A stretch of 64,000 bases of DNA from Rhodocytophaga rosea (GTDB lineage Bacteria; Bacteroidota; Bacteroidia; Cytophagales; 172606-1): the NCBI RefSeq assembly GCF_010119975.1, contig NZ_CP048222.1:5350501-5414500 (forward strand), read 5' to 3'. A program made the position numbers and the translations under genes. Under the pieces are notes generated by a model. That model ran no database searches. It was not told where the DNA came from and saw only the letters and a program-made list of their open reading frames with translations. This document shows positions 1 through 64,000 of the stretch, one piece after another. How positions within the stretch are numbered: the stretch's first letter is position 1; each line of letters opens with the position of its first letter.

Positions 1-986
1 ATAACCAGCCCCTCACCTACAAAGTAAATATCACAGATAAAGAAGATGGTACCCTGCAAATCGGCATCGACCCATCGGCCGTATTTGTGTCATTCGACTA
101 CTTGAAAGAAGGAAAAGACCTGGCATTACTTGAATCCAATACCCAGATGACTGGCGGTGTTCAGTTCCTGCAAGGCAAAACTTTGATCGCTAACAGTGAT
201 TGCAAATCCTGCCATAACCTGGATCAGAAATCCATTGGTCCGAGCTATAAAGAAGTTGCGGTACGCTATAAAGGTAAAAATGCCCAGGAGATGCTGGCGG
301 AGAAAATTCTGAAAGGCGGCAATGGCAACTGGGGAAAAAACATGATGGCAGCACATCCGCAGCACAACAAGCAGGAAGCTACACAGATGGTGAATTATAT
401 ATTATCGCTGAGTGAAGAAAACAAAGCCCTGCCGCTGGAAGGTACGTTTACTACGGCTGAGCATACTCAAACAAAAACGGCTGGCTCCTATGTGATCCGG
501 GCGAGTTATACGGATAAAGGCAATCCAGTGGTGGGCAATCTCACTACCAGTAAAATTCTGGTATTGCGCCATCCGAAGGTAGAAGCCGAAGATTTTGAAC
601 TCTCCCAGAATGCAGGCCGGCGGCACGTTGATGGCAATGATCTCTCCTTTGTAGGGGATATACAGAATGGCTCTTATATTGGCTTTAAAAATATAGACCT
701 GACTGGCATTACTAAGCTTGTATTCCATGGGTTATCCCCTGTGACAGGCAGCAAAATTGAAGTAAGAATAGATGCTCCCAATGGTGAACTTATTGCTACC
801 GCAGATTTTCCTCAGAATACAAGCCAGGAAAGGGAAAAGATAGATTCCATCACAGCTCCGGTTAGCAATCCAGGTGGCCAGCACGACCTGTATTTCGTAT
901 TCCGTAACCCAGCTGTGAAAGAGAACATCGTCTTTCTGGACTGGATCTATTTTGATGGAGGCAAAGGCCCGATTCCGACGCAGTAA
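1..986 (+). CDS. C-terminal part of a secreted cytochrome c / CBM6-like sugar-oxidation protein (5' end outside window)
   Basis: The frame is open to the left edge of the window, so the start is missing; GTG and ATG codons inside are not credible starts. A class I cytochrome c domain carries a CxxCH haem site (CKSCH, bases 201-215) and a downstream Met-rich segment (KNMMAAHP) able to give the axial methionine. It is followed by a CBM6-like beta-sandwich (starting VEAEDFEL, ending FLDWIYFDGG) that probably binds carbohydrate. In Cytophagales this order usually ends very large periplasmic proteins with a PQQ-type sugar dehydrogenase propeller, ThuA and PKD domains; that the missing part is such a propeller is inference. 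The haem would pass electrons from the dehydrogenase. Confidence 0.8.
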   Translation, partial: NQPLTYKVNITDKEDGTLQIGIDPSAVFVSFDYLKEGKDLALLESNTQMTGGVQFLQGKTLIANSDCKSCHNLDQKSIGPSYKEVAVRYKGKNAQEMLAEKILKGGNGNWGKNMMAAHPQHNKQEATQMVNYILSLSEENKALPLEGTFTTAEHTQTKTAGSYVIRASYTDKGNPVVGNLTTSKILVLRHPKVEAEDFELSQNAGRRHVDGNDLSFVGDIQNGSYIGFKNIDLTGITKLVFHGLSPVTGSKIEVRIDAPNGELIATADFPQNTSQEREKIDSITAPVSNPGGQHDLYFVFRNPAVKENIVFLDWIYFDGGKGPIPTQ

Positions 987-1013
987 TCATGTAGTATAGA
1001 ATGTGGTATAATT

Positions 1014-1074
1014 AACCAAGGAATGCAGAATGAAGGTCTAAATCTCTCATTTTGCATTCCTTGGTTGTTTTTAT
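1014..1074 (+). terminator. Intrinsic terminator of the cytochrome c/CBM6 gene
   Basis: A near-perfect 20-bp inverted repeat (AACCAAGGAATGCA... at 1014 and its complement ending at 1066) is followed by a short T-rich run. It lies 28 bases after the stop codon. Confidence 0.75.
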
Positions 1075-1802
1075 ATAGTAGCTAATACCGGTATAAGAGT
1101 TAAAGTCTTGATATTGATAACAGACAGAATGTTCCTGATTGAACCTTTTTTAAGTTAATTTTTAGCAATTTTTACCCCTAAACGTCTAAAATAAGCAAAA
1201 TACAGTCAGAAGTTGCCAAAATAGAGGGAGTTTTTGAGATTGAAATAAATATTTTTGTAAAATATTGTACTATACTTATTTATATACGCTTTAAAGTATT
1301 CTACAACTGTCAAGCAGGTCTTTAAAAAGACTAAGGATAAAGTCTATACACACTTTCAAACGGATACACTTTTGAAGAAGTATTAAAAAGCAATCAGCCT
1401 ATTCGGTTTACTTCAGATAACCAGAATAACATACTAAACTCTTTAAAATATCATCTTTTATCTGTATCAATAATCACGCATCGGTATCATATAAGCCAAG
1501 ATATATTCAATAAAAAATATTGCATTTCTAATATATGATTTCACATTTCCTATATAGATCTTAGTATGGAAGCGCAGAGTGACTTTTGTAGTTAAGGAAC
1601 ATGTTATATTTCTGGTAGAAAGAGGTAGGGAGATGTCTGCAGAAGTATTCAGAAGACAAGATATACTCCGCTTTGGCCGGTATAATAATGCCTGATATTT
1701 TCATTTAGCTGGCCCTATTCTGAAGGCTCAGTTTAATACCAATAAGTAAAAGCAAAATACCAGGTTACTAATAAATAAAGGTGAAATAGTTTTTGTATTA
1801 CT
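1075..1802. other. Gene-free AT-rich stretch
   Basis: No start-to-stop frame with protein-like composition was found. One frame around 1335-1538 is open for roughly 65 codons without an ATG and reads vaguely protein-like (contains FEEVLKSNQ), so it may be gene debris, but this is too weak to call. Confidence 0.4.
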
Positions 1803-1844
1803 AAATAAGGAGTGCAGTGATAAATTTACCTGCATTCTTTATTT
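1803..1844 (+). terminator. Terminator-like hairpin with no recognisable gene upstream
   Basis: Arms AAATAAGGAGTGCAG (1803-1817) and CTGCATTCTTTATTT (1830-1844) pair over 15 positions with two G:U pairs. The 3' arm is T-rich, as in an intrinsic terminator. No intact gene precedes it, so it may be the end of a lost gene or of a small RNA. Confidence 0.45.
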
Positions 1845-1904
1845 CTTTCAATTGGTAACTTCACTTTGTTGCAGAGTATAACTCAAAGAAGCATCTTTAT
1901 ATGG

Positions 1905-2283
1905 ATGTTGAAGAAAGAATGGATAATACCTCTCATTCGCTTTTCTGCTGTCTGCATTTTTTGTGCGGCCTGTAAAAACACAACTGAAACAGATCTAACT
2001 CATTCCTAAAATTCACTTTTACTCTTCTTTCTCCAAACGAAACAGGAATTACTATGACCAATACCATTTCTTACACTGAATAATTTAGTTCGTAGGTCTT
2101 CCATATTCTTTAATAAAGGGTACCTTAAATTACTGCTCCCTCCGGGCAGAGTGGAATCAATATCAGAGGACAAGTACGTAATATTGTTCAACTAACGGTT
2201 GGCAATGAAAAGGTACTTCTGTTTGCTATAAATAATGCGCCTGTAAAAATTGTATCCACCAATAAACCTATCAGAAGGAATTG
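1905..2283 (+). pseudogene. Decayed IPT/TIG-domain lipoprotein gene
   Basis: An ATG at 1905 begins a 34-codon frame that is a textbook lipoprotein signal (MLKKEW..., hydrophobic core, lipobox FCAAC) and stops at 2007. Just downstream, in a second frame, come LSPNETGITMTNTISYTE (from about 2027) and then, after five stop codons, ITAPSGQSGINIRGQV... running to a TGA at 2281-2283. These pieces follow the order of an IPT/TIG immunoglobulin-like domain (the PxSGPxGTxVTITGxNF start and the VTVPSGxxSGxI end). The gene therefore seems broken by at least one frameshift and several stops. The domain match is by eye. Confidence 0.5.
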
Positions 2284-2365
2284 ATTGCAAATATTTACCT
2301 GTAAAACAGGACATAAGTTTTCTGATTTATTCTTTTTAGCAAGATCCATTGTATATTCGCTTTCT

Positions 2366-3106
2366 ATGGAACACTACGAAGACCAGGTAAAATATGAGCT
2401 GAGTGTATGGCAATTATCGATGGAAAAAGGAGAATCTGCTTCCGGACGATTAGCCAAGGGCATACAGGACAAGATCAATACTATTATTCCGGAAAAAGTA
2501 CACCAGGTAGTTACAGAAGGCATTAAGCATATGGTAAGAGCCGTATTGGCTGGCTCTGAATACACAGCCACCGATCCTATGAATATAGGTTCTCTGGAAG
2601 AAAGGGAGAAATTAATAAAAGATAAAATTGAAGCCTATAAAAAACTGGCTGCTGTAGAAGGAGCCGGAACCGGCGCAGGTGGTTTTTTACTTTCTCTGGC
2701 CGATTTTCCACTTTTGCTGGGTTTAAAAATAAAACTGCTTTATGAGATTGCCGGATTATATGGCTACAAAGTAAAAGATTACCAGGAAAGGGTGTTTATT
2801 CTCTATGTTTTTCAGCTAGCCTTCTCCAGTACCAACACACGCAAAGAAACCTATCAGAAAATCCTCAACTGGGATACCACCACACAAACCCATCTGGCTG
2901 GTATGTCTGTGTTCGACTGGCGCAGCTTTCAGCAGGAATACCGGGATTATATAGACTTAGCTAAACTCCTGCAACTGGTTCCGGGAATTGGTGCTGTGGT
3001 GGGTGCTTTTGCTAATCACCGGCTGGTAGATAAGCTGGGCGAAACAGCCATGAATGCTTACCGTTTGCGTTGGTATAATACTGCCCAGAAATATATATAC
3101 CGCTAG
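2366..3106 (+). CDS. EcsC family protein
   Basis: The 246-residue protein resembles the EcsC family, named after a gene of the Bacillus ecs transporter operon and without a defined biochemical role. Typical features are the glycine-rich segment AVEGAGTGAGGFLLSLADFPLLL (bridging about residues 98-120), the following hydrophobic LKIKLLYEIAGLYGY stretch and a second GIGAVVGAFANHRLVDKLG segment near the C-terminus. I chose the ATG at 2366 (MEHYEDQV); the frame is open 27 codons further upstream only from a TTG. The gene stands alone, with a decayed gene before it and a bidirectional terminator after it. Confidence 0.8.
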   Translation: MEHYEDQVKYELSVWQLSMEKGESASGRLAKGIQDKINTIIPEKVHQVVTEGIKHMVRAVLAGSEYTATDPMNIGSLEEREKLIKDKIEAYKKLAAVEGAGTGAGGFLLSLADFPLLLGLKIKLLYEIAGLYGYKVKDYQERVFILYVFQLAFSSTNTRKETYQKILNWDTTTQTHLAGMSVFDWRSFQQEYRDYIDLAKLLQLVPGIGAVVGAFANHRLVDKLGETAMNAYRLRWYNTAQKYIYR

Positions 3107-3182
3107 AAATACTTTGTATAGATGACCAGATACTAAAAGGCATAACCTAAGGTCTGGCTGCTCATTTTAGTATGATCATAAA

Positions 3183-3215
3183 AAATCCCCGGAAATAATT
3201 AGTATCCGGGGATTT
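3183..3215. terminator. Bidirectional terminator between convergent genes
   Basis: An 11-bp perfect stem, AAATCCCCGGA (3183-3193) and TCCGGGGATTT (3205-3215), has an A-run before and a T-rich tail after. It lies between the convergent EcsC and Hsp20 genes. Confidence 0.8.
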
Positions 3216-3255
3216 CTGTTTAAGAGGATTGAAAAATACTATTTCAACATTGACT

Positions 3256-3693
3256 TTATTCAACTGAAATATCCTGCGCTGGCTGCTGGGTTTCCGGTGA
3301 TTTGGGTAGAATAACAGACAATATCCCATCTTCTTGTCTGGCTTTTATGCCGGCAGTATCAATCTGACTATTGAGGTTTACCATTCTTTCAAATGATTTT
3401 ACCGGGTATTCCTGCCGGATGAAATTCGGCTCCTTGTCTGCATCAATCGTCCTGGTACCACTGATGTACAGGACATCATCTACTACCGAAATTTTGATAT
3501 TTTCTTTGGCAAATCCCACCGCATAGATATCTACCTGGTAATGGGTTTCATGGTCGGATATATTAATGGGTACATTGTATTTAGGCCGTCTCGGATAGCC
3601 GCCATAAGCGCCTGGTCCAAATTTTTCAAAGAATTTTTTGTAGGCATGACCACCTTCCCAGGCGCCCCATGCCGGATTGCATTTTCCGTACAT
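3256..3693 (-). CDS. Hsp20/alpha-crystallin small heat-shock protein
   Basis: The 145-residue protein has a Gly/Tyr-rich N-terminal arm (about 1-40), then an alpha-crystallin domain from YNVPINISDHETHYQVDIYAVGFAKENI to the conserved C-terminal motif DGILSVILPK (A-x-x-x-G-V-L family motif). Small heat-shock proteins hold unfolding proteins in an ATP-independent way in the cytoplasm. It is the last gene of a probable three-gene minus-strand operon with the small genes at 3723-3947 and 3961-4272, all separated by fewer than 30 bases. Confidence 0.92.
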   Translation of the reverse strand: MYGKCNPAWGAWEGGHAYKKFFEKFGPGAYGGYPRRPKYNVPINISDHETHYQVDIYAVGFAKENIKISVVDDVLYISGTRTIDADKEPNFIRQEYPVKSFERMVNLNSQIDTAGIKARQEDGILSVILPKSPETQQPAQDISVE

Positions 3694-3722
3694 AATGAAA
3701 GGTTTATTGTTTGATTAGTATA

Positions 3723-3947
3723 TTATTGATTTTTAGGTATATCGACTGGTGGATTTTCCTGCCGGGAATCTGATCCGGCATGTTCTCTTTGCCAGGAACC
3801 ATGATTACCGCAATGATAGCGGCTATAGTGGCCATGTGCATGGAAGCTATGCCTGCTTCTGTATTGAGGTCCGGCAAAAGCCATCAGGCTTGCATAGGTG
3901 AGGGCGGCGGCTGCAAAACCAACGAGCAGCCTTGTACTTCTTCTCAT
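3723..3947 (-). CDS. Small secreted histidine-rich protein
   Basis: The 74-residue protein starts with a convincing signal peptide (MRRSTRLLVGFAAAALTYASLMAFAG). The mature part is rich in His, Tyr, Arg and Ser (HSFHAHGHYSRYHCGNHGSW) and contains one Cys, suggesting possible metal binding, although no family is recognised. It lies 29 bases upstream of hsp20 and 13 bases downstream of a small membrane protein gene, probably co-transcribed. Confidence 0.6.
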   Translation of the reverse strand: MRRSTRLLVGFAAAALTYASLMAFAGPQYRSRHSFHAHGHYSRYHCGNHGSWQREHAGSDSRQENPPVDIPKNQ

Positions 3948-3960
3948 AGGTGTAATTAGT

Positions 3961-4272
3961 TTAATGTGGGGTATTGATCTGTATTTTTTCTTCAGGTCTG
4001 CGAGGTGCCGGATAACAAGGTGCGTTAAATTTTTGCCGGAAGGCTCTATACTCTTCCTCGCTCATGTTGCGGATGGTGTCGGCAAAAGCCGGATGGAAGC
4101 CGCCAAATCTACCTCCACGCCATCCCCAGTATCTTCTCCCTCTGAATAATCTGAACAATGCACCAATGATTAAGAAGAATAACAGGGCTCTCAACAGAAA
4201 GAAGGGCATTACGAATAAGGCGGCCCCAGCCAGTGTGCCTATAAGTATGGGTTTAATGAGTTGCTTTGTCAT
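3961..4272 (-). CDS. Small membrane protein with C-terminal MSEEE motif
   Basis: The 103-residue protein has two closely spaced hydrophobic segments (about residues 8-25 and 27-43), an Arg/Gly/Trp-rich linker, and a charged tail containing NMSEEEYRAFRQKF. The tail resembles that of the protein at 10105-10407 (NMSEEEKLKVKEEW), which sits behind an ECF sigma gene, so both may belong to one family of stress-linked envelope proteins (inference). It is the first gene of the hsp20 operon. Confidence 0.65.
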   Translation of the reverse strand: MTKQLIKPILIGTLAGAALFVMPFFLLRALLFFLIIGALFRLFRGRRYWGWRGGRFGGFHPAFADTIRNMSEEEYRAFRQKFNAPCYPAPRRPEEKIQINTPH

Positions 4273-4656
4273 GATGGTAATTGTTTAAATGATACCCTTT
4301 CTATCCGGGAAGACGGGCCACTTTAAAAATTACTCTATCCTTTTTGAATATTTTTTCAAAATCTTTCTCTGGGTTTTTTCAGCCTTCAAAAAAGAAAACC
4401 AGCAGTATAACATTGCCAGTTGTTCAGCACAGGTATTGCTGCCTTGTGAGGGGAATTAATTATGTTTTATAAAAATCTGCTTCTGAAATGATCACGGCAC
4501 TTGCAAGACAGTTGTTACTTACCTGCAAAAAAATTAGCTACCTGCCATACGATGCAAATGCAAAGTATACACAGGTAGCTAAAGTTGAAAGTTATTAAAG
4601 ATGGCCTTATAAATTCTAGTCAGAACAGACTTTACGGCCAGCAGATCTGTTTTATA
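4273..4656. other. Intergenic region, nothing recognised
   Basis: AT-rich, with A- and T-runs. It must hold the promoter of the minus-strand hsp20 operon, but no clear -7 box was found. Confidence 0.4.
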
Positions 4657-6126
4657 TTATACCTCCCAGCCTTTTCTGTAGGTTCTTCCTACAAATTGGT
4701 TGGCTTCTTCCAGGTTCGTAATTTTCATGTTTTCGCCATCCCATAATAGCTTTCTGCGGGCAAAAAAGTCTTGTTGTCCTTTGCCGTTGTCTTTTCTCAA
4801 CATAAAACTACGAATGGCCAGATTTCCCATGAGTACAGTTTCGGTCATAGGGCCGGCATAATCAAAAGAAGATGTTAAGCCTTTGTGCTCCTTGCTATTA
4901 AAACCAGCTTTACAGGCATCTACCCATTTCCGCTGATGGCCATATTCAGGTTCCTCCGTTGAGCCTGTTTCAGGACCAAACTCAGTTTTGCCGTCATTGA
5001 GGTATAATTTTGGCATCAGGGGTGAACTGTCGTTGATGTTAGTGGAAATGATACCTTTATCGCCGATCATTAACACGCCATTGGCACTGTTGGCTCCCCC
5101 GATATCCTGGTTGGCAGGAATAATTTCCGGATGGGAAGGCCGTATTCCGCCATCACTCCAGGTCATTTCAATAGGAGATTTACTTTTTTCGGTGGCTCCA
5201 AAATGCAAAGTAATAAAGGAAGAAGCCGGGCAACCTTCCGGATTATAATCAGCTGTCCACATCTGGCTATATACTGAACCTACACTGCACTCTGCATCGG
5301 TAGGATATTTCAAGCCTAAAGTTCTGAAAGGAATATCGATCAAATGGCATCCTACATCGCCCAGAGCGCCTGTTCCATAATTCCACCATCCTCTCCAGTT
5401 GAAGGGATGCAGATTTGGCGTATAAGGCATGTATTCCGCAGGTCCTAACCAAAGATCCCAGTTTAAATCTTTCGGTTTTTTGCTTTCATCAGGCTTGGGC
5501 ATGGCATATCCTTGCGGCCATACTGGGCGGTTGGTCCAGATTTGCACTTTTGATATTTTACCGATCTCTCCGGAATCCACCCATTTTTTCACCATATTGT
5601 GGAGCAGTGGATTGGAGGCACCCTGGTTACCCATCTGGGAAACAATCTTTTTGTCCCGGGCCATCTTGGTAAGCATCCTGGCTTCCCGTATATTGTGGGT
5701 TAAGGGTTTCTGAACGTATACATGTTTGCCTCTTTCCATGGCAAAAGCGGCGGCAGGGCCATGCACATGGTCGGGGGTAGAGATGGTAACGGCATCAAGA
5801 GCTTTTTCCTTATCCAGCATTTCCCTATAATCAGCATACAATTTTGCCTTGGGAAATTCCAGGACAGTTTTTGCGGCTGAGCCTGAAAAATCCACATCGC
5901 AAAGAGCAACTATATTTTCACGGCCTTTTACAGAAGCATTCCGGATATCGCTGGCTCCTTTGCCACCTGCGCCAATGGCAGCTATATTTAATTTATCGCT
6001 GGGAGCCGTAAATCCAACCCCTCCCAATACATGCCTTGGCACAATAAAAAAAGAGGAAGCGATCATGCTGTTTTTAATAAATGATCTGCGGGAAGCGTCG
6101 GGTTGCTGTTCGTTTGGTTCATTCAT
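4657..6126 (-). CDS. Tat-exported Gfo/Idh/MocA family oxidoreductase
   Basis: This 489-residue predicted NAD(P)-dependent sugar or inositol dehydrogenase has an N-terminal twin-arginine signal (SRRSFIKN followed by a hydrophobic stretch, residues about 13-35), so it is exported folded with its cofactor. The Rossmann fold begins at LNIAAIGAGGKG (about 47). The usual E-K-P motif appears as QKPL (VYVQKPL), and the substrate domain includes GALGDVGCHLIDIPFRTL, with the His of the family. Such Tat-dependent members are common in carbohydrate-degrading Cytophagales, often beside DUF1080 genes and sugar permeases. The exact substrate cannot be read from sequence. Confidence 0.88.
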   Translation of the reverse strand: MNEPNEQQPDASRRSFIKNSMIASSFFIVPRHVLGGVGFTAPSDKLNIAAIGAGGKGASDIRNASVKGRENIVALCDVDFSGSAAKTVLEFPKAKLYADYREMLDKEKALDAVTISTPDHVHGPAAAFAMERGKHVYVQKPLTHNIREARMLTKMARDKKIVSQMGNQGASNPLLHNMVKKWVDSGEIGKISKVQIWTNRPVWPQGYAMPKPDESKKPKDLNWDLWLGPAEYMPYTPNLHPFNWRGWWNYGTGALGDVGCHLIDIPFRTLGLKYPTDAECSVGSVYSQMWTADYNPEGCPASSFITLHFGATEKSKSPIEMTWSDGGIRPSHPEIIPANQDIGGANSANGVLMIGDKGIISTNINDSSPLMPKLYLNDGKTEFGPETGSTEEPEYGHQRKWVDACKAGFNSKEHKGLTSSFDYAGPMTETVLMGNLAIRSFMLRKDNGKGQQDFFARRKLLWDGENMKITNLEEANQFVGRTYRKGWEV

Positions 6127-6525
6127 GGTGTTACTTAATTTAAGTTTTATGGCAAGTATGATAAAAATTGTTTCTATTCCCTGTTAGCCTGTTGTTCTGC
6201 CCTATAGCAAATGACTCTGCTTTACTGCTGTTCAATATACCTTGTGAGTAAAACCAGATTCAAATAACCAGAAGAAAATATATAGACTGACTCCCATCAA
6301 GTGAGCTGGCTTAAAAAATTTCAAGTTAGTAAAATAAAACAATCTGGAGGAGGAGAAATGTAAATTTTTGTGGAACATATATAATCTTTCTGGACTGTAT
6401 TTTTCACCACCCTGATGCCAGACCTTTATAATCAGGTGATATAAACAGCTATGATCTCTTAAAATGTATATTTGGAAGAGCTTATTATCAGATGCTTTGC
6501 AATAACGGATACAGGTTTCTTTTAT
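6127..6525. other. Intergenic region, nothing recognised
   Basis: No coding frame, repeat or terminator was convincing in this stretch between the oxidoreductase start and the DHFR-like remnant. Confidence 0.4.
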
Positions 6526-6824
6526 CTATTTCGGGCGTTTTTTAATTACCTGGTAACTCAGTTGTATGGTCCCGTTGCCATAGGTTTTACTGTTGAGTAA
6601 AGAGAGCCAGACGTTAGCTTTTAATTCCTCTACCATCAATTTTCCTTTTCCCAGCATCACCGGGATAATAGCAATAGAGATTTCATCTACCAGTCCTGCA
6701 TCCAACAGGGAAGCCAGCAGACAGGCCCCTCCAAAAATCGCAATATCTTTTCCTTCCTGATTTTTAATTTTTTCTGCTTTTTTTCTTGGATTTCTTTATG
6801 AGTTATAATAGATACCGGTTTTTC
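6526..6824 (-). pseudogene. 3' fragment of a RibD_C/dihydrofolate-reductase-like gene
   Basis: On the minus strand an open frame of about 98 codons runs from a stop at 6825 to a TAG at 6526-6528 and has no usable start. It reads KPVSIITHKEIQE, then EGKDIAIFGGACLLASLLDAGLVDEI, SIAIIPVMLGKGKLM and a typical C-terminal strand. This is the C-terminal half of the RibD_C/YyaP-like reductase family (GKDI-x-IFGG and VDE motifs). The N-terminal half is absent, and the fragment overlaps the last codons of the membrane-protein gene at 6803-7126, so an insertion or deletion probably removed the 5' part. Confidence 0.7.
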
Positions 6825-7126
6825 TTAATTGCTAACTCGGTAAGGATTAACACTCCTAGTAATATAAATAGTAGGATAGTCAGCATTACAAACTGAGGGA
6901 ATACTCCAATGCCAGCTGAAGTAAGTAAAGCTACTACTCCAATCAGCATAATTCTATTCCCTATAAATCTGCTGAATGCTTCTTTATCCTTTACCTTATC
7001 TATGAATAAGTTAGGGAATGAGATTATCTCTATGGATTGATTTTGTTTGAATAGATATCCTATCAATAGACAAAGTACTCCACACCAAGAAATCATAACG
7101 ACTAATATAATACTTGTTGATTCCAT
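6803..7126 (-). CDS. Small hypothetical membrane protein
   Basis: The 107-residue protein has three predicted membrane segments (about residues 5-25, 57-74 and 78-98) separated by a polar loop (SFPNLFIDKVKDKEAFSRFIGNR). No family is confidently recognised; the layout recalls short DUF3784/SdpI-like membrane proteins. It is more AT-rich than its neighbours. Its last codons overlap the DHFR-like remnant in another frame, so the present C-terminus may be a junction artefact. Confidence 0.55.
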   Translation of the reverse strand: MESTSIILVVMISWCGVLCLLIGYLFKQNQSIEIISFPNLFIDKVKDKEAFSRFIGNRIMLIGVVALLTSAGIGVFPQFVMLTILLFILLGVLILTELAIKKNRYLL

Positions 7127-7260
7127 AATTTTTACTGGTTAGTGGTTTGATCAATAACGCCTTATGAATATTAAAAAATATTAATAATAATCAAGATAAA
7201 TAAGCCAATACAGCCTTGGTTCTACTTATATAAGCTAAGAGTATAGTTGAAGAGCCTATT

Positions 7261-8592
7261 TTAAGTTAGCCTGCTTAACGGCACTATTTCTGCCTTTCTC
7301 GTTAGCAGATGCATAATGGTCCAGGCGATCAGGTATGTAAATCCACATATGGTAAATAATATATTATATCCACCTGTTAAGTTACCTGCGGCTTTATAAC
7401 TATCCAGTAAAGTGCCTACTAATATCGGAAACAGAATACCTCCTACAGCCCCGGCCATACCGGCAATTCCTACGGCAGAACTCACCGCTTGTTTTGGAAA
7501 CAGATCGGAAGCCATCGTAAATACATTGGTAGCCCATGCCTGGTGAACCGCAACGGCTAAACTGATCAGTCCAACGGCAATCCATATATCTGTGGCAAAC
7601 TGGGCCAGAATAATGGATATTTCCAGCACCGCAAATATAATAAGCGATAGTTTTCTGGCTTTTAAAGTAGGCCATCCTCTTTTTATCAGCCAGGAAGAGA
7701 AATAGCCTCCACCAATGCTTCCAAGGGTAGTAGCTGCATAAATGATCATTAAGGGAATACTTGGTTTTTTAAGATCAAGGCTAAAGGTAGACGAAAAATA
7801 AGAAGGAAGCCAGAACAGAAAAAACCAGAATATGGGATCAATCAGCCCCTTGCCTGCAATAAGTGCCCACATCTGAGGCACTGTAAATAATTTGTGCCAC
7901 TGTAAATTAGACGGTTTGTCCTCTGGTGTGGTTTCATCCTGTCCGCTGGTGATCAGTTCGTATTCAGCGGCGCTTAAACGCTTTTGCCTGGCTGGTACTT
8001 CGTAAAATATCCACCATAAAATGAGCCAGATAAAGCCGGTCGCACCAGTGATCCAGAATACTTCCTGCCAGCCATAGTTACTCAAAATCCAGGGTACCAC
8101 TAATAGCGCCAGCACCACCCCTAGACTGGTGCCTGAATTAAAGATACCGGTAGCCAGTGCCCGTTCTTTTTTAGGAAACCATTCGGCTACTGTTTTTACG
8201 GCTGCCGGGAAATTACCGGCTTCCCCCAGTCCCAATACAAACCTGGCTACACCGAAGCCAATAGCACTTCTGGCCAGGGCATGAAACATACCTGCCAGAC
8301 TCCACACCACCACAGTAAGGGCATATCCTATTTTTGTGCCGGTCCTGTCAATAATTCTCCCCACTACCAGAAGTCCTATTGCATATGCAGCTGTAAATGC
8401 CATCACAATCTGGGCAAAATCTGTTTCTGTCCAGTTAAATTCTTTCTCCAGGATAGGCTTCAATAAACCGATGATCTGCCGGTCAAGGTAGTTAATAATG
8501 GTAGCCGCCAGCAACAGGGCTACGATTATCCAGCGGTAATTCCCAATGGTGTGGCTGGTCATTGTATCTTTTTTCCTGGTAGAAGTAAACAT
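7261..8592 (-). CDS. MFS transporter, hexuronate/sugar-acid (ExuT-like) type
   Basis: The 443-residue protein has about 12 membrane segments and fits the anion:cation symporter branch of the major facilitator superfamily. The N-terminal motif NYLDRQIIGLLKPILEKEF and the loop motif GRIIDRTGTKIGYA are typical of ExuT/GudP/DgoT-like carriers of hexuronates and aldonates. The start could instead be the Met at residue 11 (MTSHTIGNYRW, base 8562). It is divergent from an enolase-superfamily dehydratase gene 130 bases away, which suggests uptake of a sugar acid then dehydrated. Confidence 0.88.
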   Translation of the reverse strand: MFTSTRKKDTMTSHTIGNYRWIIVALLLAATIINYLDRQIIGLLKPILEKEFNWTETDFAQIVMAFTAAYAIGLLVVGRIIDRTGTKIGYALTVVVWSLAGMFHALARSAIGFGVARFVLGLGEAGNFPAAVKTVAEWFPKKERALATGIFNSGTSLGVVLALLVVPWILSNYGWQEVFWITGATGFIWLILWWIFYEVPARQKRLSAAEYELITSGQDETTPEDKPSNLQWHKLFTVPQMWALIAGKGLIDPIFWFFLFWLPSYFSSTFSLDLKKPSIPLMIIYAATTLGSIGGGYFSSWLIKRGWPTLKARKLSLIIFAVLEISIILAQFATDIWIAVGLISLAVAVHQAWATNVFTMASDLFPKQAVSSAVGIAGMAGAVGGILFPILVGTLLDSYKAAGNLTGGYNILFTICGFTYLIAWTIMHLLTRKAEIVPLSRLT

Positions 8593-8722
8593 AAGGTGAG
8601 GCAGGCTGTATACAAATGGTAAAATTAAATGTGAGACTCATCTAATTAAAAGATAATTTTATTTACTTGCACCAGAGTGCTCATTTTTCTTTTGTTTTTT
8701 CCTGCGTTTTATCTACCTCTCT

Positions 8723-9964
8723 ATGCACAGAAGAAATTTTCTCAGATTAAGCCTCTTAGGATCGGCTGCAACCTTAGCAGGTGTCGGGCTTCCGTCGGCA
8801 GAAGCGGCTTCCAAACTAAAAATTACCAAAATCAGGTATTATAATGCACCATGGTATACCAAACCCCTGTTTAATCAGGCCCGTGGCATTGTAGAAATAG
8901 AGACTAATGAGGGAATTATAGGCATTGGGGAAGGCGGATCTAAGGATATGATTGAGCAATGTGCGCAAATGATGATCGGAGAAGATCCTTTCCGGATAGA
9001 GCACCTATGGCAGTATTTGTATAGAGGCATGTTTTATCCGCCCGGCCGGGAAAAGCTGCATGCGCTGGGCGCATTGGAAATGGCACTATGGGATATCAAA
9101 GGCAAAGCGCTGAATGTGCCAGTATACGAATTATTAGGCGGAGCTACCCGGGATTATGTAGAATGCTATGCTACCGGATTTAGAGCTTCCAAAGCAACCA
9201 CCGAAGAAGGAAGAGCCCAGGATTGTATTGCCGCCGGCTTACGTGCCTACCGGATCGGCCCGACGGGAGGAAACGGAGACAAACCGTTTGATTTTTATGA
9301 ACATACCAAGAGTACCATAGATTTTTGCAAAAGGATAGATGCCGCTGTGGGCGGAGGTGGCAAATGGGCGATCGATTTGCATACCCGGTTTGATTTGACT
9401 GAAGGTGTAAAAATATGTAAAGCCCTAGAAGCCTTGGAGCCTTATTTTGTCGAAGATATTATCCGCTCTGAAAATCCGGATGTATATACAACGGTACGCC
9501 AGATGACTAATGTTCCTATTGCCGTTGGTGAACAATTCGGTGACCGATGGGATATTAATACTTTTATCGAAAAACGCCTGATCGATTATACGAGGGTAAC
9601 ATTGCCAAATACAGGAGGGATTTCTGAGTTTAAAAAAATAGCTGCCCTCTGCGAAACACACTATATTGGCATGATTCCTCATTTTACCGGACCATTAAGT
9701 GTAGCCGCATTGGTACATGCATTAGGCTCAAGCAGTCCTGCCCGTTGCATGGTAGAATTGGCGGGAGGCGAGCCCGAAAAACCGGCATACTTTAACGAAG
9801 ATTATCTCAATTTCAAAAATGGCAAATTGTATCTGAACCCAGCGCCTGGGTTAGGAGTAAAATTTGATCCGAAGAAAGCCACTTTTGTTATGGAAATAAC
9901 GGCAAACACCAAATATCCACACCCTATTCTGAAAAGTCCGGATGGCTCTATTCATAACTGGTGA
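8723..9964 (+). CDS. Enolase-superfamily (mandelate racemase/galactonate dehydratase-like) enzyme with export signal
   Basis: The 413-residue protein starts with a short Tat-like signal (HRRNFLRLSLLGSAATLAG). The capping domain is followed by a TIM barrel with metal ligands D218 (IDLH), E244 (FVEDI) and E270 (GEQF), and a catalytic-type H320 (MIPHFTGP). H220 next to D218 is characteristic of the acid-sugar dehydratases of the MR/D-galactonate dehydratase group, so dehydration of an aldonate to a 2-keto-3-deoxy acid is likely. Substrate identity is not determinable here. The divergent ExuT-like carrier supports a sugar-acid role; export of a dehydratase is unusual but frequent in this phylum. 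Confidence 0.85.
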   Translation: MHRRNFLRLSLLGSAATLAGVGLPSAEAASKLKITKIRYYNAPWYTKPLFNQARGIVEIETNEGIIGIGEGGSKDMIEQCAQMMIGEDPFRIEHLWQYLYRGMFYPPGREKLHALGALEMALWDIKGKALNVPVYELLGGATRDYVECYATGFRASKATTEEGRAQDCIAAGLRAYRIGPTGGNGDKPFDFYEHTKSTIDFCKRIDAAVGGGGKWAIDLHTRFDLTEGVKICKALEALEPYFVEDIIRSENPDVYTTVRQMTNVPIAVGEQFGDRWDINTFIEKRLIDYTRVTLPNTGGISEFKKIAALCETHYIGMIPHFTGPLSVAALVHALGSSSPARCMVELAGGEPEKPAYFNEDYLNFKNGKLYLNPAPGLGVKFDPKKATFVMEITANTKYPHPILKSPDGSIHNW

Positions 9965-10104
9965 TCTGGGCAATGCACAACAATGGAGGTGAAATTGACT
10001 AAAGCTATGGATCTGGCAAACCAGCATAGCTGGAAATAAGCTATCTTGAAAAGAGATTCAACCGTAAAATGGCCTAATCATATGATGCCTTTTGAATGGA
10101 AAGG

Positions 10105-10407
10105 TTACCGCCCCCATCTTTTTCTCCATTCTTCTTTTACCTTCAATTTCTCTTCTTCACTCATGTTCATCCATTTATCCCGCTTATGCTGCGAAAATCT
10201 GCCAAAAGGTTTCTGATAAGCTCCTCCACCCATACTTCCGGAAAGTATCCGGCACAGGATCAATAATCCTAATGCCTGCCAGTAATTGATGCTGCGGACC
10301 GGTAACAGATCTGGTAAGATGGCATTCCATAATAACATAACCACTAAGGCGATAACGCAAAAAATGAACGGAATAAAAAACCAGAAAAAATACTTTTTAT
10401 AGTGCAT
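10105..10407 (-). CDS. Small membrane protein encoded behind an ECF sigma factor
   Basis: The 100-residue protein has one or two hydrophobic segments (about residues 6-28 and 41-57) and a basic, charged C-terminal tail with NMSEEEKLKVKEEWRKRWG. It begins 38 bases downstream of the sigma factor gene and is probably co-transcribed. The topology would allow it to hold the sigma factor at the membrane, but no anti-sigma motif is visible. The tail resembles the protein at 3961-4272. Confidence 0.65.
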   Translation of the reverse strand: MHYKKYFFWFFIPFIFCVIALVVMLLWNAILPDLLPVRSINYWQALGLLILCRILSGSMGGGAYQKPFGRFSQHKRDKWMNMSEEEKLKVKEEWRKRWGR

Positions 10408-10444
10408 ACGTGGGATGGTTCTGGGATGAAAACAATTTTCTCCG

Positions 10445-11020
10445 CTAGTAATTTAAAAAATCATTATATAATGCCTCCAGTCGCTGGCGTAAATGTTTTA
10501 CGGCATACCCCTTTCTGGAGATAATGGTTTTGAGCTTTTCACCTGTCTGGTCGGCAATTTGTTGCAAAGTCATGTCTTCGAGTTCGTTCCAGATAAATAC
10601 CTGGCGCTGATTTTCCGGCAGTTCTTCGAGGGCAGTAAAGAGTTCAGCCCAGAAAACTTCCTTCAGGTATTCAGTTTCAGGGTTGGTATTATCGGCGAGT
10701 AAAATAGATTTGAGTGTAAATTCACCCTCTTCCTCTTCATACAGCATTCCATCGAGAGAATCTGGCGTTTTTTTACGGTATTTGTCAATGATCTTATTTC
10801 TAGCCACCTGAAAAAGCCATCCGCTCATTTGATCAATCTCATTTACATCTACCACATTGCTTAGCTGGTACCAAACCTCCTGTAAAATATCTTCCGCATC
10901 CTCATCTGATTTTACTTTGCCGCGAATGAACCCAAACAGACGTTTCCCATAGTCTTTCACTGTTTGAATAATCTTCTGTCCGGGTTTTTCAGCCATCGGG
11001 GTGTCAATAGTCTTTTCCAT
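10445..11020 (-). CDS. ECF-type RNA polymerase sigma factor
   Basis: The 191-residue protein has sigma region 2 (FGFIRGKVKSDEDAEDILQEVWYQLSN... SGWLFQVARNKIIDKYRKK) and region 4 (ALEELPENQRQVFIWNELEDMTLQQIADQTGEKLKTIISRKGYAVKHLRQRL). The linker is acidic. It has no adjacent FecR-like anti-sigma gene; the only downstream partner is the small membrane protein at 10105-10407. Confidence 0.92.
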   Translation of the reverse strand: MEKTIDTPMAEKPGQKIIQTVKDYGKRLFGFIRGKVKSDEDAEDILQEVWYQLSNVVDVNEIDQMSGWLFQVARNKIIDKYRKKTPDSLDGMLYEEEEGEFTLKSILLADNTNPETEYLKEVFWAELFTALEELPENQRQVFIWNELEDMTLQQIADQTGEKLKTIISRKGYAVKHLRQRLEALYNDFLNY

Positions 11021-11300
11021 GTAAATGTCCCAAGTACTGGAGTAGACGAATGGCAGGCCGTTTTACTTTACAGCCATACACATTTCCTACACACAATGTG
11101 AGCAGCGGCTGAAAAGGTCTTTTAAAAGTGGCAGAGAAAGGATAAACTGGTTTTGTATCTGGAATTTTAAAGCACTGAAAACAGCAACAAGTATCGGTTG
11201 TTGAAAACCTATCCGGAAAAACGCCGTTAGGTACCTTTATTCTCAATCCTTTAGTTAGTTGCCAGTTTGTACTCGTAGAAATATCAAAAAGACCGTCGCC

Positions 11301-11591
11301 ATGAAAAAGTTATTTTTCTTTAAAGAGTATACCTATTACAGTGAGTTTGAAAGCAAAACAAGCCACTATGTAGCCACGGTGGAAGTAGACTATGACGAAA
11401 TAGAAAAAGAACTGCCTAGTGGTGCCAGAATCAAGTATGAAACAGTACAAACAATGATAGAAGCGGGTAAATTTATTGTGTATGGCGAGTATACTTTTTC
11501 TGATGTGCTACCCAATGCAATTTCAGCTACTGAGTCTATCGATATTAGCCAGGTATTGGGAGAAGAAGGAATTTTGCCTTCAGCCAATTAG
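11301..11591 (+). CDS. Small hypothetical protein
   Basis: The 96-residue protein (MKKLFFFKEYTYYSEFESKTSHY...) has no signal peptide or membrane segment and is acidic. It looks like a small alpha/beta cytoplasmic protein; no family recognised. The ATG at 11301 is preferred to an upstream in-frame TTG. It ends 3 bases before a strong hairpin shared with the convergent methyltransferase gene. Confidence 0.6.
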   Translation: MKKLFFFKEYTYYSEFESKTSHYVATVEVDYDEIEKELPSGARIKYETVQTMIEAGKFIVYGEYTFSDVLPNAISATESIDISQVLGEEGILPSAN

Positions 11592-11594
11592 GGG

Positions 11595-11633
11595 TAGTTG
11601 CTGGTTGTACCTACAAGGAGCAACCAGCAACTA
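11595..11633. terminator. Hairpin between convergent genes, overlapping a stop codon
   Basis: A perfect 13-bp stem, TAGTTGCTGGTTG (11595-11607) with CAACCAGCAACTA (11621-11633). No long T-run follows on either strand. The TAG stop of the minus-strand methyltransferase is the last triplet of the stem. Confidence 0.5.
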
Positions 11634-12413
11634 AGACTTCCGGCAACGGATGTGCAGGAAATAAGCAATTACCTGGCTATCTTGTAAGGAGGGATATTGT
11701 TTAACTACTTCGTTGCTGGGTCTGGGTTCGTGCAGTTGCTCGATCACAAAACCTGCCTGGATAATTATATTCAGCCATTCGCTTAGGGTTCTGGTAAACC
11801 TGGGTATTCTGAATTTGGGCAAGTTATGCATGGATTCAGGCAGATTGCTAAAACCCCATTCGCTGATGTCGCCATTCTGGTTCGTGAAATAATCGCCTAC
11901 TTCAATAGCGTAGGTTTTGCCTTGTGCATTTCTTAGGTTCTTGCGGTGTGGGGTATCAAAACAAGGATGGGCAATCGAAAATTGCAGAAAGCCACTTTTT
12001 TTCAGTACCCGGCAGGCTTCACTTAGTACTTTGCCTGTTTCCGGAATATCCATCAAACTCATAAAAGCCGTAGCAAAATCGAAAGTATTTTCTGCAAAAG
12101 GTAATTCTGCCGCGCTGGTAATCTGGTAATGGATATGCAACGGATGCTGGGTTTCTGTTTCTTTCGCCTGCTGAATAAATACTTCAGAAATATCAATGGC
12201 GGTAATGAAGGCTCCCTTCTGGGCAAGCAACCGTGTATTATGTCCTTCGCCGCAGCCAATATCTAGTCCTTTTAAGCCCTGTATATCGGGCAGGATTTCG
12301 AAAAAGGCAGGTGTATTGAGATGATCTCTGTACACATCATAGCCGGCTCTGGCCAGTGTAGTCCAGGTCTGGGCATTTTCATTCCAGTATTTTCCGACTT
12401 CCTGATGGTTCAT
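11631..12413 (-). CDS. Class I SAM-dependent methyltransferase
   Basis: The 260-residue cytosolic protein has motif I GLDIGCGEGHNTRLLAQKG (about 49-67), the acidic end of strand 2 (ITAIDIS), motif III-like NTFDFATAFMSLMDI and a post-motif VLKKSGFLQFSIAHPCF. This is the Methyltransf_11/25 type of small-molecule methyltransferase. The substrate is unknown. It follows a lipoprotein gene and pirin on the same strand at 18- and 35-base gaps. Confidence 0.85.
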   Translation of the reverse strand: MNHQEVGKYWNENAQTWTTLARAGYDVYRDHLNTPAFFEILPDIQGLKGLDIGCGEGHNTRLLAQKGAFITAIDISEVFIQQAKETETQHPLHIHYQITSAAELPFAENTFDFATAFMSLMDIPETGKVLSEACRVLKKSGFLQFSIAHPCFDTPHRKNLRNAQGKTYAIEVGDYFTNQNGDISEWGFSNLPESMHNLPKFRIPRFTRTLSEWLNIIIQAGFVIEQLHEPRPSNEVVKQYPSLQDSQVIAYFLHIRCRKS

Positions 12414-12431
12414 AGGGTCTGGGGAATAGTT

Positions 12432-12869
12432 TCAGTTGCACTCTACAATCTCTACAATGGATAGAGGCCAGTCGTATTCATTGCCATCCAATATTGAAAA
12501 AGCTCTGATTAAGGAGTCTGCTTTTTGAACTGTAATTGTACATTTATTCTGTTCATACCAACTGTACCAGTTATCTACATCTTCAAAGTAAGAATCTTCC
12601 TCCCCATTCGGATAGAAGTAAGGGGCTCCTCCAGATCTGGCTACTTTACGGTGTATATTAGTAATCGCATGCAAACAGTTATAAGCATTTGATAGATAAT
12701 CTTCATTCATCATATAGCCATGATTCGTTAAGTGCACGATTTGTATACAATTCTCAAAACGGTATCTAAACTCGCTATCAATGAAGCATTTTGTTTGTGA
12801 TGTGTCTGTGGGCTTTTCACAACCACCTGAAAGAATGATAACACAGATTAATGCTAGAATACCTTTCAT
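12432..12869 (-). CDS. Hypothetical lipoprotein
   Basis: The 145-residue protein begins MKGILALICVIILSGGCEKP, a lipoprotein signal with lipobox LSGGC. This start is 21 codons inside the longest open frame, whose upstream part is not signal-like. The mature part is rich in Tyr, Asn and acidic residues (EEDSYFEDVDNWYSWYEQNK); no family recognised. Confidence 0.6.
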   Translation of the reverse strand: MKGILALICVIILSGGCEKPTDTSQTKCFIDSEFRYRFENCIQIVHLTNHGYMMNEDYLSNAYNCLHAITNIHRKVARSGGAPYFYPNGEEDSYFEDVDNWYSWYEQNKCTITVQKADSLIRAFSILDGNEYDWPLSIVEIVECN

Positions 12870-12904
12870 ATTGGTAGCTATACATGAATAGCCATACATA
12901 AAAG

Positions 12905-13825
12905 TCAAGACAAAGGCTGGGGCGAAGGCCATCCGGCAGGCCGGGAACGGTCTTCTGGTAGGGGTACAAACTCCTGGTTATCCGTAGGCGGAAGCGGAAT
13001 ACGTCCTTGCTGCCAGTCGGCTTTGGCTTGCTCAATACGTTCCTTGCGGGAAGAAACAAAATTCCACCAGATGAAGCGTTCTCCTAATGGTTCACCACCT
13101 AAGAACATCAGCGTTGTTTTCTCCCTGCCTACCAAAACCGGCTCAGTTCCGCTGTTAAACACCAGCAACTGACCAGTGGTATATGTGCGTCCTGCTACTT
13201 CCAGGCTGCCTTTCGCTACATAAACGCCCCGTTCTGTATGGCCTTGCGGCAAACCAAATCGTGCTCCGGGTTCTAATACCACATGAAGATAAAACAGGGG
13301 CGAGTGCGTTTTTACAGAATTATTCAGGCCAAATGCTTGTCCGGCGATCAGGCGCATCCAAACTCCTTTTTCCGTGAAAACGGGCAATTGACCAGGCTGG
13401 TAATTATCAAAAGCCGGTGCATCTTCTTCATCCTTTTCCGGCAGCGCTACCCAGGTCTGGATCATTTCCAGGGTTCCGCCTGCCAGGGTGGTCGGATCTT
13501 CGAAACGTTCGGAATGGGCAATACCCCGTCCGGCTGTCATCCAGTTTACTTCTCCTGGGCGAATAATTTGTTCCACACCTAAACTATCCCTGTGCATCAC
13601 TTGTCCGCCAAACAAATAGCTTACGGTAGACAAGCCAATATGCGGATGTGGCAATATATCCATCTGGGATACTTGTTCTGGCACCATATTTACCGGACCT
13701 GCATGATCCATGAAAATAAATGGCCCTACCATCCGCTTGAGCCGGAAAGGCAGAATGCGGTGTACTTCCAATCCATGACCCAGAGAGGCCTGACGGGCTT
13801 CTATTACTAAATCCAGCATACTCAA
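12905..13825 (-). CDS. Pirin family protein
   Basis: The 306-residue bicupin has the pirin N-terminal domain with metal ligands (FIFMDHAGPVN, DILPHPHIGLSTVSYLFGG, MHRDSLG and MTAGRGIAHSE) and the C-terminal cupin (GARFGLPQGHTERGVYVAKGS). Bacterial pirins such as YhhW have quercetin dioxygenase activity in vitro; the physiological role is often redox or stress linked. It is the first gene of the possible pirin-lipoprotein-methyltransferase run. Confidence 0.92.
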   Translation of the reverse strand: MSMLDLVIEARQASLGHGLEVHRILPFRLKRMVGPFIFMDHAGPVNMVPEQVSQMDILPHPHIGLSTVSYLFGGQVMHRDSLGVEQIIRPGEVNWMTAGRGIAHSERFEDPTTLAGGTLEMIQTWVALPEKDEEDAPAFDNYQPGQLPVFTEKGVWMRLIAGQAFGLNNSVKTHSPLFYLHVVLEPGARFGLPQGHTERGVYVAKGSLEVAGRTYTTGQLLVFNSGTEPVLVGREKTTLMFLGGEPLGERFIWWNFVSSRKERIEQAKADWQQGRIPLPPTDNQEFVPLPEDRSRPAGWPSPQPLS

Positions 13826-13998
13826 CTCAGCTTAAGAAAATAATAAATTTTGCATAAGATAGGTTTAAAATAGTATAATCTCCAGTAGCCAAACCGTTTT
13901 ATTGAAATCTGGTTTAGATTGATACGCTGGGAAATGATTGTTCCGGATTCTATATTGTCATGCATTTGCTAAACCATTCTTTCTACCTGATTCTGACT

Positions 13999-15267
13999 AT
14001 GAAAATCACTATTGCTTTCTATTGCTTGTTAATAAGTATATGCCTCAGCAGTTGCTCGGAAAAAAAAACAGAAATAAATCAATCGGCTGCCCCTGCTAAC
14101 GGAATCTGGCGGGGTGTGATTGCATTGCCAGAAAGTCAACTGCCTTTCAATTTTGAACTGCAACCAGACAGCAAAGGTACCTATACTGTTTTTCTGATCA
14201 ATGCAGGCGAACGGCTTGCCCTGGATAGTGTAATTGTTAGTGGTGATTCCATTCACATTCCTATGGGCTTCTTTGATGCACAGATTACCGCTAAAGTGAA
14301 TGAACAATCGATGGAAGGCTATTGGATTAAGAATTACGCAAAAGATTACAAAATTCCATTTAAAGCCGAGCATGGAAAGGATTACCGCTTTGAGAATGCC
14401 AGCCAGTCCACTACTGCGAATGTAAGCGGAAAGTATGCCATCCGTTTTGCCGACAGGCCGGATTCCCTGGTTTCAGTAGGCGTTTTTGAACAATCGGGCA
14501 GTAAAGTTACTGGCACGGTTCTGACCCGGACCGGCGATTATCGCTACCTGGAAGGTGTGCTGGATGGACAGGAATTAAAATTATCTACGTTTGATGGCGA
14601 ACATGCCTATGTGCTAACAGGAACGCTGCAAGGAGATAGCATTCTGAATGGAAAATTTATTTCTGGAAAAGCCAAAGCCAGATCCTGGTCAGCGGTGAGA
14701 GATGCGAATGCCTCCTTGCCTGATCCCGGCAGTCTTACTTTCCTGAAAAAAGGCTATGATAAAGTAGAGTTTATTTTTCCGGGAGCGGATAGTGGAACTG
14801 TTTCTCTGCAAGATCCAAAATACAAAGGTAAAGTGGTCATTCTACAACTGTTTGGTACCTGGTGTCCTAATTGTATGGATGAAACCAAGTTTTTAAGCCC
14901 CTGGTATGATAAAAACAAAGACAGAGGCGTTGAGATCATTGGCCTGGCCTACGAGAAAAAGCCTGAACTGGATTATGCCAGAAGCCGGGTACAAAAGATG
15001 AAACAACGCTTACATGTACATTACGATTTTGCCATCGCAGGTACTTCTGATAATGAAGCTGCTGCGAAAACCCTGCCTATGCTCAATCATGTTATGTCTT
15101 TTCCTACCACCATTTTCATCGACCGGCAAGGAAATGTTCGAAAGATCCATACTGGCTTTACAGGTCCTGGTACTGGCCGCTATTATGAAGAGTTTGCGGA
15201 AGAATTTAATCAATTCACCGATAAGCTCATTAACGAGGAAAATAAGCTGGAAGCGAGTAGGAAATAG
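13999..15267 (+). CDS. TlpA-like thioredoxin-fold lipoprotein
   Basis: The start is taken at the second Met (MKITIAFYCLLISICLSSCSEKK), which gives a clean lipoprotein signal with lipobox LSSC; the frame is open 13 codons upstream. Residues about 30-240 form two lipocalin-like beta-rich repeats of the kind found before Bacteroidota thioredoxin domains. The C-terminal domain has the redox motif WCPNC (C289, C292) and the conserved cis-Pro loop FPTTIFID, so it is a membrane-anchored periplasmic disulfide reductase of the ResA/TlpA group. Confidence 0.88.
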   Translation: MKITIAFYCLLISICLSSCSEKKTEINQSAAPANGIWRGVIALPESQLPFNFELQPDSKGTYTVFLINAGERLALDSVIVSGDSIHIPMGFFDAQITAKVNEQSMEGYWIKNYAKDYKIPFKAEHGKDYRFENASQSTTANVSGKYAIRFADRPDSLVSVGVFEQSGSKVTGTVLTRTGDYRYLEGVLDGQELKLSTFDGEHAYVLTGTLQGDSILNGKFISGKAKARSWSAVRDANASLPDPGSLTFLKKGYDKVEFIFPGADSGTVSLQDPKYKGKVVILQLFGTWCPNCMDETKFLSPWYDKNKDRGVEIIGLAYEKKPELDYARSRVQKMKQRLHVHYDFAIAGTSDNEAAAKTLPMLNHVMSFPTTIFIDRQGNVRKIHTGFTGPGTGRYYEEFAEEFNQFTDKLINEENKLEASRK

Positions 15268-15364
15268 GTTTCTTCTGTTGCAAATCTCACATATAATGCG
15301 GTTATTCTATAAAGCCTTCCTTACATAATGAATAGTAAATGCGATTTACACATCAATATAACAA

Positions 15365-16153
15365 ATGATTAAAAGCTTGAAAAACTGTGTTTTACTATTT
15401 CTACTGCTTGTAATCTTCATTTCGTGTAGTGAAAAGAAAGAGATTATACGCTATGCTAATGGCAATATTAAACTAGAAGCTGAGTTAAAAAATGGTATTC
15501 GTCATGGGAAGTTAGTTGATTATTATGAAGATGGTTCTATAAAATCACGTTCTATTTGGAAAAATGGTGTAGTGGAAGGAAAGGTAGAACACTATTTTGC
15601 AAACGGAAAATTTAAAGAAGTAACTTATTATGAAACAGGTAAAGCAAATGGTACCTCAAAACAGTATTATGAGAACGGGCAATTATTTAAAGAGGCGACC
15701 TATAAAAATGATAGAATAGTTGGCGAAATCAATTTCTATCATGATAATGGTGCACTTAAAGAAAAACGCATCCATGACGAAGATGGTGGAGAGATGTATA
15801 GGGCAAACTATAACAAAAACAACAATATGATTTTTGAAGCATTTCTACCACGACCCATTTATAAACCAGATACACTCAGTTATGGTGAACTATATCAGAT
15901 ACAACTCAAATTTGGAATTAAACCGAGATATAAGACTCAACTACTTACCGGTATTTTTGATGATCAGCATATGTTAATAGATACAACAGCTATTATAGAA
16001 CCTAATGCGGATGATATCTATACCTATTCATTTAAGCCCATCAAGCAAGGAAAAGATTCTCTATTTATAATGGTATCTCATCTTGGAGTTGAAAAAGATT
16101 CATTAATTGTGAACGGAATAATAGTCTACCATAATTACTTCATTAAACCCTAA
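15365..16153 (+). CDS. MORN/YwqK-type repeat lipoprotein
   Basis: The 262-residue protein has a lipoprotein signal (LLVIFISC). Residues about 25-150 are roughly six tandem repeats of about 21 residues with the core YY-x-NG-x-x-K-x-x-x-Y-K-N-G (for example YYENGQLFKEATYKN), the MORN_2/YwqK antitoxin-like repeat. The C-terminal 100 residues are a beta-rich domain with no family recognised. No toxin gene is adjacent. Coding sequence is more AT-rich than its neighbours. Confidence 0.78.
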   Translation: MIKSLKNCVLLFLLLVIFISCSEKKEIIRYANGNIKLEAELKNGIRHGKLVDYYEDGSIKSRSIWKNGVVEGKVEHYFANGKFKEVTYYETGKANGTSKQYYENGQLFKEATYKNDRIVGEINFYHDNGALKEKRIHDEDGGEMYRANYNKNNNMIFEAFLPRPIYKPDTLSYGELYQIQLKFGIKPRYKTQLLTGIFDDQHMLIDTTAIIEPNADDIYTYSFKPIKQGKDSLFIMVSHLGVEKDSLIVNGIIVYHNYFIKP

Positions 16154-16307
16154 GTTATAACTTGTCACTATCATAATTACTAAGTATATTATTATATGCT
16201 CAATAGTAAGAAGAATTTGCATATGTAACTGTAAAGCATAGAAGTAAATAGGCACTCATTATTCTACATTCCTTGTTCTTCTGCTCTAAATTCATCTCTG
16301 CTTTATT

Positions 16308-18065
16308 TCAATACCGCCAGCTTTTCAGGTCGGCACCGGCAGGAGCGGTTTTCTCGATGCGGGTTAAGATTTTTGGTACATACATGGAGTTGTAGCGTAG
16401 TCTGGATATGGCATTGGGCAAGGTAGGATCGCCATTCCAGCAATGTTCGGCCCGGTCGCCATATTTTACTTCGCCGCCATAGTAAGGATTTTTGGTGCTT
16501 TCCAGAAATTCTTCCATCAAGTATACCGCATTATTCAGATAGTAATTATCCATATCGCCGCAGTAAATATGAATTTTGCCTTCTAGCTTGAGACCTAGCT
16601 TTGCCCAGTCCCGTTGCAAAATATAACGCAGATCGTAATTTTCCTGCCAGTACCTGGCTACTTTATGGTCGATCTGCCCGGTCACTTTATCCCAGATAGG
16701 TTTAGGATAACCGTCTTCCCCAACCGGCGAATACACGGCCTGCCAGATGTCCCACTGTCCCCCGGAACGGCTTTTAGTACCCAGGGCTAGTTCGCGGTAA
16801 TTCATATCCTGTAAAGTTGCGCTTACATGCCCTAAGTAATCCCGGTGACCAGGGCGAAGTGTCTTTTTGAACTTGCTTTCCAGATAATAGGCATTCAAGT
16901 CCTTGTAAATATCTACTACGGTGTACGCCCTGAAATCAATAGGGTCGGGGCAGGCCGCAAAACAGCCATTGTACTCATCCGGGTACATAATTTGAGCAGC
17001 CAGCGCTTCCCAGCCTCCGGTAGAACCGCCATATAAAAACCTTGCCCAGCCTTTGCCAATTCCCCGGAATTGCTTTTCGATATAGGGAATCAGTTCATAC
17101 GTAATGGCATCTCCATACGGACCCAGGTTGGCAGAATTTACGGCATAGGAATCGTCATAATATGGATTGGCATGTTGAATTTCAATCACCAGCATTCTGG
17201 GAAATTCCTTTCCAGTCCAGAGTTTATAGAAATTATGGGCTTCCTGCTGCTCGATTTTATTATACCCTTCCAGTTTAAAACGGTCACTATATACTGGTTT
17301 TAGGTTTGGGTCAGGTGCTTCAGGTCGGAAACCATCCAGATCTGCTGGGTAATGGCCATGATAGATAGCCAGTGGATACCTAGCTTGAGGATGCGCATCA
17401 AAACCTTCCGGCAACAATACGTGGGCACCTAAATACATAGGTCTACCCCAGAATTCGGTGAGCAGCTTGCTCTGGATTTTAATGTGCTTGATGTATTTAG
17501 TGTCTTTCGGCTCCTGGATGGGCGGAATTAGTTTATCCATCGCCACTTTAATCGTACCTCCAGCTAGTGGATTAATCTTTATCTTTTTAGGCAGGCTGTA
17601 GAGATTTCCGGGCGCTTCGTTCCATTGCTGCCCTTCACCCCGGTCCATAGGTAATTTTACCATATGTCCATCTTTGCGTTTGAAGGTTTCATAGCGGTGT
17701 AACAGGGCTTGTACATAATATTCACCAGGAGGAATCTGAGTAATGCTTTGTATCGGATAGCCAAATGCTTTGCTATCGATGATAACTTCGGTGTTTGGCT
17801 TCAACCCTTCTATATCTACACCAAATACCAGTTGCGTTTTAGGACCATCTTCAATCTGGTGACGGGGTTCTTTGGTGCTATCAGCAGAGATCAACAGGAG
17901 TATTCTTCCATCCAGAGGTTGTTTAATACTGGTTTCTACAAATGAAACAGCGAACCGGAAAGGTGTTTGTTCAGATTGGGTAGATTGAGTTCTAAAATCT
18001 GCCGAGACAAACAGTACCAGAATTAATAACAGGATAGAAGATTTGGGAAATAATATATATCTCAT
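16308..18065 (-). CDS. Secreted alpha/beta-hydrolase (putative esterase)
   Basis: The 585-residue protein starts at MRYILFPKSSILLLILVLFVSADF (signal peptide); a longer frame upstream lacks signal character. The N-terminal half is beta-rich. The alpha/beta-hydrolase core begins near YPLAIYHGHYPADLDGF and has the nucleophile elbow GGSTGG (S348) and a late YGDRAEHCWNGD segment able to provide the His. It resembles the putative esterases of the PF00756 type that attack acyl groups of plant polysaccharides. Tandem stop-proximal sequence shows no T9SS tail, so it is probably periplasmic. Confidence 0.78.
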   Translation of the reverse strand: MRYILFPKSSILLLILVLFVSADFRTQSTQSEQTPFRFAVSFVETSIKQPLDGRILLLISADSTKEPRHQIEDGPKTQLVFGVDIEGLKPNTEVIIDSKAFGYPIQSITQIPPGEYYVQALLHRYETFKRKDGHMVKLPMDRGEGQQWNEAPGNLYSLPKKIKINPLAGGTIKVAMDKLIPPIQEPKDTKYIKHIKIQSKLLTEFWGRPMYLGAHVLLPEGFDAHPQARYPLAIYHGHYPADLDGFRPEAPDPNLKPVYSDRFKLEGYNKIEQQEAHNFYKLWTGKEFPRMLVIEIQHANPYYDDSYAVNSANLGPYGDAITYELIPYIEKQFRGIGKGWARFLYGGSTGGWEALAAQIMYPDEYNGCFAACPDPIDFRAYTVVDIYKDLNAYYLESKFKKTLRPGHRDYLGHVSATLQDMNYRELALGTKSRSGGQWDIWQAVYSPVGEDGYPKPIWDKVTGQIDHKVARYWQENYDLRYILQRDWAKLGLKLEGKIHIYCGDMDNYYLNNAVYLMEEFLESTKNPYYGGEVKYGDRAEHCWNGDPTLPNAISRLRYNSMYVPKILTRIEKTAPAGADLKSWRY

Positions 18066-18238
18066 GCGGTTTGTAAAGGTAGGCTGCAAAAGATAATATT
18101 TAATTTTAAATTTTAGAAAAACTCCCAAACAAAAAAGTAGCACAATTGATTTAATAGTTCTGAATGAATGGGGAAGTCCTCCCCTAAATTTATGCGGGTA
18201 AAGCCAAAAAATACCTTCTACGGATGTTTTACAATGTA

Positions 18239-18246
18239 TACCTTTG
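18239..18246 (+). promoter_or_regulatory. Probable promoter -7 box (TAnnTTTG) for the DUF1080 operon
   Basis: TACCTTTG matches the Bacteroidota -7 consensus exactly and lies 52 bases before the DUF1080 start. No clear -33 TTTG is seen at 19-20 bases upstream. Confidence 0.5.
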
Positions 18247-18298
18247 CGCCCAATCATTTTTCATCTTTTATCCTATTACCTATTAAAAATTAACTATA

Positions 18299-19783
18299 AT
18301 GACTGACAAACACATGAAAGCAGCCAGATGCTTATTCCTTGTATGGCTAATAGGCATTTCTTTTCCTTCTTTCCTGGTGGCACAAACCGCAGATGCTTCC
18401 TTTACCAGTGTTGCGCTGGAAGACATGAGCAGCTTCAAGCCGGCTGCTAAAAACTGGAGTATTGTGGGAGATGTTTTCTTCGACAGGACAGGCAATGAAA
18501 AAGCCAATAAAACTGCCGGTGGCAAGGGCATTTTGCTGAACATGCCTTCTGATAAGAACAAAGATAACCTGGTAAGCAATTTTGAGCATGGCGATGCAGA
18601 ACTGGACCTGGAATTTATGATGGCTCACCATTCTAACTCCGGCGTATACCTGCAAGGCCGTTATGAATTGCAGTTACTCGACAGCTGGGGTGTACGCAAC
18701 CCAAGGGCCGGAGATTGCGGAGGTATTTATGAACGCTGGGATGATAGCAAGCCGGAAGGTCAGAAAGGATATGAGGGCTATGCACCCAGGGTAAACGTAA
18801 GCCGAGCACCAGGCTTATGGCAGCATTTTAATATTGTGTTTCAGGCACCCCGTTTCGATGCTGGTGGAAATAAAATTGCAAATGCCCGTATTATCAGAAT
18901 GGTGCATAATGGGGTGGTGATTCATGAAAATGTTGAATTGACAGGCCCGACCAGAGGTCAGGGATTCCCCGGCGAAGCGGCTATGGGACCCATTTTGATA
19001 CAAGGTGATCATGGCGCGGTGGCTTTCCGGAATATCCGCTATAAAAAACTCGATCTGAGCAAAGAGCCAGTGCAAGCTTCCAGAAATAACAACCGCGGTG
19101 CACGTCCGCAGATCTACGTTAACCCTGGCCGGGAAGTAACCATGCACCGCAGTTTTGTAGATTATACCAAAGAAGGCGAAACCAAGCCAAAACGTATTAC
19201 CCATGCTATTTCTGTAGGCGAACCATCGGATGTTCATTATACCATGGATCTGGGTACTGGCGCCTTATTGCAGGTATGGAAAGGTGGATTTCTGAATGCC
19301 ACTCCGATGTGGCACGACCGGGGTGATGGCAGTTCCAGGGCGTTGGGTAGTATAATTAAATTATCAGATGCTCCAACGCTGGCTTATTTAACAGATAAAA
19401 ATGCTGCCTGGCCTGCAACATTTGAGGGTGAAACTTTCCGTCCGAAAGGATACGATATAGATGGTGCCGGCCGGCCGGTTTTCAAGTATATAATTCAGGG
19501 CACAGCTGTAGAGGACCGTACTTTTCCGGAAGAAGATGGAAAAATACTCACCAGGGAAATAAAAGTGAACGGCCAGAAACAAGCTAATCTGTATTGCCGC
19601 CTGGCGGAAGGGAAAGATATTGCTGCGCTTTCCGATGGGATGTACAGCGTAAACAACAAAGCTTTTTATGTTAAAGTGGATGGTGGCGCTAAGCCAGTGA
19701 TTAGGGAGGCCGGTAACCGGAAAGAATTGCTTGTTCCTATCGAAGGAAACAGTACAGGTGTGAAATATTCTATCATCTGGTAG
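18299..19783 (+). CDS. Secreted DUF1080 (3-keto-disaccharide hydrolase-like) protein
   Basis: The 494-residue protein has a signal peptide ending FLVAQT. The DUF1080 lectin-fold domain spans about residues 45-250, with signature stretches NSGVYLQGRYELQLLDSWG, GGIYERWDDSKPEGQKGYEGYAPRVNVSRAPGLWQ split over 120-170, and GPILIQGDHGAVAFRNIRYK. DUF1080 includes enzymes that cleave 3-keto-glycosides. A second domain of about 220 residues (LDLGTGALLQVWKGGFLNATPMWHDRG) is common behind DUF1080 but unnamed. The next gene, 85 bases on, is a propeller-azurin fusion, which suggests an oxidise-then-cleave sugar module. Confidence 0.85.
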   Translation: MTDKHMKAARCLFLVWLIGISFPSFLVAQTADASFTSVALEDMSSFKPAAKNWSIVGDVFFDRTGNEKANKTAGGKGILLNMPSDKNKDNLVSNFEHGDAELDLEFMMAHHSNSGVYLQGRYELQLLDSWGVRNPRAGDCGGIYERWDDSKPEGQKGYEGYAPRVNVSRAPGLWQHFNIVFQAPRFDAGGNKIANARIIRMVHNGVVIHENVELTGPTRGQGFPGEAAMGPILIQGDHGAVAFRNIRYKKLDLSKEPVQASRNNNRGARPQIYVNPGREVTMHRSFVDYTKEGETKPKRITHAISVGEPSDVHYTMDLGTGALLQVWKGGFLNATPMWHDRGDGSSRALGSIIKLSDAPTLAYLTDKNAAWPATFEGETFRPKGYDIDGAGRPVFKYIIQGTAVEDRTFPEEDGKILTREIKVNGQKQANLYCRLAEGKDIAALSDGMYSVNNKAFYVKVDGGAKPVIREAGNRKELLVPIEGNSTGVKYSIIW

Positions 19784-19868
19784 GCTTAGTATTTCATAGC
19801 CACCGAAGAATGGTCACAGCATATATTCTCTGTTCATTATTTAACAAATTCAAAAATCTATTTATAGT

Positions 19869-22016
19869 ATGATTTCTTTATATTCAAAAAAATACTTCTG
19901 GCTGCTGATCGTGCTGTGCTCTTTACAGCCGGTAGTACCGGCTTGGGCGCAAGATTCAGAACAAGCCAGTACAGCTGGCAAACCTGCCACCGAAGAAGAC
20001 TTTTACCGCATTGTTACCTTACCAATACCTGAAGGAGTAGCATTGGAAGTAGGGGGTATGGCTGTACTGCCTAACGGAAGTCTGGCGGCTTCTACCCGTC
20101 GGGGCGAAGTATGGCTGATAGAAAATCCGTATGGAATGAATCCGTATTACAAACGTTTTGCCCACGGATTACACGAAATACTGGGTCTGGCTTATAAAGA
20201 TGGGGCATTATACATGTCGCAGCGGGGAGAACTCACTAAAATGACTGACAAGAATAAAGATGGCATTGCGGATAGCTATGAAACCGTCTATGCCTGGCCT
20301 TTATCGGGTCATTACCATGAATATTCCTACGGGCCAGTGATTCATCCGGATGGTACTATGACCGTAACGGCCAATGTGGCTTTTGGGGATGTGGAATGGT
20401 GGAAAGGCGAAAGCCGGGTGCCATGGAGAGGCTGGACAATGCAAATTACGCCTGATGGAAAAATGACTCCCTATGCTACCGGTATGCGTTCCCCCAATGG
20501 CATCGGACTGAATAAAGAAGGTGATTTGTTTTATGCCGAAAACCAGGGCGACTGGATGGGTTCAGGCGGAATTACCCACCTGGAAAAAGGCGATTTTGTA
20601 GGGCACCTTGCCGGTTTACGCTGGTCAGACCGGCCGGAGTCGCCAGTGAAATTGAAAGCTGAAGATGTACTGGCTAAAGTAGCCTATCCGCAGGTTAAAT
20701 TTGGAGTAAAGCCAGAAGATGTGGAATCTGATAAAATTCAGCCTTTGTTTGAGCTGGAAAAAGACATTCCGGCTATTAAAACACCAGCCGTATGGTTCCC
20801 GCATACTATCCTGGGTATTTCTACCTCTGATATTCTGCTCAATACTACTAAAGGTGCCTTTGGACCATTCGATGACCAGTTATTTGTAGGCGACCAGGGG
20901 CATAGCAAAATCAACCGGGTGTTTCTGGAAAAAGTAAAGGGCGTATACCAGGGAGCAGTATTTCCATTCAGGGAAGGCTTTGTATCCGGAGTGATGCGGA
21001 TTACCTGGGGAAAAGATGGGTCTATGTTCGTAGGCCAGTCTAACCGGGGCTGGGGTTCTACCGGAAAAGAGGATTATGGCCTGCAGCGCCTGGTATGGAC
21101 CGGAAAAATGCCATTCGAAATGAAAACTGTAAAGGCGCAACCAGATGGCTTTGAAATAGAATTTACCGCACCGGCAGATAAAAAAACAGCTCAGAATCCG
21201 GCTGCCTACGCTATTACCAGCTTCACCTACAAGTATCATCCGGTATATGGAAGTCCGGTGATCCGGGATAAGCCGCATAAAATTCTGGGTGTAAAAGTAT
21301 CGGATGATGGATTGAAAGCCCGCCTGGTTGTAGAGGGCACTCGGGAAGGCTACATTCACCAGATTCAGGCCGCAGATGTGCGTTCGCAGGAGAATCTGCC
21401 TTTGTTGCATGAAACAGCCTATTATACCTTGAACCGTATTCCGGATGGCGATAAACTGGCTTTGTCTGAAACAAATACCAAAGCAGACCATTCGATGCAT
21501 GGCGATATGTCGGCTTCAACAGCTAAAAACGGGGCTTCTTCTGCCCAGGGAACTGCATCTAAAGGGAACAGCAAAAAAGGTACTTCCAAAGCCGGTACGC
21601 AGGTAAAACGTCAGACCAACATGCCAGCCAGCTGGAAGGCACCAGACCAGACGTTTACTATTGGTACCCAGCCCGGCTTAAAATTCGATGTGGAAAAACT
21701 AACGGTAAAACCAGGGTCTAAAATCAAACTTACCTTCAATAATGATGACGATATGACGCACAACTTGGTTATTACTACACCCGGAGATGCTGTTGAAGTA
21801 GGTAATCTGGCGATCAAAATGGGCCTGGATGGATCAAAAATGAGCTATATACCCAAAACAGATAAAATCCTTTATCATACCAATTTATTGCAGCCAGGTT
21901 CAGAAGAAACTATTTATTTCACTGCTCCCGAAAAGCCAGGCGATTATACCATTGTATGTACCTATCCTGGTCATGCCTTTGTCATGCAGGCAACTTTCCA
22001 GGTAGTAGCTAATTAA
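19869..22016 (+). CDS. Secreted PQQ-dehydrogenase-like beta-propeller with C-terminal azurin (type I copper) domain
   Basis: The 715-residue protein has a signal peptide ending PAWAQ. A six-bladed-type propeller (about 40-420; AVLPNGSLAASTRRGEVWLIENP, MRSPNGIGLNKEGDLFYAENQGDW, LFVGDQGHSKINRVF) is followed by a beta domain, a Ser/Lys/Gly-rich linker (about 540-585) and a blue-copper domain. The copper ligands are visible: His in DDMTHNLV, then Cys and His in VCTYPGHAFVM, with the terminal Met. The copper site would accept electrons from the propeller. Co-transcribed with the DUF1080 gene. Confidence 0.85.
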   Translation: MISLYSKKYFWLLIVLCSLQPVVPAWAQDSEQASTAGKPATEEDFYRIVTLPIPEGVALEVGGMAVLPNGSLAASTRRGEVWLIENPYGMNPYYKRFAHGLHEILGLAYKDGALYMSQRGELTKMTDKNKDGIADSYETVYAWPLSGHYHEYSYGPVIHPDGTMTVTANVAFGDVEWWKGESRVPWRGWTMQITPDGKMTPYATGMRSPNGIGLNKEGDLFYAENQGDWMGSGGITHLEKGDFVGHLAGLRWSDRPESPVKLKAEDVLAKVAYPQVKFGVKPEDVESDKIQPLFELEKDIPAIKTPAVWFPHTILGISTSDILLNTTKGAFGPFDDQLFVGDQGHSKINRVFLEKVKGVYQGAVFPFREGFVSGVMRITWGKDGSMFVGQSNRGWGSTGKEDYGLQRLVWTGKMPFEMKTVKAQPDGFEIEFTAPADKKTAQNPAAYAITSFTYKYHPVYGSPVIRDKPHKILGVKVSDDGLKARLVVEGTREGYIHQIQAADVRSQENLPLLHETAYYTLNRIPDGDKLALSETNTKADHSMHGDMSASTAKNGASSAQGTASKGNSKKGTSKAGTQVKRQTNMPASWKAPDQTFTIGTQPGLKFDVEKLTVKPGSKIKLTFNNDDDMTHNLVITTPGDAVEVGNLAIKMGLDGSKMSYIPKTDKILYHTNLLQPGSEETIYFTAPEKPGDYTIVCTYPGHAFVMQATFQVVAN

Positions 22017-22055
22017 TGCCAGTAGTAAGTTTTTAAGACTTTACTTAACATATAC

Positions 22056-22084
22056 AAGCGGCGCTGAAAAGTGCCGCTTTTTTT
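22056..22084 (+). terminator. Intrinsic terminator of the DUF1080/propeller-azurin operon
   Basis: Stem AAGCGGC (22056-22062) and GCCGCTT (22073-22079) followed by a T-run to 22084. Confidence 0.85.
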
Positions 22085-22200
22085 AATGCCAGGCATCAAG
22101 TACTTTTAATTTTCGCAGCGATAACGATGTTTCTGTACTTGTATATCATTGCTTTACTATATAATATTTCTATACTACCTGATACTCAATACTTGTATTC

Positions 22201-23511
22201 ATGAGTTTGCAATCAAAAATCACCGGATACTGGATTCTGATACATTTGATATTTGGAGCCGTATCTTTTTGTTTTCTAAGTGAAAACCGGTTGTGGTTAC
22301 TGCTGGTCGAGCTATTTATTGCTTTTTCTCTTCTTGTAGCGTTGCGGCTGGCAAATCAATTTTACAAACCCTTACGGATGCTGAAAGAGGGAATAGAACT
22401 CATTAAAGACAGTAATTTCAGCACTTCTTTTCAGTTTACCCGCCAGCCAGAGGTAGACAATATCATTCATATTTATAACCGGATGCTGTATAATCTGCAG
22501 CAGGAACGAATCCGGATACAGGAGAAACATTATTTTCTTGAAAAAATCATTCTTTCTTCGCCGGTTGGCATGATTACGCTGGATTTCGATGATAAAATTG
22601 CACTGACTAATCCATATATAGAAAAGATGCTGGAACTGAGCCAGGCAGTACTCATAGGAAAAAAATTACAGGAAATAGACCATTTGATCTGCCAGAAACT
22701 GGCTGTACTGGAAACCGGCCAGTCTGAAGTAATTACTTTGCCATCGAGAAGGAAAATCCGGTGTACCAAATCTGATTTTTACGACCAGGGCTTTCCCAGG
22801 CAATTTTTCCTGCTGGAAGAACTTACCGAGGATTTACGCTTGTCTGAAAAACAGGCATATGAAAAAATGATCCGTATTCTGTCTCATGAGGTAAATAATT
22901 CCATTGGTGCAGCTAATTCCCTGCTACATAGCTGCCTGGCTTATAAAGAACAGCTTACTCCGCATGACCAGGAGGATTTTGAAATGGCAATAGGAGTTGT
23001 ATTATCACGTACCGAGCACCTGATCGCTTTTATGCGCAGTTATGTAAATGTAGTCCGGCTGGCCGATCCTAAAAAACAATCCTCAGATATCCGGCAGATG
23101 CTGGAAAATGGGATAACGCTGTTCAAAGCAGAATTACAAAGCCGTAATATTCAGGTAATCTGGCAGATGGACGATTCTCTGGAAATGAACGTGCCGGTAG
23201 ACAGAAGTCAGATGGAACAGGTATTTGTTAATATCATTAAGAATGCCATCGAAGCCATAGGAGAGGAGGGTACACTTACCATCCGGTCTGGAAAGCAGCA
23301 AAGGCGGCTATATGTAAGTATTGAGGATACCGGAAATGGTATTCCGCAAGATGTGAAAGGGAATTTGTTTACGCCTTTTTTTAGTACCAAAGAAAACGGA
23401 CAGGGAATTGGATTAACCTTAATTCAAGAAATACTCAGTCGGCATGAATTTGAATTTTCGCTGGAAAGTAATCCGGGAAAACCCACGAGTTTTACAATTT
23501 ATTTTGATTGA
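22201..23511 (+). CDS. NtrY-like membrane sensor histidine kinase
   Basis: The 436-residue protein has two membrane segments (about 10-28 and 31-50), a HAMP-like linker (FYKPLRMLKEGIELIKDSNFS), a PAS domain (about 115-215) and the kinase core. The H-box is ILSHEVNNSIG with phosphoacceptor H229, then N-box VFVNIIKNAIEAIG, G1 IEDTGNGIP, F/G2 TPFFSTKENGQGIGL. This is the NtrY type that normally pairs with an NtrC-family regulator, but no response regulator gene adjoins it. Confidence 0.9.
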   Translation: MSLQSKITGYWILIHLIFGAVSFCFLSENRLWLLLVELFIAFSLLVALRLANQFYKPLRMLKEGIELIKDSNFSTSFQFTRQPEVDNIIHIYNRMLYNLQQERIRIQEKHYFLEKIILSSPVGMITLDFDDKIALTNPYIEKMLELSQAVLIGKKLQEIDHLICQKLAVLETGQSEVITLPSRRKIRCTKSDFYDQGFPRQFFLLEELTEDLRLSEKQAYEKMIRILSHEVNNSIGAANSLLHSCLAYKEQLTPHDQEDFEMAIGVVLSRTEHLIAFMRSYVNVVRLADPKKQSSDIRQMLENGITLFKAELQSRNIQVIWQMDDSLEMNVPVDRSQMEQVFVNIIKNAIEAIGEEGTLTIRSGKQQRRLYVSIEDTGNGIPQDVKGNLFTPFFSTKENGQGIGLTLIQEILSRHEFEFSLESNPGKPTSFTIYFD

Positions 23512-23605
23512 TACAGTATAAATCCATGCTTAATTCTAGCTAAAAGAGTAGTTTGATAGCGATACCAAAATTGCCAATTGGATTAGATGCTGCTAGCATA
23601 ATCTT

Positions 23606-24082
23606 TTATTTTGTTATTATATTTTTGAGCTTACTGCAATAAAGACTAATAGGAATTAACATAAACGGAAACAGTAAAAACACCATGATTAAATCTAAAA
23701 CTGTTTCCATCCAAGTAGCTTGGTAAAAAAGTAAACTACAAACCATACTAAAAAATATAGTGGATAATATTAAAATAGCAGTGTTTAAGAATAAGTGTCT
23801 GCGTTTAGCCTTTTTTAGAATTCTCTCAATTATTACTCCACTTAATATACTCGCTAATCCACTAGATAATATATCTGAAGACATACGTTGGAATAATATT
23901 AGGCCTGCATACATCGAAACAAGCTGCTTATTAGTTGTTATTCCAATTTGTGCTAATCTTGCTGTTTCTTCCATATTTAATAATGAAGAAACAATGATAT
24001 TGATGGCTGGCAGACTGAATAAACCCAGAAATAAAGGTATGCCTAAATATATTAATGAGTATTTTAAATATTTTCTGTTCAA
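23606..24082 (-). CDS. Hypothetical four-helix membrane protein
   Basis: The 158-residue protein has four predicted membrane segments (about 9-32, 55-85, 93-116 and 124-148). No family recognised. The gene is more AT-rich than its neighbours. Its start lies 31 bases from the left end of the IS4-family element, so its native upstream region has been displaced by the insertion. Confidence 0.55.
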   Translation of the reverse strand: MNRKYLKYSLIYLGIPLFLGLFSLPAINIIVSSLLNMEETARLAQIGITTNKQLVSMYAGLILFQRMSSDILSSGLASILSGVIIERILKKAKRRHLFLNTAILILSTIFFSMVCSLLFYQATWMETVLDLIMVFLLFPFMLIPISLYCSKLKNIITK

Positions 24083-24203
24083 TCCTTTATTATTTACAGC
24101 TCAATGCATTATTTACTCTACCCAACTATTTTATTAGGCAATCTACTAGTGTTTTAGCAATTTAATTTTAGTTATTAATTTTGAGGATAAACTTTTTATT
24201 CTC

Positions 24204-24647
24204 ATGGCACGGATCGCTACTAAAGTAAGTTTGTCAGAATCAGAAAAAACCGAACTGAGCTCAATTATAAAAAAAGGAACGCACAAGAGTCGCAAAATAA
24301 CTCGTGCAAGAGCCTTATTATTAATGAATTCAGGTAAATCAAGGATTGAAGTTCAATCAGAATTAGGCATCGACAGTAACCATTATTATCGCATTAAAAA
24401 GCGATACTTTGCCGGAGGGCTATCTAATGCTTTGGAAGAACGCCCCAGAAGTGGTCAACCCCCTATCGTTACACAACGCTTGGAAGCACAGATTACCAGT
24501 ATGGCTTGTAGTGAGTCGCCTGCCGGCTCTGCCCGTTGGACTTTATCCTTATTGAACCAAAAAATGGTTGAACTTAACTATGTTGAAACTATATCCAATG
24601 AATCCATCCGGCAAGTTTTAAAAAAAGCAGGCTTAAGCCTTGGTTAA
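24204..24647 (+). CDS. IS630-family transposase, N-terminal frame (orfA)
   Basis: The 147-residue frame holds the helix-turn-helix DNA-binding domain of IS630 transposases (ARALLLMNSGKSRIEVQSELGIDSNHYYRIKKRYFAGGLSNALEERPRSG in pieces of the family pattern, then QITSMACSESPAGSARWTLSLLNQKMVE). Translation ends at 24645-24647. The family's next conserved stretch, LKPWLKxxWCI, is encoded in the -1 frame, so a shift at the A-rich run 24617-24627 is needed for full-length enzyme. Confidence 0.88.
   Translation: MARIATKVSLSESEKTELSSIIKKGTHKSRKITRARALLLMNSGKSRIEVQSELGIDSNHYYRIKKRYFAGGLSNALEERPRSGQPPIVTQRLEAQITSMACSESPAGSARWTLSLLNQKMVELNYVETISNESIRQVLKKAGLSLG
24617..24627 (+). promoter_or_regulatory. 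Probable programmed -1 ribosomal frameshift site
   Basis: The zero frame reads GTT TTA AAA AAA GCA. Both T-TTA-AAA (24617-24623) and A-AAA-AAA (24620-24626) fit the X-XXY-YYZ slippery rule. A -1 slip converts the sequence to ...KKSRLKPWLKQMWCIG..., which restores the family alignment across the junction and continues through the DDE domain. Confidence 0.65.
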
Positions 24648-24652
24648 AGCAA

Positions 24653-25330
24653 ATGTGGTGCATTGGTATCATCAATGGCGAATATGTTGCCACTATGGAA
24701 GATGTTTTAGATTTGTACGCTCAACCTCAAGAGGAAGGGATTGTCCGTTTATGCTTTGATGAACGTCCTTGTCAACTTATTGACCATGTGTTGACACCCA
24801 TTCCGGCTAAAGCTAATTGCACACAAAAACAACATCAGGAATACCTAAGAAATGGCGTTTGTAATGTGCTACTGGCTTACAATATGGATACCGGGCAACG
24901 GCATATAAAGGTTACCACCACAAAAACTAAAGCTGATTATAGCCACTTTATGCAGTGGGTGGTCAAAGAACATTATCCAACTGAAACTAAAATCAAACTT
25001 GTTCAGGATAATTATCAAACCCATTCCTATGGGGCATTTTATGAAAATTTACCCTTCGAAGAGGCCCGGCAACTCAAAAATAAGCTGGAATTCCATTTTA
25101 CACCTAAACACGGCTCGTGGTTAAACATGGCAGAAATGGAATTTTCATCCCTTGCACGCCAGTGCTTAGACAGACGAATCGCAAATCAGGAAATACTTGA
25201 ATCCGAGACTCTTATTTGGCAAAAGAATCGAAATCTAAAAGCGGTAAAAGTCAACTGGTCGTTTACAACTGAGAAAGCTCGTGTAAAACTAAAAAACAGA
25301 TACATAGAAATTAGCAAAATTAATACATGA
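24653..25330 (+). CDS. IS630-family transposase, DDE catalytic frame (orfB)
   Basis: The frame is in fact open from about 24596 or earlier into the overlap and is probably expressed as a fusion after -1 frameshifting, not from the ATG at 24653. The catalytic triad is complete: D36 (CFDERP), D119 (LVQDNYQTH) and E161 (NMAEMEFS, after the family motif FTPKHGSWLN), numbered from the ATG. With orfA it makes an IS630 transposase of about 375 residues. Confidence 0.88.
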   Translation: MWCIGIINGEYVATMEDVLDLYAQPQEEGIVRLCFDERPCQLIDHVLTPIPAKANCTQKQHQEYLRNGVCNVLLAYNMDTGQRHIKVTTTKTKADYSHFMQWVVKEHYPTETKIKLVQDNYQTHSYGAFYENLPFEEARQLKNKLEFHFTPKHGSWLNMAEMEFSSLARQCLDRRIANQEILESETLIWQKNRNLKAVKVNWSFTTEKARVKLKNRYIEISKINT

Positions 25331-25332
25331 AA

Positions 25333-26433
25333 TTAAATTGCTAGAACACTAGACTGAAATACTTGTCTTAAAGTCCGGCTCAACAATCGCATAAGGGTTT
25401 GAAAAGCAATCAAATCTTTGTTCCATTCTACTCTGATAGCATAGCCGATACAATCAAGACCATACCTGAAAAAACTATTAGCTTTGTAACCGTGTTTCTT
25501 TTTTGGTATGGCTTTAATTTTTTGATGACAATACAAGCCATAAGTTAAACAAAAGCCATAGGCAATGCTTACCAGACCGATCAATTTTTTGAGTTTGTCT
25601 GTAAGCTTCAAGTGAGTAGACTCCAAATCAAAGCCTCTTCCTTTCATATTCTGAAATAAGGTTTCAATGGTCCATCTTTTTCTATAGAGTTGTCCAAGCA
25701 GACCTACCTTAACTGTACCTAATAAAAACAGAATGTCTCCACTTCTGAGTTTCTTTATATATACATTAGCCCAGACACCATCTACCAGACAATCGGCTAA
25801 AGACAATTCGCTAGCTTTAGTAAGCAACTCTTCTACCCGGTGCTGTCTGCCATCCAGGCGTGTGATCAGATGATGTTTGGGCACACAGATGCAGAATAGA
25901 ATACCATGGCTCTTCAAGTAAGAAAGCCAGTTGTGGCCAATAAATTCTCTGTCAGCCACTACCATACCGATGCGTTCTTTGCCTACTAAAGCAATGCATT
26001 GACTAAGGAAGGCTTTCCTATCATCTGTAGCCGAATTACCACTTTCATTCTCCAATAACTGCCAATACAGCGGCACATGCAGCACTCCACTTGTGGCAAC
26101 TACCATCAATATATTGACTTGGCACTGACCAAAATCCCATTCCGTTCGATCTATACACAAGCTAATCTTTCCTTGAGGCAGAAAGCATAACAGCAAGCAG
26201 GCTAAGGCTTGATAATCCAAGTCTACTTCCCGAAAGAAATCCTGTATCCTTACCTGATTACAACTTATTTTGGCTTCATCATTGAGATAATGAGCCAGAT
26301 GAGAAAACTGTACCTTTCTGCTCTGAATCAAAGCCAGCACAAAGCTGGTAATAAATTTCTTGCGGGCTAAGTTTTTAACGATTGCTACTTTGTCCAAAAC
26401 TTGTTTAACTTCGTTGGTGAAGTATTGCTTCAT
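25333..26433 (-). CDS. IS4-family transposase
   Basis: The protein of about 366 residues (start at MKQYFTNEVKQVL; 14 codons further upstream are also open to 26475) has the IS4 DDE core: D in LCIDRTEWDFG, D in VVADREFIGH and E in the signature Y-(2)-R-(3)-E-(6)-K, seen here as YRKRWTIETLFQNMK. The last codons and stop (SVLAI-stop) come from the right end of the nested IS630 element. Before that insertion the frame would have ended SSRLPNKIVG in the terminal repeat, so only the extreme C-terminus is changed and activity may persist. Confidence 0.9.
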   Translation of the reverse strand: MKQYFTNEVKQVLDKVAIVKNLARKKFITSFVLALIQSRKVQFSHLAHYLNDEAKISCNQVRIQDFFREVDLDYQALACLLLCFLPQGKISLCIDRTEWDFGQCQVNILMVVATSGVLHVPLYWQLLENESGNSATDDRKAFLSQCIALVGKERIGMVVADREFIGHNWLSYLKSHGILFCICVPKHHLITRLDGRQHRVEELLTKASELSLADCLVDGVWANVYIKKLRSGDILFLLGTVKVGLLGQLYRKRWTIETLFQNMKGRGFDLESTHLKLTDKLKKLIGLVSIAYGFCLTYGLYCHQKIKAIPKKKHGYKANSFFRYGLDCIGYAIRVEWNKDLIAFQTLMRLLSRTLRQVFQSSVLAI

Positions 26434-26532
26434 AGGGAATGTGTTTTTTGTAGTTTGGTCACCACAAAATTCCACTTCCCTTTTTTATTTTCATAATAGT
26501 AGCTTTTTAGTTGGGTAGAGTATGCATTATTA

Positions 26533-29500
26533 CTACATTTTAATAAAAGTTTTAGTAGTAATATGTTTATTATCGGCAATCTGCACATAATAGGTACCTT
26601 GCGCCAGGTGGCTTACCATCAGTTCAGTTTTGCTGCCATTATTACCAGAAATCGTTTTTTCTGCTACTTTTATCCCTACTGCATTAAATATTGAAATGAT
26701 TACTTCCTGGGAAGGAGTGGCTGCCTGATATTCTACAAATACTTTCTCTGTGGCAGGATTGGGATATACCTGGATATGCATCCGAACTTCCGGTTCATTT
26801 TCTGCAGTTAGTGACACCTGCACGGATGTATTATTGCAACTATTAATAGTCACTTGTACAGCGTAAATGCCAGTTTCTTTCACTTCATATTGCTGGCTGG
26901 TAGCCCCTTCTATGATTTCACCATTTTTTATCCACTGGTTTCCGGCTTTGCTGCTGGAGGTGAGAACAAAAGAACCAGTTTCAGAACCTTGTTGGGTAAT
27001 TGTAGGCTTGGCTGGTTTTACACAGAATTTTTGCTCCTGCGATGCTACCGGAAGAAAGCTATCATTTCCGGTTTGGAAAGCTTGTATAGTTACCTCTCCG
27101 GCGCCCGTCAGCATCAGGCTGTTTCCGGATATAACAGCCGGGCCAGAAACCACCTTGAAAGTAACAGGTAAGGCAGAAGATGCCTTTGCTGACAGTTTGA
27201 TGGGTTCATCACCAAAAGTAGGTTCTGTTATGGAAGTAAATACAATGGATTGTTCGGCTTTAGGAGCCGACTTTACCAGGATAGTTTGCTCCACAGCAGC
27301 AGTTTCAAATACAGCATTGCCCCTTTGGGAAGCTTGTACCATTACTTGTCCGGCACCTGTAAAAGAAAGCACATTCCCCTGAAGTTTTGCCGGACCTGAT
27401 ACAATGCTTAATTCAACCGGCAAGCCAGATGTTGCAGAAGCCTGCAAAGTAATCGTATTTTTTTCAGATACCGTTCCGGATACAGCTGCGAAACTGATTG
27501 CCTGACTGGCTTTGGCTACTACAAAACGTTGTTCTACTGGTTCAGCCGCAGCAAAATTTGTATTTCCGGTTTGTATAGCTCTCACGATTACCTGTCCGAC
27601 GCCGGTTGTTTGTAAGGTAGTACCAGAAACTGTAGCCGGACCAGTAACTACCTGGTAATTTACTGGTAAAGCCGAGCTGGAAACCGCTTTTAAAATGATT
27701 TCATCCCCATATTTTGTATCTTCTAATTTTTCGAATGTCAGTGTCTGTTTTGCTTTCAGAATTTTTAAGATGCTGGCAGCAGAACCTTCGTAGTTTTCAT
27801 CTTCAATACTACCGACAACGGCGTATGTTCCGGCTTGTACAGGGCTTTCGGCTTTGCTTCCATATATGGTTCGCAATGTTAATCCGGAAGGTATAGTTGT
27901 AGCAGAAGCAGTTTTTGCAGACCCATCGTATATGTAGATGAGGTTACTGATAATAACAGTTGCCTGTGCTTTGTTGATGACAAGTATTCCTGTAGTGGTG
28001 CCACTATAGTTAGCATCTGAAATAACAGCTTCTACTGTATAGGTACCTGCATTTACAGGTAATTCTGATGTGCCATTGTAAGTAATATCCACTGTTTTAC
28101 CGGTCGGCAATGTGGTAGCACTTGCTTGTTTAGCTGAATTGCTGAATGTATGTGTTAAGCTGCTTAGCGATAGTTGGGCATTGGCTTTGTTAATAACCAG
28201 CGTACCGGAAATGCTGCCTTGATAAGCCGCTGTGTTTACTGTGGCTACTACTTTGTATGAACCTGCCTGTACCGGAGGAGTAAGCGAACCATTATATGTG
28301 ACAGTTACTGGCAATGATGCTGGTGTTGTAACGACAGTCGCTTGTCTGGTGGTACCATTGTAAGTATGAGTCAGGTTTTCCAGGGCAAGCTGGGCAGTAG
28401 CTTTAATAGTGAAAGTACCTTCAGTGGCAAAAACAGAGCCTATAAAACTGTTGTCGATGGCTTGTACACTCCAGTAGTAAGTTCCGGCAGGCAGGTTATT
28501 AAGAATAAAACTATTCCTCTGTCCGCTATTTCCCTGACCCATAAGTCTTCGCTGACCGGTATTAACGGAAGACAGGCATGAAACAATTTGTGCTCCTCCG
28601 CTGGTGGTTCCTACTCTCACATTGTAGGTAAGTCCGTTTTGTGGTGTTTGGTTATCAGTTGCTTTGTTCCAGGTAAGAGTTACCGTATTGTCTTGTAAAC
28701 TGGCATTCAGTTGGGTAGGTGGAGAGGCTTTGGTATTTAGTGAATTACTATTGTTGCGGAAAAGTTTTGTAATAGTATTGTTATTGTTTGCCCCGGAAAC
28801 CAGAATATCCAGATCTTTATCATTGTCATAATCGCCCCAGGAAATGGCTATATTGGTAAGGGTAGGCAGGTTAATAGTTTCTGTCTGGTTAAAAACCCCA
28901 TTTGCATTTTTATAGATGAGGATTCCGGAAGTATTTCCACTTAAGATAAAATCCAGGTCACCATCATTGTCATAATCGCCCCAGGCAGCTTTGCCATGTT
29001 CTGCGGCAGGCAAACCAGCCTGGATGTTAGTGAATTTTCCTTGGGTATTGACATAGATAAATGTTCCATTGGTCCCCGTTATTAAAATATCCAGATCTCC
29101 ATCCATATCATAATCGCCCCAGGCAACACTGCCGCCGGAATTGCCAGTTATGTTATCTGTCTGAATGGCTGAGAAAGTACCTGCTGTATTCTGATAGATG
29201 GTGGCAATATCTCCGGAAGTGCTGGTGCCGGTCAGTAAAATATCCAGGTCACCATCGTTATCATAATCTCCCAGGGAAATAGAACCATTTGTTACATCCG
29301 TCAGACTGCTGGCTGCAGGCGTATAGATGCCATTTTCCAGGATGTAAATTCTGGTAATTGGTTCAGAGGGATCTGTGGTACCGGCCAGAAGTACATCCTG
29401 ATCTCCATCATTATCAATGTCTGCCCAGACCGCCATCCCTGCAAAAATACCTGCCAGACCGGCATTGGCATCTGAGAAAATTCCGTTTATATTCTTATAT

Positions 29501-32500
29501 ATTCTGCTTATTCCCAATCCATCATTTGTGGTACCTGTTAGTAAAATATCCAGATCATTGTCGTTATCATAATCGCCCCATATAGCCGAACCTCCACTCA
29601 CTCCAGGCAGATTAGCATTCAAGTCGGTAAATACGCCTGCATTATTGGTATAGATTTTCGTTACACTGATCTGGTTTTTGTCTTTGCCGGTAAGCAGGAT
29701 ATCCAGGTCATTATCATTGTCATAATCTCCCCAGGTTATATCTCCATTCTGTACATTCGCAAGTGCAGGGGTGGATACCGCACTAAAAGCAGAGATGATA
29801 AAAGTAAATACACCTGTGCTGGTAGCAGTACCGGCAGGAGCTGTAACAGATATTTTTCCTGATGGCGTTGAACCGGGGACAACCGCAGTAATCTGAGTTG
29901 ATGAGTTAATGGTGAAAGAAGCAGATACCTTGCTGAATTTCACTGCCGTTACATCTAAAAAATTGGTTCCGGTGATGATGACTTCAGAACCTGCCACTGC
30001 ACTAGATGGAGTAAAAGCCGTAATGGTAGGAGGCGTAAAATTCACACAAGATACGCTGGCTACCCATCCATTATAAATTACACTATTATCAGTTGTAAAT
30101 TGTAAGGTCAGTTTTCCGCTGGCATGAGTAGATACAATGACTGGCGGAAGAGTATTTCCACTATAGGTTCCTATCAAAGCAGCACTTGTAGAAGGGCCAT
30201 TGTAAATTTTTAATACATCCTGGTTCTGTTCGGTAGAAAAGCTGGAAAAACTGATGCGTATTTTATGTCCTGCGGTTGAAGGAGCAAGAGTCATGGTTAC
30301 ATTCAGAGAATTGCCATATCTACCTGACCCACCTGGGTCAAGTAGGGTACCCTGACAAAGTGTAAGGGATGTATTGCTCATCGATATAGGTAAACTTCCG
30401 ATAATAGCACTGGCTGTATTGCTATAAAGGGAAAATAAAGCGTTTTTTTCTGCTCTTACCCGGTAATAATAAGCAACATCTGTAGGCAAATTGGTATTTT
30501 GAAAAGAAGTGGCATTGGCTTCTACCGTAGCGATAGGAACAAACCCAGTAGTAGCCATGGTCGAACGTTCGATGCTGAAGCCGGTTTCATTATTTGAATT
30601 ATCTGTCCAGCTTAAGTTGATTTGTGTACCCGAAATGGCAGTAGCGGTAAGGTTGGAAGGGGTAGCTGGAACTTCTACGCAGGTAATATTTGCCTGCCAG
30701 CCTGATCCGGTCACCACGCCATCTGAAGTGAAACGGAAAGTTAATTGTCCTGAATCATTGGTAGCAGTAATTACGGGAGGAAGGGTGTTACCGCTATAGG
30801 TTCCTAACAAGGGTGCACTGGTAGAAGCGCCATCATAAACTTTTAAATAATCATACCCGCCTTCTGTAGAAAAAGCAGTAAAGTTTACCTGGATTTTGTT
30901 GCCTGCTGCTGCCGGAGTAAAGGTTGTTACTAACAACTGATTATTGCTATATTCTTCCAGGCCACCGGCATCCATAAAAGTAGCCTGGCAAGTTACAATC
31001 GTCGCATTCGACATAATTACCGGACCCTTACCTACTGAGGCATTGGCCGTATTACTGAATACAGAACGGGTGTTTCCATTCAAGGTAGCTATTCTGTAAT
31101 AATATACGGCATCCGTAGGCAGATTGGTATTCTGAAAAGAAGTGGCATTGGCTTCTACCGTAGCGATAGGAACAAATCCGGTAGTAGCCATGGTCGAACG
31201 TTCGATGCTGAAGCCGGTTTCATTATTTGAATTATCTGTCCAGCTTAAGTTGATTTGTGTACCCGAAATGGCGGTAGCGGTAAGATTGGAAGGGGCAGAT
31301 TGTATATCATATACACCCACTGCAAACCAGGCATTGGCTGTTTGAATGGCTTCTTTAGAATTAGCTCCATATAAATCGATGGCCGCCTGGATAGAGAAGA
31401 CCCTGGTATCTGCATATTTTGAATTGGCAGTGAGGTATATACTTTCGGTACGGAAGGCAATTTTTGCTGCTTTGTCTATTCCTATTCCAGTCACAGTATA
31501 GGAATCTCCATTATCGTTCATTCCACTTTTTCCTATGGACAGGATATAAAACCAATGGTTCAATACACCACTATTGATATGAACACCGCCATTATCGCCA
31601 CTACCAGAATACCAGTATTGTCCTAAATAGGTATCCGGATGTTCGAATATGTTAGGATTGCTCATCGAACGGATTGTATAATTGATGTCTTCTCCAATGC
31701 TCCACATATCTTTTTCAGGTGCAGCATACTGTTCTACCATAGCCCCCCAAATGTCACTGAAAGCTTCATTTAAGGCACCTGATTCATTGGCATAAACCAG
31801 ATTAGCCGTATGCTGGCAAAGGGCATGTCCGATTTCGTGGGCAGTTATATCCAGGGAAGTGAATGGCTGAACAATAATATTACCCATCGTGCCTCCATCG
31901 CCATAAGTCATCACTGAACCGTTCCAGAATGCATTGCTGTAATTGCTGCTATAGTGAACATAATTTTTGATTTTAGCTCCATTCCCATCAAAGCTATTCC
32001 GGTTGTGTACTGTGTTGAAGTAATCATATGTCATCATAGCACCCCAGTGTGCATCTAAGGCTGCATTGTCTTTTGTAGCGTTATCGAATTCAGCAGCAGT
32101 CCAGTTATTGTCAGTATCGGTAACATCAGAAGCAATAGTGTAATCAGTACCATTTTTCATAGTATAGGTTTCTATACCTAAACCTCTTGAAAAATCCCGC
32201 AGACGGTAGCTGTTTCCATTTTTTTCAGTACCTATCGTACGGTTACCGCTGTATCTGGTAGCAGCTGTACCAGTAGCATGTTTAATAATAGCATCCTTGT
32301 GAATTACTTTGCCGGTCTGGGCATCAACATAAATAAAGGCACGACTCAATGGTTCAGTGGCAAAAATATCGAATTTGTAAGCTAGGGCCATTTCGTCGGC
32401 TGCTCTTCGACCCTCTGATAGAAAAACTTTGCAAATCACCAGTTCACCTTTTGGCGCTTTATCAGCAGTTTGCCAGGCATATTTATTGGCATGTACAAAT

Positions 32501-32958
32501 TGTAAGGCTTTTTGAAAGGCTTGCTGCTCAGACAGTGCAGGCGTGGTGTTAATTTCTGATAGTGTATATTGCTCACCGGAAATAAATGCAGGGGTACCAT
32601 TTTTTACATGCAGGTTGTATATCCCATATTCTACCGGAATGCCTTTATAATATTGTTGAAAGCGGTTATGGCTGAATCCAGATGGATCAGCTTGTACACC
32701 TAATGGCTGGAAAGTATGGGATTGGCTCAGTTGCAGATATTCCCGCAGTAATTCCTGGGCAGGTTTTGTGCCCAAGGCTTGTACTTTTGCCGGTAATTGT
32801 ATAAAAATAGATTTTCCGTTTATTTCTGGCTGACTTTCTTGTTGGCTGTATGCAGTAAAGGTAAAAAGAGACAAAAAAATAAATAAAGCAGAGGAAAATT
32901 TCAGAATAATGGAAGATCGCAAACATGCAACAAAAACAGGCTTGTAAGAAATCTTCAT
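26533..32958 (-). CDS. T9SS-secreted M4 (thermolysin-family) metalloprotease, giant multidomain protein
   Basis: The 2141-residue protein has a signal peptide (to about 39) and an FTP/PepSY-type propeptide (about 50-230). The M4 catalytic domain follows, with HEIGH at 374-378 and the third ligand Glu in NESGALNEAFSD. Then come FnIII (about 555-640), CUB-like (640-765), a near-identical second FnIII (765-850), CUB (850-970), one IPT/TIG (975-1060) and about seven FG-GAP/VCBS-like repeats with DxDNDxDxD calcium loops (1065-1405). FnIII (1405-1510), three MBG-like repeats (1510-1740), three GxG-type bacterial Ig-like repeats (1740-1990) and a T9SS type A sorting tail (about 2060-2141, starting VYPNPATEKV) complete it. 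It is a surface or secreted protease with many adhesion modules. The stop lies beside the IS4 target duplication. Confidence 0.93.
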   Translation of the reverse strand: MKISYKPVFVACLRSSIILKFSSALFIFLSLFTFTAYSQQESQPEINGKSIFIQLPAKVQALGTKPAQELLREYLQLSQSHTFQPLGVQADPSGFSHNRFQQYYKGIPVEYGIYNLHVKNGTPAFISGEQYTLSEINTTPALSEQQAFQKALQFVHANKYAWQTADKAPKGELVICKVFLSEGRRAADEMALAYKFDIFATEPLSRAFIYVDAQTGKVIHKDAIIKHATGTAATRYSGNRTIGTEKNGNSYRLRDFSRGLGIETYTMKNGTDYTIASDVTDTDNNWTAAEFDNATKDNAALDAHWGAMMTYDYFNTVHNRNSFDGNGAKIKNYVHYSSNYSNAFWNGSVMTYGDGGTMGNIIVQPFTSLDITAHEIGHALCQHTANLVYANESGALNEAFSDIWGAMVEQYAAPEKDMWSIGEDINYTIRSMSNPNIFEHPDTYLGQYWYSGSGDNGGVHINSGVLNHWFYILSIGKSGMNDNGDSYTVTGIGIDKAAKIAFRTESIYLTANSKYADTRVFSIQAAIDLYGANSKEAIQTANAWFAVGVYDIQSAPSNLTATAISGTQINLSWTDNSNNETGFSIERSTMATTGFVPIATVEANATSFQNTNLPTDAVYYYRIATLNGNTRSVFSNTANASVGKGPVIMSNATIVTCQATFMDAGGLEEYSNNQLLVTTFTPAAAGNKIQVNFTAFSTEGGYDYLKVYDGASTSAPLLGTYSGNTLPPVITATNDSGQLTFRFTSDGVVTGSGWQANITCVEVPATPSNLTATAISGTQINLSWTDNSNNETGFSIERSTMATTGFVPIATVEANATSFQNTNLPTDVAYYYRVRAEKNALFSLYSNTASAIIGSLPISMSNTSLTLCQGTLLDPGGSGRYGNSLNVTMTLAPSTAGHKIRISFSSFSTEQNQDVLKIYNGPSTSAALIGTYSGNTLPPVIVSTHASGKLTLQFTTDNSVIYNGWVASVSCVNFTPPTITAFTPSSAVAGSEVIITGTNFLDVTAVKFSKVSASFTINSSTQITAVVPGSTPSGKISVTAPAGTATSTGVFTFIISAFSAVSTPALANVQNGDITWGDYDNDNDLDILLTGKDKNQISVTKIYTNNAGVFTDLNANLPGVSGGSAIWGDYDNDNDLDILLTGTTNDGLGISRIYKNINGIFSDANAGLAGIFAGMAVWADIDNDGDQDVLLAGTTDPSEPITRIYILENGIYTPAASSLTDVTNGSISLGDYDNDGDLDILLTGTSTSGDIATIYQNTAGTFSAIQTDNITGNSGGSVAWGDYDMDGDLDILITGTNGTFIYVNTQGKFTNIQAGLPAAEHGKAAWGDYDNDGDLDFILSGNTSGILIYKNANGVFNQTETINLPTLTNIAISWGDYDNDKDLDILVSGANNNNTITKLFRNNSNSLNTKASPPTQLNASLQDNTVTLTWNKATDNQTPQNGLTYNVRVGTTSGGAQIVSCLSSVNTGQRRLMGQGNSGQRNSFILNNLPAGTYYWSVQAIDNSFIGSVFATEGTFTIKATAQLALENLTHTYNGTTRQATVVTTPASLPVTVTYNGSLTPPVQAGSYKVVATVNTAAYQGSISGTLVINKANAQLSLSSLTHTFSNSAKQASATTLPTGKTVDITYNGTSELPVNAGTYTVEAVISDANYSGTTTGILVINKAQATVIISNLIYIYDGSAKTASATTIPSGLTLRTIYGSKAESPVQAGTYAVVGSIEDENYEGSAASILKILKAKQTLTFEKLEDTKYGDEIILKAVSSSALPVNYQVVTGPATVSGTTLQTTGVGQVIVRAIQTGNTNFAAAEPVEQRFVVAKASQAISFAAVSGTVSEKNTITLQASATSGLPVELSIVSGPAKLQGNVLSFTGAGQVMVQASQRGNAVFETAAVEQTILVKSAPKAEQSIVFTSITEPTFGDEPIKLSAKASSALPVTFKVVSGPAVISGNSLMLTGAGEVTIQAFQTGNDSFLPVASQEQKFCVKPAKPTITQQGSETGSFVLTSSSKAGNQWIKNGEIIEGATSQQYEVKETGIYAVQVTINSCNNTSVQVSLTAENEPEVRMHIQVYPNPATEKVFVEYQAATPSQEVIISIFNAVGIKVAEKTISGNNGSKTELMVSHLAQGTYYVQIADNKHITTKTFIKM
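30482..30662. repeat. 181-bp direct repeat (copy encoding the second FnIII domain)
   Basis: This segment matches 31115-31295 with only about six differences, within the metalloprotease gene. The offset is 633 bases, the size of one FnIII-plus-CUB unit; the CUB parts are far more diverged. Confidence 0.85.
31115..31295. repeat. 181-bp direct repeat (copy encoding the first FnIII domain)
   Basis: Partner of 30482-30662; see that entry for identity. Confidence 0.85.
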
Positions 32959-33296
32959 TATTTTAATATTTTATATTGTGTGAGCGTATATCCAATTTTT
33001 ACACAACAGGTAAGTTATATTAAAGATAAGTGTCTGATTATGAAAGAAATAATTATTTGTTAACTGAGCGTTATCCTTCTTTATTACACGACTTGATTTG
33101 GAAAAGACGTTCAAAAGGTAGCAGTATAAGTTTGTAAGAAATGAATGATTGTCCGTCTGTTATTGGACTTTGAGAGTGGAGAAAATATTTTTACAAATTC
33201 AATGTTTGAAATTAATACCATTAAAAAGTGTAAGCTACTCCCTAAAAACATGCGGATTTCTCTGCTTCAATTACCTTCAATTAGACCATTGTTAAC
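32959..33296. other. Divergent intergenic region
   Basis: It separates the metalloprotease and ABC-F gene starts. Apart from the -7 box at its right edge nothing was recognised. Confidence 0.4.
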
Positions 33297-33304
33297 TACC
33301 TTTG
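33297..33304 (+). promoter_or_regulatory. Probable -7 box placing the ABC-F transcript start at or near the ATG
   Basis: TACCTTTG is an exact TAnnTTTG match ending 4 bases before the ATG at 33309. With the usual distance to the start site the transcript would begin essentially at the start codon. Confidence 0.4.
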
Positions 33305-33308
33305 CGGC

Positions 33309-35177
33309 ATGAATTATTTATCAGCAGAATCGGTTTCCAAAAGTTTCAGTGACAAGTGGTTGTTCAAAAATGTTTCTATCGGAATCAGTAAAGGAGAAAG
33401 AGTGGCCCTGGTAGGCATTAATGGCTCAGGCAAAAGCACCTTACTTAATATCCTGGCTGGCACATTGCTTCCGGATGAGGGAAAAGTAAGCACCCGCAAA
33501 GAAATTACGGTCGGTTATTTAGGACAGCATCCACAGTTTGAAGAAGAAAAAACGGTACTGGATACTTTGTTCTCGTCAAAGAATCCAGCCCTGGAAGCCG
33601 TAAAACTGTATGAGCAAGCCTTGGAGGGAACGGCTAACATTGATGAAGCGATTGAGAAAATGGATGCCATGAAAGCCTGGGATTATGAGTCGAAAATCAA
33701 ACAAATCATGGGCAAGCTGGGTATTCATGACCTGGATAAACCTGTAAAATACCTGTCTGGTGGACAACGAAAAAGAGTAGCCATGGCCCGTGTGTTGATC
33801 GAACAGCCAGATCTGCTGATTATGGATGAGCCCACCAACCACCTTGATTTAGAAACTATTGAATGGCTGGAAAACCTGATTGCTACCCAGCAGCAGACTC
33901 TCTTACTGGTTACGCACGACCGCTATTTCCTCGATAGAGTAGCCAATGAAATTGTGGAAATCACAAATGGCCAATTATATCGGTATAAAGGCAATTATAG
34001 TTATTTCCTGGAGAAAAAAGCTGAACGTGAACTTGCCCAGGAAGCTGAAACTGATAAAGCTAAAAATCTGATGCGGAAAGAGCTGGAATGGATGCGCCGC
34101 CAGCCCAAAGCCAGAGGCACCAAATCCAAATCCAGAATTGATGCTTTTTATGACCTGAAAGATAAAGCCAGCCGCCAGAATACCAATGCGACCATGGAAC
34201 TGAGTGTGAAAACTACCCGGCAGGGAGGCAAAATTATAGAGGTCGAAAAGCTTAATAAATCTTTTGGCAACCAGCCACTGGTGAAAGATTTTTCTTATGT
34301 ATTCAAAAAACTGGATAAAATCGGTATTATTGGAAAGAATGGAGTGGGTAAAACTACTTTCCTGAATATGCTTACTGGTAAATTGCAGCCTGATTCAGGT
34401 TCTATTGATGCTGGCTCTACGACTACATTTGGCTATTATACCCAGGATGACTTTCAATTCCGGGAGGATCAGCGGGTGATTGATGTGGTACTGGAAATCG
34501 CTGAAGTAGTAAGTTTAGCCAATGGACAAACGGTAACCGCTTCTCAATTTTTACAGTATTTTCAGTTCAACGGACCCATGCAATATAGTTTTGTATCGAA
34601 GCTGAGTGGAGGAGAAAAACGCCGCTTACAACTGCTAAAAGTGCTGATAAAAAATCCCAATTTCCTGATCCTCGATGAACCGACCAATGACCTCGATATT
34701 GTTACCCTGAATATTTTAGAGGATTTTCTGCAAAATTTCCCTGGTTGTCTGCTCATTGTAAGCCACGACCGTTACTTTATGGATCAGCTGGTAGAACACT
34801 TATTTGTGTTTGAAGGCGAAGGAAAAATTCGTGACTTTCCGGGTAATTATACTGATTACCGGGAATGGCTGGAGGAAGAAAAAGGACAGAAAGAATCACC
34901 TCTTGCCAAAAATGCCCCAGTTCATCCTGTAACCAAACAGGAAATAGCGTCTCCATCTGGGAAACGGAAAATTTCTTTTAAGGAAAAACAGGAATATGAG
35001 CAACTGGAAAAAGAGATAGATGCCTTAGAGACGGAAAAAAAGAAATTGATTATTAAGTTAAACGCAGGTTCAGCCAATCACCAGGAGTTAAGCCAGTGGG
35101 CTTCGCATATTGAGGAAATAGACCGGAAGTTAGCTGTAAAATCGGACCGCTGGCTAGAGTTGGGGGAGAGGATGTAA
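33309..35177 (+). CDS. ABC-F family ATPase (Uup type)
   Basis: The 622-residue soluble protein has two ATP-binding cassettes. Cassette 1 has Walker A GINGSGKST, signature LSGGQRKR and Walker B LLIMDEPTNHLD. Cassette 2 has GKNGVGKTT, LSGGEKRR and FLILDEPTNDLD. The inter-domain linker is lysine/arginine-rich (KARGTKSKSRIDAF), and the C-terminus is a coiled coil (about 550-622) as in Uup, with no membrane segment. ABC-F proteins act on the ribosome E-site; Uup-type members also bind DNA and affect transposon excision. Role here is by family only. Confidence 0.92.
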   Translation: MNYLSAESVSKSFSDKWLFKNVSIGISKGERVALVGINGSGKSTLLNILAGTLLPDEGKVSTRKEITVGYLGQHPQFEEEKTVLDTLFSSKNPALEAVKLYEQALEGTANIDEAIEKMDAMKAWDYESKIKQIMGKLGIHDLDKPVKYLSGGQRKRVAMARVLIEQPDLLIMDEPTNHLDLETIEWLENLIATQQQTLLLVTHDRYFLDRVANEIVEITNGQLYRYKGNYSYFLEKKAERELAQEAETDKAKNLMRKELEWMRRQPKARGTKSKSRIDAFYDLKDKASRQNTNATMELSVKTTRQGGKIIEVEKLNKSFGNQPLVKDFSYVFKKLDKIGIIGKNGVGKTTFLNMLTGKLQPDSGSIDAGSTTTFGYYTQDDFQFREDQRVIDVVLEIAEVVSLANGQTVTASQFLQYFQFNGPMQYSFVSKLSGGEKRRLQLLKVLIKNPNFLILDEPTNDLDIVTLNILEDFLQNFPGCLLIVSHDRYFMDQLVEHLFVFEGEGKIRDFPGNYTDYREWLEEEKGQKESPLAKNAPVHPVTKQEIASPSGKRKISFKEKQEYEQLEKEIDALETEKKKLIIKLNAGSANHQELSQWASHIEEIDRKLAVKSDRWLELGERM

Positions 35178-35180
35178 ATC

Positions 35181-35227
35181 AAAAATCATCAAATATTTTT
35201 ATCCAAGAAAATATTTGATGATTTTTT
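35181..35227. terminator. Bidirectional terminator between convergent genes
   Basis: A stem of about 18 bp (AAAATCATCAAATATTTT and its complement) has an A-run on the left and a T-run on the right, between the ABC-F and LprI-like stops. Confidence 0.8.
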
Positions 35228-35247
35228 CTGTATTTGCCAAGGAGAGT

Positions 35248-35685
35248 TTACTTACTCTCTTTCAGCGTTTCGTAGTAGCTCTGTAGGGTTAAGGCCCGTT
35301 CTTTGACTAGTTCTACTTGTCTTTCAACAGCAGTGATTCTCCACATGGTGCCTTCCATATTATAATACATTTCCCCTGAAAAGGCATTTTCCGTATCGCG
35401 GTATTCAATCCATTTTCGTTGCGCCTGTTGAAGTTTTGTTTTTTCTGCAGCACTCAGCACACCCATGAGTAACTTATAATATTTGTTTAACTCTTTGTCC
35501 CATTCGTCTCTCGCTTTTCCTGCACATTCCATCATACCCATTGTGGTCTGTCCTTCTTCTTTTTCCAGGCAGTCAGCAAACCGCTTCTCAATGGGGTGAG
35601 TATCATTTGAAGAACTTTCTGATGTTTGCCCGAAGGTCAGGGTTGCTACACCTAACAGCACAACTGTTGAGAAAAGACATTTCAT
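35248..35685 (-). CDS. LprI-like (DUF1311) periplasmic protein
   Basis: The 145-residue protein has a signal peptide ending TLTFGQ. The DUF1311 core is visible: MMECAGKARDEWDKELNKYYKLLM, then LQQAQRKWIEYRDTENAF, with paired cysteines (DCLEK and MECAG). The family includes the lysozyme inhibitor LprI of Mycobacterium; whether this one inhibits lysozyme is unknown. It is followed upstream on the same strand by a serine hydrolase gene. Confidence 0.85.
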   Translation of the reverse strand: MKCLFSTVVLLGVATLTFGQTSESSSNDTHPIEKRFADCLEKEEGQTTMGMMECAGKARDEWDKELNKYYKLLMGVLSAAEKTKLQQAQRKWIEYRDTENAFSGEMYYNMEGTMWRITAVERQVELVKERALTLQSYYETLKESK

Positions 35686-35735
35686 GAGGCTTGCAGGATG
35701 GATTACAAATAGAGCTAATTTTCTGTTTCAACCTA

Positions 35736-36959
35736 TTAATGTACATCCGAACTATCCGCTTTTGCAGGCGCAGAAACTGTGATAACTTCTGGCTGAGGGT
35801 ATAAAATGCAGTGCATTTCTTTGAGATGGCTCAGGCTGTGATTGGCTATATTACTTAGTACAATAATGGTGCTCTGGTCTTTGCGGTTGCGCATCAGATA
35901 GGTTTTAAACCCATGCCACCAGCCCCCATGATATACTACTGTTTCTCCGCAATCCAGTGTTTTCAGGCGCCAGCCAAAGCCATAGTTTTCTTTTTTCATT
36001 TCCTTGTTGGCTGCTGTAAAAGCCAGTTCCAGGGTAGTAGGTTTTACCAGGGTAGAGCCATACAAGGCCCGGTCCCACTTATATAAGTCTTCTACGGTAG
36101 AATAGACACCTTTATCACCAGTAGCTCCATTCAAATAGCTGTTTTCTATCTTGCGGCGGCCGGCTGAATAGCCAGTAGTGCGGTTAGGTATGCTCTCCCA
36201 ATTGGTTCCCGTTGAAATATAAGTACGGTTCATGCCCAAAGGTCCAAATACTTCTTTCTGCATGAATATATCGAAAGCCAGGCCGGATACTTTTTCTACA
36301 ATAGCAGCCAGTACACTATAACCAGTATTGCTGTAATTATATCTTTTGTCAGGCAGATAATAGGGCTTGGGCTGATGTTTAGCCATCATCTTAATTACTT
36401 CCTGGTTGTTGAGAAACTGCTTGCGGTCAGGCCAGAAATCACCGCTGAAATAGGTGTAATCAGGCAATCCTGATCGGTGCGTAAGTAAGTGGCGTACCGT
36501 AATGCCTTTGTAGGGAAATTCCGGATAAAATTTAGTTACTTCATCATCATAACTCAATTTTCCTTTTTCCTGGAGTATCATTACCGCCATGGCAGTGAAT
36601 TGTTTGGAAACCGAAGCTAATTGAAAAGTAGATTGTGGTGTAAGTGTATCTTTGGTTTTAAAATCTCCGTACCCAAAAGCTCCTTTGTAAATAACCTGCC
36701 CATGCTGTGCGACCAGTACGGTTCCATTGAATCCTCGTTTTTTATGCAACGACGTGAAAAAAGTATCCAGTTGATACGCTTTACTGGCAGCTTCTACCGG
36801 ATTGTGCAACCGGCGTATGCTATCGTTAATAATGTCCAGGCTATCTGTAGGAACGGCTACATGGTGGCCGGAGCGGGATTGTGTACAGGAATGAAAGATA
36901 TTACCTGAGAGCAGGATGCACAGAAAATAAACAACCAGATTACGCTTAGCAAGTGTCAC
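35736..36959 (-). CDS. Serine hydrolase of the beta-lactamase/class C penicillin-binding family
   Basis: The 407-residue protein has a lipoprotein-like signal (NIFHSC). Motifs are SVSK with nucleophile S116 and K119 (FQLASVSKQFTAMA), YSN (RYNYSNTGYSV) and HGG in VYHGGWWHG. The LLTHRSGLPDY stretch is typical of the group. Such proteins range from peptidases and esterases to true beta-lactamases; the sequence does not decide. Confidence 0.9.
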   Translation of the reverse strand: MTLAKRNLVVYFLCILLSGNIFHSCTQSRSGHHVAVPTDSLDIINDSIRRLHNPVEAASKAYQLDTFFTSLHKKRGFNGTVLVAQHGQVIYKGAFGYGDFKTKDTLTPQSTFQLASVSKQFTAMAVMILQEKGKLSYDDEVTKFYPEFPYKGITVRHLLTHRSGLPDYTYFSGDFWPDRKQFLNNQEVIKMMAKHQPKPYYLPDKRYNYSNTGYSVLAAIVEKVSGLAFDIFMQKEVFGPLGMNRTYISTGTNWESIPNRTTGYSAGRRKIENSYLNGATGDKGVYSTVEDLYKWDRALYGSTLVKPTTLELAFTAANKEMKKENYGFGWRLKTLDCGETVVYHGGWWHGFKTYLMRNRKDQSTIIVLSNIANHSLSHLKEMHCILYPQPEVITVSAPAKADSSDVH

Positions 36960-37608
36960 TGTAAAATAATTTAAATAGCTGATGAAATTGGTATTCTAAA
37001 AATACAAAAAAATAGAAAGCATTTTTCAGCCTGGTAAGCTGCTTCAATGGAAATATGCCGGACAACTATGTAACAATTATAAGGAAAAAATAATAAAAAC
37101 AAGCCTTCTCTTAAAAATTACGCCTAAGCTGACAGTATAATTTTTCAATTATATGTGCACTTATTAAGAGGTCTGTTACCAGCTTTATATATGCTTCACT
37201 GTAGCTAAACCAAAATAGTACAACATTGCCGGCGGGTAAGACTACGAAACAAGCTAAATTAAGCTATATACAAAATGCTTTTTACAAAAATGAAATTCTT
37301 ATTGGCAGGGCAAGCATTTCTTGTATTGTTCTCATCTGGCAACAAAGCTGACTTTGTAAGTAAAAGTCCGGATTTGCTGACAATACAGCCCTTCAACGGG
37401 TAGTATTGCCCTTTAGTATATGATAATAGTGGTAGAAAACAGGAATTAACTTTTCTTTACGCATATAAAAGCATCTGATTCTACAAAAATGGAGCGAGTC
37501 GTTATAAACGGTTATTATTAGATTTTATTCTCATTCTTCCTCAGGTTTCTGTTCCATACAAATCAACGCCTCTCTTTCCATATTGAAAGAAAATCACTTA
37601 ATTGTGCA
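36960..37608. other. 649-bp divergent intergenic region
   Basis: It lies between the serine hydrolase and GH92 starts. It holds one small possible reading frame (37275-37403) and no recognised repeat or terminator. Confidence 0.4.
37275..37403 (+). CDS. Possible 42-residue secreted peptide or gene remnant
   Basis: The ATG at 37275 opens a frame with a basic start and a hydrophobic core (TKMKFLLAGQAFLVLFSSG) like a signal peptide, followed by about 20 polar residues. No homologue is recognised and it could be the 5' stub of a lost gene. Confidence 0.25.
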   Translation: MLFTKMKFLLAGQAFLVLFSSGNKADFVSKSPDLLTIQPFNG

Positions 37609-39972
37609 ATGCTTGCTACTCATCAATATTGGTCCATATATAAGACTATCCGGCCTGTTATGATCCTATGTGCAATTCTTTGTATAACAAAGGTGAGTTT
37701 TGGGCAAACGCAGAAAAGAAAGATGCCTGTTGAATATGTGAATCCACTGATTGGTACAGCTCCCAGTTCTACAGAAAGTACACGCATGCATAGTGAAGCT
37801 GGTTCGGAGTTAAAAGGACAAACCTATCCGGCGGTTGGCGTACCTCATGGCATGACGCACTGGACACCACAAACGCATGCCACAGAGAATAAATGTATTT
37901 CGCCGTATTACTACCAGGATACAAAAATCCAGGGTTTCCGGGGGAGCCACTGGATGAGTGGTTCCTGTACGCAGGATTATGGCAGTGTTACTCTGATGCC
38001 TATGTCAGCCAACTTACGGACAGATGTACATGCCCGTGCTTCCACTTTTGATCATAGTAAAGAAAAAGCCACTCCAGCGTATTATTCTGTACAACTCGAT
38101 ACCTATAACATTCTGGCTGAACTTACTGCTGTTTCACATGCAGCTATGCTCCGGTTTACCTACAACCAGGAAAGCGAGCCATTTGTAGTAATAGAGCCCA
38201 ATAGCGATGAAGGCGAGGGTTTTATTGAAATTAATGCGGAAAAAAATGAGATTACCGGCTATAATCCTGTTCACCGCATTTACCAGGGCTGGAGTAAACC
38301 TGCCGGATTCAGCGGCTATTTTGTAGCCGTATTTGATCATCCTTTTGCAGCTTATGGCACCTGGAACGCCAAAGATAGCCTGCATCCTGGCGTTCGTCTG
38401 GCTCAGGGAAATAAAAGTCCTGTCGGAGCATTCGTGCGTTTTCCTACAGAAAAAGGCTTAGTAGTACAGGTAAAAATCGGCCATTCGTTTACCAGTCTGG
38501 AGCAGGCCCGTAAAAATCTGTTGGCCAGTATCCGAGGATGGGATTTTGAAAGGGTACAACAGGCAGCAGAACAGGAGTGGAATGAAGCACTCGAAAAAGT
38601 GCAGGTGAAAGGCGGTTCGGAAGCAGATAAAGTCATGTTTTATACAGCCTTGTATCATACCAAAATATTGCCCAGGGTATTCAGCGATATCGATGGAACA
38701 TATACTGGTTTTGCCGATGATGATTTGTTACATATCTCAAGAAGTTTTGATTATTATGAGGATTTTTCATTATGGGATACCTACCGGGCTGTACATCCCC
38801 TGCTCACATTACTTGAGCCCAGGCGTACTTCCCACATGGTGAACTCATTAATAAAAAAAGCAGAACAAGGGAGCTGGCTTCCCATTTTTCCCTGCTGGAA
38901 CAATTATACCGCTGCCATGATAGGCGACCATGCCACAGCGATGATAGGAGATGCCATGATGAAAGGAATCGGAGGATTTGATACAAAAATCGCTTACCGG
39001 GCTATGCGTAAAAATGCCTTTCAGGTAAATACCAACCGGCAATCTTATCAGGAGGGAAAAGGCCGCCGGGGATTGGATTCGTATCTGAAATATGGATATA
39101 TCCCATTGGAAGATTCGGTGCCAGATGCTTTTCATAAACGGGAACAGGTTTCCCGTACCCTGGAATATGCCTATGATGATTTTGTATTGGCACAGGTGGC
39201 AAAGAAACTGAATGAAAAGGAAGATTACGAGGCGCTCATCAAACGGGCCAAAAATTACCAACATGTATTCGATACCACTACCGGATATGTTCGGGGCCGG
39301 TATGCAGATGGCCGATGGATTGAACCTTTTGATCCCTTTGCTGCCAGAGCCTCTTTTATTACGGAGGGTTCACCTTTCCAGTATACCTGGTATGTGCCGC
39401 AGGATGTACAAGGATTGATGCAACTCATGGGTGGGAAAGAGAAGTTTATTCGTAGACTTGATACTTTATTTGAAAAACGCTATTACTGGCATGGCAACGA
39501 ACCTGGTCACCAAACGGTGTATCTGTATGCCTATGCCGGTGTGCCCTGGAAAACGCAAATGCGGGTTCGTGATATTATCCGGGAAGAATACTCTACAGAA
39601 CCAGGTGGCCTGAGTGGCAACGAAGATTGCGGACAAATGTCAGCCTGGCTGGTATTCAGTATGATGGGGTTTTATCCTGTATGTCCCGGAAAGCCGTATT
39701 ATGTGCTGGGCAGCCCAATGTTTGAAGAAATCAGTATTTCAGTTTCCGGGAACAGAAAGTTTACTATACGCGCGAAAGGAAGTTCAGATACGAACCGCTA
39801 TATACAAGCTGCCAGACTAAACGGACAACCTTTCACCCATACTTATCTATGGCACCAGGAAATTACAAAAGGCGGTGAACTGGTATTAGAGATGGGTAAT
39901 CAACCTAATCAAAACTGGGGAAGTACAGAAGCAGATATGCCGCCCTCATTGAAAAACGAAATCTCAAACTGA
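37609..39972 (+). CDS. GH92 family glycosidase (alpha-mannosidase type)
   Basis: The 787-residue protein has a signal peptide ending KVSFGQ. The N-terminal beta-sandwich begins VEYVNPLIGT, a family hallmark, with GFRGSHWMSGSC nearby. The alpha/alpha-barrel carries DYYEDFSLWDTYRAVHPL and the catalytic GNEDCGQMSAW, with E672 in the position of the general acid. GH92 enzymes are calcium-dependent exo-alpha-mannosidases, mostly alpha-1,2, that act on N-glycans and yeast mannan. No SusC/SusD pair is adjacent. Its stop is 6 bases from the convergent crtB stop. Confidence 0.92.
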   Translation: MLATHQYWSIYKTIRPVMILCAILCITKVSFGQTQKRKMPVEYVNPLIGTAPSSTESTRMHSEAGSELKGQTYPAVGVPHGMTHWTPQTHATENKCISPYYYQDTKIQGFRGSHWMSGSCTQDYGSVTLMPMSANLRTDVHARASTFDHSKEKATPAYYSVQLDTYNILAELTAVSHAAMLRFTYNQESEPFVVIEPNSDEGEGFIEINAEKNEITGYNPVHRIYQGWSKPAGFSGYFVAVFDHPFAAYGTWNAKDSLHPGVRLAQGNKSPVGAFVRFPTEKGLVVQVKIGHSFTSLEQARKNLLASIRGWDFERVQQAAEQEWNEALEKVQVKGGSEADKVMFYTALYHTKILPRVFSDIDGTYTGFADDDLLHISRSFDYYEDFSLWDTYRAVHPLLTLLEPRRTSHMVNSLIKKAEQGSWLPIFPCWNNYTAAMIGDHATAMIGDAMMKGIGGFDTKIAYRAMRKNAFQVNTNRQSYQEGKGRRGLDSYLKYGYIPLEDSVPDAFHKREQVSRTLEYAYDDFVLAQVAKKLNEKEDYEALIKRAKNYQHVFDTTTGYVRGRYADGRWIEPFDPFAARASFITEGSPFQYTWYVPQDVQGLMQLMGGKEKFIRRLDTLFEKRYYWHGNEPGHQTVYLYAYAGVPWKTQMRVRDIIREEYSTEPGGLSGNEDCGQMSAWLVFSMMGFYPVCPGKPYYVLGSPMFEEISISVSGNRKFTIRAKGSSDTNRYIQAARLNGQPFTHTYLWHQEITKGGELVLEMGNQPNQNWGSTEADMPPSLKNEISN

Positions 39973-39978
39973 ATTCAC

Positions 39979-40818
39979 TTACATAAAATTCAGCTTATGT
40001 TTAAAGTACGTCTGGATCAGGATGGCAAATTTCTGGTTATCTGGTACCCGTACTCTGGCTTGCATGACCTGGGAGGCTGGTAGGCTTTTGATCTTGTTAA
40101 ACAGCGTTACATAATAGACATACGCCAGATATACGCCCCATTTAGCTCCTTTCGGCAACCGGATAATGCCTTCATAGGCGGCATCAAAATCATTCTGAAT
40201 ATCCTGTTCAATGGCAGCTTTGGCATCTCCGTTAAACGCTGTAAAATTAACGCCAGGAAAATAGATACGTCCCCGTTCAAAATAATCGCTTTTAATATCC
40301 CTTAGGAAATTTACTTTCTGGAAAGCAGCCCCCAGGCGTCGGGCAGGTTCCTTCAAGCGTTCAAACATTTCTTTATCACCTTCACAAAATACCCTTAGGC
40401 ACATCAAACCCACCACTTCTGCCGAACCGTAAATATATTCCTCATACCCGCCTTCATTGTATTCATTAAAATACAAGTCCATTTCCATACTTTTTAAGAA
40501 AGCTTCTATCAATTCATGCTCAATCTCATATTGCCGTACTACGAGTTGAAAAGAATTTAGAATAGGGTTCAGGCTGATACCATCCTGAATGGCTTTGTAG
40601 GTGTCTTTTTTAAAATTATCCAGTAATTCCTTTTTGTTGAAATCATGAAACGTATCTACAATCTCATCGGCATAGCGCACAAAACCATATACGGCGTAAA
40701 TGGGCATATGAAATTTACGTTCCAGGGTGCGGATACCCAGCGTGAATGAAGTGCTATAGTGCTGGGTAATAAGCTGGCTACACTTAAAGGCAGTGTCGTT
40801 GTACAGTTGTAATGACAT
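39979..40818 (-). CDS. crtB: Phytoene/squalene synthase family protein (carotenoid type)
   Basis: The 279-residue enzyme condenses two geranylgeranyl diphosphates to phytoene. Both aspartate-rich motifs are present: RYADEIVDTFHDF (about 48-60) and FLRDIKSDYFERGRIYFP (about 168-185). It lies 245 bases downstream of crtI on the same strand, which supports phytoene synthase over squalene synthase. Confidence 0.9.
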   Translation of the reverse strand: MSLQLYNDTAFKCSQLITQHYSTSFTLGIRTLERKFHMPIYAVYGFVRYADEIVDTFHDFNKKELLDNFKKDTYKAIQDGISLNPILNSFQLVVRQYEIEHELIEAFLKSMEMDLYFNEYNEGGYEEYIYGSAEVVGLMCLRVFCEGDKEMFERLKEPARRLGAAFQKVNFLRDIKSDYFERGRIYFPGVNFTAFNGDAKAAIEQDIQNDFDAAYEGIIRLPKGAKWGVYLAYVYYVTLFNKIKSLPASQVMQARVRVPDNQKFAILIQTYFKHKLNFM

Positions 40819-41063
40819 TGGTTACAGGTTGTGAAGTACAGGGGATATTTACTGAAACTTAAGTTTTTGCCTTTTGTTTGAAGTTCTGGCTGAAATATGA
40901 TGAAAAGTGTATTTTTTTTGATTTTATTCTACAATGTATTAGAACAAAACCTTTAAACAAGACATCGCCTGTTTAGTATATATTATTCATTATAATAATC
41001 ATTTGATTAGCCTTATCCTAATTTTGTTAAAACTAAATGGATAAAACGCCAGAGCTCTCTGAT

Positions 41064-42542
41064 TTACCGGCCATATTCCTTTCGTATTTCTTCAGCAACT
41101 ACCTGTCCGGAAATGAGAGAAGGTGGTACGCCAGGTCCTGGCACAGTAAGTTGTCCGGTATAGTAGAGGTTTTTAACCTTTTTGCTTTTTAACGATGGTT
41201 TTAGTATAGCGGTTTGCATCAACGTATTGGCCAGGCCATAGGCATTTCCTTTAAAAGCATTATAATCCGCTTTAAAATCCTGGTGGGCGTAACTGCGCTT
41301 GAATATCACTGCATTCCTGATGGGTTGCCCGGTTAGTTTCTCCAGACGATTCATCACCATCTCATAATATTTTTCCCGGATCGCAGGCGTATCTTCCAGT
41401 TCGGGCGCTACCGGAATCAGGATAAACACATTTTCACATCCTTCCGGCGCTACACTCACATCTGTTTTGGAAGGAACCGACACATAAAACAAAGGTCTGG
41501 AAGGCCACCTGGGTATTTCGTAAATCTCCCGGGCATGTATCTTAAAATCTTCATCGAAGAAAAGATTGTGATGCCTTAGATTCTGAAGCCGTTTGTTAAT
41601 CCCCAGGTAAAAGATAAGAGAAGAGGGAGCCATTATCCGTTTGTTCCAGTAGTCTTCAGTATAACTCTGAGAACCAGCAGGCAGCAGGTTTTTTTCCACA
41701 TGGTGATAATCTGCCCCGGCAACAATAATATCTGCCTCATATTCCTGATTTTGAGTGATTACTTTATTGGCAATTCCCTGTGCTACCTCTATTTTCTGTA
41801 CATCCGCATTATAGATAAACTGTACACCTTTCTCTTCAGCTAGTTTTACCATTCCTTCTACAATTTTATGCATACCCCCCATCGGGTACCAGGTGCCTAA
41901 ACTAATATCTGCATAATTCATCAGGCTGTATAATGCCGGCGTATTCTCCGGCACAGCGCCGAGAAATAAAACTGGAAACTCCATCAGCTTGAGAATTTTC
42001 TCATGGTGGAAAAACTTTCGGATATGCTGATGAAACGATTGAAAAACATCCATACGGAACACGTCAATCAGTAGCTTAAAGTCGATGAATTCGGTGAGCG
42101 AACGGCTGGGTTTATACACCAGGTTGTTAATACCTACTTTATATTTATACGCCGCCTGTTCCAGAAAAGCCTGTAATCTGGTGCTGCTACCAGGTTCGAA
42201 TGATTCAAAAAGCGCATACAATTCCTTCAGTTCAGCCGGTATATCTACAAACTCATTTTCTCCAAAAATTACTGTATAAGAAGGATCAAGCCGGATTAGC
42301 TGGTAATAATCAGAGGTGCTTTTGCCAAACCGGTTAAAATAGGATTCAAATACATCTGGCATCCAGTACCAGCTGGGACCCATATCGAAAGTAAATCCTT
42401 CCGCCTGAAAAACTCTTGCTCTTCCTCCAGGGCCTTCGTTTTTTTCCAGTACAGTTACCTGAAATCCTTGAGTAGCCAGTGTAGTTGCAGCAGCAATGCC
42501 TGCGAATCCAGAACCAATAACGATTACTTTCTTTTTGGGCAT
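41064..42542 (-). CDS. crtI: Phytoene desaturase (CrtI family)
   Basis: The 492-residue FAD enzyme starts at MPKKKVIVIGSGFAGIAAA, 14 codons inside the longest open frame, because this puts the dinucleotide-binding GxGxxG at the N-terminus. Also seen are VLEKNEGPGGRARVF, FDMGPSWYWMPDVF and the carotenoid desaturase C-terminal signature YYTGQLTVPGPGVPPSLISGQ. It desaturates phytoene toward lycopene or related products. No cyclase or hydroxylase gene is in the window. Confidence 0.92.
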   Translation of the reverse strand: MPKKKVIVIGSGFAGIAAATTLATQGFQVTVLEKNEGPGGRARVFQAEGFTFDMGPSWYWMPDVFESYFNRFGKSTSDYYQLIRLDPSYTVIFGENEFVDIPAELKELYALFESFEPGSSTRLQAFLEQAAYKYKVGINNLVYKPSRSLTEFIDFKLLIDVFRMDVFQSFHQHIRKFFHHEKILKLMEFPVLFLGAVPENTPALYSLMNYADISLGTWYPMGGMHKIVEGMVKLAEEKGVQFIYNADVQKIEVAQGIANKVITQNQEYEADIIVAGADYHHVEKNLLPAGSQSYTEDYWNKRIMAPSSLIFYLGINKRLQNLRHHNLFFDEDFKIHAREIYEIPRWPSRPLFYVSVPSKTDVSVAPEGCENVFILIPVAPELEDTPAIREKYYEMVMNRLEKLTGQPIRNAVIFKRSYAHQDFKADYNAFKGNAYGLANTLMQTAILKPSLKSKKVKNLYYTGQLTVPGPGVPPSLISGQVVAEEIRKEYGR

Positions 42543-42632
42543 CGTAGATGATTGAAAAATGAGAAGATGAAAAAATGATAACATTAGCCATAAGCTAAGA
42601 AACTTCTGTAAGCAATGGCTTTTAAAACAAAA

Positions 42633-42660
42633 CTTCCTAAACTAATTAAAGTTTAGGAAG
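42633..42660 (-). terminator. Terminator hairpin between the ECF sigma gene and crtI
   Basis: An 11-bp perfect stem, CTTCCTAAACT (42633-42643) with AGTTTAGGAAG (42650-42660). On the minus strand it is followed by TTTTGTTTT. Transcripts from the sigma gene would meet it before crtI. Confidence 0.65.
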
Positions 42661-42694
42661 CAGGAAACTAAATTTATATAAGCGATACAAATGG

Positions 42695-43207
42695 TTAATT
42701 GCTATAGGTATATTGTGTTAACGAATCTTTAAGCTCTTTACGGGCAATATGAATCCGGTTTTTAACGGTCCCAATCGGAATATTGAGCTTCTCAGCAATT
42801 TCATGGTACTTAAATCCGCGGAAGTGCATAATAAAAGGCATTCTGTATACCTCATCGAGGCTTTTGAGTGCTGCACTGATGTCTTCCATTTTAAAAGTGG
42901 AATACGCCAGGTTTTCTGTTATGCTGTCCTGCGAGTTAATGTAATGTAGGTTGCTGGTTGTATCTACAAAAGTTTTTTTCCGAACCAAACGCTGATAATT
43001 GGTAATGAAGGTATTCTTCATAATGGTATACAGCCATGCTTTCAGGTTGGTACCTTCGGCAAACTTGTCCCGGTTGGTAAAAGCTTTCATCAATGTTTCC
43101 TGCAACAGATCATTGGCATCTTCGGCATCCTTTGTCAATCTTAAAGCGAAAGGCTTAAGAGACTTGGTTAATGTATTGATGGAATAGGTGAACTCAATTG
43201 CTGTCAT
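42695..43207 (-). CDS. ECF sigma factor of the carotenoid cluster
   Basis: The 170-residue protein starts at MTAIEFTYSINTL; 36 upstream codons of open frame run through the promoter and are not credible. Region 2 (DAEDANDLLQETLMKAFTNRDKF, NLKAWLYTIMKNTFITNYQR) and region 4 (EVYRMPFIMHFRGFKYHEIAEKLNIPIGTVKNRIHIARKELKDSL) are complete. An ECF sigma gene directly before crtI-crtB is a common arrangement in pigmented Bacteroidota. No anti-sigma gene is present, so control is probably at its promoter (see 43230-43303). Confidence 0.93.
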   Translation of the reverse strand: MTAIEFTYSINTLTKSLKPFALRLTKDAEDANDLLQETLMKAFTNRDKFAEGTNLKAWLYTIMKNTFITNYQRLVRKKTFVDTTSNLHYINSQDSITENLAYSTFKMEDISAALKSLDEVYRMPFIMHFRGFKYHEIAEKLNIPIGTVKNRIHIARKELKDSLTQYTYSN

Positions 43208-43229
43208 AACAGTGGGAGTTTTGTGTAAG

Positions 43230-43303
43230 CAAATATACGTAACATTAAACAAAATAGTCAAGTTTTGTTTAATGTTTTTTATGTATATCTTAAACAAAAT
43301 GTA
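43230..43303 (-). promoter_or_regulatory. Promoter and palindromic operator of the carotenoid sigma gene
   Basis: On the minus strand TTGAC (43257-43261) and TATATTTG (43230-43237, exact TAnnTTTG) are 19 bases apart, ending 22 bases before the sigma start codon. A perfect 14-bp inverted repeat, AACATTAAACAAAA (43241-43254) and TTTTGTTTAATGTT (43263-43276), embraces the -35 element; one arm fills the spacer. A third TTAAACAAAAT copy lies at 43290-43300. The position suits a repressor, for example a CarH/LitR-like MerR protein as in other carotenoid systems (inference). Confidence 0.7.
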
Positions 43304-43503
43304 ATATACCATCATTATAAATACAACCGCTTTCTAAGAAATATATAACATGCTTGCTGCTTGAATAAATACTTTAGACCTATATATTAAAATAAGCCTA
43401 ATTTTATATAAAAAATTAATTTGTTCAGAAAGAAGTATTTTTAATATAGGCAAATACTTAGGAGATGGTTACCGTAACAATGTTTAAAGATTTGTAATTA
43501 AAT

Positions 43504-44271
43504 TTAAACATCAAGCCATCTTTTAAATGTGCTTGCCCGTTCCCGGCTTACCAATACTTCCTGTACAGGAGAAGGCTGTAAGGTGAGTTTAAGTTTACCA
43601 TTGAAATACTGGTTGATGTTTTTTATAGACTGGATATGTGCCAGAAACTGGCGGTTGAGCCGAAAAAAATCTTTCGGATTCATCATTGGTTCGAGTTCAT
43701 CGAGAGAATGGTCGGCAATATATTTTTTGTTATCCATCGTAATAATGAGTACAATTTTCTCTTCGGCCATAAAATAGGCAATCTCTGTAGATGGAATGAA
43801 TATAAGTCGATCGCCTATTTTTACCAGAAACCTGGACTTATAAGTAGGTTGTTCTGGCCGGAGGGTTTTCAGCAGGCTTTCTAAATTTTTCCGTTCTGTT
43901 TGACGGGTAAATTGTTCTTTTAATGTATTCAACTTCTGTATACTTTCGGCTAAGGCGGAGATTTCTACCGGTTTGAGTAGATAATCAATACCATTAGCCT
44001 TAAAAGCTTGTAAGGAATACTCATCATAAGCTGTCGTAAATATAACAGGTGCTTGTATGGTGGTGCGGGAGAAAATCTCAAAACTCAGCCCATCGGCCAG
44101 TTGAATATCCATAAAAATGAGGTCTGGAGCCGGATTTGTATTCAGCCATTGTACAGAAGAAATAATACTATCTGTAGTAGCTATAATTTCCAGAGAGGAA
44201 TCAACATCTTTGAGCAGCAATTGTAATCTTCTGGCGGCAGGTGCTTCGTCTTCAATGATAAGTACTTTCAT
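43504..44271 (-). CDS. LytTR-family response regulator
   Basis: The 255-residue protein has a CheY-like receiver (1-120) with acidic residues IIEDE, phosphoacceptor D55 in LIFMDIQL, T in FTTAYDEYS and K in YLLKP. The LytTR DNA-binding domain is about 155-255 (FLVKIGDRLIFIPSTEIAYFMAEEK, FFRLNRQFLAHIQSI). Usually paired with a LytS/YehU-type kinase, which is not adjacent. It follows the sugar-lactonase gene at 30 bases, so read-through from that operon is possible. Confidence 0.92.
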   Translation of the reverse strand: MKVLIIEDEAPAARRLQLLLKDVDSSLEIIATTDSIISSVQWLNTNPAPDLIFMDIQLADGLSFEIFSRTTIQAPVIFTTAYDEYSLQAFKANGIDYLLKPVEISALAESIQKLNTLKEQFTRQTERKNLESLLKTLRPEQPTYKSRFLVKIGDRLIFIPSTEIAYFMAEEKIVLIITMDNKKYIADHSLDELEPMMNPKDFFRLNRQFLAHIQSIKNINQYFNGKLKLTLQPSPVQEVLVSRERASTFKRWLDV

Positions 44272-44301
44272 ACGTTGAATGTACTTATAAAAAGGAGAAT
44301 G

Positions 44302-45135
44302 CTATACTTTCAATCCATAAAACCCGATGGCATTACGGCCCAGTATCCGGGCTTGCTCGTCTGTGGATAAAGTAGAAATAAATTCCTGCACCAACTGCAT
44401 CACTTGTGAATATTCGCCGGCTACTTTACAAACCGGCCAGTCGGAACCAATCATGAGCCGGTTGGGACCAAAAGCTTCCAGTACAGTTTCCAGATAGGGT
44501 GTAAAATCGCTTTTCTTCCATTGCTTCCAGTTTGCCTCCGTTACCATGCCCGAGAGTTTACAATATACATTTTCATGTGCGGCCAGCCTGCGGATGTTTG
44601 TATCCCATGGCTCAGTGATATGATCTTTTATAAATGGTTTGGCAATATGATCAAGTACGAATTTCTGTCTGGGAAAAGTAGCAACAAACTCAATGGCAGC
44701 AGGGAGTTGTTTAGGATAGATGAGAATATCGTAGGTAAGCTTAAATTTTTCAAGTAAACTCACTCCTTTTTTGAATGCAGGTTTTAGTAAAAAATGGTCA
44801 TCTGGTTCTGCTTGTACCACATGGCGGATGCCACAAAGTTTGGGATGCCTGGCAAATACCGACAATCGTTCTTCCACATTTGCTGCCTGCAAATCTATCC
44901 AGCCCACTACTCCTTTGATAAAAGAATAATGATCGGCCAGATCCAATAAAAAATGGGTTTCCTCTTCAGTTTGTGGAGCCTGTACGGCCACACTTCCGTC
45001 AAATCCGGCTTTCTTCAGTTCTGGTTGCAGATCTGGCGGCAAAAAATCCCGCCGGATAACAGACATTTCTTCAGAAATCCATCCGTATTCCTGTGGTGTA
45101 TATTTCCAGAAGTGCTGATGTGCATCTATTTTCAT
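44302..45135 (-). CDS. Amidohydrolase-family sugar lactonase (L-fuconolactonase/L-rhamnonolactonase-like)
   Basis: The 277-residue cytosolic TIM-barrel enzyme starts with the metal-binding pair MKIDAHQHFW. Further motifs are KLCGIRHVVQAEPDD, FVLDHIAKP and the terminal RLMIGSDWPVC with the catalytic Asp. The length and motifs match COG3618 lactonases that open L-fucono- or L-rhamnono-lactone. The upstream mutarotase and FAH-family genes fit that oxidative deoxysugar route. Confidence 0.85.
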   Translation of the reverse strand: MKIDAHQHFWKYTPQEYGWISEEMSVIRRDFLPPDLQPELKKAGFDGSVAVQAPQTEEETHFLLDLADHYSFIKGVVGWIDLQAANVEERLSVFARHPKLCGIRHVVQAEPDDHFLLKPAFKKGVSLLEKFKLTYDILIYPKQLPAAIEFVATFPRQKFVLDHIAKPFIKDHITEPWDTNIRRLAAHENVYCKLSGMVTEANWKQWKKSDFTPYLETVLEAFGPNRLMIGSDWPVCKVAGEYSQVMQLVQEFISTLSTDEQARILGRNAIGFYGLKV

Positions 45136-45150
45136 AGGATAAGTAGTTAA

Positions 45151-45249
45151 TGGTCAATAATCATTAGTGAATTGTGTCAATAGTATGTTATCTATAGGTT
45201 CAACAGCGAAATAGCTGCTCTTACAACTTAACCAATGATTTATTGACCA
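45151..45249. repeat. Inverted intergenic repeat pair
   Basis: TGGTCAATAATCATT (45151-45165) and AATGATTTATTGACCA (45234-45249) are complementary apart from one extra base. A related TTGACCAATGATTATTGA sits at 46562-46579, upstream of the FAH gene. Confidence 0.5.
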
Positions 45250-45258
45250 ATAACCATT

Positions 45259-45597
45259 TTAATGTGGCATTTGAAAAATCAGTTCCATATCTGCCCAGTG
45301 TTCATCTGGTTTGGCTTCCGGCGCCTTCTCCTGGAAAGTTTTCATCAACTCTTCCCATTCCTCGTTTTTGGGATGTAAACTTAAATATTTGTCAAAGTCC
45401 GTATTCGGATCAAAAGCATCCGTGGTGGTCATCAGCATAAATAGTCTTCTGCCAATCATCCATATTCTGATATCTTCTACCCCTACCTTCCGGAATGATT
45501 GTACTACTTCCAGCCAGATATGGTTATGATAATGCAGATAGGTGGCGATCAAATTGGGATCGTTTTTAAGCAGGATAGTTTTAGCAAATTGCTTCAT
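45259..45597 (-). CDS. L-rhamnose/L-fucose mutarotase family protein
   Basis: The 112-residue protein (start MKQFAKTILLKNDPNLIATY) matches the RhaM/DUF718 family: HYHNHIWLEVVQSFRKVGVEDIRIW in pieces, then RLFMLMTTTDAFD and EEWEELMKTFQEKAP, ending MELIFQM. The conserved His of the HxxIW motif is present. These enzymes interconvert the anomers of L-rhamnose or L-fucose before oxidation. It is the middle gene of the FAH-mutarotase-lactonase operon. Confidence 0.85.
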   Translation of the reverse strand: MKQFAKTILLKNDPNLIATYLHYHNHIWLEVVQSFRKVGVEDIRIWMIGRRLFMLMTTTDAFDPNTDFDKYLSLHPKNEEWEELMKTFQEKAPEAKPDEHWADMELIFQMPH

Positions 45598-45644
45598 GGC
45601 TGATAGAGTAAACAGCTGGTGGAAAATACAAAACAATACATCTG

Positions 45645-46505
45645 TTAATTACCAGAATATGCTTTCACCTGCTGTTTAGAAGAGCCAAGTCCATCGATGC
45701 CTAATTCCACTACATCACCGGCTTTGAGGTAAATTTGCGGATTGAACCCTAATCCTACGCCTGCCGGTGTACCAGTAGAAATAATATCGCCAGGCAGTAA
45801 AGTCATAAACTGGCTGATATAGCTTACCAGAAAAGGAATGTTGAAAATCAGGTTGGAAGTAGAGCCATTCTGCATGGTTTTGCCATTCACCGTAAGCCAG
45901 AGCCGGAGGTTGTGTACATCTGTAATTTCGTCTTTGGTAGCCAGAAAAGGCCCTACCGGAGCAAAAGTATCGCAACTTTTTCCTTTCACCCACTGTCCGC
46001 CCCGTTCCAGCTGAAAAGCCCGTTCGCTGTAGTCGTTGTGTAATACATAGCCGGCTACATATTCCATTGCCTCCGATTCAGCTACATAGGTAGCTTTTTT
46101 CCCGATTACTACGGCCAGTTCTACTTCCCAATCGGTTTTCTGGCTGTTTTTCGGAATAATCAGATCATCGTTGGGGCCACAGAGAGAGGTAGTAGCTTTG
46201 AAAAACAGAATGGGTTCTGCCGGAACCGCCATTTTGCTTTCTGCAGCATGGTCTTTATAATTCAATCCTACACAAATAATTTTACTGGGACGGGCAATAG
46301 CCGAGCCTAAGCGTACCTGATCGTTTACGACTGGGGCTGTACTGGCTTGTGCAGAAGCCCAGGTTTGTAGCCGTTTTAATCCATCGGAGGCAAAAAAATG
46401 CTCGGTGTAATCTTCTCCAAAAGCACTAGCATCTATTTTTCTGCCATCAGGTAAAATCAAACCTGGTTTTTCTTGTCCGGGTACACCGAAGCGGAATAGT
46501 TTCAT
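45645..46505 (-). CDS. FAH-family hydrolase (2,4-diketo-3-deoxy-L-fuconate hydrolase-like)
   Basis: The 286-residue protein has the fumarylacetoacetate hydrolase fold: ICVGLNYKDHAAESKM, PILFFKATTSLCGPNDDLIIP, then the metal ligands in WEVELAVVIGKKA and YVLHNDYSERAFQ, and GDIISTGTPAGVGLG near the end. In the oxidative L-fucose and L-rhamnose routes such an enzyme splits the diketo-deoxy acid, consistent with the lactonase and mutarotase downstream. FAH-family specificity cannot be fixed by motif, and ureidoglycolate-lyase-like activity is the main alternative. Confidence 0.85.
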   Translation of the reverse strand: MKLFRFGVPGQEKPGLILPDGRKIDASAFGEDYTEHFFASDGLKRLQTWASAQASTAPVVNDQVRLGSAIARPSKIICVGLNYKDHAAESKMAVPAEPILFFKATTSLCGPNDDLIIPKNSQKTDWEVELAVVIGKKATYVAESEAMEYVAGYVLHNDYSERAFQLERGGQWVKGKSCDTFAPVGPFLATKDEITDVHNLRLWLTVNGKTMQNGSTSNLIFNIPFLVSYISQFMTLLPGDIISTGTPAGVGLGFNPQIYLKAGDVVELGIDGLGSSKQQVKAYSGN

Positions 46506-46727
46506 AAGTAGAGGTATAGAGGTTTATAAAAACTGGTCACTGGTCAGTCGTCATTGGCTGTTGACCAATGATTATTGATAATGATTAAGGCCAATATTAA
46601 AAAAAATAATGCAAAAGGAAGATGGAATATTTAAAATTTCATTTACTTGAAATCCCAGAAGCCTGCTCTGAAAGTTTGCTTTCTTTGATTAAGAATAACT
46701 GATGATAGAGTCTTAACTTTTAAACAC

Positions 46728-47570
46728 ATGAAGATATACAAAGTACAAAGCGGAATTTTGATAGAATACAATCGTCAATATTATGAATTGACAAACCAGA
46801 ACTGGGATCATTTTATTAACCGGGACGATTTATATGAACAGGTAGAAGCATGGATAGGGAAGTCACAACAGCTTACGGAAGCAGCAGCGCAAACTAAACT
46901 GGCCAATGAATTACTGGCTCCCATCGGAAATCAGGAAGTATGGGCATCCGGTGTAACTTATATGAGGAGTAAGGTAGCCCGTCAGGAAGAATCCAAAGAA
47001 GCCGGAGGAGGTGATTTCTATGATAAGGTATATAATGCCCCACGTCCGGAATTGTTTTTCAAAGCTACCCCTCACAGGGTGGTCGGTTCAGGGCATGGCG
47101 TAAATATCCGGAAAGATTCTACCTGGAATGTACCTGAACCAGAACTCACGCTGGTAATAACATCCAGTGGAAAAATTGTGGGATATACGATTGGCAATGA
47201 CATGAGTTCGAGAAGTATTGAGGGCGAAAATCCTTTGTACTTGCCCCAGGCAAAAACCTATGATAAAAGTTGCGGCCTGGGCCCTTGCATTTTTGTAAGC
47301 CAGAAACCGCTACCCCGCAATTCCAGAATAGAATTGATCATTATGAGAAACACAAAAGCAGTTTTTAAAGGAGAAATTACCCTGGAAAATCTGAAACGGA
47401 AAGAAGAGGAACTAGTAGAGTATTTGTACAGGGAAAGCAGTTTCCCAGCAGGTTGTTTCCTGCTAACCGGCACCGGCATTGTACCAGACAATGATTTTAC
47501 CTTGCTCAGTGGCGACCAGATTCATATCTCAATTGATCATATTGGTAAACTAATAAATTCAGTGAATTAA
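46728..47570 (+). CDS. Second FAH-family protein (2-keto-3-deoxy-sugar-acid dehydratase-like)
   Basis: The 280-residue protein is of the FAH group close to 2-keto-3-deoxy-D-arabinonate dehydratase: VWASGVTYMRSKVARQEES, RPELFFKATPHRVVGSG, metal ligands in VPEPELTLVI and GYTIGNDMSSRSIEG, then GLGPCIFV and LLTGTGIVPDNDFTL. It is divergently transcribed from the other FAH gene and lacks its N-terminal pattern, so it is not a recent duplicate. It probably handles another keto-deoxy acid. Confidence 0.8.
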   Translation: MKIYKVQSGILIEYNRQYYELTNQNWDHFINRDDLYEQVEAWIGKSQQLTEAAAQTKLANELLAPIGNQEVWASGVTYMRSKVARQEESKEAGGGDFYDKVYNAPRPELFFKATPHRVVGSGHGVNIRKDSTWNVPEPELTLVITSSGKIVGYTIGNDMSSRSIEGENPLYLPQAKTYDKSCGLGPCIFVSQKPLPRNSRIELIIMRNTKAVFKGEITLENLKRKEEELVEYLYRESSFPAGCFLLTGTGIVPDNDFTLLSGDQIHISIDHIGKLINSVN

Positions 47571-47582
47571 ACTTTGCCATAT

Positions 47583-47622
47583 AAAACAAAAAGCGGACTA
47601 TGATGTAGTCCGCTTTTGTTTT
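47583..47622. terminator. Bidirectional terminator between convergent genes
   Basis: A stem of about 17 bp (AAAACAAAAAGCGGACTA region and its complement) around a 5-base loop, A-rich on the left and T-rich on the right, serving the FAH gene and the first dehydrogenase gene. Confidence 0.85.
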
Positions 47623-47635
47623 ACAGGTATATAAG

Positions 47636-48055
47636 CTATTTAACAATAGTGATCCGTTTAGAGAAGGAATGAGAAGGAGTGGAGATTTGTAACAAATAAG
47701 AACCGGCTTTCAAACTATGCACCGGCAAACTGAGCAGATGCTCTCCTTGTTCCAGCTGATAAAGCTGTCCTTGTACCGGCCTTGATAACACATCGGTTAA
47801 AGTCAACTTCACTTGTCCGGCCTGACTGTTAAAGAGTTTAACAGAAAGCTTATCTGAAACAGGATTAGGAAATACGTCCATCTGCAAATTGGCTAGTTTG
47901 CCTGCTGAAGCCACTCTGGCGCTAGCACTCACCTGTTTTATATCCACAAAAGAGATCTTGGCATTGACTGCATCAGGGGCAGGTTTGATGGTGAGTCTGC
48001 CATCAGTCACTTCTACCGTTACTTCATACTCATCTACCGCATCATAGCTGTCTTC
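47636..48055. repeat. Near-identical 3' segment shared by the two dehydrogenase genes (copy 1)
   Basis: About 420 bases match 51203-51622 at roughly 95 percent identity, well above the similarity of most of the two genes. It encodes the end of the malectin-like domain and the T9SS tail. Confidence 0.8.
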
Positions 48056-50839
48056 ATCAACAACTACTTCTCCTTCAATAGACAAGTCGTTAATTTGATT
48101 GGTGTACAACGGATCGCTACATACTACTGTGACCTGATAGATGCCATCGGGCAAAGCTATTTGCCAAATGGCATCTGATTGAGGCTCCTTCTGCATGTGG
48201 TTGAGGGTATAATACCGGCTATCTGAACTAACAATAGGTCCCCGGTCACGGGTATGAAAAGTAGTCTGATTCCATCCGTAAGTAAAGCCATTTCCCCGGT
48301 TAGCAAACACTTCTCCCATATCAGCCAGATAGCCGGAGGGAACATCTGAACTAGATGGCTGAAAATTGATTTTGACCATTACCAGATCATCAGGAGTATC
48401 GCTTTTAATGCGATAGAAAGCAGACACCGGAACTTGCCTTTTGCTTATTGTCCTACTTTGATAAGCCACATCCAGTACTTGGCCACCTATGTTTTGGAAG
48501 TAATTTAGACTGAAAGCATGTTTACCTGCTTTCAGTCCAATTGTACCTGAGCGTTCTTCACGGGAATGTAACCCATCATTATCCACTACGAGTGTATTGC
48601 CAATAAAGAACTGACTGCCATCATCAGAAATTGTGTAGAAAGTATATTCTCCATCTGCTGGTACTTGAATATAGCCTGTAAACCGGAAGCCAAAGTTTTC
48701 TGCCCTGTTAGCTGCAGAAAGATCAACATCTGTAATAGTGCCAGTCTTTAAAGCTGAGAGAGAAGCAAAGTTAGGTAAATTGTTCCAGTCGCCTTCATAA
48801 TAACTATAGTTAAGGCCATTGACTGTATTAATAGGATTTTCTGGATTGCGTAAGCTGCTAGTAACTTGTTTGAAAATAGCTGTGTAAGTACTATTGTCCT
48901 CTGGGAATTCAATTGTTTGGTTACGGCTGCCCCCATGAGCCCAACGATCGAAGGTATACTCAGTGTTATTCAGTGTTTGGATAGCATCTGCTCCAATGGA
49001 GCGCAACAGCCCCTCTACACCCTCTACAGAAGTAGGAGCCGTAACAGGTTGCCCATCTAAGGTGAGTTCTAATCCGGCAGGTTGGGTAGTTAATGTAATA
49101 GTAGTTGTTCTTGGATAAATATCCCGGTAGGTTTTATGAGTGGCACCTTCAGAATCGGTTACGGTTAAGAATATTCTGTACCAAACATCAGCGCTGGTTT
49201 CTCCACTGGCAGGAATGATAAAACTTCCGTTTTTTACTCCTGTGGCAACGGGAGGGCCATCGTGGGAATGGGTATCATGGTGAAAGACCACTTCCCAGCT
49301 AAAAGCACTGGCAGGTAATGTACCATCTTCGGCATCAGTAGCTGAGCCTGAAAAGTTAATAGTTTGTCCGGCTGAATATAGCGCTCCATTAGCTGGAGTA
49401 ATGATACTTGCTTCAGGAACCGTATTGGCACGTATTGTTAAAATAGCCGCACGGCTGGTTACATTACCCACTGCGTTTTTTACAATTACCCGGTATTGAC
49501 CTGCATCCTCAATAGCAGTGTTTGAAATAGAATAGGTAGCAGAGGTAGCACCAGCTATATTTACTCCGTTTTTCTGCCATTGGTATTGTAATGGGCCGGT
49601 ACCTGATGCACTTACTGTAAAGGAAACCTGTTCTCCCACAGAAACAGCAACATCATCTGGCTGGTTATATATACTAGGTGCTGTATTGTTGCTATTATAT
49701 ACAATCTTATAAAGGGTGCCATTCGTACGGTTCAGATAGTACAAGTTACCATCCCGGCCAGTTGTAATACTCAATGACCCACTAGCTAGGCCTGTAGCAA
49801 AAGGTTGTTTGGTTACATTATCACTTAGATCCAGATAATTAATCCACCCATTGCAAAAGTCCTGAAAAAAGTATGTGCCTTTATACTGTGAAGGGTAATT
49901 GCCAGAAGCAGGGTCGAAAAAAGTTCCGCCTGTAATGGCACAGCCAATTCCATCTCCGGATTGAAGTAACCGCTGATACGTATATACTGGATTGTCATAA
50001 GCAGGATTTGCAGTTACCCCTTCCCTTCTGGGCCAGCCAAAGTTTTGCCCTTTGTTAGTAGCATCATTGATCTCTTCCCACCGTGATGATCCCACATCAT
50101 TGACAAAGATTTTACCTGTGGTGGGATGAACACTAAAAGTAAAAGGATTTCTCAGGCCATATGCCCAAATTCTTCTTTGCTTGGCAGGACCGGACAGAAA
50201 GGGATTATCATCAGCAGCCGATCCATCTGGGTTGATACGTAGCAATTTACCGTGATAGTTATTTAAGTTTTGTGCTTCTTCTGGCCGGGCATTTTCTCCT
50301 ACGGCCACATAGAGTTTGCCATCTTTTCCAAAGTGCATCGCTCCACCATTATGGTTAGTGGCCTTACTTAAAGGATCTAAATTTAATAGTATTTTTTCTG
50401 ATCCGGCTACAGCAACATCTCCATTGGCGGTAAAGCGGCTAATGCGATTATTAGCCCCACTCGCTACCGTATAGTAAAGATACATATACCCATTAGTAGT
50501 AAAATTTGGATCAAGCGTGATCCCTATTAAGCCTCTTTCACCGGAGGCGTTTACTTTTAAGGTTACAAAAGGAGTATCTAATAATATTCCATTCTTAATT
50601 ATCCGTAATCTTCCACTCTGCTCAGCCACAAATATACGCCCATCGGGTGCAAAAGCCATCACTGTTGGATTGGCAAGCTCGGTTGTTATACTAACCTGAC
50701 TGAATCCGGCAGGAAATTTCTGGGAGTAAACCTGTGAAACAGAAAATAAAATAAATAGCACTCCTATAAGTGCCAACAAAAAAGGGGAGGTGCGAAAAGT
50801 TTTAAGGGAAAAAACTTTACTAAGGTAAGTGTACTTCAT
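47636..50839 (-). CDS. T9SS-secreted soluble glucose/sorbosone dehydrogenase with Ig, PA14 and malectin-like domains
   Basis: The 1067-residue protein has a signal peptide (to about 40). The PQQ-type propeller (45-385) includes AFAPDGRIFVAEQSGRLRI, NHNGGAMHFGKDGKLYVAVGE, WAYGLRNPFTFSV and NFGWPRREG, with residues of the PQQ/calcium pocket. An Ig-like domain (390-475), a PKD-like domain (480-590), a small beta domain, PA14 (about 680-815), malectin-like domain (820-975) and T9SS tail (990-1067) follow. It oxidises aldoses outside the cell. The tandem paralogue at 51203-53956 lacks the PA14 module. Confidence 0.9.
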   Translation of the reverse strand: MKYTYLSKVFSLKTFRTSPFLLALIGVLFILFSVSQVYSQKFPAGFSQVSITTELANPTVMAFAPDGRIFVAEQSGRLRIIKNGILLDTPFVTLKVNASGERGLIGITLDPNFTTNGYMYLYYTVASGANNRISRFTANGDVAVAGSEKILLNLDPLSKATNHNGGAMHFGKDGKLYVAVGENARPEEAQNLNNYHGKLLRINPDGSAADDNPFLSGPAKQRRIWAYGLRNPFTFSVHPTTGKIFVNDVGSSRWEEINDATNKGQNFGWPRREGVTANPAYDNPVYTYQRLLQSGDGIGCAITGGTFFDPASGNYPSQYKGTYFFQDFCNGWINYLDLSDNVTKQPFATGLASGSLSITTGRDGNLYYLNRTNGTLYKIVYNSNNTAPSIYNQPDDVAVSVGEQVSFTVSASGTGPLQYQWQKNGVNIAGATSATYSISNTAIEDAGQYRVIVKNAVGNVTSRAAILTIRANTVPEASIITPANGALYSAGQTINFSGSATDAEDGTLPASAFSWEVVFHHDTHSHDGPPVATGVKNGSFIIPASGETSADVWYRIFLTVTDSEGATHKTYRDIYPRTTTITLTTQPAGLELTLDGQPVTAPTSVEGVEGLLRSIGADAIQTLNNTEYTFDRWAHGGSRNQTIEFPEDNSTYTAIFKQVTSSLRNPENPINTVNGLNYSYYEGDWNNLPNFASLSALKTGTITDVDLSAANRAENFGFRFTGYIQVPADGEYTFYTISDDGSQFFIGNTLVVDNDGLHSREERSGTIGLKAGKHAFSLNYFQNIGGQVLDVAYQSRTISKRQVPVSAFYRIKSDTPDDLVMVKINFQPSSSDVPSGYLADMGEVFANRGNGFTYGWNQTTFHTRDRGPIVSSDSRYYTLNHMQKEPQSDAIWQIALPDGIYQVTVVCSDPLYTNQINDLSIEGEVVVDEDSYDAVDEYEVTVEVTDGRLTIKPAPDAVNAKISFVDIKQVSASARVASAGKLANLQMDVFPNPVSDKLSVKLFNSQAGQVKLTLTDVLSRPVQGQLYQLEQGEHLLSLPVHSLKAGSYLLQISTPSHSFSKRITIVK

Positions 50840-51148
50840 AATCAGGCGAATTACTTGTATGCGTATAAATAATTAATAAAAAGACAATAAAATTATATAA
50901 AATGAGTCATACTTTATAGAAAATTGATCGCTTATTTTTATGTAGCTCTTTTTTAAATGGTTACTAATAATTTTTTTTGCTTCGTATCTCATGAAAATCA
51001 TATGTTCATAGATACAGCTAAAGCGAGTGTTTTTATTACCAAACTCCTGATTTAATTACCCTTTGAAAAGTCAGCAGAAAAATAGTTTTATCTTCATTGT
51101 ATGAATCAAATGATATTAAGCATTGGTGAGATGTATATTGAAGTGGTA
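50840..51148. other. Intergenic region, nothing recognised
   Basis: AT-rich stretch upstream of the first dehydrogenase gene. It must contain that gene's promoter but no exact -7 box was seen. Confidence 0.4.
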
Positions 51149-51190
51149 GCATAAAAAAAGCGAACCGTTTAAGGTTCGCTTTTTTTATGC
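51149..51190 (-). terminator. Strong terminator of the second dehydrogenase gene
   Basis: A perfect 18-bp stem, GCATAAAAAAAGCGAACC (51149-51166) with its complement (51173-51190) around a 6-base loop. A-runs and T-runs make it functional on either strand. Confidence 0.85.
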
Positions 51191-51202
51191 ATCCGGGAAA
51201 GA

Positions 51203-51622
51203 TTACTTAACAATAGTAATCCGTTTAGAGAAGGAATGAGAAGGAGTGGAGATTTGTAACAAATAAGAACCTGCTTTCAAACTATGCACCGGCAAACTGA
51301 GCATGTGCTCTCCTTGTTCCAGTTGATAAAGCTGTCCTTGTACCGGCCTTGATAACACATCGGTCAACGTCAACTTCACTTGTCCGGCCTGACTGGTAAA
51401 GAGTTTGACAGAAAGCTTATCTGAAACAGGATTAGGAAATACCTCCATCTGCAAATTAGCTAGTTTGCCTGCTGAAGCCACTCTGGCACCAGCACTCACC
51501 TGCATGATATCTACAAAAGAGATCTTGGCATTGACGGCATCAGGGGCAGGTTTGATGGTGAGTCTGCCATCGGTCACTTCTACCGTTACCTCATACTCAT
51601 CTACTTCATCATACCTGTCTTC
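51203..51622. repeat. Near-identical 3' segment shared by the two dehydrogenase genes (copy 2)
   Basis: Partner of 47636-48055; see that entry. Confidence 0.8.
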
Positions 51623-53956
51623 ATCGGAGAGGCGTTGATTTTCGATTAGTAAATGATTGATCTGATTAGTGTACAACGGATCGCTACAAACTACTGTAAC
51701 CTGATAAGTGCCATCGGGTAAAGCTATTTCCCAAATAGCATCACTACCTTTTATCTTTTGCATATGATTAAGTGTAAGGTAACGCCTGTCGTATCCTGCC
51801 ATTGGGTAGCGGTCTCTGGCATAAAAGGTAGTCTGATTCCATCCATAGCTAAAGCCATTGGCTCTATTGGCAAACACTTCTCCAATATCTGCTAAGTAAC
51901 CTGTAGGCGTGGTTGAACTAGAAGGCTGAAAGTTGATGTTGACCTTTACCAGATCATCTGGGGTGTCAACTCGTTTGAAGACAGCAGTATAGGTGAGATT
52001 ATCTTCTGGGAATGCAATGGTTTGGATGCGGCTTCCACCATGCTTCCAACGATCAAATATATACTCCTTACCATTCAAACTTTGGGTGGCAGCTGTCCCA
52101 ATCGAACGTAAAATACCTTCTACTCCATCAATGGAAGTAGGCGTAGTTAATGGTTTACCATCGAATGTAATAGCCAGTCCGGCAGGTTCAGTAGCAAAAT
52201 TGATAACAGAGGTTCTTGGATAAATATCCCGGTATATCTTGTGAGAAGCGCCTTTGGAATCTTTTACCGTTAAATATAACCTATACCATACACTTATTTC
52301 AGGTTCTCCTGTGTTAGGAATAACAAAAGTACCTTTCTTTTTTCCACTGCTTACTACTGGCATTTCATGCGTATGAGTATTGTGGTGGAACACGATATCC
52401 CAGGTAAAGGCACTGTCCGGCAGTTCCCCATCTTCTTCATCCGTAGCTGAACCTTCAAAAGAAAGTACTTGTCCTGCCTGATACTTACTCCCAGCAGTTG
52501 GGGTAATAATTACAGCAACCGGCGCATCATTATTAGTAGTGACAGACAGAATAGCTGCACGACTGGTTACACTTCCTGCGGTATTGGTTACAATCACCCG
52601 GTATTGACCTGCATCTTGAGGTTTTGTTTTCGAAATAGCATACTTTGCAGCCGTAGCACCAGGAATATCTTTTCCATTTTTTTGCCATTGGTATTGCAGG
52701 GTAGCTGTGCCTGATGCACTCACTGTAAAGGAAGTTGATTGTCCTTCAGCAACCGTAATATCATCCGGTTGGTTAGTGATTTGGGGTGCTTCTTGTTGTG
52801 TATAGGTAATTTTATACAAAATGCTATTCTTCCCATTCCTCGATAAATAGTACAAGTTGCCATCTGTACCTACCGTTAAGTATATATTGCCACTGCCAAG
52901 ATCAGTTGCGAAAGGAACTTTAACAGCGCTATTATTCAGATCAAGCATGGCAATCCATCCGTTACAATATTCCTGAAAAATATATTTGCCTTTATAGGAT
53001 GCAGGGTAATTAGTAGTAGCAGGGTTGAAAAATACACCTCCGGTAATGGCACATCCATGGTCATTGCCTGGCTCCAGAATACGCTGGTAAGAATAAAGGG
53101 GTGATACATAATCCGGATTTTTTCCTGGACCTTCTTCTGCCGGCCATCCAAAGTTAAGTCCGCCTTTGGTAGCATCATTTATTTCTTCGTAATAATCTGA
53201 ACCCACATCGTTAATAAATAATTTACCGGTACCAGGCTGAATATCAAAAGAAAATCCATTTCTGATTCCATAAGCCCAGATCCGTTTTTTCTGTTCAGAA
53301 TCATCTGCCCCTGTAAATGGATTATCAGAAGGTACACTTCCATCTGGGTTCACCCGGATAATTTTCCCGTGATAATTATTTAAATCCTGTGCCTGCTCTG
53401 GTTTGTATAAATCTCCGGTAGCTATGTATAATTTGCCATCTATGCCAAATTGAATCTGGCCCCCATTGTGATTAATTTCTGGTTTAATTTCATCGATCTC
53501 TACTATAACCTCTTCACTTTCTTTTTGTATAATATCTCCGTCGATTTTAAAGCGGCTTACCCGGGCATGTTTGGTTTTAATTATGATATAATACAGATAG
53601 ATATATTGATTGTTTCGGAAGTTAGGGTCGAAAGTAATACCTATTATACTTTTGTTGCCTTTGGTTTCAGGCTCAATTTCTATTGCAGGTTCGGGTAGTA
53701 GGTTTCCATTTTTTATCACCCGCAAAATAGCACCTTGCCCTTGTTCAGCCACAAATATTCGCCCATCTGGTGCAAAAGCCATAGCAGTTGGGGTATCAAG
53801 TGTTTTTACAATACTGGTTTGAGTAAATCCGTCGGGAAATTGCTGAGAAAAACCTGAAGTAATAGCGAAGATGGTAATCCCTATACATAAGTAGAACTTT
53901 ATAAAAAGCCTAACTGAACTTTTGAAAGTTGAAGAAGGCTGGTACTTATTTTTCAT
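51203..53956 (-). CDS. T9SS-secreted soluble glucose/sorbosone dehydrogenase, paralogue without PA14
   Basis: The 917-residue protein starts at MKNKYQPSSTFKSS (signal peptide to about residue 38); 14 further codons upstream are open. Domain order matches the neighbouring paralogue: propeller (about 40-385), Ig-like (390-475), PKD-like (480-590), small beta domain (590-665), malectin-like (about 670-825) and T9SS tail (840-917). The PA14 domain is absent and the flanking sequence joins cleanly at TAVFKRVDTPDDLVKV. It probably arose by tandem duplication; N-terminal regions have diverged much more than the 3' end. Confidence 0.9.
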   Translation of the reverse strand: MKNKYQPSSTFKSSVRLFIKFYLCIGITIFAITSGFSQQFPDGFTQTSIVKTLDTPTAMAFAPDGRIFVAEQGQGAILRVIKNGNLLPEPAIEIEPETKGNKSIIGITFDPNFRNNQYIYLYYIIIKTKHARVSRFKIDGDIIQKESEEVIVEIDEIKPEINHNGGQIQFGIDGKLYIATGDLYKPEQAQDLNNYHGKIIRVNPDGSVPSDNPFTGADDSEQKKRIWAYGIRNGFSFDIQPGTGKLFINDVGSDYYEEINDATKGGLNFGWPAEEGPGKNPDYVSPLYSYQRILEPGNDHGCAITGGVFFNPATTNYPASYKGKYIFQEYCNGWIAMLDLNNSAVKVPFATDLGSGNIYLTVGTDGNLYYLSRNGKNSILYKITYTQQEAPQITNQPDDITVAEGQSTSFTVSASGTATLQYQWQKNGKDIPGATAAKYAISKTKPQDAGQYRVIVTNTAGSVTSRAAILSVTTNNDAPVAVIITPTAGSKYQAGQVLSFEGSATDEEDGELPDSAFTWDIVFHHNTHTHEMPVVSSGKKKGTFVIPNTGEPEISVWYRLYLTVKDSKGASHKIYRDIYPRTSVINFATEPAGLAITFDGKPLTTPTSIDGVEGILRSIGTAATQSLNGKEYIFDRWKHGGSRIQTIAFPEDNLTYTAVFKRVDTPDDLVKVNINFQPSSSTTPTGYLADIGEVFANRANGFSYGWNQTTFYARDRYPMAGYDRRYLTLNHMQKIKGSDAIWEIALPDGTYQVTVVCSDPLYTNQINHLLIENQRLSDEDRYDEVDEYEVTVEVTDGRLTIKPAPDAVNAKISFVDIMQVSAGARVASAGKLANLQMEVFPNPVSDKLSVKLFTSQAGQVKLTLTDVLSRPVQGQLYQLEQGEHMLSLPVHSLKAGSYLLQISTPSHSFSKRITIVK

Positions 53957-54143
53957 AGTATTTGTATTTTGTTGGCGATTAATGGCTGATGAAAACAAAA
54001 ATAAAGCACTAAGTTAACACAAGTGCCTGAGACGAGAAAGCAGTTCCATGAAAAGGATTAGTTTCGTAAGTTATCTATTAATTTATGGCTTACAAAATGA
54101 ACACATTAATTTTTCTATCTGTAGAGATGTTACAATGGTAAAT

Positions 54144-54151
54144 TATATTTG
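54144..54151 (+). promoter_or_regulatory. Probable -7 box of the tyrosine leader transcript
   Basis: TATATTTG matches TAnnTTTG exactly. It would place the transcript start near 54158, about 40 bases before the leader-peptide ATG. No good -33 element is seen. Confidence 0.5.
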
Positions 54152-54198
54152 CAGTCTGCTAACTTGCATTTTTGTTAATTAAAGTACATATTTACCCC

Positions 54199-54267
54199 AT
54201 GAATAACTGCAGCAAATACTATTATTATCTAACCGGAAACTATACCCGGAAGATAATGCTTTGCTGA
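54199..54267 (+). CDS. Tyrosine-rich attenuator leader peptide
   Basis: The 22-residue frame MNNCSKYYYYLTGNYTRKIMLC has four consecutive tyrosine codons (TAC TAT TAT TAT, 54217-54228) and a fifth at 54241-54243, and ends TGA at 54265-54267. Length, position 27 bases before an intrinsic terminator and repeated regulatory codons are those of ribosome-mediated attenuator leaders such as the his and phe leaders. The downstream gene makes tyrosine. Confidence 0.75.
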   Translation: MNNCSKYYYYLTGNYTRKIMLC

Positions 54268-54329
54268 AGTTTGAACGCATTCAAAAAATTTACAAAAGCC
54301 TGGTCTTTCCGAAAGAGCAGGCTTTTTTT
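54226..54329 (+). promoter_or_regulatory. Attenuator: pause hairpin, antiterminator and terminator for the phenylalanine hydroxylase gene
   Basis: Pause hairpin (1:2): TATCT (54226-54230) with AGATA (54251-54255) and CCGG (54233-54236) with CCGG (54246-54249), starting at the last tandem Tyr codon. Antiterminator (2:3): CGGAAGA (54247-54253) with TCTTTCCG (54304-54311) and GCTTTG (54258-54263) with CAAAAGC (54293-54299), nested and collinear. Terminator (3:4): AAAAGCCTG (54294-54302) with CAGGCTTTT (54318-54326), inner CTTT/AAAG pairs and a T-run to 54329. The antiterminator shares bases with both other hairpins, so they exclude one another. Confidence 0.75.
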
Positions 54330-54394
54330 ATGCTATTTCCTCATACAACTTTCCTTATAAATAATCTGTTTATTAACTTATATGCACGCTTTTT

Positions 54395-55132
54395 ATGAAA
54401 CAGCAATATGACAAGTATACTGCCGACGACCAGGAGGTCTGGCGTATTTTATTCAACAGGCAAATTAAAAAAATGCCAGGTGCCGCTACAGACGAATATT
54501 TAGCAGGCATGAAGCGCATAAAATTTACTGCCGAACGCATCCCCGATTTTGATGAAGTAAATCAGATTTTAAAAGATATTTCCGGCTGGCAATTATATGT
54601 AGTACCAGGATTGCTGCCTAATAAGGAATTTTTTGAACTCATGAAAAACCGCAATTTTTGCGCTACTACCTGGTTGCGTAAAAAGAGCCAGCTGGATTAT
54701 CTGGAAGAGCCTGATATGTTTCATGATGTGTTTGGGCATGTACCGCTACTCACCAATACTGACCTATGTAATTTTCTGGTGGGCTTAAGTCAAATCGCTT
54801 TGAAATATATTGAAAATGAGCTGGCTATTGAGCTGGTTGCCAGATTATATTGGTATACAGTAGAATTTGGATTGATACGTGATAAAAATAAGTTGCGCAT
54901 TTATGGCGCAGGTATTCTGTCTTCTGCCGGAGAAACAGAGTACTCATTAAAAAGCGATGTTCCCCTCAGAATTCCTTATAACGTAAAAGAAATCATCCGG
55001 ACACCTTATATTAAGGATAAATTCCAGAGCCAGTATTTTGTAATTGATTCTTTCGAGCAGTTATTTAACTCAGTGGCAGATATTGATACATGCATTGCTG
55101 AAGAAATAAAAAATAGTCTTATCACTCAATAA
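54395..55132 (+). CDS. phhA: Phenylalanine 4-hydroxylase (aromatic amino acid hydroxylase)
   Basis: The 245-residue cytosolic enzyme is of bacterial monomeric length, with only the catalytic domain. The non-haem iron facial triad is H110 and H115 (MFHDVFGHVP) and E157 (YWYTVEFGL). Other family stretches are WQLYVVPGLLPNKEFFELMKNRNFCATTWLR split over 55-85, and YGAGILSSAGETEYSL. It converts phenylalanine to tyrosine with O2 and a reduced pterin. The upstream tyrosine-codon attenuator implies induction on tyrosine shortage, which points to tyrosine synthesis and not phenylalanine catabolism (inference). No pterin-carbinolamine dehydratase or catabolic gene adjoins it. Confidence 0.92.
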   Translation: MKQQYDKYTADDQEVWRILFNRQIKKMPGAATDEYLAGMKRIKFTAERIPDFDEVNQILKDISGWQLYVVPGLLPNKEFFELMKNRNFCATTWLRKKSQLDYLEEPDMFHDVFGHVPLLTNTDLCNFLVGLSQIALKYIENELAIELVARLYWYTVEFGLIRDKNKLRIYGAGILSSAGETEYSLKSDVPLRIPYNVKEIIRTPYIKDKFQSQYFVIDSFEQLFNSVADIDTCIAEEIKNSLITQ

Positions 55133-55164
55133 TAGAGCGATTCAGACTTCCTGTTTTTAATGCA

Positions 55165-55195
55165 AAAAGCCCTCACACTGCATGTAAGGGCTTTT
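55165..55195 (+). terminator. Terminator of the phenylalanine hydroxylase gene
   Basis: Stem AAAAGCCCT (55165-55173) with AGGGCTTTT (55187-55195); the T-run forms the end of the 3' arm. Confidence 0.8.
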
Positions 55196-55260
55196 CTGAT
55201 AACACCTGAATTAATATTCCCAATAGAGTTTGCCAGTAAGCATCCGCTCTATGGTATAAG

Positions 55261-55854
55261 TTAAAATTGTTGAGTGCTGATGATTTCGTTTGAATTTCTG
55301 ATTTCAAAAGTAAAATTATTGGCTTTTACTTTGGTCAGGTCGTATACTTTGCTGAAGCTATTAGTAGCATCGATATAATCAGTATATACAAGGGCTTTGG
55401 CTTCATCTAAAATATTTACTTGTAATACATCAGACTGGTTGCCAATCATGATCACCTGGAATTTTTTATCTGTTGGTAAGGCTTTTACTTTTACGTTTAA
55501 TGGCTGTACAGTTTTGCTTACTTTGTGTATAAAAGGAACCATTACTTTTCCTTTGGCATCCTGTATTTCAATCAGATAGTTTCCTTCAGCAAGCGCAGAG
55601 AAGTTATATGGACGCATAAAGCCTTCTTCAACATTTTTCACACGGTCAGTCATAATGGTATTTCCTTTTGCATCTACAATAGATACATTCACTGTACCTG
55701 GAACTTCAGAAAGATAAACTAACTGGTAAACAGCACTTTTTCCGCTATTTCTGATAATGGCTTTGGCGTCAGATGATTTTTCGCGATCGTTGGCTAAAAG
55801 CATAGTGCTCATAACTGTTACAAGCAATGTTATTAATATTGATTTCGTTTTCAT
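55261..55854 (-). CDS. Secreted hypothetical protein with two sorting-tail-like beta repeats
   Basis: The 197-residue protein has a signal peptide ending TMLLAN. Two beta-sandwich-like repeats follow (about 40-105 and 110-197), each with the pattern V-x-I-x-D-x-x-G-x-x-x-x-x-D, then YNFSALAEGNYLIEI or VYDLTKVKANNFTFEI. This echoes T9SS tail folds without the usual PNP motif or an attached enzyme. No function is recognised. A -7 box lies just upstream. Confidence 0.65.
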   Translation of the reverse strand: MKTKSILITLLVTVMSTMLLANDREKSSDAKAIIRNSGKSAVYQLVYLSEVPGTVNVSIVDAKGNTIMTDRVKNVEEGFMRPYNFSALAEGNYLIEIQDAKGKVMVPFIHKVSKTVQPLNVKVKALPTDKKFQVIMIGNQSDVLQVNILDEAKALVYTDYIDATNSFSKVYDLTKVKANNFTFEIRNSNEIISTQQF

Positions 55855-55878
55855 AATCTATTTTGTTTTTATCTGATA

Positions 55879-55886
55879 CAAATGTA
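55879..55886 (-). promoter_or_regulatory. Probable -7 box of the secreted hypothetical gene
   Basis: CAAATGTA reads TACATTTG on the minus strand, an exact TAnnTTTG match 25 bases before the start codon. Confidence 0.5.
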
Positions 55887-56536
55887 GGAAGGGTTTTTGT
55901 TAAAAAAATTCAATAATCAGGTATTATCTTACTTGGTTGTATTTTATAAATTTTCTTCTAATAATATAATGTATGCAATGTTTGAAAATATAACTTTTAA
56001 TATTTATAATAGGTTCATATTTTATAATTTTTTTAATATATTATATTTTGATATGCTTTATATTTTGATCCATTGCAAATTTAATAAAATTATTAATATA
56101 ACTAATAGCATAAACGCTCTTGCTAAGTAAATGTTTGTAAGATATGAATTATGTATATAAAGAGATTGGATTAATACAATAAATATTCTTTAATTATAAT
56201 TTATTCTTGAAAACAGTCAAATGATATATTTGAATATGTATTGGATAAGTTATATTTATTATAAAGAAATGCAAGTTGTGTCTGAATTTAACCCGCCTTC
56301 AAATGAGAGAACAGGCTTTAAACAGATCAGATAGAGTAACTAGGCTGGCTAATTTTGCAGGAATCGGGAGAGTTAAGTATAATAACTCATAAAAAAAGAT
56401 CGTCCACTAACTAAATTCACCACAGAAGACCTAACATTAGTTCGGGTTTTTCTAAATATGTATAGTTTCTTACAAATGAAATCCCGATTTTCGGCTTGGA
56501 ATAATAATTCTATCAGGACACCTAAAGCTTTTTTAC
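55887..56536. other. 650-bp very AT-rich intergenic region
   Basis: Most of 55887-56270 is A/T with many TAT/ATA runs; a 77-codon frame at 55897-56130 is rich in Asn, Ile, Tyr and Phe only because of this composition. TATATTTG occurs at 56225-56232 but is far from xseA. Nothing else was recognised. Confidence 0.45.
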
Positions 56537-57667
56537 ATGAATTACCTGTCTGTTGACTTATTAACCGTGAGAGATCTGACTTACCGGATCAAAGAAGTAC
56601 TTGAGTATGACGATGAGTTGCAGGAAATTTACATACAGGGAGAAGTATCTAACTGTACACTGCATAGTTCCGGGCATGCCTATTTTACATTAAAAGATGA
56701 AGATGCACAGATTAGTTGTGTAATGTTCAGAGGAAGCATAACTGCAAAAACACGTGAGTTGCTCAAACAAGGCGCAAAGCTGATTGTGAAAGGCAGTGTA
56801 ACGGTATATGCCCAGCGAGGCAATTATCAATTGCTGGTGCAGGAAGTGTATTCCTCGGGAATTGGGGATTTGTATCAGCAATTTTTATTATTGAAAGACA
56901 AACTACAGGCAGAAGGTTTATTTGATGAATCTCATAAAAAGCCTTTGCCTTTATTTCCATCCACTATTGGCGTAATTACTTCTCCCACCGGAGCTGTAAT
57001 CAAAGATATAATGCAAACTATCCGGCGGAGGTATCCTTGTGTAAATCTGCTTATTGCACCGGCAATTGTACAAGGCGAACAGGCTCCGGTTTCCGTAACG
57101 GAGGCTTTACATACATTATGCGCCCGACCAGAAGTAGAGTTAATTATTATTGCCAGAGGCGGCGGTTCTATTGAGGACCTATGGTGTTTTAATAATGAAT
57201 CTTTAGCCAGGGCAGTTTTTGCCTGCCAGACACCGGTAATTTCAGCTATTGGCCATGAAACGGATTTTACAATATTGGATTTTGTAGCTGATCTGAGAGC
57301 TGCTACTCCCACCGCCGCTGCTGAACATGCCGTCCCTGACCAGGCTGAGATGGGCGCATTATTATTTCAGATGAAAGCAGGCATTCATACTGCTGTCCGG
57401 TATAGCTTGTATCACCACATGCAGATTCTGGATGATATGGCTGAAAAAATCCATATGCAACGGCGTTATATATTTGCCCGGACCAGAAGTGAACTGGATT
57501 TATTACAGGCCACGCTTGAACAGTATAATCCCAAGGCTTTTTTAGATAAAGGATTTAGCCTGGTACTCAAAAATGGCAAAGTTGTAAAGTCGGTACAGGA
57601 GGTAAAAAGTGGTGATCCTTTACAAGTATTGTTGAAAGACGGGCAAATTAATGTAATTACAGAATAA
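56537..57667 (+). CDS. xseA: Exodeoxyribonuclease VII large subunit
   Basis: The 376-residue protein has the N-terminal OB-fold (IYIQGEVSNCTLHSSGHAYFTLKDEDAQI, split) and the catalytic core with GVITSPTGAVIKDIMQTIRRR, IARGGGSIEDLWCFNNE and the end motif DKGFSLVLKNGKVV. It is shorter than the E. coli protein (456 residues) because the coiled-coil region is reduced. It degrades single-stranded DNA. No xseB small-subunit gene lies next to it; the next gene is convergent at 11 bases. Confidence 0.93.
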   Translation: MNYLSVDLLTVRDLTYRIKEVLEYDDELQEIYIQGEVSNCTLHSSGHAYFTLKDEDAQISCVMFRGSITAKTRELLKQGAKLIVKGSVTVYAQRGNYQLLVQEVYSSGIGDLYQQFLLLKDKLQAEGLFDESHKKPLPLFPSTIGVITSPTGAVIKDIMQTIRRRYPCVNLLIAPAIVQGEQAPVSVTEALHTLCARPEVELIIIARGGGSIEDLWCFNNESLARAVFACQTPVISAIGHETDFTILDFVADLRAATPTAAAEHAVPDQAEMGALLFQMKAGIHTAVRYSLYHHMQILDDMAEKIHMQRRYIFARTRSELDLLQATLEQYNPKAFLDKGFSLVLKNGKVVKSVQEVKSGDPLQVLLKDGQINVITE

Positions 57668-57678
57668 AGCAGCGCTTA

Positions 57679-58329
57679 TTATTGCATCCACTGACTGGGA
57701 TTAGTACGCCATTCCTGTAAAGAAGCTATTTCTGAAGAAGCAATGTACTTGCCAGCTACTGCTTCTTCCAGTAATATATGGTAATTACTCAGGCAGAAGA
57801 GAGGGACTTGTTTATCAGTAAAATTCTGTGTGGCAGTTTCAAAACCATACGTAAAAATAGCGGCCATCCCTAACACTTCAAATCCGGCTTCACGCAAAGC
57901 ATCCGCTACTTTTAGGGAACTTCCACCGGTAGAAATCAAATCTTCAATGATGACCACTTTTTGCCCTGGCGTAATTTTGCCTTCAATCATATTGCTCATG
58001 CCATGTTCTTTAGGTTTTGAGCGCACATATATAAACGGAAGTTGCAGCTTATCAGCTACCAAAGCACCTTGCGGAATGCCAGCCGTAGCCACTCCGGCAA
58101 CTGCTTCTACCTGCGTAAATTCCTTTTGAATCAATATAGCCAGACTTTCTTTAATAAATGTACGTGCCTGAGGATAAGATAAAGCAAGCCGGTTGTCGCA
58201 ATAAATAGGTGATTTCCAGCCGGAACTCCAGGTAAAAGGTTGCTGAGGTCGTAATTGTATGGCACCAATTTTAAGCAGGGTAGAGGCAACTTGCCTGGCA
58301 GTGGTGTCTTTTTCAATGGTGGTTTGCAT
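57679..58329 (-). CDS. pyrE: Orotate phosphoribosyltransferase
   Basis: The 216-residue enzyme makes orotidine 5'-phosphate from orotate and PRPP in UMP synthesis. Seen are FTWSSGWKSPIYCDNRLALSYP, the KPKEHG loop with the catalytic lysines, and the PRPP-binding motif VVIIEDLISTGGSSLK. Length is normal for the family. It is divergent from a Nudix gene. Confidence 0.95.
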   Translation of the reverse strand: MQTTIEKDTTARQVASTLLKIGAIQLRPQQPFTWSSGWKSPIYCDNRLALSYPQARTFIKESLAILIQKEFTQVEAVAGVATAGIPQGALVADKLQLPFIYVRSKPKEHGMSNMIEGKITPGQKVVIIEDLISTGGSSLKVADALREAGFEVLGMAAIFTYGFETATQNFTDKQVPLFCLSNYHILLEEAVAGKYIASSEIASLQEWRTNPSQWMQ

Positions 58330-58564
58330 GGAGCGAAGATAAACATTTAGCGTAAAAGCCGTATATATTCCAGGTAAATTATCTCATAGTAAGAATTAAG
58401 CTGAAGAAAAGGTAGAAATAGCAGCAAACAACAATTATAAGATGTGGGAAATTCACTTACTTGGATACCATATAATTATTGCATTGTTTTGCGGAAGTTC
58501 TATTCTATATTCCGGCAATTAGCTATATTAATCTCGTATATTCCTTAAACCTGTAACCTTATAC

Positions 58565-59248
58565 ATGAACTTATTTGTAAATGACAAGCCGGTCCGTTTT
58601 GTCAGCACAACTCACTACCAGACTGCCCGCTATGATGTAAAGTTAGATGGGCAGAATACACAGGTAAAAGCATCTCAATTGCAGGGCAATGTTGTCGTAA
58701 TTGAACCTTCCGTGTTGTTACTATATAAGTTGTTTACACTGATGCGGGTAAAAAAACTCAAAAAGCTCATTTCCTTAACATTCATTACCCCCAGCAAAGC
58801 AGATATGATAAAAGTGGTGAAAAGCCAGTTTAAAATTGTAAAAGCGGCAGGTGGATTGGTGAGCAAAGGAGATCAGATTCTATTGATGTACCGGCTCAAA
58901 AAATGGGATTTGCCCAAGGGTAAACTTGATAAAGATGAAAAACCAAAAGCTGGTGCAATCCGGGAAGTAGAGGAGGAGTGCAATATCAGAGTAAAAGTTG
59001 AAAAAAAAATATGTTCTACCTGGCATACTTATACGCAAAACGGCAATAAAATCCTGAAGAAAACAAAGTGGTATGCCATGACCAGCCTGGATGATAGCCA
59101 GATGAAGCCTCAGGCCGAAGAAGATATTGAGCAACTAATCTGGGTAGACCGTACGCAGGCAAAAGTATTGCTTAGTAATTCTTATGAATCGGTAAGATAT
59201 GTATTTGAGCAGTACTACAAAAAGCAAAAGGCATTGCAGGGAGAATAA
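58565..59248 (+). CDS. Nudix hydrolase
   Basis: The 227-residue protein has about 95 N-terminal residues without a recognised fold, then a Nudix domain. The box reads G-x5-E-x7-REVEEECNI (GKLDKDEKPKAGAIREVEEE region), with the usual Gly before the last hydrophobic residue replaced by Asn; all catalytic Glu are present. Preference for a nucleoside diphosphate-X substrate is unknown. Confidence 0.88.
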   Translation: MNLFVNDKPVRFVSTTHYQTARYDVKLDGQNTQVKASQLQGNVVVIEPSVLLLYKLFTLMRVKKLKKLISLTFITPSKADMIKVVKSQFKIVKAAGGLVSKGDQILLMYRLKKWDLPKGKLDKDEKPKAGAIREVEEECNIRVKVEKKICSTWHTYTQNGNKILKKTKWYAMTSLDDSQMKPQAEEDIEQLIWVDRTQAKVLLSNSYESVRYVFEQYYKKQKALQGE

Positions 59249-59303
59249 ATATAAGATTGTTGCAGCAGAAGTGAGGATGCAATAACTAATCATAATCCTA
59301 GAG

Positions 59304-59339
59304 AATAAGAAAGCCGCCTTAATAGGCGGCTTTCTTATT
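59304..59339. terminator. Bidirectional terminator between convergent genes
   Basis: A perfect 15-bp stem, AATAAGAAAGCCGCC from 59304 and its complement ending 59339, around a 6-base loop. Confidence 0.85.
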
Positions 59340-59370
59340 TGTATATAAATTTTAACCTCAGCATGCTTGT

Positions 59371-60264
59371 TTACTCACATAAATGAATAGAATATACATC
59401 GAAATACCGGTGATCGAGTACTTCATCAAATTTGTAGTTGAAGTTAATGGAAGAAGGCTTAGTACCGAATGTTATATTCCGGATATACCTATATAAATGA
59501 CTGAATATTGCAGAGTCGTGGCTGAGTTCACCGTAGAGAATAACTTTACAGGTTTCAGGATCTAAATTTAATTCTCCGATTACCAGCATTACATAATAGC
59601 TAAAATCCTGCACACTCATATAATAAAAAGTATTACAGAATAATAATTGCTGTTGCTGGCTTACAATTATGGTTAGATACGACTGCTCCACAGAAATTAT
59701 CACTTGTTTGGCAGCTACCTCTTTATTCTGAGACAAAGTACCTTCTATTAGCGCAGATGAATAATGTAACAGCTGAATTTGCTTATTCAGATAAATAGCC
59801 CTGAACCATTCCAGCGTTTGTTTATCGGCAGAAAAAACATTCGCAATCCCATAATTTTTGTGGATATAAAATAGATTTTGCTCTGGTTCAGAAGGGGGCT
59901 CTATACTATATTTTAGATATTGTGCAGCAGATTGCATTTTAAAAAGCGTCTCAGGAATGAGCGTAAAATGCTGATTTTTGAAAGAAAGATTTATTTTTTT
60001 CCAGAAACCGGCTTGTAACACCTGATGGTCATCATAAATCAGATTCAGCTGGTCGAGTAATTGTTCGGAAAAGAACAAGGAGGTAAAGCTGAAATCTTCG
60101 AGCCAGAGACATTTGCGCTGGGCATCGTCTATAACACAAAATCGGAAGCTATTGCTTCCGATTTGCAAGTTTAATGTATAGTCTGGTATGGAGTCGACAC
60201 TGAATGCGTCGTCCTTAACTTTTTGATTCAGTTTAAATTTGGCTGTGATACTTTCTAATCCCAT
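59371..60264 (-). CDS. DUF3822 family protein
   Basis: The 297-residue cytosolic protein resembles the Bacteroidota-specific DUF3822 family, which has an actin-like fold look: an N-terminal strand set (YTLNLQIGSNSFRFCVIDDAQRKCLWLEDF, split), a middle YIHKNYGIANVFSADKQTLEWF, and a C-terminal LCNTFYYMSVQDFSYYVMLVIGELNLDPE. Function unknown. Its start is 2 bases after the preceding gene on this strand, so the two are translationally close. Confidence 0.75.
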   Translation of the reverse strand: MGLESITAKFKLNQKVKDDAFSVDSIPDYTLNLQIGSNSFRFCVIDDAQRKCLWLEDFSFTSLFFSEQLLDQLNLIYDDHQVLQAGFWKKINLSFKNQHFTLIPETLFKMQSAAQYLKYSIEPPSEPEQNLFYIHKNYGIANVFSADKQTLEWFRAIYLNKQIQLLHYSSALIEGTLSQNKEVAAKQVIISVEQSYLTIIVSQQQQLLFCNTFYYMSVQDFSYYVMLVIGELNLDPETCKVILYGELSHDSAIFSHLYRYIRNITFGTKPSSINFNYKFDEVLDHRYFDVYSIHLCE

Positions 60265-60266
60265 TA

Positions 60267-60854
60267 CTAATCTTCCCAGTTTCCTGCTATTGTAGCTTCT
60301 TCTCTCGAACCTACTTTTAATGCCTTTTCATTTTTATTTTTTCTTCTCTCCGGATTCACAGGGGCTGTATCTTTAATCTCAAATACATTCACTTTTATAT
60401 TATTACGATCAATGGTACCAGCGTAGATTTCAAATTGCTTTCCACCACTACCAGGAATTACAGACAGTGTGTTGGGATCAAAATCAGGATAGGTACTGGC
60501 AGGAAATAAAGAGTCTCTTACAGGTGTAGTTCCCAGGGTATCAATAATCACCCGTACCGATTCCACTCCTTGTGCATTAATACTATCTACAATCTCTTTA
60601 CGCTGAATATTGAGGAATTTTCCGTTATTTATAAAATTGGTCAATTCAGACCAGCTGCCGGCATACTTGCCATTTACAGAATAATAACCCGCCTGAATAT
60701 TTCTCAGCAGTTTTAATTTTTCAATTACACGGGCTTCAATACCGGCAATCCTGCGTTGCTCCAGAATAGGGCCGCGTATGCCATCGTACAATAGGTAACC
60801 TAAAATCAGGATAGGAATTAAAAGTACATACGTAAAAATCTTTGTCTTACTCAT
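60267..60854 (-). CDS. Hypothetical membrane-anchored protein paired with DUF3822
   Basis: The 195-residue protein has one N-terminal membrane segment (residues about 7-24) and a helix rich in charged residues leading to an extracytoplasmic domain (IQAGYYSVNGKYAGSWSELTNFI, TLSVIPGSGGKQFEIYAG) reminiscent of pilin-like modules. Function unknown. Operon with the DUF3822 gene. Confidence 0.7.
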   Translation of the reverse strand: MSKTKIFTYVLLIPILILGYLLYDGIRGPILEQRRIAGIEARVIEKLKLLRNIQAGYYSVNGKYAGSWSELTNFINNGKFLNIQRKEIVDSINAQGVESVRVIIDTLGTTPVRDSLFPASTYPDFDPNTLSVIPGSGGKQFEIYAGTIDRNNIKVNVFEIKDTAPVNPERRKNKNEKALKVGSREEATIAGNWED

Positions 60855-60963
60855 TTTGGTTTAAGTTTAATGCAAGTATAAAAATTTTAAAAAGTAAAAT
60901 AAAGTAATATTTCGGGAAAATATATAAAAACACGAATGGAAGTTAAAAAAGCTGGTGTAAAAA

Positions 60964-61457
60964 TCAGCTGGAGCTGTACAGGCAAATATAACCATTCATT
61001 TGCAAAATATCATATAAATTAGTAAAACCTTGAAAAAGAGAATGCATCTCTTGCGATTGATAGGTCTGTAGCTCTTGCAAAGCCATAAATTTCACCTCTT
61101 TGATAATCTGTTCCTGTAATTCGGGGTCTGTTCCCTGGCGTACTTCCCCTGCCAGCAAGTGTACTTCAAAAAAAGTTCTATGGCATGAAGCTCTTTTCCT
61201 ATGAATTCATTCACAAATAAAAACCTACCGGTTTTTATTTGAAGCCCTGTTTCCTCTTTAAATTCCCGCTCTAATGTTTGGGCAGCAGATTCGCCAAAAT
61301 GCATACCCCCGCCCGGCGGTGCCCAGAAAGTATTGGTTTTTCCCAGTCCTCTATGATTGACCAAGAGAATCTGATCGTCTTGCAGACAAATTCCACATAC
61401 CCGTACCCTAAGTTTTTGACCAAATGTTTTTTTTACTTCCTCGGCAATGTCTGTCAT
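60964..61457 (-). pseudogene. Nudix hydrolase gene broken by a frameshift in a seven-base homopolymer
   Basis: The first part (start MTDIAEEVKKTFGQK) carries a perfect Nudix box, G-x5-E-x7-REFKEETGL. After HAIELF the frame runs into unrelated sequence. The correct continuation (FEVHLLAGEVRQGTDPELQEQIIKEVKF... to a stop at 60964) lies in the neighbouring frame. One extra T in the minus-strand T7 run (A7 at 61168-61174) would restore a 165-residue enzyme. This may be a real mutation, a sequencing error or a slippage-expressed gene. Confidence 0.8.
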
Positions 61458-61638
61458 AAGCAGATATAAGGTTATTATGTAACGGAAAAGGAGACAAAAA
61501 TGGTACATACGCTGATTTTTCGAATAAATGCACGCATAAGAAATCTGGTTCTCGAAACTATCTTTTTAAATTAACCCAATATATTTCGTTTTGATTTTTT
61601 TAACACATAGATTTAAACTCTGAATACTGCCTATTTGT

Positions 61639-63051
61639 ATGACTGTTTCTCCGGCCAAACTACTAGCCAAAAGATTTCCTTTTACCCCTACTACAGGCCA
61701 GGCCGATTTATTTAAACTGCTCGATTATTTTATTCTTGAAAAAGAAAAATACCGGCAGATATTTTTATTAAAAGGCTTTGCCGGTACCGGAAAAACGACT
61801 GTAGTAAGTACTCTGGTAAATATGGAGCGTAAATTCGGCTACCGTTATATACTGCTTGCACCTACTGGCAGAGCCGCAAAAGTAATGGCCAATTATTCCA
61901 AACAGAAAGCATTCACCATTCATAAAAAGATTTACTGGCAAACCGCCGATCCTTATACAGGGAACCTGGTGTTTGAACGGCAGAAAAACTACCATACCAA
62001 TACCATTTTTATCGTAGATGAAGCCTCTATGATTTCGGATGAAGCAGACTTTATCGGAGGAAATGGGCTGCTTGCCGACTTAATAGATTATGTGTTTGAG
62101 GATGAAAGCAATAAACTCATGCTCATTGGCGATACTGCCCAGTTGCCCCCAGTGGGACGGGCGGCAAGTCCGGCATTGGATGGGGAATACTTAAAGGTAA
62201 ATTTCGATGTGAGTGTTCTGGAAAAAGAGCTGGAAGAAGTAATGCGCCAGGACGAACAATCTGGTATATTGATTAATGCGACTGCCTTACGAAATGTATT
62301 GCTGCAGAATTCTAACCAGATTAAACTGCATACCAAGTACTTCCCAGATATATATCAGATGACCGGTGAAAAGCTGGAAGATGGACTTCGGTATGCTTAC
62401 GATAAGTTTGGTATTGAAAACACAATCATCATTTGCCGTTCCAATAAAGCCGCTACCCAGTACAACCAGTTTATCCGCCGGGCGATACATTTCAGCGAAA
62501 ATGAAATTGATGTGGGCGATTTTTTGATGGTAGTCCGGAATAATTATATAGCTCTTGGTGAAGATGCGCCAGCCGGATTTCTGGCAAATGGAGATTTTGT
62601 AGAAATCATGAAAGTAAGTTCTATTGAAGATATGTATGGATTCCGGTTTGCTAACCTGCAGCTCCGCCTGACAGATTATCCCGAACAACCGGAGTTTGAA
62701 GCTAAAATTATGCTCAATACTCTTCACTCCTATACGCCAGGACTCAGCCAGGAAGATAATAGGAAATTATACGACAATGTACTGGCCGATTATATGTACA
62801 TCCGTTCTAAAAAGGAACGCAATGAAGTGGTGAAGCGAGATCCCTATCTGAATGCATTACAGGTAAAGTTTGCCTATGCATTAACGTGTCATAAGTCGCA
62901 GGGCGGACAATGGAATGCCGTTTTTGTTGACCAGGGATACCTCACGGAAGATGCAGTAAATACAGAATTTTTACGCTGGCTGTATACAGCCATGACCAGA
63001 GCAACTAATCAACTTTTCCTGATGAATTTTGATGCCAAATTCTTTTTGTAA
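61639..63051 (+). CDS. RecD-like superfamily 1 DNA helicase
   Basis: The 470-residue protein has Walker A GFAGTGKTT, motif Ia LLAPTGRAAKVM, Walker B TIFIVDEASMIS, motif III LMLIGDTAQLPPVG and a UvrD_C_2 end with YALTCHKSQGGQW and WLYTAMTRAT. It has no RecD-type N-terminal domain or HhH insert, so it is a short stand-alone RecD2-like helicase, as is usual in Bacteroidota. Confidence 0.92.
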   Translation: MTVSPAKLLAKRFPFTPTTGQADLFKLLDYFILEKEKYRQIFLLKGFAGTGKTTVVSTLVNMERKFGYRYILLAPTGRAAKVMANYSKQKAFTIHKKIYWQTADPYTGNLVFERQKNYHTNTIFIVDEASMISDEADFIGGNGLLADLIDYVFEDESNKLMLIGDTAQLPPVGRAASPALDGEYLKVNFDVSVLEKELEEVMRQDEQSGILINATALRNVLLQNSNQIKLHTKYFPDIYQMTGEKLEDGLRYAYDKFGIENTIIICRSNKAATQYNQFIRRAIHFSENEIDVGDFLMVVRNNYIALGEDAPAGFLANGDFVEIMKVSSIEDMYGFRFANLQLRLTDYPEQPEFEAKIMLNTLHSYTPGLSQEDNRKLYDNVLADYMYIRSKKERNEVVKRDPYLNALQVKFAYALTCHKSQGGQWNAVFVDQGYLTEDAVNTEFLRWLYTAMTRATNQLFLMNFDAKFFL

Positions 63052-63238
63052 TGATCGGTAGTAAGTTCAAATCCCAACAAAGTATGGATTTTGTTACATG
63101 TACTTATAAAATATACCAGTGCTAAATATTATAACTCTGCATACATTTAGGTAAGATTTTTGAAATTATTCTATATATCCTTACGTTGTAATGGCAGGGT
63201 TATTGCAAAATCCGTTTTTATTAAAAACTTGTATTATC

Positions 63239-63246
63239 TATATTTG
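63239..63246 (+). promoter_or_regulatory. Probable -7 box of the DUF1573 gene
   Basis: TATATTTG matches TAnnTTTG exactly, 20 bases before the ATG at 63267. Confidence 0.5.
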
Positions 63247-63266
63247 TAACCATTAATTTGATCTCC

Positions 63267-63677
63267 ATGAAAAAACTAACAATTCTGGTATGCAGCCTTT
63301 TTATGGCGTTTGCTGCATTTGCACAAAATAATACCCAGGCCAAGGCACCAGCCGCTAAAATTACTTTCGATGAGAAAACACACGATTTTGGCGATATCAA
63401 ACAAGGCGACAAAGTAGAATTTACATTTAAATTCAAAAATACGGGTACAGAACCTCTGATAATTTCTAATGTACAAACTACTTGCGGTTGTACGGCTACC
63501 AACTGGACCAAAGAACCTGTTGCTCCGGGCAAAACTGGTGAAGTTGCCGCTTCTTTTAATAGTGCAGGTAAAATGGGCCAGCAAAATAAAGTGATTTCGG
63601 TATATTATAATGGTGGTATGGAAACAGTTTCTATTGTTACCAATGTATTGCCTGCCAAAGCAGACGCTGCTAATTAA
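63267..63677 (+). CDS. DUF1573 periplasmic protein
   Basis: The 136-residue protein starts MKKLTILVCSLFMAF (signal peptide ending AAFAQ); a TTG three codons upstream is less likely. The DUF1573 core is complete: HDFGDIKQGDKVEFTFKFKN, ISNVQTTCGCTATNW with the characteristic CGC, and PVAPGKTGEVAASFNSAGK. It is an Ig-like domain of unknown function, widespread in this phylum. Confidence 0.9.
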   Translation: MKKLTILVCSLFMAFAAFAQNNTQAKAPAAKITFDEKTHDFGDIKQGDKVEFTFKFKNTGTEPLIISNVQTTCGCTATNWTKEPVAPGKTGEVAASFNSAGKMGQQNKVISVYYNGGMETVSIVTNVLPAKADAAN

Positions 63678-63711
63678 AATACTAAATAAAGAATTTCCTC
63701 TTTTACATATC

Positions 63712-63738
63712 AGCCCTTCACAATTGAAGGGCTTTTTG
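63712..63738. terminator. Terminator between convergent genes
   Basis: A 9-bp perfect stem, AGCCCTTCA (63712-63720) and TGAAGGGCT (63725-63733), is followed by T5 and serves the DUF1573 gene. Confidence 0.8.
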
Positions 63739-63740
63739 TT

Positions 63741-64000
63741 TTATACATTTTTAGAAAGACTAATGATGAGCAATATCCAGCCGGCAATCATCAGTACGCC
63801 ACCAATTGGGGTAACTGCACCCCACCAACGTGTTCCGGTTAAACACAAAATATAGAGCGAGCCTGAAAAAATAAGGGTTCCGGCTAACATCAATTGCCCG
63901 GAATAATGCAGAAGTTTAGCGTCTATGCGGAATAAAAGTAATCCTAAAAACAAAAGAGCCAGAGCATGATAAAACTGGTAGCGAACAGCAGTTTCAAAGG
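63741..64000 (-). CDS. DUF423 family membrane protein (5' end outside window)
   Basis: The frame is open to the right edge of the window (FETAVRYQFYHALALLFLGLLLF...), so the start is missing; an internal ATG at 63953 is not the true start. The visible 86 residues include three membrane segments and the DUF423 signatures RYQFYHALALL and GTRWWGAVTPIGGVLMIAGW. Family members are about 120-130 residues with four helices and no known function. Confidence 0.88.
   Translation of the reverse strand, partial: FETAVRYQFYHALALLFLGLLLFRIDAKLLHYSGQLMLAGTLIFSGSLYILCLTGTRWWGAVTPIGGVLMIAGWILLIISLSKNV

Follow-up and report, generated by a model that had tools for sequence, protein, structure and literature searches.

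A predicted tyrosine-sensing leader-peptide attenuator upstream of the phenylalanine hydroxylase gene phhA in Rhodocytophaga rosea and related Bacteroidota

Introduction

The trp, his, phe, leu, thr and ilv attenuators of Proteobacteria share a common design, in which a leader ORF rich in the regulatory amino acid is combined with mutually exclusive 1:2, 2:3 and 3:4 RNA pairings and with an intrinsic terminator before the structural gene. Mixed leaders are also found among them (thr, ilv). The phhA leaders described here are alike in all these respects; they are unlike the proteobacterial systems in sensing Tyr or Tyr plus His, in controlling phenylalanine hydroxylase, in belonging to Bacteroidota, and in a leader ATG that coincides, or nearly so, with the predicted transcription start. 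Within Bacteroidota, the Bacteroid-trp RNA is a Trp-codon leader attenuator. Described as a cis-regulatory trp motif of this phylum (RF01692; Weinberg et al., 2010, PMC2864571), it comes from the same phylum as the phhA leader but is named for trp genes. In Flavobacterium psychrophilum, likewise a member of Bacteroidota, leader-peptide attenuation of amino-acid operons was predicted from transcriptome data, and the available portion of that report names no tyrosine or phhA case (PMC9723704). A precedent for a leaderless leader peptide is trpL of Sinorhizobium meliloti, whose leader ORF begins at the transcript 5' end (PMC7298713); it differs in its Trp codons, in its target trpE(G) and in its alphaproteobacterial host.

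Herein, a window of 64,000 nucleotides (the whole stretch of DNA that was analysed) from the complete 8.98-Mb genome of Rhodocytophaga rosea is considered, for which a sequence-only reading had proposed a tyrosine-sensing attenuator in front of phhA. Phenylalanine hydroxylase makes tyrosine from phenylalanine, and the bacterial enzyme is commonly regarded as catabolic. In Echinicola vietnamensis, a member of Cytophagales that also has prephenate dehydrogenase, a tyrosine-biosynthetic role of this enzyme was derived from mutant fitness data (PMC7311316). That case shares the enzyme family, the order and the inferred role with the present one, and the available part of the study describes no regulation.

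Organization of the phhA leader region

The leader peptide reads, in order, M N N C S K Y Y Y Y L T G N Y T R K I M L C stop (Table 1), so that the 22-codon frame with four tandem Tyr codons plus one more noticed in the sequence-only reading is present, the fifth Tyr codon (54241-54243) lying apart from the tandem four. The terminator with a T tract after the leader stop is present as well, its stem starting 26 nt past the stop. The two antiterminator blocks described earlier were both found in the window sequence, CGGAAGA (54247-54253) pairing with TCTTTCCG (54304-54311) and GCTTTG (54258-54263) with CAAAAGC (54293-54299). The leader hairpin also exists, but its extent is larger than had been noted: it comprises an outer helix (54210-54216/54260-54266), a middle helix beginning at the third Tyr codon (54223-54230/54251-54258), with the third and fourth Tyr codons in the stem, and an inner CCGG helix (54233-54236/54246-54249).

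The downstream gene encodes a phenylalanine 4-monooxygenase that scores 287.5 bits against the equivalog TIGR01267 (cut-off 264.75) and 280.3 bits against NF008877 (cut-off 247), and its closest PhhA relatives are from Cytophagales. On the other side of the leader region lies a divergent gene (51203-53998, minus strand), so the leader terminator serves no upstream gene; among the window ORFs, no plus-strand gene besides the leader ORF is found between this divergent gene and phhA.

Table 1. Features of the phhA leader region in the Rhodocytophaga rosea window
Feature	Coordinates	Strand	Basis or remark
Alternative -7 element TATATTTG	54145..54152	+	Exact consensus; no TTG at 18-22 nt; ~40 nt 5' UTR
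Putative -33 element TTG	54164..54166	+	20 nt before -7 box
Putative -7 element CATATTTA	54187..54194	+	4/6 fixed positions of TAnnTTTG; 4 nt before leader ATG
Leader peptide ORF MNNCSKYYYYLTGNYTRKIMLC, then stop	54199..54267	+	Read directly from sequence; 22 codons
1:2 hairpin (protector)	54210..54266	+	Stem partly of Tyr codons; closes near stop codon
Four tandem Tyr codons TAC TAT TAT TAT, putative sensing site	54217..54228	+	Sequence; Tyr enrichment across loci
Region 2, antiterminator 5' half	54246..54273	+	Own-versus-swapped pairing test
Region 3, antiterminator 3' half	54285..54312	+	Overlaps terminator 5' arm and loop
3:4 intrinsic terminator (hairpin 54294-54326, T tract 54323-54329)	54294..54329	+	-17.0 kcal/mol
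phhA, phenylalanine 4-monooxygenase, 245 aa, regulated gene	54395..55132	+	Family match

Alternative RNA pairings and modelled ribosome positions

The RNA from leader to terminator folds at -41.7 kcal/mol, compared with -27.7 +/- 3.7 kcal/mol for dinucleotide shuffles (z = -3.8), and the leader ORF reaches a folding z of -5.1 against codon shuffles; the z-score of the window antiterminator is modest (-2.2). Plain alignment failed for the four nearest leaders. As the leaders keep their architecture but not their sequence, alignment was replaced by swap tests, the partner region (region 3 in the case of the 2:3 pairing) being taken from other loci and compared with the locus's own sequence. Over 50 loci, the region 2:3 duplex averaged -23.0 kcal/mol for own against -17.1 kcal/mol for swapped partners (p = 1.6e-8), and region 1:2 averaged -20.5 against -14.2 kcal/mol (p = 8e-8), both p-values being optimistic because the loci are related and each was counted separately. 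From one locus to the next, the three competing pairings are rebuilt from different sequence, in line with the compensatory changes for which the earlier reading had proposed to look.

In the ribosome model, the A-site codon plus 12 nt were masked and the transcript was folded before the terminator 3' arm exists. The antiterminator probability in the window was 0.67-0.68 when the ribosome occupied Tyr codons 7-10, 0.24 without a ribosome and 0.01 at the stop; the corresponding medians over 50 loci were 0.67-0.72, 0.44 and 0.15. The folding check suggested at the outset was thereby answered in favour of a switch, with 0.68 at the Tyr run against 0.01 at the stop codon. When the full-length RNA is folded to equilibrium, the terminator wins at every ribosome position; the informative state is therefore the co-transcriptional one, and the switch would have to be kinetic, the read-through decision falling during transcription, as in classical attenuators.

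Altogether, the phhA leader is very probably a ribosome-mediated transcription attenuator sensing charged tRNA-Tyr, and all the sequence tests that the first reading had proposed lend support to it. We infer translation, stalling, read-through and the response to tyrosine as follows. Transcription would start at the leader ATG or a few bases upstream of it, and the 22-codon leader would be translated. With tyrosine plentiful, the ribosome would reach the stop and cover region 2, and the 3:4 terminator would end transcription before phhA. With uncharged tRNA-Tyr, it would stall on the four Tyr codons and break the 1:2 hairpin; region 3 would then be captured by region 2 while region 4 is still to be transcribed, and transcription would continue through phhA. 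The conversion of phenylalanine to tyrosine by PhhA would close the feedback loop.

Promoter position and probable leaderless translation

The -7 consensus of Bacteroidota is TAnnTTTG/TTTG (PMC7366714). In a first scan, TAnnTTTG was found upstream of the leader in 24/50 loci (2.3 in shuffled sequences), and a -7-like box with at least 5/6 positions and a TTG 18-22 nt upstream was found for 25/50 leaders (shuffled mean 0.7). An exact box near the leader is present in 29 loci; when all in-frame leader ATGs were considered, it ended 4-6 nt ahead of one of them in 24 of these. In the window, CATATTTA together with its upstream TTG is a likelier promoter than TATATTTG at 54145, because a spacing of 4-6 nt between -7 box and leader ATG is the rule among relatives. 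The window box is weaker than in most relatives, and locus L031 carries the identical CATATTTACCCC directly before its leader ATG.

Since the -7 box lies just before the ATG, the RNA from which the leader is translated is probably leaderless or nearly so. Such mRNAs are rare in the phylum, accounting in Bacteroides and Flavobacterium for only ~4-6% of the total (PMC7366714, PMC9723704).

Recurrence of tyrosine leaders upstream of phhA

The sample comprised 192 distinct 600-nt regions upstream of phhA, taken from the closest matches in public genome contigs and from members of the same order. These were scanned without bias for amino-acid clusters in ORFs of 8-50 codons that begin with ATG and end 10-50 nt ahead of a terminator. 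Tyr clusters (at least 4 in 7 codons) occurred in 45 of the 192 loci, followed by Ala (6 loci), Leu (5) and His (3), and dinucleotide shuffles yielded Tyr clusters in 0-1 loci per replicate (mean 0.1). The leader stop and the terminator hairpin are separated by 23-41 nt in 49/50 loci. Examples include MNFSAQNYYYYYYYREASCFG (L176), MNSKYYYYYYYRITPFG (L033, Fulvivirga), MHLFSQSYYYYYPTCQP (L031) and MNNTYYYYYLSAPFG (L074); within the family of the window, a leader from the same genus reads MKFTRTYHYAYYHARKHL... (L083) and two others read MIRTSNQYYYYYGYRED... (L086/L087). Tyr runs persist in diverse phhA leaders that differ in their remaining residues and in RNA sequence, which bears out the conservation of Tyr runs that had been put forward as a check. 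No Tyr leader was detected in about three quarters of the sampled phhA loci, nor in a sister genus (g2) of the same family as the window.

A phylum-wide sample yielded one further clear Tyr leader from beyond the order (L274, AATYYYYSNRYRLE). It also revealed His/Tyr leaders, missed by the Tyr-only rule, in two genomes (L273, L276) belonging to family f19. Many phylum genomes outside the order have a divergent aromatic amino acid hydroxylase of ~590 aa instead of the 245-aa type; in the four copies checked (L296-L299), no Tyr leader precedes it.

Histidine codons and operon content

In many relatives, phhA is followed by hisH and often then by hisA (TIGR01855, TIGR00007). Under a cluster rule admitting both Tyr and His, at least two His codons are present in the cluster in 16/18 leaders before phhA-hisH and in 0/25 other leaders. 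In the earlier Tyr-only set, His-codon leaders were found in 11/13 loci with hisH and in 1/35 without. The contrast also holds within genera: the window leader, with no hisH adjoining phhA, stands against L083 (hisH; YHYAYYH), and in Marivirga, L036 and L039 (no hisH; NTYYYYY) stand against L045 (hisH; NHYYYYH). L086 and L087 are exceptions, having hisH yet no His codons. On the PhhA tree, the hisH and His-codon traits each need about 5 changes, and a strict independent-pairs test of their link gave 3 supported pairs. All or almost all of these are concordant and no pair runs the other way, but the number is too small to reach significance.

Furthermore, leaders of a Cyclobacteriaceae type that are dominated by His and contain 1-3 Tyr precede phhA in L034, L035, L046, L054, L055, L059, L061, L068, L273 and L276 (e.g., MNPTPRTFVHHSYYHLR and KKIYLNISHHHHSVQG), with hisH after phhA wherever the downstream sequence was at hand. 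These His-dominated leaders are predicted to be a combined His/Tyr attenuator. An Echinicola congener of the species with published fitness data (L048) has a phhA leader containing QYHSYYYHYF. Seven consecutive Tyr codons are found in L033, where genes for a PLP-dependent aminotransferase and for prephenate dehydrogenase come after phhA, and in L170, where tyrA and an aminotransferase-like gene lie just downstream of phhA. It is likely, on this pattern, that phhA serves tyrosine biosynthesis across Bacteroidota and is regulated by leaderless attenuators whose codons follow the operon, with pure Tyr where phhA is alone or with transaminase and tyrA, and Tyr plus His in phhA-hisH-hisA, one leader reading two amino acids.

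Several neighbouring genes were recorded in addition. The genome of the window has two hisH copies: L269 (G000:C1:4363361-4363951) is a stand-alone hisH of the biosynthetic type, away from phhA, with no leader detected, and L268 (4896673-4897263) adjoins a gene of a likely surface-sugar cluster, as judged from neighbouring ORFs. In sister genera (L084, L086, L087, L001/L085), phhA lies just downstream of trpA, as judged from ORF sequence, and in L033 and L048 it lies downstream of DAHP synthase, like the trpA loci an aromatic-biosynthesis neighbourhood.

Discussion

Several other readings of the leader were weighed. In the window, the modelled antiterminator forms with the ribosome anywhere from codon 5 to codon 13, so that stalling nearby on another codon would work too, and the leader might be a general sensor of translation rate or starvation, with a Tyr run of no special importance and an antiterminator opened by whichever ribosome stalls. 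Across loci, however, only Tyr is enriched, plus His where hisH is in the operon, and the remaining peptide varies, which makes such a sensor very unlikely. Chance is another candidate: among 30 of 34 pattern matches examined, the genome has 7 in-frame cases of an ATG with a four-Tyr run, including the phhA leader, so an ordinary intrinsic terminator might have met a short ORF by accident, phhA being transcribed from a promoter downstream of the terminator. This is exceedingly improbable, given that the leader, its structure and its spacing recur in relatives, that the divergent upstream gene needs no terminator there, and that TAnnTTTG is found 0 times in 3349 nt between terminators and phhA starts across loci. 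Motif scans locate promoter motifs upstream of the leader and none downstream of the terminator, which speaks against a transcription start beyond the terminator, a finding that the earlier reading had named as refuting. Sequence inspection by eye found no obvious terminator downstream of other in-frame Tyr runs in the genome (L224, L233, L237 and L238). A structured leader with a terminator ahead of an amino-acid gene could also suggest a metabolite-binding riboswitch or a T-box instead of a translated leader, but the window contains no Rfam match at or above the gathering score of its family, and under permissive settings the leader gave sub-threshold matches only, including Phe_leader (RF01859) and Thr_leader (RF00506), whose 16.2 and 22 bits fall well short of the cut-off (55). 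Moreover, the Tyr run is kept across loci while the RNA sequence is not; this reading is extremely unlikely. The Bacteroid-trp covariance model (RF01692) likewise has no match in the window or in the whole genome.

A different question is what the attenuated gene does. A gene opened by tyrosine shortage should make tyrosine, and the predicted attenuator therefore points to a role of PhhA in tyrosine biosynthesis in the bacteria that bear it. The genome of the window also encodes TyrA, HPPD and pterin carbinolamine dehydratase, which makes room for a catabolic route and for another source of tyrosine; with TyrA and HPPD present, PhhA is neither the sole tyrosine route nor clearly separate from catabolism. 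The attenuator might then be real and PhhA mainly catabolic for phenylalanine, with tyrosine acting as an end-product brake. Against this, there is little physiological reason for tyrosine starvation to open a catabolic gene, HPPD lies 1.3 Mb from phhA, and phhA of relatives adjoins trpA, DAHP synthase, hisH-hisA or tyrA. In addition, by hand count, about 12 of 27 leader-bearing Cytophagales genomes are without a TyrA (PF02153) match, and in those genomes PhhA would be the only recognisable tyrosine route. A mainly catabolic role is accordingly judged improbable beside a biosynthetic one. A correlation between Tyr leaders and missing TyrA is not claimed, since weak PF02153 matches make the counts unclean.

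The mechanism proposed for phhA is that of classical leader-peptide attenuation, and its Tyr specificity and phhA target were found to be apparently undescribed in the open-access literature. The sequence-only reading had known of no described tyrosine-codon attenuator before this gene, and none, nor any attenuator at phhA, was found in a search of that literature, subscription papers being mostly outside its scope. The less usual traits of the phhA attenuators are probably their leaderless start and their Tyr plus His leaders, two points that go beyond the first reading.

A regulator that opens phhA on tyrosine shortage argues, from sequence alone, for a tyrosine-making enzyme in many Bacteroidota, and extends one published fitness result to dozens of species. 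Tyrosine thereby joins the amino acids read by leader peptides, and the match of Tyr and Tyr plus His leaders to their operons, even within a genus, provides a natural experiment on the codon-sensing rule. For annotators, the type of leader offers a simple predictor of PhhA function.
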